Shown: positions 1-20,930 of the stretch, one piece after another | How positions within the stretch are numbered: position 1 is the stretch's first letter | How the letters are laid out: the number at the start of each line of letters is the position of its first letter | DNA from: a virus | IMG/VR virus record: IMGVR_UViG_3300021963_000784 | Coordinates: 1-20,930 of that record | Length of the DNA stretch: 20,930 nt | Reading direction: 5' to 3' (one strand) | Translations under genes and position numbers: made by a program | The notes under the pieces: generated by a model | Told to the model about the DNA's origin: nothing | Seen by the model: the letters and a program-made list of their open reading frames with translations, nothing else | Databases searched by the model: none

Positions 1-2
1 AA

Positions 3-785
3 CATCTAAACAGTCCATCCTTCGAACTTGAAAAGGCTAAGATCCTTTCTATCGCAGCTAAGTTTGCCTACGCAGAAGCAAACGAAGTCAAGCGCGAAAT
101 TATCCAAGAGCTAAAGAATCTGTCAGAGTCCAACGGTATCGTTGAGCTTAGAGAGATTCGTTTGCGCGGACCAGAAGGTAAGCGTGGACAAAAAGGTAGC
201 AAGGGTGATAAAGGTGATATTGGTCCTCGCGGTTTCATCGGCGAGCAAGGTGAGATCGGTGCTCGCGGTGAGAAAGGTGATAAGGGCGACAAGGGTGATA
301 AAGGAGACAAAGGTGATCCTGGACCGCAAGGTAAAACTGGTCCAGTTGGTCCTATGGCTGATATCACTCCGCTTCGCAAAGAAGTAGAACAGTTTCTCGA
401 CGGCGCAGAAAAACGCATCTCTCGTATTGCTTTCTCTGCTGCAATGGGACTTGGTCGCTCGTCTGGGTCTGGTGAAGTCAATCTTCACAAACTAGATGAC
501 GTTGACTACGCAAGCTTGAAAAGCGCGAGCAATGGTCAAGCACTTGTCTATAACTCATCAACTGGTAAGTGGCAAGCTGGAACAGTATCTGGTGGATCTG
601 GTAATTCTGCTCCACTTCTGGTTACAAAATCAGAACTTGGTAATCTAAACGAAAACGATCTTGTTGTTGTAAACGTAACCGGTGCTTCATCAAATACAAT
701 CAATGTATTGACAAATGCACTCAATAATGCACTTTCTCAAATTGCCGCACTTGAAGCTCGTATCGATGCTCTGGAGAATCCATGA
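3..785 (+). CDS. Collagen-like tail fiber protein, 5' end outside window
   Basis: The reading frame is open from the left edge (first full codon at position 3), so the N-terminus lies outside the window; a TTG at 162 is an internal codon, not a credible start. About 55 helical, charged residues precede 21 uninterrupted Gly-X-Y triplets (168-356), many of them GDK, the signature of a collagen-type triple helix. A short helical linker follows (LRKEVEQFLDGAEKRI), then a Gly/Ser segment with the phage-fiber motif LDDVDYASLKSASNGQALVY, and finally a C-terminal coiled coil (LTNALNNALSQIAALEARID) suited to trimerisation. Such collagen-like rods are known in phage tail fibers; the fiber role here is inferred from this and from the fiber genes downstream. 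The stop overlaps the next start (ATGA at 782), suggesting translational coupling. Confidence 0.85.
   Translation, partial: HLNSPSFELEKAKILSIAAKFAYAEANEVKREIIQELKNLSESNGIVELREIRLRGPEGKRGQKGSKGDKGDIGPRGFIGEQGEIGARGEKGDKGDKGDKGDKGDPGPQGKTGPVGPMADITPLRKEVEQFLDGAEKRISRIAFSAAMGLGRSSGSGEVNLHKLDDVDYASLKSASNGQALVYNSSTGKWQAGTVSGGSGNSAPLLVTKSELGNLNENDLVVVNVTGASSNTINVLTNALNNALSQIAALEARIDALENP
168..356 (+). repeat. Collagen-like Gly-X-Y repeat, 21 triplets
   Basis: Twenty-one consecutive codon triplets start with glycine without a break. The middle part is a near-perfect 9-bp tandem repeat encoding GDK. Slippage between these 9-bp units could change rod length. Confidence 0.9.
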
Positions 786-1942
786 GCCATCCAATTGCAG
801 TAGCTAATACAAGTGCTACAACAACAATTCGATCTCTACGACTCAAAGTCAACGAGATTATTGATGCTGTCAATGAAATTGGTAGCAATGAACACATTTA
901 TATTGAAGTGGCTAATGCAAATGCAAAGTTTGCAACTAAAGCATATGCCGCTTCTAATGCTTACGTTAAAACGATATTGGCGAATACAAACGCTTACATT
1001 GCTACTCGCGTGTCGTGGTCTGCTCTTACGTCAACTAATACTTCTATTAGAAACTACGTAGATTCAAAAGTTGCAGCTAATACTAGCCAGCTTGTTAACG
1101 GTGTATATAATCTTACTCTCCAAGCAAATAGTGCACTAAGATTACCAAGCGGTGCAAAATTAGTATCCGGATTTCCTGGATATGGACAATATCTTTCTAA
1201 TTTTGCCACTTTAGCTGGAGATTATGTTTATCTAAGCAGTGCTAATGGATATGCTTATATTGGTGTAGAAAATCAAACACCGGCTATTGGTAATGGCCCA
1301 CACATTTGGTCATTCGATGTAGATGGTACTATACGATTCCCTGACAATACAATTCAATCTACTGCGTATACAGGTAGTGCAACATATCTACAAGTTAGCA
1401 ACGCAAACGCAACGTTTGCAACTAAAGCTTATGCAGCTTCTAATTCAGCTATAAGATCACTTATCAATGATCGTTTGCAAGTAGCCAATGCAGCTGCAAC
1501 ATATCAAACCAAATCAGTTGAACGAGCAGCGTTAGCCAATACAAACGCATACATTGCGACTCGTGCGTCATGGAGCGGGTTGACTTCTACGAACACAGCC
1601 CTCCGCACTCTTATTAGTGATCGACTTCAAGTTGCTAATGTCAATACATTGTTGACTGCTAAAGCTACATGGACTGGGCTTACAGGAACTAATACAGCCC
1701 TTCGTACACTTATCAACGATAGAATTCAAGTAGCCAACGTAGCGGCTAAATATGCAACAAAGGCATATGCTGCATCTAATGCATATGTCAAATTATTATT
1801 AGCTAACACCAACGCATACATCGCGGATGTAGCTGCGTCATCTGGTGGAGGAGGTGGAGGATTTTCAGCTGAAGCACTTGACTATGGTTTGATTACAAGC
1901 TCGGTTGATGTAGAAACAAGCAGAGATTACGGGACACTGTAA
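782..1942 (+). CDS. Repeat-containing tail fiber protein
   Basis: This 386-residue protein has no enzyme motifs and is built from degenerate repeats of two kinds: 'VANANAKFATKAYAASNAYV' and 'WSGLTSTNTALRTLISDRLQ'. They recur at the N-terminal third and again through the C-terminal half. A non-repeat segment lies between them (about residues 115-195, LPSGAKLVSGFPGYGQYLSN onward, with the FPDNTIQSTAY motif typical of phage fibers). A Gly run (SSGGGGGGF) precedes a short C-terminal tail ending DYGTL. Repeats of this type occur in fiber shafts of marine T4-like phages; the role is inferred from them. The gene overlaps its upstream neighbour by ATGA and its TAATG junction at 1940-1944 joins the next gene, so the fiber genes look cotranslated. 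Confidence 0.75.
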   Translation: MSHPIAVANTSATTTIRSLRLKVNEIIDAVNEIGSNEHIYIEVANANAKFATKAYAASNAYVKTILANTNAYIATRVSWSALTSTNTSIRNYVDSKVAANTSQLVNGVYNLTLQANSALRLPSGAKLVSGFPGYGQYLSNFATLAGDYVYLSSANGYAYIGVENQTPAIGNGPHIWSFDVDGTIRFPDNTIQSTAYTGSATYLQVSNANATFATKAYAASNSAIRSLINDRLQVANAAATYQTKSVERAALANTNAYIATRASWSGLTSTNTALRTLISDRLQVANVNTLLTAKATWTGLTGTNTALRTLINDRIQVANVAAKYATKAYAASNAYVKLLLANTNAYIADVAASSGGGGGGFSAEALDYGLITSSVDVETSRDYGTL

Positions 1943-2562
1943 TGGCAATTCAAGTCAAGTTCAGAAGAGGTAGTGCAGGACAACACAATTCGTTCACGGG
2001 AGCGAACGGTGAAATTACTGTTGACACCACGAACAAGACGCTGCGCGTTCATGATGGCGTAACTGTTGGCGGCATTAGAATTGCCAAGTATAATGAAATT
2101 AGTGCGTCCTCAGCTAATCTTGAAAGTATAACAACTAATATTGTTCCGCAAGCTAATATAACATATGATCTCGGTACGCCTACTAAAAGATGGAGATCGC
2201 TTTATCTAGCCGGCAATACAATTTATCTTGCCGGAGCCCAAATCAAAGCCAGTGGTAACGGTGTTATCACTTTTGTAACCAGTAACAATCAACCTGCTAC
2301 TATTCAAGCATCACAGCTTATTGTTGCAGCTAATACACCAAGCACGTTTCAAAATCTTACCATTACAAATCTTGTGCTGAACAACGTTCTTGGCGTTCAG
2401 TACGGCGGAACAGGTAAATCATCCCTAACGCAGAATGGCGTGATGTATGCTTCGAATAGCACAGCGTTCGCTTTTGCTACAGGAACAAGCGGTAAGGTAA
2501 TGCAGATCGGATCCAACGGGATTCCTAAGTTCGATGACGTGGATGGAGGTTCTTATTCGTAA
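1942..2562 (+). CDS. Tail fiber/receptor-binding protein with capping N-terminal domain
   Basis: This 206-residue protein begins MAIQVKFRRGSAGQHNSF and continues NGEITVDTTNKTLRVHDG. That is the N-terminal attachment-domain pattern seen in phage tropism-determinant and fiber proteins (basic (K/R)xRRG start, then GEIxxDxxxxxLxVHDG). The same pattern starts the genes at 2887 and 4163. A middle segment has YDLGTPTKRWRSLYLAGNTI, common in phage fibers. The C-terminal part has VQYGGTGKSSLTQNGVMYAS, another recurrent fiber motif. The product is probably a short fiber or baseplate-proximal fiber component. It joins both neighbours by one-base stop/start overlaps (TAATG at 1940 and 2560). The family call rests on motifs only. 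Confidence 0.7.
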   Translation: MAIQVKFRRGSAGQHNSFTGANGEITVDTTNKTLRVHDGVTVGGIRIAKYNEISASSANLESITTNIVPQANITYDLGTPTKRWRSLYLAGNTIYLAGAQIKASGNGVITFVTSNNQPATIQASQLIVAANTPSTFQNLTITNLVLNNVLGVQYGGTGKSSLTQNGVMYASNSTAFAFATGTSGKVMQIGSNGIPKFDDVDGGSYS

Positions 2563-2903
2563 TGTCCGACACATTTGAAGAAGGCAAAGAGATTGAAGTT
2601 ATCAATGAGTTTATGGAGCAGCAGCAAACTAAGATCAATCAGCTGCAGCAACAGATACTTCTACTAACGACTAAGAATACAATGCTCGAAAAAGAACTTT
2701 CTAAACTCAAAAATATAAATAGCGAATATAAAGAGCAACTCGATAAACTTACCAAAGTTGATCGAAAAAATCTAAAAGATTTAGTTGATAATGTTACTGG
2801 TGACAGAATAAAGCCAATTGTAGAAGAAAAACAAATAGAACGCAAGAGCTCCGATGGCTCGATGTTCAAAAACAGAGGTGTAAGAAATGGCATCAGTAAT
2901 TAA
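2562..2903 (+). CDS. Small coiled-coil protein in fiber cassette, unknown function
   Basis: I do not recognise this 113-residue protein. Residues about 10-75 are rich in Gln, Lys, Glu and Leu with heptad-like spacing (for example KINQLQQQILLLTTKNTMLE), predicting one long coiled coil. The C-terminal third is basic and probably disordered. There are no cysteines and no membrane segment. It starts at the stop of the preceding fiber gene (TAATG). Its last 17 bases overlap the start of the next fiber gene, whose ribosome binding site (GAGGTG, 2875-2880) lies inside it. A role as an oligomerising connector or fiber-assembly chaperone is a guess from position and coiled coil. Confidence 0.65.
   Translation: MSDTFEEGKEIEVINEFMEQQQTKINQLQQQILLLTTKNTMLEKELSKLKNINSEYKEQLDKLTKVDRKNLKDLVDNVTGDRIKPIVEEKQIERKSSDGSMFKNRGVRNGISN
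2714..2721 (+). promoter_or_regulatory. Possible internal T4-type late promoter (TATAAATA)
   Basis: An exact TATAAATA followed by G, as at 8359 and 12880, lies inside the coiled-coil gene about 165 bases upstream of the fiber gene at 2887. The local sequence is AT-rich and the element is coding (Lys-Asn-Ile-Asn-Ser), so it may be chance. Confidence 0.3.
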
Positions 2904-4104
2904 AATCAAAAGAAGTACGACGCCAGGATCTGCGCCGTCCTCTTTGGCTGCCGGCGAAATTGCGGTTAACATTCCAGATCGTAAACTGTTCGTTGGTGAC
3001 GGATCTTCAATTTATACGATTGGTAATCAGTATATCACTGTAGCCAATGCTTCCACATTTTATGCAACAAAAGCATATGCAGCAGCTAACTCTTATGTAA
3101 ATACTCTTCTTGCGAATACAAATTCTTATATCGCAACAAAAGTCAATACGACTACGTTCAATAGCGCATTAGCCAATACGAACTCTTCGATTGCTACACA
3201 AGCAAGCCGTATCACGCTTGTCAATACAAATCTGACTGGTACCAATACAGCGCTCCGTACACTTATCTCGGATCGCCTTCAAGTAGCCAATGCTGCTGCT
3301 ACATATGCAACAAAAGTAAACCCAACGACTTCTGGTGTACTTGCGCATACCGGTCGTGCTACAATTTCTACGAACTTAGCTGTTTCTGGTAACAGTTCTG
3401 TTTCAGGAAAATTTTCTGTTACAGGTGCAGCAGAAATTACTGGTGGATTTGTAACTTTTGGCTCAAACAGCACGCCTGCTCTATTGACTATGCGCGGCCG
3501 CGCTACGATTTCTCAAAACCTTTCGGTTTCTGGTAATACGACGCTCGGTGGAACTCTTGTTGCTAACAATACGGCAGGAACTTCTGGCTACTATCTGAGA
3601 ACATCTGGAACTGGTGTCTATTGGGCTCCTCTGGATACAGCTAATCTCAACGTTGCCAAATATCTAGAAGTTGCTAATGCAGTTTCTACTTACGCAGTCA
3701 AGTCAAGTCCGTCAACATCAGGGTTTTTCAATCACTCAGGTCGTCTGACTGTTGGAACAAACCTTGCAGTTTCTGGTAATACACGAATCAGCGGTTCAAC
3801 AATCATCGACGGTGATCTGACTGTTGAAGGCGCAGTAACTTATATTTCTTCATCAACTCTCAATGTTGATGACTCGATGATCAAGTTGGCTGCGAACAAC
3901 TCAACAGATGTAGTTGACGTAGGTTTCTATGGTAAGTACGTTTCATCAGGAACAAAGTATTCTGGTTTGTTCCGCGATGCAACAGACGGCATCTTCAAGT
4001 TCTATACGGGTTCTCAAACTGAGCCAGGTACAACAGTAGATACTGGTGCGGCTGGTTATGCGGTTGCTACAGTTGAAGCTGTAATCGACGGCGGAACATA
4101 CTAA
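2887..4104 (+). CDS. Tail fiber protein with capping N-terminal domain
   Basis: This 405-residue protein opens MASVIKIKRSTTPGSAPSSL then AAGEIAVNIPDRKLFVGDGS, the same attachment-domain pattern as the genes at 1942 and 4163. Next come 'ATKAYAAANSYVNTLLANTN' shaft repeats, then alternating 'GRATISTNLAVSGN' beta-type repeats (about residues 150-320). The tail contains STLNVDDSMIKLAANNSTD and VDVGFYGKYVSSGTKYSGLF, a C-terminal segment familiar from cyanophage and other T4-like fibers. The start is supported by GAGGTG six bases upstream. Part of the coding DNA (3338-3389) is identical to part of the following gene, indicating duplication or gene conversion. It ends just before a terminator hairpin. 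Confidence 0.75.
   Translation: MASVIKIKRSTTPGSAPSSLAAGEIAVNIPDRKLFVGDGSSIYTIGNQYITVANASTFYATKAYAAANSYVNTLLANTNSYIATKVNTTTFNSALANTNSSIATQASRITLVNTNLTGTNTALRTLISDRLQVANAAATYATKVNPTTSGVLAHTGRATISTNLAVSGNSSVSGKFSVTGAAEITGGFVTFGSNSTPALLTMRGRATISQNLSVSGNTTLGGTLVANNTAGTSGYYLRTSGTGVYWAPLDTANLNVAKYLEVANAVSTYAVKSSPSTSGFFNHSGRLTVGTNLAVSGNTRISGSTIIDGDLTVEGAVTYISSSTLNVDDSMIKLAANNSTDVVDVGFYGKYVSSGTKYSGLFRDATDGIFKFYTGSQTEPGTTVDTGAAGYAVATVEAVIDGGTY
3338..3389 (+). repeat. 52-bp exact repeat shared by two fiber genes (copy 1)
   Basis: This stretch, encoding part of LAHTGRATISTNLAVSG, is identical to 4488-4539 in the next fiber gene (offset 1150 bases). Identity at synonymous positions over 52 bases points to recent duplication or conversion. 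Confidence 0.95.
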
Positions 4105-4114
4105 ATTGATATAC

Positions 4115-4151
4115 AGGTGGGTGACAAGTGCTTCACCCACCTTTCCTTTCT
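4115..4151 (+). terminator. Rho-independent terminator between fiber genes
   Basis: A perfect 10-bp stem (AGGTGGGTGA, 4115-4124, pairing with TCACCCACCT, 4133-4142) with an 8-base loop is followed by a T-rich stretch (ttcctttct). It starts ten bases after the stop of the gene ending at 4104. The T tract is interrupted by cytosines, so termination may be partial. Confidence 0.75.
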
Positions 4152-4162
4152 AGGAGCAGATT

Positions 4163-6226
4163 GTGGCATCAACTATCAAAATCAAGCGCAGTAGTGTTGC
4201 TGGTAAAAAACCTACCACTTCTGAAATTACTACGGGCGAGCTTGCGCTAAACACTAAAGACCAGAAGCTATTTTCATCTAACGGCACATCTGTATTTGAG
4301 CTTGCTAGTGCAGGAGCATTAGCGAATACGAACGCATCTATTGCTACTCAAGCAACTCGTGTAACATTAGTCAACACCAATCTTACTGGTACAAACACTG
4401 CTCTCCGAACGCTTATCAGTGATAGATTGCAGGTAGCAAACGCATCGACGTTATATGCGACAAAATCAAATCCAGCTACATCTGGTTTACTTGCGCATAC
4501 CGGTCGTGCTACAATTTCTACGAACTTAGCTGTTTCTGGAAACGTATCTGTTACTGGTACATCAACATTTACTGGCGCTGCTACATTCAACGGAGCCATA
4601 ACTCTCGGTGACGCTGCTACAGATTTGCTTACCGTTAATGGTCGTGCTACAATCGGGCAAAATCTATCAATAGCTGGCAATACAACCTTTAGCGGAACTG
4701 CTAAACGCATCACTGGTGATTTCAGTAATGCGACTGTTACTAATCGTTTGCTGTTTCAAAGCAGCACAGGAACTTTCACTGACATTGGTGCTCTAGGTCC
4801 AGGCGCAGCACAAACGTCCGGTTGGACTGCTTATTATGGCAATGATCCAACCAATACTTCGCGCGCGAGAATGGTTGCTTTTAGTACCGATGCACGATTC
4901 GAATCCAGTATCACAGGCTCTGGTACTTATCTGCCGATGACTTTTCAGACGGGTGGATCTGAGCGTATGCGAATCCACTCATATGGATTGGCTAACGTCG
5001 CTCAGTCGATGGTTATTGGTAAAAATCTATATGTTGCTGGTAACACAATCCTAGGTAATCCTGCTGTTGTAACAGACAGAACAGTCATCAATGGTGTTAC
5101 GGTAGCAAATGGTCAACTGACTGTTACAGGTAATACGGTATTAAGCGGAACTCTTGTAGCCAATAGCACAGCTGGTGTTTCTGGTTACTATCTCCGCACA
5201 TCGGGAACTGGTGTTTATTGGTCGCCTGTATCTGGCGGTGGTGGATCGGTATCAATTACAACTACCGCTGTTAAAAACTTAACTCAAAATGATACAGTTG
5301 TTACCAATGTTACATCATATGCAAACAGTGTAGTTGATAACAGCATGTTGGCTACAAAAGCCAGCTGGACTTCGCTGACAACAACAAACACAGCTCTCCG
5401 CACACTAATCAGCGACAGGCTTCAAGTTGCCAACGCTTCTGCTATCTATCAAACAAAAGCAGTTGAACGTGCCGCGCTCGCGAACACGAACGCATCTATT
5501 GCTACTCAAGCAACTCGTATCACACTGGTCAATACTAATTTGACTGGTACAAACACTGCTCTCCGAACGCTAATCAATGCTAGATTGCAGGTTTCTAACG
5601 CATCGACGTTATATGCGACAAAATCAAATCCAGCTACATCTGGTTTACTTGCGCATACCGGTCGCGCGACTATCTCAACAAATCTTGCCGTCACAGGTAA
5701 CACAGCATTCTCTGGTCTTGTCAGCATCGCGCACACAGGATCAGCAAACTCATCTTTGGCTATTCGTGGAACAAACACGCGCGGTGGCGTAGGGTTTCAT
5801 GATTTCTTGGTCGTTAGAAATGGTGGCGGAGGAACCAATCCAAACAAACACTTTAGATTGAATTCTACTGGTGGGTTTGAGATCGTTAACGACGCATACT
5901 CAGCAACCATTTTCACAGTAACTAATGCTGGCGACGTGACTGCCGCTGGTAATGTGACAGCTTACTCTGACGAAAATCTAAAAGAAAATGTTTCTACAAT
6001 TGAAAACGCGCTTGCACTAATTGAGCAAATGCGAGGTGTTCGATATAATCGTATTGAAGATGGTAAAGCTGGTGTTGGTGTTATTGCTCAAGAAATGCAA
6101 AAAGTTCTTCCTGAGGTGGTACACGAAGGCGATCACTTGTCGGTTGCTTATGGCAATATAGTTGGTGTTCTAATTGAGGCTGTCAAGGAACTATCTGCTC
6201 GCGTCAAGGAGTTGGAGGCTAAGTAA
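4163..6226 (+). CDS. Long tail fiber protein with C-terminal S74 self-cleaving chaperone
   Basis: This 687-residue protein starts at GTG, supported by the ribosome binding site AGGAGC at 4153-4158 and by an N-terminus (ASTIKIKRSSVAGKKP) matching the fiber genes at 1942 and 2887. Shaft repeats ('LANTNASIATQATRVTLVNT', 'GRATISTNLAVSGN') occupy much of residues 50-550, with a unique insert around 195-280 (GWTAYYGNDPTNTSRARMVA) that may be a folded domain. The last 86 residues match the intramolecular chaperone of endosialidases and other phage fibers (peptidase S74): SDENLK at 602-607, then GVRYNRIEDGKAGVGVIAQE, VLPEVV and a final helical trimer segment. Ser602 and Lys607 fit the known Ser/Lys autoproteolysis dyad, so cleavage before Ser602 is expected after trimer folding. 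It is probably the main receptor-binding fiber. Confidence 0.85.
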   Translation: MASTIKIKRSSVAGKKPTTSEITTGELALNTKDQKLFSSNGTSVFELASAGALANTNASIATQATRVTLVNTNLTGTNTALRTLISDRLQVANASTLYATKSNPATSGLLAHTGRATISTNLAVSGNVSVTGTSTFTGAATFNGAITLGDAATDLLTVNGRATIGQNLSIAGNTTFSGTAKRITGDFSNATVTNRLLFQSSTGTFTDIGALGPGAAQTSGWTAYYGNDPTNTSRARMVAFSTDARFESSITGSGTYLPMTFQTGGSERMRIHSYGLANVAQSMVIGKNLYVAGNTILGNPAVVTDRTVINGVTVANGQLTVTGNTVLSGTLVANSTAGVSGYYLRTSGTGVYWSPVSGGGGSVSITTTAVKNLTQNDTVVTNVTSYANSVVDNSMLATKASWTSLTTTNTALRTLISDRLQVANASAIYQTKAVERAALANTNASIATQATRITLVNTNLTGTNTALRTLINARLQVSNASTLYATKSNPATSGLLAHTGRATISTNLAVTGNTAFSGLVSIAHTGSANSSLAIRGTNTRGGVGFHDFLVVRNGGGGTNPNKHFRLNSTGGFEIVNDAYSATIFTVTNAGDVTAAGNVTAYSDENLKENVSTIENALALIEQMRGVRYNRIEDGKAGVGVIAQEMQKVLPEVVHEGDHLSVAYGNIVGVLIEAVKELSARVKELEAK
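4439..4506 (+). repeat. 68-bp exact repeat within fiber gene (copy 1)
   Basis: This stretch is identical to 5597-5664, 1158 bases (386 codons) downstream in the same gene. It is the core of a longer similar block (about 4322-4506 against 5480-5664) that keeps the same offset with scattered synonymous changes. The block overlaps the 52-bp repeat shared with the previous gene. Confidence 0.95.
5597..5664 (+). repeat. 68-bp exact repeat within fiber gene (copy 2)
   Basis: Second copy of 4439-4506. The copies encode NASTLYATKSNPATSGLLAH, a shaft repeat with no visible reason to conserve synonymous sites. Confidence 0.95.
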
Positions 6227-7176
6227 TGGCATTACCAGCCTCTGGTGCAATATCATTATCTCAAGTCAATACAGAGCTTAGTAAAAGTGCTACTGCGACC
6301 ATTTCACTAAATGATGCAGCAGTTAGAACACTATTTGGTAAAGCTTCTGGTACTATATCCATGTCGGATGGATATGGAAAATCAAGCGTAACTTATACAG
6401 CTGCTACAGGCGGAACAGTTACGACTAGTGGAAATTATAAAATTCATACGTTTACTGGTTCTGGTACTTTTACTGTAACTCAAGTTGGAACAAACTCAAG
6501 TGTAGAATATCTTATTATTGCTGGCGGCGGATCTGGAGGAACTAACGCTGGTGGTGGAGGCGGTGCCGGCGGATATAGAAGCGGAAGTACCAACGTAACA
6601 GCAACAAATTATACTATAACTGTAGGAGCGGGCGGTGCAGCTTCATATTCAACCGCACAAGGAAATAACGGTAGCGATTCATCTGCTTTTGGTATAACTT
6701 CAACAGGTGGCGGCGGCGGTGGAACGGGAAATGCAAATGGTAGCGCCGGTGGATCTGGTGGTGGTGCCGGACGATCAAGCATTGCTGTAAGATCTGGTGG
6801 TGCTGGAACAGCTGGACAAGGTAATGGTGGAGGAAATGGTTATCTTTCTGGAAAAGATGCCGGCGCTGGTGGAGGTGGTGGAGCTGGTGCTGGCGGAGGT
6901 TCAGGTCTTCCAGATGGTGCTCCCTATTCTGCCGCTGGTGGTGCAGGAACCGCATCTTCGATTACTGGATCTTCTGTAACTCGCGCCGGCGGTGGTGGTG
7001 CTTGGTTCAATGGTGCTGGTGGATCTGGTGGTGGAGGCGGTGGAGGTGGAGCATTAGGTGCAGTAGCAACAGCTGGCTCTACTAATACAGGTGGCGGTGG
7101 TGGCGGAGGTCCGTTTGGTAATTACTCCGGAGCCGGCGGTTCAGGTATTGTTATTATTCGTTATCAATATCAGTAA
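6226..7176 (+). CDS. Glycine-rich tail fiber adhesin
   Basis: This 316-residue protein has two parts. Residues 1-55 (MALPASGAISLSQVNTELSK onward to ISMSDGYGKS) match a short N-terminal module found at the start of many phage tail proteins. From about residue 95 the protein is dominated by glycine runs (GGGSGGTNAGGGGGAGGYRS, GGGGGGTGN, GGGGGGGGALG) separated by short variable loops. It ends GGSGIVIIRYQYQ, the usual end of glycine-rich phage and bacterial surface domains. Glycine-rich tip adhesins such as gp38 of T2-type phages bind receptors through loops held on polyglycine II helices; this protein may work in the same way, but homology to gp38 is not shown. It overlaps the preceding fiber gene by one base and is followed by AAGGA and the next start. 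Confidence 0.75.
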   Translation: MALPASGAISLSQVNTELSKSATATISLNDAAVRTLFGKASGTISMSDGYGKSSVTYTAATGGTVTTSGNYKIHTFTGSGTFTVTQVGTNSSVEYLIIAGGGSGGTNAGGGGGAGGYRSGSTNVTATNYTITVGAGGAASYSTAQGNNGSDSSAFGITSTGGGGGGTGNANGSAGGSGGGAGRSSIAVRSGGAGTAGQGNGGGNGYLSGKDAGAGGGGGAGAGGGSGLPDGAPYSAAGGAGTASSITGSSVTRAGGGGAWFNGAGGSGGGGGGGGALGAVATAGSTNTGGGGGGGPFGNYSGAGGSGIVIIRYQYQ

Positions 7177-7185
7177 GGAAATACT

Positions 7186-7572
7186 ATGGCACATTTTGCA
7201 AAACTTGATAGTCAAAACAATGTTTTAGCAGTTGTTGTTATAAACAATGAAGACGTAGAAAATTTATCTTTTCCAGAAAGTGAACCTCTTGGAATTACTT
7301 TTTGTAAATCTCTTTTTGGTGAAGATACTGTCTGGAAACAAACTAGTTACAATGGTAACTTTCGTCGTCAGTATGCTGCTATAGGTGGGTTTTATTATCC
7401 ACCTAAAGATGTTTTTGTTGAATCTAAACCATATCCTTCTTGGTTGTTTGATAACGATCTTGCTAATTGGGTTGCTCCAATACCAAAACCTTCTATACCA
7501 AGTAACTATGAAGCTATTTGGAATGAAAATTACCTTGAGTGGGATATTGTTTTGAATAGGGAAACGATATGA
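7186..7572 (+). CDS. Conserved small fiber-region protein (MAHFAKLD family)
   Basis: This 128-residue protein begins MAHFAKLDSQNNVLAVVVIN and contains FCKSLFGEDTVWKQTSYNGN, FRRQYAAIGGFYYPPKDVFV and PYPSWLFDND. I associate this pattern with uncharacterised proteins near tail-fiber genes of cyanophages and related T4-like phages. It is rich in Trp, Tyr and Pro. It has no signal peptide or membrane segment. A fiber tip or fiber-assembly role is inferred from position alone. AAGGA lies just upstream of the start. Base composition is clearly lower in GC than the flanking structural genes (one 60-base line near 7201 is 17/60 GC), a trait shared with the next gene. Confidence 0.65.
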   Translation: MAHFAKLDSQNNVLAVVVINNEDVENLSFPESEPLGITFCKSLFGEDTVWKQTSYNGNFRRQYAAIGGFYYPPKDVFVESKPYPSWLFDNDLANWVAPIPKPSIPSNYEAIWNENYLEWDIVLNRETI

Positions 7573-8351
7573 AAACGATCATACCGCTATCTGGTGGTTT
7601 AGATTCTACATATGCTCTTTGGAAACTTTTGTCTGAAACTTCAGATGAAGTAACTGCTTTATTTGTCAATATGGACAATTTTGATACAGCTTGGAATTTG
7701 CGTTACGATCTAAGAGGATTTAGTGGCGGAGATGATCCTACCCTAGCATTTACCGTTTTTGAATGGCTAAAACAAAACGTTCGTACATTTACTCTATTGA
7801 ATCATAGTTTTGATACAAACAATCTAGTTCGAGGTTTTGGAAAAACTAACAATCCTCAAGTTTATGCTACACGATACGCTATTCCTAAAATCAATGAAGG
7901 AGAATATGATCGTATATCTTTTGCTGTAGAAAAAGAAAATGATGGATGGTCCAATGGAGGAACTATAAATTTTCGTAGACCAGGTTCTATTGCTGCTAGA
8001 GAAATATTTGTAGCCACAGCACAGCGTGGATCCATTGATTTCCCATTAGTAACATCAAATTATACTCAAGCAAATGCTCTATTTGAACTACCAAAACCTC
8101 TGCTTGATATAATCATTGCATATTCGGAAAACGACACTTCTTTCAAGTATAAGAAGAAACAATGGCTAAAAAGTTTACTAAATGAAGGTAAAACTACTGA
8201 GGAAATATATGGAATTTGGTACTCTAAATGTACCGTATATCCAGATAAGTGGTTTAGTATGAAATACTGGATTAATGATGTAGAGCCTACTGAACAGAAT
8301 ACGTGGTCTATGCCCGAGTGGCCAACTTCGTATACAGTTCCTGAACAATAA
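7569..8351 (+). CDS. PP-loop superfamily ATP-pyrophosphatase, substrate unknown
   Basis: This 260-residue protein opens MKTIIPLSGGLDSTYALWKL. SGGLDST at 8-14 is the PP-loop that binds ATP pyrophosphate in enzymes that adenylate their substrate (asparagine synthetase, QueC, tRNA thiolases and others). The following ALFVNMDN fits the second strand of that fold. The general layout is QueC-like, but only one cysteine is visible (Cys221). The four-cysteine zinc site of typical QueC is therefore absent, and 7-cyano-7-deazaguanine synthesis should not be assumed. The middle and C-terminal parts (aromatic-rich, for example NDGWSNGGTINFRRPG) match nothing I recognise. The start overlaps the preceding stop (ATGA at 7569), so the two AT-rich genes form a pair. 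It may modify a nucleotide, a tail protein or another small molecule. Confidence 0.7.
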   Translation: MKTIIPLSGGLDSTYALWKLLSETSDEVTALFVNMDNFDTAWNLRYDLRGFSGGDDPTLAFTVFEWLKQNVRTFTLLNHSFDTNNLVRGFGKTNNPQVYATRYAIPKINEGEYDRISFAVEKENDGWSNGGTINFRRPGSIAAREIFVATAQRGSIDFPLVTSNYTQANALFELPKPLLDIIIAYSENDTSFKYKKKQWLKSLLNEGKTTEEIYGIWYSKCTVYPDKWFSMKYWINDVEPTEQNTWSMPEWPTSYTVPEQ

Positions 8352-8358
8352 TCTTTTT

Positions 8359-8366
8359 TATAAATA
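8359..8366 (+). promoter_or_regulatory. T4-type late promoter for head genes
   Basis: An exact TATAAATA, preceded by a T run, sits in the 41-base gap between the PP-loop gene and the gp67-like gene. With T4 geometry (element at -13 to -6) transcription would start near 8372. This leaves a short leader containing AAGGA (8379-8383) before the ATG at 8393. The window also encodes the gp55-type sigma factor that reads this element. Confidence 0.8.
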
Positions 8367-8392
8367 GATTTACCAAATAAGGACTCGTTACT

Positions 8393-8599
8393 ATGGAACA
8401 GATTTATACAGCAATTCAAGCAGCCGCTGATCAGGACGCCGCAGGATTCCGCGATGCCATCCACTCAGCACTGGCTGATAAAATTAGCGACGCGCTCGAA
8501 CTCAAAAAGGTTGAGATTGCGTCATCGATGTTCATGAATCAGGAAGACGCTTCCGCAGAGGAGACAGTATCAGATGAAGACGTTCAAGCAACTGCGTGA
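8393..8599 (+). CDS. 67: Prohead core protein, gp67-like
   Basis: This 68-residue protein is mainly helical and acidic at its C-terminus. The segment LADKISDALELKKVEIASSM resembles the small prohead core proteins of cyanophage-type T4 relatives. Its place just upstream of the core-like gene, protease, scaffold and capsid genes corresponds to T4 gene 67 in the order 20-67-68-21-22-23. The product would be a minor internal scaffold of the prohead, removed or processed during maturation. The start is supported by AAGGA and the late promoter just upstream. It overlaps the next gene by 26 bases. The short length makes the assignment mainly positional. Confidence 0.65.
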   Translation: MEQIYTAIQAAADQDAAGFRDAIHSALADKISDALELKKVEIASSMFMNQEDASAEETVSDEDVQATA

Positions 8600-9167
8600 A
8601 GCTACTAAAAGGGACGAGAATCCTGAAGCCGCCGCTCTGAAGCCACGTGCGCAAGGCGAGCAAGACTTTGTTGATGCCCATACAGTAGATACACAAGATT
8701 ATCCTGTAAAGGGAACGACCGATAAGCTCAATGCTAATTCAGCTGAGAAGGCAAAGCATCAACCAGCAAACGGTGATCGCACAGCTCCGAAGCAAGGAAC
8801 TTCAGACTTGAAAGATCAGTCTGGTTTCAAAGGTAGCAAGACACCATTGACCCGTGCAGACAAGACACAAGGCGACATGAAGCCAGTCAAGACTTCTGCT
8901 TCTGCTGTCAATGTTCCTGCATTCCAAGAATCAGTATTTGTCAATGCACCAATGATTAGCGAATCAGATGAAGATTCGATTATTGTTGAACTTCTCAATG
9001 GTGATACGATTGAAATCAATGAAGACACATACAACGCAATCGTTGATGTATTCGAAGAACTAACAACAGGCAATCGTGAAGTTTTCCGCGCGGCTATCAA
9101 TGAAAGCGCAGATACATTTGAGCGTATTCTTGATTTCGTAGCTTCTGCTATTGAGGAGCAAGACTAA
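8574..9167 (+). CDS. Putative processed prohead core or internal head protein
   Basis: This 197-residue protein begins MKTFKQLREATKRDEN. That resembles the ten-residue capsid-targeting sequence of T4 internal proteins (MKTYQEF...E then A), and LRE before Ala10 fits the (L/I)-X-E cleavage rule of the T4 prohead protease. Residues 10-115 are hydrophilic and low-complexity, rich in Lys, Asp, Thr, Gln and Gly (PRAQGEQDFVDAHTVDTQDY). Residues 120-197 are acidic and helical with more possible cleavage sites (ISE at 128-130, INE at 148-150 and 175-177). The position matches T4 gene 68, a prohead core protein, but I see no sequence proof of that identity. A good ribosome site (AGGAG, 8559-8563) lies within the preceding gene. 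Confidence 0.65.
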   Translation: MKTFKQLREATKRDENPEAAALKPRAQGEQDFVDAHTVDTQDYPVKGTTDKLNANSAEKAKHQPANGDRTAPKQGTSDLKDQSGFKGSKTPLTRADKTQGDMKPVKTSASAVNVPAFQESVFVNAPMISESDEDSIIVELLNGDTIEINEDTYNAIVDVFEELTTGNREVFRAAINESADTFERILDFVASAIEEQD

Positions 9168-9553
9168 TGGCTGCTGAAGGTATTGTAAATAAACACGTCA
9201 AGGGCGGATGGTTTATTGCCAAGTTCAACGCTAGTGGTTTCATCAAAAGAAATCATCCAACTGCAACCATTGGTGCTAACTCAGCAGGCGAAAACGTTAC
9301 TCGTATGAACATTGTTTCAGCCGAGTGGTCTTGCGGTAACAATGTGCACTGGGTAGTTCAGCGTGGCTCAAATACAGTTCTATTGCTGACAGACGGTCAA
9401 CACGTTATGGATCTTTCAGATTCACGTCTTATCGATAATGGCGACGCGGAAGCAACATCAAATGTTGTTGTAACAAAAGTTGGTACAGGTCCTGCCACAC
9501 TTATTCTAAAGTTGCATAAGACAACTTCAATCTCTGGAGGCTCGCAATACTAA
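9167..9553 (+). CDS. Unknown beta-rich protein in capsid gene cluster
   Basis: I do not recognise this 128-residue protein. It is predicted mostly beta strand, with alternating hydrophobic residues (EWSCGNNVHWVVQRGSNTVL and NVVVTKVGTGPATLILKLHK), one cysteine and no membrane segment. No (L/I)-X-E site is visible near its N-terminus. It sits between the core-like protein and the prohead protease, joined to both by TAATG overlaps, so it should be made with the prohead under the 8359 late promoter. Its size and beta content would suit a head decoration or other minor virion protein, but this is inference from neighbours. Confidence 0.6.
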   Translation: MAAEGIVNKHVKGGWFIAKFNASGFIKRNHPTATIGANSAGENVTRMNIVSAEWSCGNNVHWVVQRGSNTVLLLTDGQHVMDLSDSRLIDNGDAEATSNVVVTKVGTGPATLILKLHKTTSISGGSQY

Positions 9554-10209
9554 TGAAACTCATCTGCGAAGTCAACGAAAATTTACAGATCATTACTGAA
9601 GCTAATGAAGCAGGTGAGAAGCAGTATTTCCTAGAAGGCATTTTGATGCAGGGAAATATCGGTAACAAAAATGGTCGTGTATACCCAACAGATACACTAG
9701 CTAACGAAGTTGCTCGTTACAATCGTGAGTTTGTTCAGCAAAATCGCGCTTATGGTGAGCTTGGTCACCCACAAGGACCAACCATCAATCTAGAACGTGT
9801 ATCCCACATGATCAAAGAACTACGCCAAGATGGAGATAACTTTATCGGGCGTGTCAAGGTTATGGATACACCTTACGGAAATATTGTAAAAAATCTTATG
9901 AAGGAAGGCGCAAAGTTGGGCTTTTCTTCACGCGGTATGGGATCGCTAACAAAGAGAAGAGATGGTCTTATGGAAGTCCAGAAAGACTTTTATCTCGCAA
10001 CTGCGGCTGATATCGTAGCAGACCCTTCTGCACCACATGCTCTTGCTAACGGTATCATGGAAGGTAAAGAATGGGTCTGGGATAACGGCATTCTTATCGA
10101 AAGAGAAGTTGCTCAAATCAAAGCGGATATCAATGAGGGATATGGATCAAAGCAAAATCGCGAAGCGGTTCTGCTCAATGCATTTAATAAATTTCTCAAG
10201 AATATCTAA
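9553..10209 (+). CDS. 21: Prohead core protease gp21
   Basis: This 218-residue protein matches the T4 gp21 serine protease, which cleaves scaffold, core and capsid proteins at (L/I)-X-E sites during head maturation and then degrades itself. Visible family features are NKNGRVYP (38-45), the catalytic-histidine motif GELGHP (His72), the LGFSSRGMG motif carrying the catalytic serine (Ser125 or Ser126), and the following Asp region ATAADIVADPSAP (Asp153 or Asp157). Length is close to T4 gp21 (about 212). It is joined to the preceding gene by TAATG and followed by the late promoter for the scaffold gene. The substrates are probably neighbours: gp22, gp23 and the two proteins with MK(T/S)F N-termini. 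Confidence 0.93.
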   Translation: MKLICEVNENLQIITEANEAGEKQYFLEGILMQGNIGNKNGRVYPTDTLANEVARYNREFVQQNRAYGELGHPQGPTINLERVSHMIKELRQDGDNFIGRVKVMDTPYGNIVKNLMKEGAKLGFSSRGMGSLTKRRDGLMEVQKDFYLATAADIVADPSAPHALANGIMEGKEWVWDNGILIEREVAQIKADINEGYGSKQNREAVLLNAFNKFLKNI

Positions 10210-10221
10210 ATGGCGCGGTTT

Positions 10222-10229
10222 TATAAATA
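10222..10229 (+). promoter_or_regulatory. T4-type late promoter for scaffold and capsid genes
   Basis: An exact TATAAATA lies in the 59-base gap between gp21 and gp22. The expected start near 10235 gives a leader of about 34 bases containing a strong ribosome site (GAGGAGA, 10254-10260) before the ATG at 10269. It gives gp22 and gp23 extra transcription beyond that from 8359, fitting the large amounts of both needed. Confidence 0.85.
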
Positions 10230-10268
10230 AACTAGAATAATATTCACAACCCTGAGGAGAATATCAAT

Positions 10269-11369
10269 ATGTCAGGTCAGGAATTAAACGTCGAAAAGCT
10301 CGACGTGCAAGAAGCAAAAAAGGCGAGCTACGGCGTTAATGCTGAGATCGCTGATCCTACTGGAGTTCAGGCAACAGTTCCAGGTGGCGCAGCTCAGAAA
10401 GGTGAGGTCGATGGACCAATGCTTCAGGGCTCAAGCGTAAAGCCATATACAAAGGTCGGTATGATCAATTCGATCCTCGACTCACTTTCAGGCATGAAGA
10501 AAGCAGACGTATCAGCTTTCTATGATGCAGCTTTCAAGGGCGACAAGACAAACCCAACACAGGGTTCGTCAGTCAATCCTAAAGAGCGTTCAATTGGCGA
10601 ATCAACTGTTCGCATTACAGCAGAAGATATCGATGTATCAGACGACATCAAGGCTATCTTCTCTGGAACAGAAGTTTCGGAAGAGTTCATTGCAAAGGCA
10701 ACAGAAGTTTATACAGCTGCTGTTCTCTCAAAGGTCAATGAGCAACTCGAAGCAGTTGAAGCCAAGTTTACTGATTCGCTCACAGAAGAAACAGCTACAA
10801 TCAGCGAAGAAATCGTTGAGCGTGTTGATTCATATCTCGACTATGTTGTTGAGCAGTGGATGGAACAAAATGCTGTTGCCGTTGAGCGCGGTCTCAAGGC
10901 AGAAATCGTTGAGTCATTCATGTCAGGCCTGAAGGGTCTGTTCGAAGAGCACTACATCGATATTCCAGACGAAGCAGTTGAAGTTGCTGAAGAGCTAGCC
11001 TCAAAGGTTGAAGCTCTTGAGTCAGCTATCAACGAAGAGATCGAAAAGAATGTTGAGCTGACAGCTCAGCTAAAAGAATTCGAACGTGAAATCGCGTTCG
11101 CTCAAGTTTCAGAAGGCCTGACAGACACGCAAGTCGCAAAGCTGCAGTCACTTTCTGAAGCAGTTGAATTCGAAAATGTTGAATCATATTCGAAGAAGAT
11201 TGCTACACTTCGTGAAAGTTACTTCCCAACAAAATCCTCGGCCGGGACGTTGTCAGAATCAGTAACTCTCGATGAGGAACCAGTGGGTGACGGCGAAGTC
11301 ACTGAAAAGCAGGTTCCAGTTGAAATGGCTGCTTACATGTCTGCGATTACTCGCGGAATCAAAAAGTAA
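10269..11369 (+). CDS. 22: Prohead core scaffold protein gp22
   Basis: This 366-residue acidic, helical protein lies between the protease and the major capsid protein, the place of T4 gp22, the main internal scaffold. The C-terminal half has the gp22-type pattern: a long helix (NVELTAQLKEFEREIAFAQV) followed by SEGLTDTQVAKLQSLSEAVE. Many (L/I)-X-E protease sites are visible (LSE, LRE, ISE, LTE, IGE), as expected for a scaffold cut to small peptides during maturation. It is longer than T4 gp22 (about 269); the extra length includes a low-complexity N-terminus. The Ala/Glu/Val-rich middle and strong codon bias fit a highly expressed gene. A late promoter and strong ribosome site precede it. Confidence 0.88.
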   Translation: MSGQELNVEKLDVQEAKKASYGVNAEIADPTGVQATVPGGAAQKGEVDGPMLQGSSVKPYTKVGMINSILDSLSGMKKADVSAFYDAAFKGDKTNPTQGSSVNPKERSIGESTVRITAEDIDVSDDIKAIFSGTEVSEEFIAKATEVYTAAVLSKVNEQLEAVEAKFTDSLTEETATISEEIVERVDSYLDYVVEQWMEQNAVAVERGLKAEIVESFMSGLKGLFEEHYIDIPDEAVEVAEELASKVEALESAINEEIEKNVELTAQLKEFEREIAFAQVSEGLTDTQVAKLQSLSEAVEFENVESYSKKIATLRESYFPTKSSAGTLSESVTLDEEPVGDGEVTEKQVPVEMAAYMSAITRGIKK

Positions 11370-11393
11370 AAGAAAATTAGGAGAAATAGTAAA

Positions 11394-12797
11394 ATGGAAT
11401 CTCTGAACGAAACAATTCAGAAGAAGTGGCAGCCAGTCCTGGAACATCCTGATCTGGCTCCCATTAAGGACGTTCACCGTCGTAGCGTAGTTGCACAGCT
11501 TCTTGAGAACCAAGAGAAGTCAGCCCGTGAAGATGGTTTCGGTTCGGGCGGTTATCGCGCACCAGGTCTCCTGGGCGAAGCTGCTCCAATCAACAGCATG
11601 GGTTCATCTTCTTCAACAGCTGGTGACGGCTCGGTCGATACATTCGATCCAGTTCTCATCTCGCTCGTTCGTCGTTCGATGCCTAACCTCATCGCTTATG
11701 ACATCTGCGGCGTTCAGCCAATGACAGGTCCAACAGGCCTGATCTTCGCAATGCGCTCACGTTACTCAGCTCAGAATGGTACGGAAGCTCTCTTCAACGA
11801 AGCTAACACAACCTTCTCTGGTTCAGCTGCTGGTAACACTGCTTCACGTTTCGTTGTTGGTAACGCTTCTTCTGGACGTGTCCAGGAAGCTAACGACCCA
11901 ACACTTCGTGCATCAGCTGCTACAACTGGTTCGTATACCGTTTCAACTGGTATGTCACGCACAACTGCAGAGCGTCTTGGCGACGGTACTGCCGCTGGTG
12001 GTAACTTCCAGGAAATGGCTTTCTCGATTGAGAAGGTTGCCGTTTCAGCAGTATCACGTGCTCTGAAGGCAGAATACACGATGGAACTGGCTCAGGACCT
12101 CAAGGCCATTCATGGTCTCGACGCTGAGACAGAACTGTCAAACATCCTCGCTGCTGAAATCCTCTCGGAAATCAACCGCGAAGTCGTTCGCACAATCAAC
12201 TACACAGCTTCGGCTGGTGCTCAGGAAAACGTAACAGCTGCTGGTACGTTCAATCTTGACGTTGACTCAAACGGACGTTGGATGGTTGAGAAGTTCAAGG
12301 GTCTGCTCTTCCAGATCGAACGCGAAGCTAACCAGATTGCTAAGGCAACCCGCCGCGGCAAGGGTAACGTTCTGATCTGCGGATCGGACGTTGCATCAGC
12401 TCTCCAGATGGCAGGCGTTCTGGATTACACTCCAGCTCTTGCTAACAACCTCAATGTTGACGATACAGGCAACACCTTCGCTGGTGTTCTCAACGGACGT
12501 ATCAAGGTCTATATCGACCCATACTTCGCTTCGTCAGCTGGTAACCAGTATTTCACACTCGGCTATAAGGGTGCTTCAGCATTCGACGCCGGTCTGTTCT
12601 ACTGCCCATACGTTCCTCTCCAGATGGTTCGCGCCGTTGGTCAGGATTCGTTCCAGCCTAAGATCGGCTTCAAGACACGTTACGGAATGGTTGCAAACCC
12701 ATTCGCAACATCTTCAGCCGACGGTGCAATCGGCGCACCAAATACAAAGGGTTACAACACCTATTATCGCTTCGTCAAGATTTCAAACTTGATGTAA
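11394..12797 (+). CDS. 23: Major capsid protein gp23
   Basis: This 467-residue protein is a T4-type major capsid protein (HK97 fold). The N-terminal region (MESLNETIQKKWQPVLEHPD) is followed by GLLGEAAPIN, where Leu60-Gly61-Glu62 before Ala63 fits the prohead protease rule; T4 gp23 is cut at a similar place (about residue 65). Conserved gp23 segments follow: LVRRSMPNLIAYDICGVQPM, GPTGLIFAMRSRY, AEYTMELAQDLKAIHGLDAE and, near the end, FKTRYGMVANPF. The mature chain would be about 405 residues. Codon choice is strongly biased (CTC, TTC, AAG, CGT, GCT), fitting the most abundant virion protein. AGGAGA (11379-11384) precedes the ATG. It shares the 10222 late promoter with gp22 and is followed by a strong terminator. 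Confidence 0.97.
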   Translation: MESLNETIQKKWQPVLEHPDLAPIKDVHRRSVVAQLLENQEKSAREDGFGSGGYRAPGLLGEAAPINSMGSSSSTAGDGSVDTFDPVLISLVRRSMPNLIAYDICGVQPMTGPTGLIFAMRSRYSAQNGTEALFNEANTTFSGSAAGNTASRFVVGNASSGRVQEANDPTLRASAATTGSYTVSTGMSRTTAERLGDGTAAGGNFQEMAFSIEKVAVSAVSRALKAEYTMELAQDLKAIHGLDAETELSNILAAEILSEINREVVRTINYTASAGAQENVTAAGTFNLDVDSNGRWMVEKFKGLLFQIEREANQIAKATRRGKGNVLICGSDVASALQMAGVLDYTPALANNLNVDDTGNTFAGVLNGRIKVYIDPYFASSAGNQYFTLGYKGASAFDAGLFYCPYVPLQMVRAVGQDSFQPKIGFKTRYGMVANPFATSSADGAIGAPNTKGYNTYYRFVKISNLM

Positions 12798-12803
12798 GAA
12801 TAA

Positions 12804-12820
12804 CCCTCCATGTGGGAGGG
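12804..12820 (+). other. Small hairpin after gp23
   Basis: CCCTCC (12804-12809) pairs with GGAGGG (12815-12820) around a 5-base loop, seven bases after the gp23 stop. No T tract follows, so it is more likely a 3'-end stabiliser or part of the terminator region than a terminator itself. Confidence 0.5.
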
Positions 12821-12851
12821 GACAAGCAAGACGGACTTCAAGCCGCAAACT

Positions 12852-12880
12852 GGGGAGCAGAAATGCTCCCCTTTTTTATT
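12852..12880 (+). terminator. Strong rho-independent terminator after gp23
   Basis: A perfect 8-bp GC-rich stem (GGGGAGCA, 12852-12859, with TGCTCCCC, 12864-12871) is closed by a GAAA tetraloop and followed directly by TTTTTTATT. Its T tract runs into the late promoter at 12880, giving a compact terminator-promoter unit between gp23 and the next gene. Confidence 0.93.
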
Positions 12881-12887
12881 ATAAATA
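12880..12887 (+). promoter_or_regulatory. T4-type late promoter, fused to terminator and start codon
   Basis: An exact TATAAATA followed by GTCCT and then ATG at 12893. With T4 spacing (element at -13 to -6), the predicted first transcribed base is the A of that ATG, so the transcript would be leaderless. The element begins at the end of the gp23 terminator's T tract. Confidence 0.8.
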
Positions 12888-12892
12888 GTCCT

Positions 12893-13480
12893 ATGAAGTC
12901 GTTCTCAAGGTTCCTCGCAGAAGCACCTCTTATGACCAAGATCGGGAGAAAAGAAAAGTTCTCTCTCGAAACTGGTAAACACTTGCCTAAAGAAAAGGCA
13001 GGAACTAAGGTAGCAAGCATCGACAAGCAACACGATCTGCATCACTACAAAGATGATGGTCAAGATATCTATGTTGCTCGTCATAAGCAAACTGGCGTAG
13101 TCCATTCTACAATTGCTGGTAAGCGCAACGCTAAGTCTGGCACATATACAGTTCACACAGCAGACTCAACTGGACAAGGACCGAAAGTTCATAAGGTCTA
13201 TCGTAAGATCATGCAGTCTGGTCACTCGAAGACGCTCGTTGGTAAATCACATTCTCCTGGCGGTCAAAAGATTTGGCAAAGCTTGTCAAAGGAACGTGGA
13301 GTATCTGTACACGGCTGGCATCACGGCAAAGCACACAATATCGATACACGCGACTCAGAAGATACGCATGTGCCTGATACAGAAGCTAGAGCAGGTCATC
13401 TAAAGCATGATCCTGCAGGTAAGACACAATATAAGATGAAGCTTGTTGCTTCTCTTCACAAAAGAAAGACGGCTAAGTAA
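12893..13480 (+). CDS. Putative internal head protein with capsid-targeting N-terminus
   Basis: The chosen start is ATG 12893; a longer frame from GTG 12812 would run back through the terminator and promoter. The 195-residue product begins MKSFSRFLAEAPLMTK. This closely resembles the capsid-targeting sequence of T4 internal proteins, cut by gp21 after Glu10 of (L/I)-X-E; here Leu8-Ala9-Glu10 precedes Ala11. The rest is very rich in Lys and His, small and basic, like T4 internal proteins that are packaged with DNA and injected. A conserved-looking segment KSHSPGGQKIWQSLSKERG (118-136) resembles a motif I associate with uncharacterised phage proteins; I cannot assign an enzyme. It lies between gp23 and gp19 with its own late promoter. 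Function unknown; a packaged or injected protein is the best inference. Confidence 0.7.
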   Translation: MKSFSRFLAEAPLMTKIGRKEKFSLETGKHLPKEKAGTKVASIDKQHDLHHYKDDGQDIYVARHKQTGVVHSTIAGKRNAKSGTYTVHTADSTGQGPKVHKVYRKIMQSGHSKTLVGKSHSPGGQKIWQSLSKERGVSVHGWHHGKAHNIDTRDSEDTHVPDTEARAGHLKHDPAGKTQYKMKLVASLHKRKTAK

Positions 13481-14031
13481 TGTCAGCTGAAGAAAACCAA
13501 CCAAGAAACATAAACTTTCTTGGACAGAATGGGTTTCGCTTTGCTATCAAGCGTCTTCCCACAGTCAACTACTTTTGCCAGAGTGCAACGCTTCCTGCAG
13601 TATCAGTAGGCGCGATTGAAAGTCCAACGCCTTTTGCATTTGTTCCGCGTCCAGGAGATCGCATTACTTATGATCCTCTTTCGCTTACATTCAAGGTTGA
13701 TGAAAATCTAGAAAACTATTTCGAGATTCAGCGCTGGATCGAAGGTCTTGGTCACCCAGATGAGCTAAAGCAAACAGCTGATCTTTCGAGAGAGATTCGT
13801 TCGCAGCAAGTTGCGCCAGGTGCAAGACCAGTTGGTTATTATACCACATTTGTTTCCGATGGCGTTCTGTCAATTCTTACCAGCAACAAGAATGTAAACA
13901 GAAATATCTTCTTTTACGATTTGTTTCCAATAAGCTTATCAGAACTACAGTTCGAATCCACAAATGTCTCGATTGAATATCTAGAGGCTACGGTAACGTT
14001 TAGATATCGTAAATATCATTTGGATGTCTGA
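13480..14031 (+). CDS. 19: Tail tube protein, gp19 family
   Basis: This 183-residue protein has the T4-like tail tube pattern: an N-terminal INFLGQNGFRFAIKRLP then VNYFCQSATLPAVSVG, a middle DPLSLTFKVDENLENYFEIQ with RWIEGLGHPDE, and a C-terminal FYDLFPISLSELQFE segment followed by VSIEYLEATVTFRYRKYHLD. These are the strands of the tube fold shared by gp19 and related tail proteins. It polymerises into the inner tube of the contractile tail. T4 gp19 is about 163 residues. A second gp19-like tube protein may exist elsewhere in the genome, as in some cyanophages, so this could be the paralog rather than the main tube subunit. It joins the preceding gene by TAATG, with no strong ribosome site of its own. 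Confidence 0.82.
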   Translation: MSAEENQPRNINFLGQNGFRFAIKRLPTVNYFCQSATLPAVSVGAIESPTPFAFVPRPGDRITYDPLSLTFKVDENLENYFEIQRWIEGLGHPDELKQTADLSREIRSQQVAPGARPVGYYTTFVSDGVLSILTSNKNVNRNIFFYDLFPISLSELQFESTNVSIEYLEATVTFRYRKYHLDV

Positions 14032-14036
14032 CGGTG

Positions 14037-14066
14037 TTGACAACTCGTATTATAATGGCATAACAT
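14037..14066 (+). promoter_or_regulatory. Possible upstream sigma-70 promoter for uvsY operon
   Basis: TTGACA (14037-14042) is followed after 18 bases by the weaker -10 TAACAT (14061-14066). A perfect TATAAT at 14051-14056 lies only eight bases from the -35 and cannot pair with it. The element lies six bases after the gp19 stop. Confidence 0.45.
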
Positions 14067-14070
14067 AGTT

Positions 14071-14097
14071 TTGTCAATACATTTTTAGTGTTGACAA
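14071..14097 (+). repeat. Inverted repeat overlapping uvsY promoter -35
   Basis: TTGTCAATAC (14071-14080) and GTGTTGACAA (14088-14097) are inverted copies with one mismatch, separated by ATTTTTA. A further direct copy of GTGTTGACAA lies at 14034-14043. The arrangement resembles an operator overlapping the -35 box; a hairpin with no T tract is the alternative. Confidence 0.6.
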
Positions 14098-14120
14098 ATG
14101 GCTTCTTTTGGTGATACTAT
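14091..14120 (+). promoter_or_regulatory. Host sigma-70 type promoter of uvsY operon
   Basis: A perfect TTGACA (14091-14096), an 18-base spacer and TACTAT (14115-14120) form a good host-type early/middle promoter. Standard spacing puts the transcript start at or next to the A of the uvsY ATG (14127), so the message may be leaderless. The only upstream ribosome-site-like sequence is a weak GGTGA at 14110-14114. Confidence 0.75.
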
Positions 14121-14126
14121 ACATAT

Positions 14127-14564
14127 ATGAAACTTGAAGATATCTATGAAATGTGGGACAAAGACTCCAAGTATGACGATCTCAACTTGGACGCCGACTC
14201 TCTCAACATCTCCTCCCTCCATGCCAAATACAATCGCCTCCTCTCAGAGACAAGGAGCCAACTCCGTGCATGTCACATTCAGCGAAAAAGTCGTGCTAGC
14301 CTTTTGCGCGATTACTATCTTGGCAATCTTAACAATCCCGACGACCTTGAGCGAATTGGTCGACCACCTTATCTTCAAAAGGTTCTGAAGAACGAAGTGC
14401 AAGGTTATATCGACGCTGATGAAGACCTTCTAAAGTTAGAAACTCGTATTGCCATGCTCGAAGAGAAAGTAGAAGTGATTGTCGAGATCATGAAGTGTAT
14501 CCACAAGCGCGGATACGATATCAAGTCCGCCATCGAGTGGAGAAAGTTCACGAATGGATTCTAA
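14127..14564 (+). CDS. uvsY: Recombination mediator UvsY
   Basis: This 145-residue helical protein begins MKLEDIYEMWDKDSKYDDLN, like T4 UvsY (MRLEDLQEELKKD..., 137 residues). It keeps the order of family features: a basic middle with LLRDYYLGN, then GRPPYLQKVLKNEVQGYIDA, and a long C-terminal helix ending KRGYDIKSAIEWRKF. UvsY loads UvsX recombinase onto single-stranded DNA covered by gp32 during recombination-dependent replication and repair. The following gene is uvsW, as in T4, and overlaps it by 11 bases. It is the first gene of the operon behind the 14091 promoter. The length and ending support the call despite low sequence conservation in this family. Confidence 0.88.
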   Translation: MKLEDIYEMWDKDSKYDDLNLDADSLNISSLHAKYNRLLSETRSQLRACHIQRKSRASLLRDYYLGNLNNPDDLERIGRPPYLQKVLKNEVQGYIDADEDLLKLETRIAMLEEKVEVIVEIMKCIHKRGYDIKSAIEWRKFTNGF

Positions 14565-16062
14565 TCTAAAGCTCGTAAAAGTAAATGAAGCGTGGATGCG
14601 TATCGAAGGAGATATGGGTATCGCGCGCGAGCTTTCAGAGTTTCTAACATTCGAAGTTCCTGGTGCTAAGTTTTCGCCGAAGTATAAGTCACGTGTATGG
14701 GACGGAAAGATTCGTCTTCTGAATTCTCGCAATATGCAAGTCTATGCTGGGCTTACACAAGAGATTGTGAAGTTCTGTGAAGAACGTGACTATAGTATTG
14801 ATGTTGATCCTGAATTGACTATGACAGAGGAGTTTTCACTTGCAGAAGCTAAAGAGTTTGCAGACGGTCTCAATCTTCCGTTCGTGCCTCACGATCATCA
14901 GCTACGCGCTTTTGCTCTCGCTATTCGTAACAGTCGCGGTATTCTTATCAGTCCTACTGCTAGTGGCAAGTCTCTAATAGCTTATCTCATCACGAGGTTT
15001 TATCTTGACAACTTCAAAAGTTGCACTCTTATTCTTGTGCCAACTATTTCTCTGGTGCATCAGCTCCGTTCTGATTTTGCTGATTACGGGTTTGACGTTG
15101 ATAATGGAGTTCATTTGGTCTTTGGAGGACAAGATAAGCTCTCTTCAAAATCAGTTACAATATCAACGTGGCAATCGGTTTATGAACTTCCTAAATCGTA
15201 TTTCGAATCGTTTGATGTAATCATCGGTGACGAAGCGCATCTGTTCAAAGCGCAGTCACTCACTAAAATTATGACAAATATGACCGATACAAAGTATCGT
15301 TTTGGTATGACGGGAACTCTCGACGGTTCTCAAGTAAATGAGTTAGTGCTTACAGGTTTGTTTGGTCCCACTCACAAGATTATTGATACTAAGGAACTTA
15401 TTGACAGTGGAAAACTTGCAGCAATCAAAATCAAAGTTCTTATGCTTATGCACCCAATTGAGGAGTGTAAGAAGCTCGTTGGGGGATCATACCAAGACGA
15501 GGTTGAGCATATTGTTTCGTTCAGTCCTCGTAATAAGTTTATTCGGAATCTTGCTATTTCACTTAACGGCAATACACTAATTCTATACGCATATGTCGAG
15601 AAGCATGGTCAGGTACTATACGATCTTATCAAAGACAAAGCTGGTAAACGTAAAGTGTTCTTTGTTCATGGTGGAGTCGATGGTGAAGATCGCGAAGATA
15701 TTCGTAGAATTGTTGAACAAGAAAAAGATGCAATTATCGTTGCTTCTTACGGAACGTTCTCAACAGGCATAAATATCAAGAACCTTCACAATATTATCTT
15801 TGCGAGTCCGACAAAGAGCCGTATCAGAACCTTTCAGTCAATTGGGCGTGGGCTCCGTATCTCAGATACCAAAGATAGCATGGTGTTGTTCGATATTGCT
15901 GATAACTTGTCAACGAGTAAAGACAAGAAAAACTATACACTAAACCATCTTATTGAACGTGTAAAAATGTATAACAGTGAGGGATTCCCTTACGAGCTGC
16001 ATACTATCAAGCTCAGGAGTGACAATGGATCAGGGCGAAGTATACTTTTTGAAGATGAATAA
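14554..16062 (+). CDS. uvsW: RNA-DNA/DNA helicase UvsW
   Basis: This 502-residue superfamily 2 helicase matches T4 UvsW in length (about 503) and neighbours. UvsW unwinds R-loops and branched DNA, drives branch migration and helps shift replication from origins to recombination. The N-terminal ~110 residues carry the UvsW-type DNA-binding region (KYKSRVWDGKIRLLN). Motif I is SPTASGKS (133-140), motif II DEAH (226-229) and motif III FGMTGTLDG. The second RecA-like domain contains FFVHGGV, then SYGTFSTGINIKNLHNIIFA and motif VI QSIGRGLRIS. It starts inside uvsY, and a further coupled gene begins shortly before its stop. Confidence 0.96.
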   Translation: MDSNLKLVKVNEAWMRIEGDMGIARELSEFLTFEVPGAKFSPKYKSRVWDGKIRLLNSRNMQVYAGLTQEIVKFCEERDYSIDVDPELTMTEEFSLAEAKEFADGLNLPFVPHDHQLRAFALAIRNSRGILISPTASGKSLIAYLITRFYLDNFKSCTLILVPTISLVHQLRSDFADYGFDVDNGVHLVFGGQDKLSSKSVTISTWQSVYELPKSYFESFDVIIGDEAHLFKAQSLTKIMTNMTDTKYRFGMTGTLDGSQVNELVLTGLFGPTHKIIDTKELIDSGKLAAIKIKVLMLMHPIEECKKLVGGSYQDEVEHIVSFSPRNKFIRNLAISLNGNTLILYAYVEKHGQVLYDLIKDKAGKRKVFFVHGGVDGEDREDIRRIVEQEKDAIIVASYGTFSTGINIKNLHNIIFASPTKSRIRTFQSIGRGLRISDTKDSMVLFDIADNLSTSKDKKNYTLNHLIERVKMYNSEGFPYELHTIKLRSDNGSGRSILFEDE

Positions 16063-16405
16063 TGGTGAGGATCTGCTCGTCCAACTTGTAGGAGACGAAG
16101 AAGATTGCTTGTGGGTTACACAACCTTATCGTGTTGAACTTATGCCGTCTGTAACCAACATGACCGTTACGACTTCTATTATGCGCTGGATTCCATTTGA
16201 AAGCTTGATGGATGAGAAAGTTCGTATTAGCAAGGCATATATCTTGACATACATGATGGTTGATGATATAGTAGCAGATAAGTATCTCAATACAATCAAT
16301 GAACAAGCGAGAGAGGAGAGAGCCCGAGCCATGGAGCGCCAGAAAGAAGTGGCAAAAAGAATGAGAACAATTCTAGGCGCTAACACTTCAGGATCCTTAC
16401 ACTAA
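16025..16405 (+). CDS. Phage Sm-like (LSm/Hfq-fold) protein
   Basis: The chosen start is ATG 16025, preceded by AGGAG (16015-16019); the frame also runs upstream to a weaker start at 15977, well inside uvsW. The 126-residue product begins MDQGEVYFLKMNNGEDLLVQ. It continues as alternating strands (CLWVTQPYRVELM, TTSIMRWIPFESLMDEKVRI, AYILTYMMVDDIVADKYLNT). This matches the Sm-like proteins known from T4-like cyanophages, which form rings of the Hfq/LSm type. Residues about 95-126 form a charged helical tail (REERARAMERQKEVAKRMRT). The protein may bind RNA or another partner; its function in phages is not established. It overlaps uvsW by 38 bases and abuts the late sigma factor gene (TAATG). 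Confidence 0.7.
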   Translation: MDQGEVYFLKMNNGEDLLVQLVGDEEDCLWVTQPYRVELMPSVTNMTVTTSIMRWIPFESLMDEKVRISKAYILTYMMVDDIVADKYLNTINEQAREERARAMERQKEVAKRMRTILGANTSGSLH

Positions 16406-16956
16406 TGAACAAAGTAATCAAACCAAAAGCTAAGAAACACTACGTCAACAATAAAGACTTGTATGCCGCTATGGTTGAATACAAGAAACTCGTTGTCGAA
16501 GCTAAAGATACTGGCAAGCAAAATCCTCGTATTCCTCACTATATTGGCGAGTCGATTATGAAGATTGCAACACATCTTGCCTATCGTCCTAACTTTGCAA
16601 ACTACACGTTTCGCGAAGAGATGATTTCAGACGGTATCGAAAACTGCTTGCTCTATATCAACAACTTCGATCCGAGCAAGTCACAGAATCCTTTTGCTTA
16701 TTTCACTCAGATCATTTACTTTGCTTTCATTCGACGTATTCAAAAAGAGAAGAAGCATCTTTATACAAAGTATGCTGCTATCGAATATGCCAATATTATG
16801 GGCGAAACATCAGAAGCACAAGACGGCGACCGTAGCAACAACTACGATACAGATATCAAATACGGCGAGTGGTCGAAAGAACAGATGGAAAAGTTTATGG
16901 CTGACTTTGAAAATAGCAAAGGAATCAAGCGCGGGAGCAAGAAAGCTACAGCATGA
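16405..16956 (+). CDS. 55: Late transcription sigma factor gp55
   Basis: This 183-residue protein (T4 gp55 is 185) is the small sigma-like factor that directs host RNA polymerase to TATAAATA late promoters, working with gp33 and the sliding clamp gp45. The family core is visible: an early basic segment, HYIGESIMKIATHLAYRPNF, FREEMISDGIENCLLYINNF and DPSKSQNPFAYFTQIIYFAF (89-108), the region 2-like part that contacts polymerase and the -10 element. Three intergenic TATAAATA sites in this window (8359, 10222, 12880) are its expected targets. The gene overlaps its neighbours at both ends (TAATG at 16403, ATGA at 16953) inside the uvsY-gp46 operon, so late transcription is tied to expression of recombination genes. 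Confidence 0.95.
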   Translation: MNKVIKPKAKKHYVNNKDLYAAMVEYKKLVVEAKDTGKQNPRIPHYIGESIMKIATHLAYRPNFANYTFREEMISDGIENCLLYINNFDPSKSQNPFAYFTQIIYFAFIRRIQKEKKHLYTKYAAIEYANIMGETSEAQDGDRSNNYDTDIKYGEWSKEQMEKFMADFENSKGIKRGSKKATA

Positions 16957-18014
16957 AGATTGCTATTATTACTGATACGCACTGGGGCGTTCGCAATGAC
17001 CACCAAGCGTTTATTGAAAACAACAAGAGATTCCTAGATGAGATATTCTTACCCTATATCGACTCTCATAGCATTAGCACTGTTATCCACCTCGGTGATC
17101 TTGTTGATCGTCGTAAATTTCTCAACATCAACACAGCTAAACGCCTGCGTTCAGATTTTATACAACCACTTCACGCGCGAGGCATCCGTCCGCATCTCAC
17201 AATCGGAAACCACGACACCTATTACAAGAATACGAATTCAGTCAACTCCATTCGAGAGTTTTACGAACATGACTTTATCATCTATGAGCGAGCCGAAACC
17301 GTAGAGTTTGATGGTGTACCTATTCTACTAATGCCATGGATCTGCGATGACAATCGTGATCATGCACTTGAAACTATAAGGACTACAAATGCTCAAATCT
17401 GCATGGGACATCTTGAGCTGTCAGGTTTTGAAATGTATCGAGGTAGTCCGCTCAGCCATGGTGATGACCCTAGCCTTTTTGGTCGGTTTGATTTGGTATG
17501 CAGTGGTCATTACCATAGGCGCTCTACTAGTGGTAACATTCATTATCTTGGTAGCCACGCTGAGTTTACTTGGAGCGACTACGACGACCCTAAAGGATTC
17601 CATATCTTGGATACTGAGACTCGTGAACTTACGTTCATAGAGAATCCACACAAGATGTTTCGTAAGCTTTGGTATAATGACAAAGACAAATCTACAGAAG
17701 AAGTTCTGGAGCGTGACTTCAGCAAGTATGCTGGTTCGTATGTCAAGTTGATTGTTACCAACAAAGACAATCCTCTAAACTTCGATTTGTTTACCACAAA
17801 GCTATATGAAGCTGCGCCAATCGAAGTTACCATTGTTGAAGATCATCGCAATATGGATTCGATTAGTGAATCTGATCTCGTCAATGAAACAGAAGATACA
17901 CTTACCATTTTGTCCAAGTATATCAAGACAATTGAAAGCAATGTAGACAACGAAAAGCTTGACAATCTCATGCGTTCGTTGTACCATGAAGCATTGCAAA
18001 TGGAAACAGAGTGA
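16953..18014 (+). CDS. 47: Recombination nuclease subunit gp47 (SbcD/Mre11-like)
   Basis: This 353-residue protein (T4 gp47 is 339) is the calcineurin-type metallophosphoesterase subunit of the gp46-gp47 exonuclease, which resects DNA ends for recombination-dependent replication. Metal-binding motifs appear in order: DTHWG (Asp8, His10), GDLVDRR (Asp49), GNHD (85-88), MGHLE (His153) and GHYH (185-188). The start overlaps the gp55 stop (ATGA). Its stop shares bases with the start of a 60-residue gene, and its partner gp46 lies just beyond. All five phosphoesterase motifs are intact, so the enzyme should be active. Confidence 0.97.
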   Translation: MKIAIITDTHWGVRNDHQAFIENNKRFLDEIFLPYIDSHSISTVIHLGDLVDRRKFLNINTAKRLRSDFIQPLHARGIRPHLTIGNHDTYYKNTNSVNSIREFYEHDFIIYERAETVEFDGVPILLMPWICDDNRDHALETIRTTNAQICMGHLELSGFEMYRGSPLSHGDDPSLFGRFDLVCSGHYHRRSTSGNIHYLGSHAEFTWSDYDDPKGFHILDTETRELTFIENPHKMFRKLWYNDKDKSTEEVLERDFSKYAGSYVKLIVTNKDNPLNFDLFTTKLYEAAPIEVTIVEDHRNMDSISESDLVNETEDTLTILSKYIKTIESNVDNEKLDNLMRSLYHEALQMETE

Positions 18015-18196
18015 TGGACTTCGTAGAAAACGAAATCTATGTTGATCGCCAAGGTAACGAGTATAAGTATTTACATAAGACTGGCGGCGTAACAGTATTT
18101 GAAGACAAGGATGGTAAGCGTATCGTTCAGCACTTCTCTGGACGATACAGATGGGATGGTCAAGATCATCCTCGTGACATTATTGGAAAGAAATGA
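18014..18196 (+). CDS. Small protein between gp47 and gp46, unknown
   Basis: The start taken is ATG 18014, within the gp47 stop (TGATG); a GTG one codon earlier is possible. The 60-residue product (MDFVENEIYVDRQGNEYKYL ... GRYRWDGQDHPRDIIGKK) is charged and aromatic and looks like a small beta sheet. It has no cysteine or membrane segment. Overlaps on both sides (TGATG and ATGA) and codon use like its neighbours support it as real. T4 also has small genes between 47 and 46, but I see no similarity. It might assist assembly or regulation of the gp46-gp47 complex; this is position-based only. Confidence 0.65.
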   Translation: MDFVENEIYVDRQGNEYKYLHKTGGVTVFEDKDGKRIVQHFSGRYRWDGQDHPRDIIGKK

Positions 18197-19896
18197 TTCA
18201 CTTCAAAAAAGTCCGTTGGAAGAACTTCCTTTCAACGGGTAATGCCTTCACTGAAATCCAACTAGATCAAAATGACACAACTCTCATCGTTGGTGAAAAC
18301 GGTGCGGGTAAGTCAACGATGCTGGACGCATTGTGTTTTGGTCTATACGGTAAACCGTTCCGTAAGATCAAGAAGGATCAGCTTATCAACTCAGTCAACG
18401 GTCGTGATGTTCTTGTCGAGATTGAGTTTAGCACACACGATCATCAATACACTATTAGACGCGGAATCAAACCAAGTCTATTTGAAATTTTAGAAGATGG
18501 TGTGTTGATTGACCAAGACGCAGCTGCACGCGACTATCAGGAAATGCTTGAGAAACATATTCTCAAACTAAGCCAAAAGTCGTTTACGCAGATTGTGATT
18601 CTTGGTTCATCGTCGTTCGTTCCGTTCATGCAACTGACAACGAACGTTCGACGTGAAGTCATCGAGGATCTGTTAGATATCCGCGTCTTTTCCTCGATGG
18701 CACTTCTTTTGAAAGATCGTATCGCAACTAATCGTTCGGAATATACGATTGTCGATAACGATATTACAAATACTGCAAACAATATCAAGTTGCAGGAAAA
18801 GTTGCGTAAAGACCTAGCTCAAGAAAAGAGTGAGAAGATCGATGAGTATCTTAGCCGTATTGAAGCAGCTCGTAAAGCCGTCGTGCGTGACGAAGCGGAA
18901 GCTGCTACTCTCGAAGCTGAAATTGACGAGTATCTTGAGCAGATCGACGACAAAGATTCTGTAAGCACACGTATTCAAAAGATCCTTACGCTGGAGTCAA
19001 ATCTTGAGAAGAAGAAAGCGAATGCTCGAAAAACAATCAAGTTCTATCACGACAACGACGAGTGTCCTACCTGTACACAAACAATCGACGCTACTATCAA
19101 GTGCGAAAAGATCGAGGAAAAGGAACATATTTTATCGGAAGTTGACGGTGCGTTGCAAACGCTCCAGAGCAGCTTGGGCGAAGCTGAACTTCGCTTGTCT
19201 GAGATCACAGGGATACAACGTGAAATTAGTTCGCGACAGCATCTTCTTAGGGACACACATTCTTCAATCAAAGCCTATCAAAAGGAAATCAGCCTTTGGG
19301 AAAAGGAAATCGCGAATGCACGCAACAAAACGGAATCGTTCAATGAGTCAACGATACTAGAACTAAACGAGCAGCAGAACGCTTTGCTAACACGGAAGAA
19401 CGATATTCTAGCAGAGCGTGAGATGTTTGATCTTGCTACTATCATTCTTCGTGATAGCGGCATCAAGTCTCGTATCATCAAGCAATATATCCCGATCATA
19501 AATACGTTGGTCAATAAGTATCTTGCTGCCATGGACTTCTTTGTGAAGTTCGAATTGAACGAGTCGTTTGAGGAAAAGATTCTGTCTCGTCATAGAGATG
19601 ACTTTACCTACGACTCGTTCTCGGAAGGCGAGAAGATGCGTATCGACCTTGCGCTTCTATTCACCTGGCGTTCCATCGCTCGTATGAAAAATAGCGCCCA
19701 TACTAACCTTCTTATACTTGACGAAGTATTTGATGCATCGCTTGATGCCAATGGCTGCGACGAGTTTCTGAAGCTCATACATAGTCTTGAAGATTCCAAT
19801 ATCTTTGTTATCTCGCACAAAGGTGATGTTCTTCACGACAAGTTTAGCAATACTCTGCGCTTTACAAAACAGCAGAACTTTAGTAGGATTGTATAA
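18193..19896 (+). CDS. 46: Recombination nuclease subunit gp46 (SbcC/Rad50-like)
   Basis: This 567-residue protein (T4 gp46 is 560) is the SMC-type ATPase partner of gp47. It opens MIHFKKVRWKNFLSTGNAFT with Walker A GENGAGKS at 34-41. A long coiled coil is interrupted near the middle by the zinc-hook CPTC (291-294), through which two molecules join. The C-terminal lobe has the ABC signature FSEGEK (476-481) and Walker B LLILDE (Asp510-Glu511), then a SHKG switch. With gp47 it makes 3' single-stranded ends for UvsX/UvsY strand invasion. It overlaps the small upstream gene (ATGA) and the deformylase start (TAATG). Confidence 0.97.
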   Translation: MIHFKKVRWKNFLSTGNAFTEIQLDQNDTTLIVGENGAGKSTMLDALCFGLYGKPFRKIKKDQLINSVNGRDVLVEIEFSTHDHQYTIRRGIKPSLFEILEDGVLIDQDAAARDYQEMLEKHILKLSQKSFTQIVILGSSSFVPFMQLTTNVRREVIEDLLDIRVFSSMALLLKDRIATNRSEYTIVDNDITNTANNIKLQEKLRKDLAQEKSEKIDEYLSRIEAARKAVVRDEAEAATLEAEIDEYLEQIDDKDSVSTRIQKILTLESNLEKKKANARKTIKFYHDNDECPTCTQTIDATIKCEKIEEKEHILSEVDGALQTLQSSLGEAELRLSEITGIQREISSRQHLLRDTHSSIKAYQKEISLWEKEIANARNKTESFNESTILELNEQQNALLTRKNDILAEREMFDLATIILRDSGIKSRIIKQYIPIINTLVNKYLAAMDFFVKFELNESFEEKILSRHRDDFTYDSFSEGEKMRIDLALLFTWRSIARMKNSAHTNLLILDEVFDASLDANGCDEFLKLIHSLEDSNIFVISHKGDVLHDKFSNTLRFTKQQNFSRIV

Positions 19897-20426
19897 TGGA
19901 ACTAATCAAAGGTAGTGATCCGCGTCTCAAGCAGACTTGTCCTGAGTTTGACTTTGATAATGGTTATATCATGGAAGACGGAACTGTCATTCATGCCAAA
20001 GAGCTATTCGAACTTCTCCGCGACAAGATGATTGAGAAAGCTGGCGTAGGTCTTTCTGCACCACAGCTTGGTATTATGACTCGTGTCTTTGTTATTGGCA
20101 ATCCATCTAGACCAGATGAAATCATTGGCGTGTTCAATCCAATAATTACAAACTATGACGAAGAAGATGTGGTTTATGAAGAAGGCTGCTTGACATATCC
20201 CGGATTATTTGTTAAGATAAAGCGTCCACGTGGGATTCGTGTTCGTTATCGTGGTTGGGATGGTGATGGTGATGCAGTTCGCTATGAAGGATTTACTGCC
20301 AGAATATTTCAACACGAATACGATCATCTGAATGGTATTACGTTTCAACAAAGAGCCAATCGATTCCATTTAGAAAAAGCACGTAACTTCAAAGCTAAGG
20401 CTGAAAAGAGATTGAAATCGGCATGA
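19896..20426 (+). CDS. def: Peptide deformylase
   Basis: This 176-residue protein carries the three deformylase motifs: GVGLSAPQ (50-57), EGCL (96-99, metal ligand Cys98) and QHEYDH (139-144, metal ligands His140 and His144, catalytic Glu141). The enzyme removes the formyl group from the N-terminal methionine of new proteins. Phage versions are known in T4-like cyanophages and other marine phages and probably keep maturation running on phage or plastid/host proteins during infection. Length is near the bacterial norm (about 170), with a basic C-terminal helix (FHLEKARNFKAKAEKRLKSA) rather than the shortened tail of some cyanophage forms. It is coupled to gp46 by TAATG and to the next gene by ATGA. 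Confidence 0.96.
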   Translation: MELIKGSDPRLKQTCPEFDFDNGYIMEDGTVIHAKELFELLRDKMIEKAGVGLSAPQLGIMTRVFVIGNPSRPDEIIGVFNPIITNYDEEDVVYEEGCLTYPGLFVKIKRPRGIRVRYRGWDGDGDAVRYEGFTARIFQHEYDHLNGITFQQRANRFHLEKARNFKAKAEKRLKSA

Positions 20427-20930
20427 GTGCATATGTACCATATACAGTAGATGATGTAAAAAAGTCTTCGGCTCGACAGCTCTTTACTGTTGTATCGACA
20501 TTCGCTGGTGGAGGCGGTAGCTCGACAGGCTATCGTCTTGCCGGCGGTAAAGTCATTGCCATGAACGAGTTTGTCGAGGAAGCAATCAAAACCTATTCGA
20601 CCAACTTTCCTGATACTAAGATTATTCCAGGCGATATCAAAAAGCTAACTGGCGCAGACTTTCTTCGTGAAGCAAATCTAAAGCCAGGCGAGCTTGATAT
20701 TCTCGACGGCTCTCCTCCTTGTTCTGCTTTCTCTCTTGCAGGCAAGCGAGAGAAGGGTTGGAAAGGCTTTACTAAAAAGACTGATAGTGTTTTTGATTTC
20801 GATGCAGATGAGATTGAACTTATTGAAGGCGAGACAATTGTCAACGATGGTGTAAAGACCTATAGCGATGGTAAGATTGTTGAAGCTATCGAAGATTTGT
20901 TCCTAGAATATATTCGTATTGCTAAAGAGA
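20423..20930 (+). CDS. C5-cytosine DNA methyltransferase, 3' end outside window
   Basis: The frame from ATG 20423 stays open to the right edge (169 codons). Motif I of C5 methyltransferases is FAGGGGSSTGYRLAGG (27-42), which binds S-adenosylmethionine. VIAMNEF (45-50) is motif II-like. DILDGSPPCSAFSLAGKRE contains motif IV with catalytic Cys100. After this, residues about 112-150 (GFTKKTDSVFDFDADEIELI and onward) form a charged insert, and the next helix EAIEDLFLEYIRIAKE probably belongs to the region before motif VI. Motifs VI-X and the target-recognition domain lie outside the window. The enzyme probably methylates cytosine in phage or host DNA, for example for protection against restriction. 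It is coupled to the deformylase by ATGA. Confidence 0.93.
   Translation, partial: MSAYVPYTVDDVKKSSARQLFTVVSTFAGGGGSSTGYRLAGGKVIAMNEFVEEAIKTYSTNFPDTKIIPGDIKKLTGADFLREANLKPGELDILDGSPPCSAFSLAGKREKGWKGFTKKTDSVFDFDADEIELIEGETIVNDGVKTYSDGKIVEAIEDLFLEYIRIAKE

Follow-up and report, generated by a model that had tools for sequence, protein, structure and literature searches.

A predicted capsid-targeted protein with a GNAT-like fold encoded beside the capsid gene of an uncultured T4-like phage

Introduction

What does a T4-like phage encode directly behind its major capsid gene, and could the product travel to the host inside the virion? The question is raised by a small gene in IMG/VR record IMGVR_UViG_3300021963_000784, from an uncultured T4-like phage, of which we examined 20,930 nucleotides on one strand (positions 1-20,930, hereafter the window). 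A first-pass annotation of this DNA had proposed that the gene encodes a small, basic, His- and Lys-rich protein that starts with a T4-like targeting peptide and cleavage site, with a prohead protease in the same cluster, and that the protein is packaged, injected and perhaps active against the host. Most of what is known about internal proteins of this kind comes from coliphages, and there IP1-3 of T4 act as restriction inhibitors.

Gene neighborhood and relatives

The open reading frame lies exactly where the first-pass annotation had set a gene beside the capsid gene, directly 3' of gp23. The gene order is gp21 protease, gp22 scaffold, gp23 capsid, the gene at 12893-13480, gp3-type, uvsY, uvsW, gp55, gp47, and gp46, with the last three assigned by synteny with annotated phages.

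9553-10209, + strand: gp21-type prohead protease, predicted cutter of the leader (Pfam Peptidase_S77, E 4e-30; phrog_207, E 9e-74)
10269-11369, + strand: gp22 scaffold, with which the leader is predicted to interact (Pfam T4_CASP, E 6e-68)
11394-12797, + strand: gp23 major capsid protein (Pfam Gp23, E 9e-147)
12893-13480, + strand: precursor coding sequence, 195 aa (open reading frame; full-length homologues in IMG/VR contigs)
13480-14031, + strand: next gene, gp3-type tail terminator of the tail-tube family (phrog_45, E 1e-42)
16405-16956, + strand: gp55-type late sigma factor, which would read TATAAATA promoters (synteny with annotated gp55; tblastn to relatives)

The same phage encodes both the gp21 protease and the gp22 scaffold expected to accompany a T4-type internal protein carrying a capsid-targeting sequence (CTS), so the protease named in the first-pass annotation is indeed in the cluster. 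The gp3-type gene starts in overlap with the stop codon of the 12893-13480 gene, and P-SSM2 has gp3 at the equivalent place. By gp23, which carries a cleavage-type site of its own (LLGE↓AAPIN, the arrow marking the cut), the nearest annotated phages are Pelagibacter phage Mosig, Stenotrophomonas phage DLP_6, and marine T4-like phages, at ~61-65%. The mature chain of 185 residues (~20 kDa) has a pI of 10.05, 35 K+R versus 17 D+E, and 18 His, which bears out the earlier description of its composition.

Full-length relatives at 86-100% were found in 15 IMG/VR contigs, together with further short forms at 56-62% (L116/L125, L129, L132, and L138) and a distant short form, L072 (profile E 3e-4), that lies directly 5' of gp3. 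No Pfam, NCBIfam, PHROG, or PADLOC family fits the protein and no curated acetyltransferase profile matches it; there was no relative among 50,697 phage records, nor did a pattern scan, not exhaustive, of 84,980 genomes of bacteria and archaea show one. Several candidate matches were rejected: a ketoacyl-synthase (Pfam, E 0.001, below the curated cut-off) scored too low and disagrees with the predicted fold, PDB sequence matches to designed WD40/WRAP and myomesin were repeat-driven or short chance stretches, a tblastn match in Sinorhizobium phage phiM12 runs antisense to an endolysin gene, and matches in Erwinia phage AH04 and MED4-213 (E 7-9) were not counted as evidence.

A candidate capsid-targeting leader

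12893-12922, + strand: capsid-targeting-like leader MKSFSRFLAE (comparison with T4 ipII/ipIII, chance estimate, fixed positions, IPIII map of PMC9026906)

The protein begins with MKSFSRFLAEAPL, read as MKSFSRFLAE↓APL, and gp21 is predicted to cut after E10, between positions 12922 and 12923. In the T4 record, ipII and ipIII start MKTYQEFIAE↓A, and ipI starts MKTFKEF with ITE↓A further on. Suppressor experiments on T4 IPIII tied targeting chiefly to residues 4 and 7, and processing to residues 8 and 10 (PMC9026906). All short-form homologues of our protein have M1, F4, F7, [LI]8, and E10 fixed, including both targeting residues, and vary at positions 2, 3, 5, 6, and 9; the L/I-x-E that ends at residue 10 (FLAE↓A) recurs as [LI]xE in all homologues, whichever architecture they have. 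Leader codons vary synonymously (dN/dS ~0.11), and the leader is selected at the protein level.

Of the window's 163 open ATG starts, only that of the 12893-13480 gene matches the leader pattern, compared with 0.007 matches per window expected by residue shuffling, and in the 60-110 kb region of T4 the same pattern picks out two starts, ipII and ipIII. Across 80 gp23-bearing loci of relatives it occurs at four starts where 0.2 would be expected; these include one distant homologue, a protein that matches a head-scaffolding PHROG (L046, 2e-6), and one with a weak match to a PHROG named internal head protein (L042, E 0.025). The leader is also shared by otherwise unrelated cargoes: on one contig (L009/L164) a homologue is followed, before gp3, by an 85-aa basic protein starting MKSFSQFLKE↓GSPMPG (L164:707-964) that is otherwise unrelated to its neighbor and has no relative in phage records. 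On sequence grounds, the resemblance to the T4 CTS is not a chance one, and among the traits of T4-type CTS internal proteins, all those that sequence can test are present here. A separate observation concerns a 197-aa protein at window 8574-9167, which starts MKTFKQLRE↓ATK, a nine-residue leader variant, adjoins a gp67-like prohead core gene, and is perhaps a core protein.

A late promoter followed by an interval of variable content

12852-12877, + strand: intrinsic terminator after gp23 (-16.7 kcal/mol, z -4.4)
12880-12887, + strand: T4-type late promoter element TATAAATA, ending 5 nt before the ATG

Late expression is predicted from the promoter element directly upstream of the gene. Terminator and TATAAATA recur in the close short-form homologues, in which the stems differ yet stay paired, and L138 has AATAAATA at the promoter position; directly 5' of the distant homologue in L072 there is neither. 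No Shine-Dalgarno fits between TATAAATA and the ATG (window 12880-12893), and because the element sits 5 nt from the start codon, with the ATG at about the expected +1, the late mRNA of this gene may be leaderless.

The gap between gp23 and gp3 is shorter than 200 nt in 46 of the 68 relatives that have both genes in view, and a NATAAATA element is present in 39 of those 46 short gaps. Nearly all other relatives lack a gene of the 12893-13480 type here, and the other gaps, in different phages, hold unrelated genes; a 2OG-Fe(II) oxygenase and an exonuclease are among them, as are what look like a ferredoxin and a GIY-YIG protein. Since relatives without the gene keep the terminator and promoter pair between gp23 and gp3, the gene fills a variable cargo slot: the content of the interval differs between phages, a late promoter stands in front of it, and our gene lies between that promoter and gp3.

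A second architecture with a conserved cleavage motif

On four contigs (L130, L131, L134, and L135) the same domain stands at the C-terminal end of a longer protein (341-383 aa), whose N-terminal part is an EDAPANxxG-type module, accompanied in three of the four by a KGKHWKTYIGEDEHG module. The next gene in L130, L134, and L135 is, by appearance, a chitinase-like lysozyme, and the L131 contig has its own gp21 as well as a syntenic gp23 and gp3, with no gene separating the two. These proteins lack the decapeptide, yet [LI]xE↓APL is kept (NLSE↓APLL, DLQE↓APLL, NITE↓APLL, and NLQE↓APLI), so they too would be cut by a prohead protease. Conservation between the short and second architectures extends to residues 12-30, which means that [LI]xE is not conserved in isolation; the low AlphaFold confidence at residues 1-22 makes a constraint from the fold on the protease motif unlikely.

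With the fixed leader positions, the leader on the tandem gene, the late promoter, and the variable slot, the second architecture gives strong sequence support to the capsid targeting and cleavage first proposed for this protein. Modules of the [LI]xEDAPxNxxGGGxIAG and KGKHWKTYIGEDEHG types front different phage proteins (L130:1049-2074, L134:82-1188, L135:322-1365, L159, and L160) and occur in Methylophilales phage Melnitz and Sinorhizobium phages. Such recurring modules are possibly a longer processing or targeting propeptide.

Predicted fold of the cargo

13004-13336, + strand: GNAT-like core, residues 38-148 (AlphaFold2 with alignment A4; Foldseek against PDB and BFVD)
13163-13186, + strand: DSTGQGPK, residues 91-98, where GNAT motif A would lie (A3/A4 alignment and model)
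13250-13276, + strand: HSPGGQKIW, residues 120-128, opening the helix that follows the fifth strand (alignment and model)

The structure prediction that the first-pass annotation had suggested was run and returned a GNAT-like fold, which that annotation had not recognized. AlphaFold2 with the diverse alignment A4 reached pLDDT 77.6 and pTM 0.75; an earlier model from 15 near-identical sequences (pLDDT 44) was set aside. The model runs through strands at 38-42, 47-54, 57-64, 69-79, and 84-92, a helix at 99-108, a strand at 114-117, a helix at 122-133, and final strands at 137-143 and 146-148. The PDB matches listed by Foldseek are N-acetyltransferases, including PA2578, N-acetylglutamate synthase, PCAF/GCN5, SpeG, and PanZ, at modest scores (best E 1e-3, TM ~0.35, range 0.3-0.4), along with chains of isocitrate lyase 2, whose C-terminal domain is GNAT-like. 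Against viral models (BFVD), the top match was an uncharacterized phage protein (TM 0.71, E 7e-13), and later matches include NAT_SF- and GNAT-annotated proteins. From this model and its matches, the cargo probably has a GNAT fold.

The usual GNAT motif A reads R/Q-x-x-G-x-G/A. At the same position, between the strand ending at 92 and the helix at 99-108, the cargo has DSTGxGPK, a loop nearly invariant in both architectures that retains the motif A glycines and carries Asp where Arg or Gln is usual (DxxGxG). HSPGGQKIW, previously singled out as a partial motif of its own, belongs instead to a conserved segment, HS[PE]GGQK[IL]WQ, located at the fold's fourth helix. The core is under strong purifying selection (dN/dS 0.06). 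That the cargo is a functional acetyltransferase is something we infer, and an active enzyme seems a little short of evenly likely.

Proposed mechanism and alternatives

A CTS-like tag joined to an acetyltransferase-type predicted fold suggests a protein that is probably virion-borne and delivered into the host at infection. We lean modestly towards a T4-type internal head protein that is cut by gp21 and injected as a GNAT-fold domain acylating a host macromolecule. The gene would be transcribed late from its own gp55-type promoter; through its ten-residue leader the protein would attach to the scaffold core and thereby be incorporated into the prohead; gp21 would cut after E10, leaving the 185-residue, strongly basic domain stored with the DNA; and this domain would enter the host along with the genome. 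There it would most likely act as an early takeover or counter-defense factor, acylating a macromolecule such as a subunit of RNA polymerase, a ribosomal protein, or a defense protein. Packaging and cleavage are likely given the leader evidence, and action in the host is fairly likely; injection, catalysis, and target are presumptive. An anti-host effector role would be consistent with the GNAT fold and with the activities of T4 IPs and Alt.

The leading alternative keeps packaging, cleavage, and injection but makes the GNAT fold non-catalytic, with the protein blocking a restriction or other defense protein as T4 IP1-3 do, and its charge serving DNA association. Each of IP1-3 blocks a GmrSD-type enzyme (PMC12373910), and the Asp in motif A and the missing GNAT profile match both fit such an inhibitor. 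We nonetheless rate it unlikely, if worth serious attention, as the purifying selection on the core and the constancy of DSTGxGPK in both architectures suggest a preserved chemical function and not a fast-evolving inhibitor. The high pI, the 18 His residues, the place beside gp23, and the CTS-like protein of L046 with its head-scaffolding match could alternatively point to a packaged protein that is part of the head or condenses the DNA, remaining in the virion or acting on it, with no effector role in the host; a slot without the gene in nearly all other relatives and an enzyme-type predicted fold make this improbable.

It is more improbable still that the leader likeness is coincidental and the protein a late cytoplasmic GNAT-like one that is never packaged. 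A ten-residue motif is short, the support for it comes from sequence, and another protein of a relative (L162) starts MKSFKQFVKEE, which resembles the leader without an L/I-x-E cut. Against coincidence, exactly the functional leader positions are conserved, at a chance expectation of 0.007, the leader is repeated on an unrelated tandem gene, and the cleavage motif persists in the second architecture. Beyond the gp21-cut, injected acylating protein that we favor for this phage, we advance only tentatively the wider idea that T4-like aquatic phages deliver an undescribed acyltransferase by a transferable tag: one enzyme domain would be loaded through either a CTS or a long N-terminal propeptide, freed by the prohead protease in each case, and would modify a host protein within the opening minutes of infection.

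Comparison with known systems

T4 Alt is a packaged ADP-ribosyltransferase, and our protein would resemble it in being of modifying-enzyme type, with packaging, trimming by a prohead protease, and injection all predicted; it differs from Alt in fold and chemistry, and Alt lacks this decapeptide. The cuts in Alt fall at ITE-6 and close to the C-terminus (PMC5694885). Alt and IP1-3 are the precedents, with IP1-3 being packaged counter-restriction proteins (PMC12373910, PMC3012670), and an IPIII that lacks the CTS remains functional inside the host (PMC9391042). With IPI, IPII, and IPIII our protein shares a ten-residue N-terminal leader (aromatic 4, F7, I/L8, and E10), a predicted gp21-type cut, and a small basic cargo that varies between phages. 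Unlike theirs, its mature part, unrelated to them in sequence, has a predicted GNAT fold, and its gene lies between gp23 and gp3, outside the T4 ip loci, with its own TATAAATA promoter directly before the ATG.

Injection has been predicted for phage proteins that contain GNATs (PMC5512222). Another GNAT, phiKMV Rac, described from phiKMV-like podoviruses (PMC7552054), acts on the alpha subunit of RNA polymerase (PMC7552054, PMC7824862). The predicted fold and the phage conflict context are common to our protein, Rac, and the GNATs of phage polyvalent proteins, some of which are predicted to be packaged (PMC5512222); unlike our protein, to which they gave no sequence match here, those GNATs are RimI-like, many lie in large multidomain proteins, and a CTS on them is unreported in the literature searched. 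A literature search found no description of a CTS-tagged GNAT. The second architecture recalls inner head proteins of the giant phages SPN3US and phiKZ, in which the prohead protease frees cargo from a much longer propeptide (PMC5694885), but those belong to another phage group and carry other cargo, and the cut in the second architecture is a predicted one.

The findings would extend CTS delivery to uncultured aquatic T4-like phages, with conserved leader positions and an enzyme-type fold joined to the tag. An M-x-x-F-x-x-F-[LI]-x-E start, a late promoter, and a slot beside gp23 may together offer a sequence rule for injected proteins of unculturable phages.

Other features of the window

Elsewhere in the window, positions 162-785 encode a probable tail-fiber protein with collagen-like GxxGxx repeats (GEKGDKGDKG...), and 7569-8351, between tail-fiber and prohead core genes, encodes a 260-aa protein with a PP-loop/QueC-like N-terminus. 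A peptide deformylase-like gene, judged by motif appearance, follows gp46 at 19896-20426.
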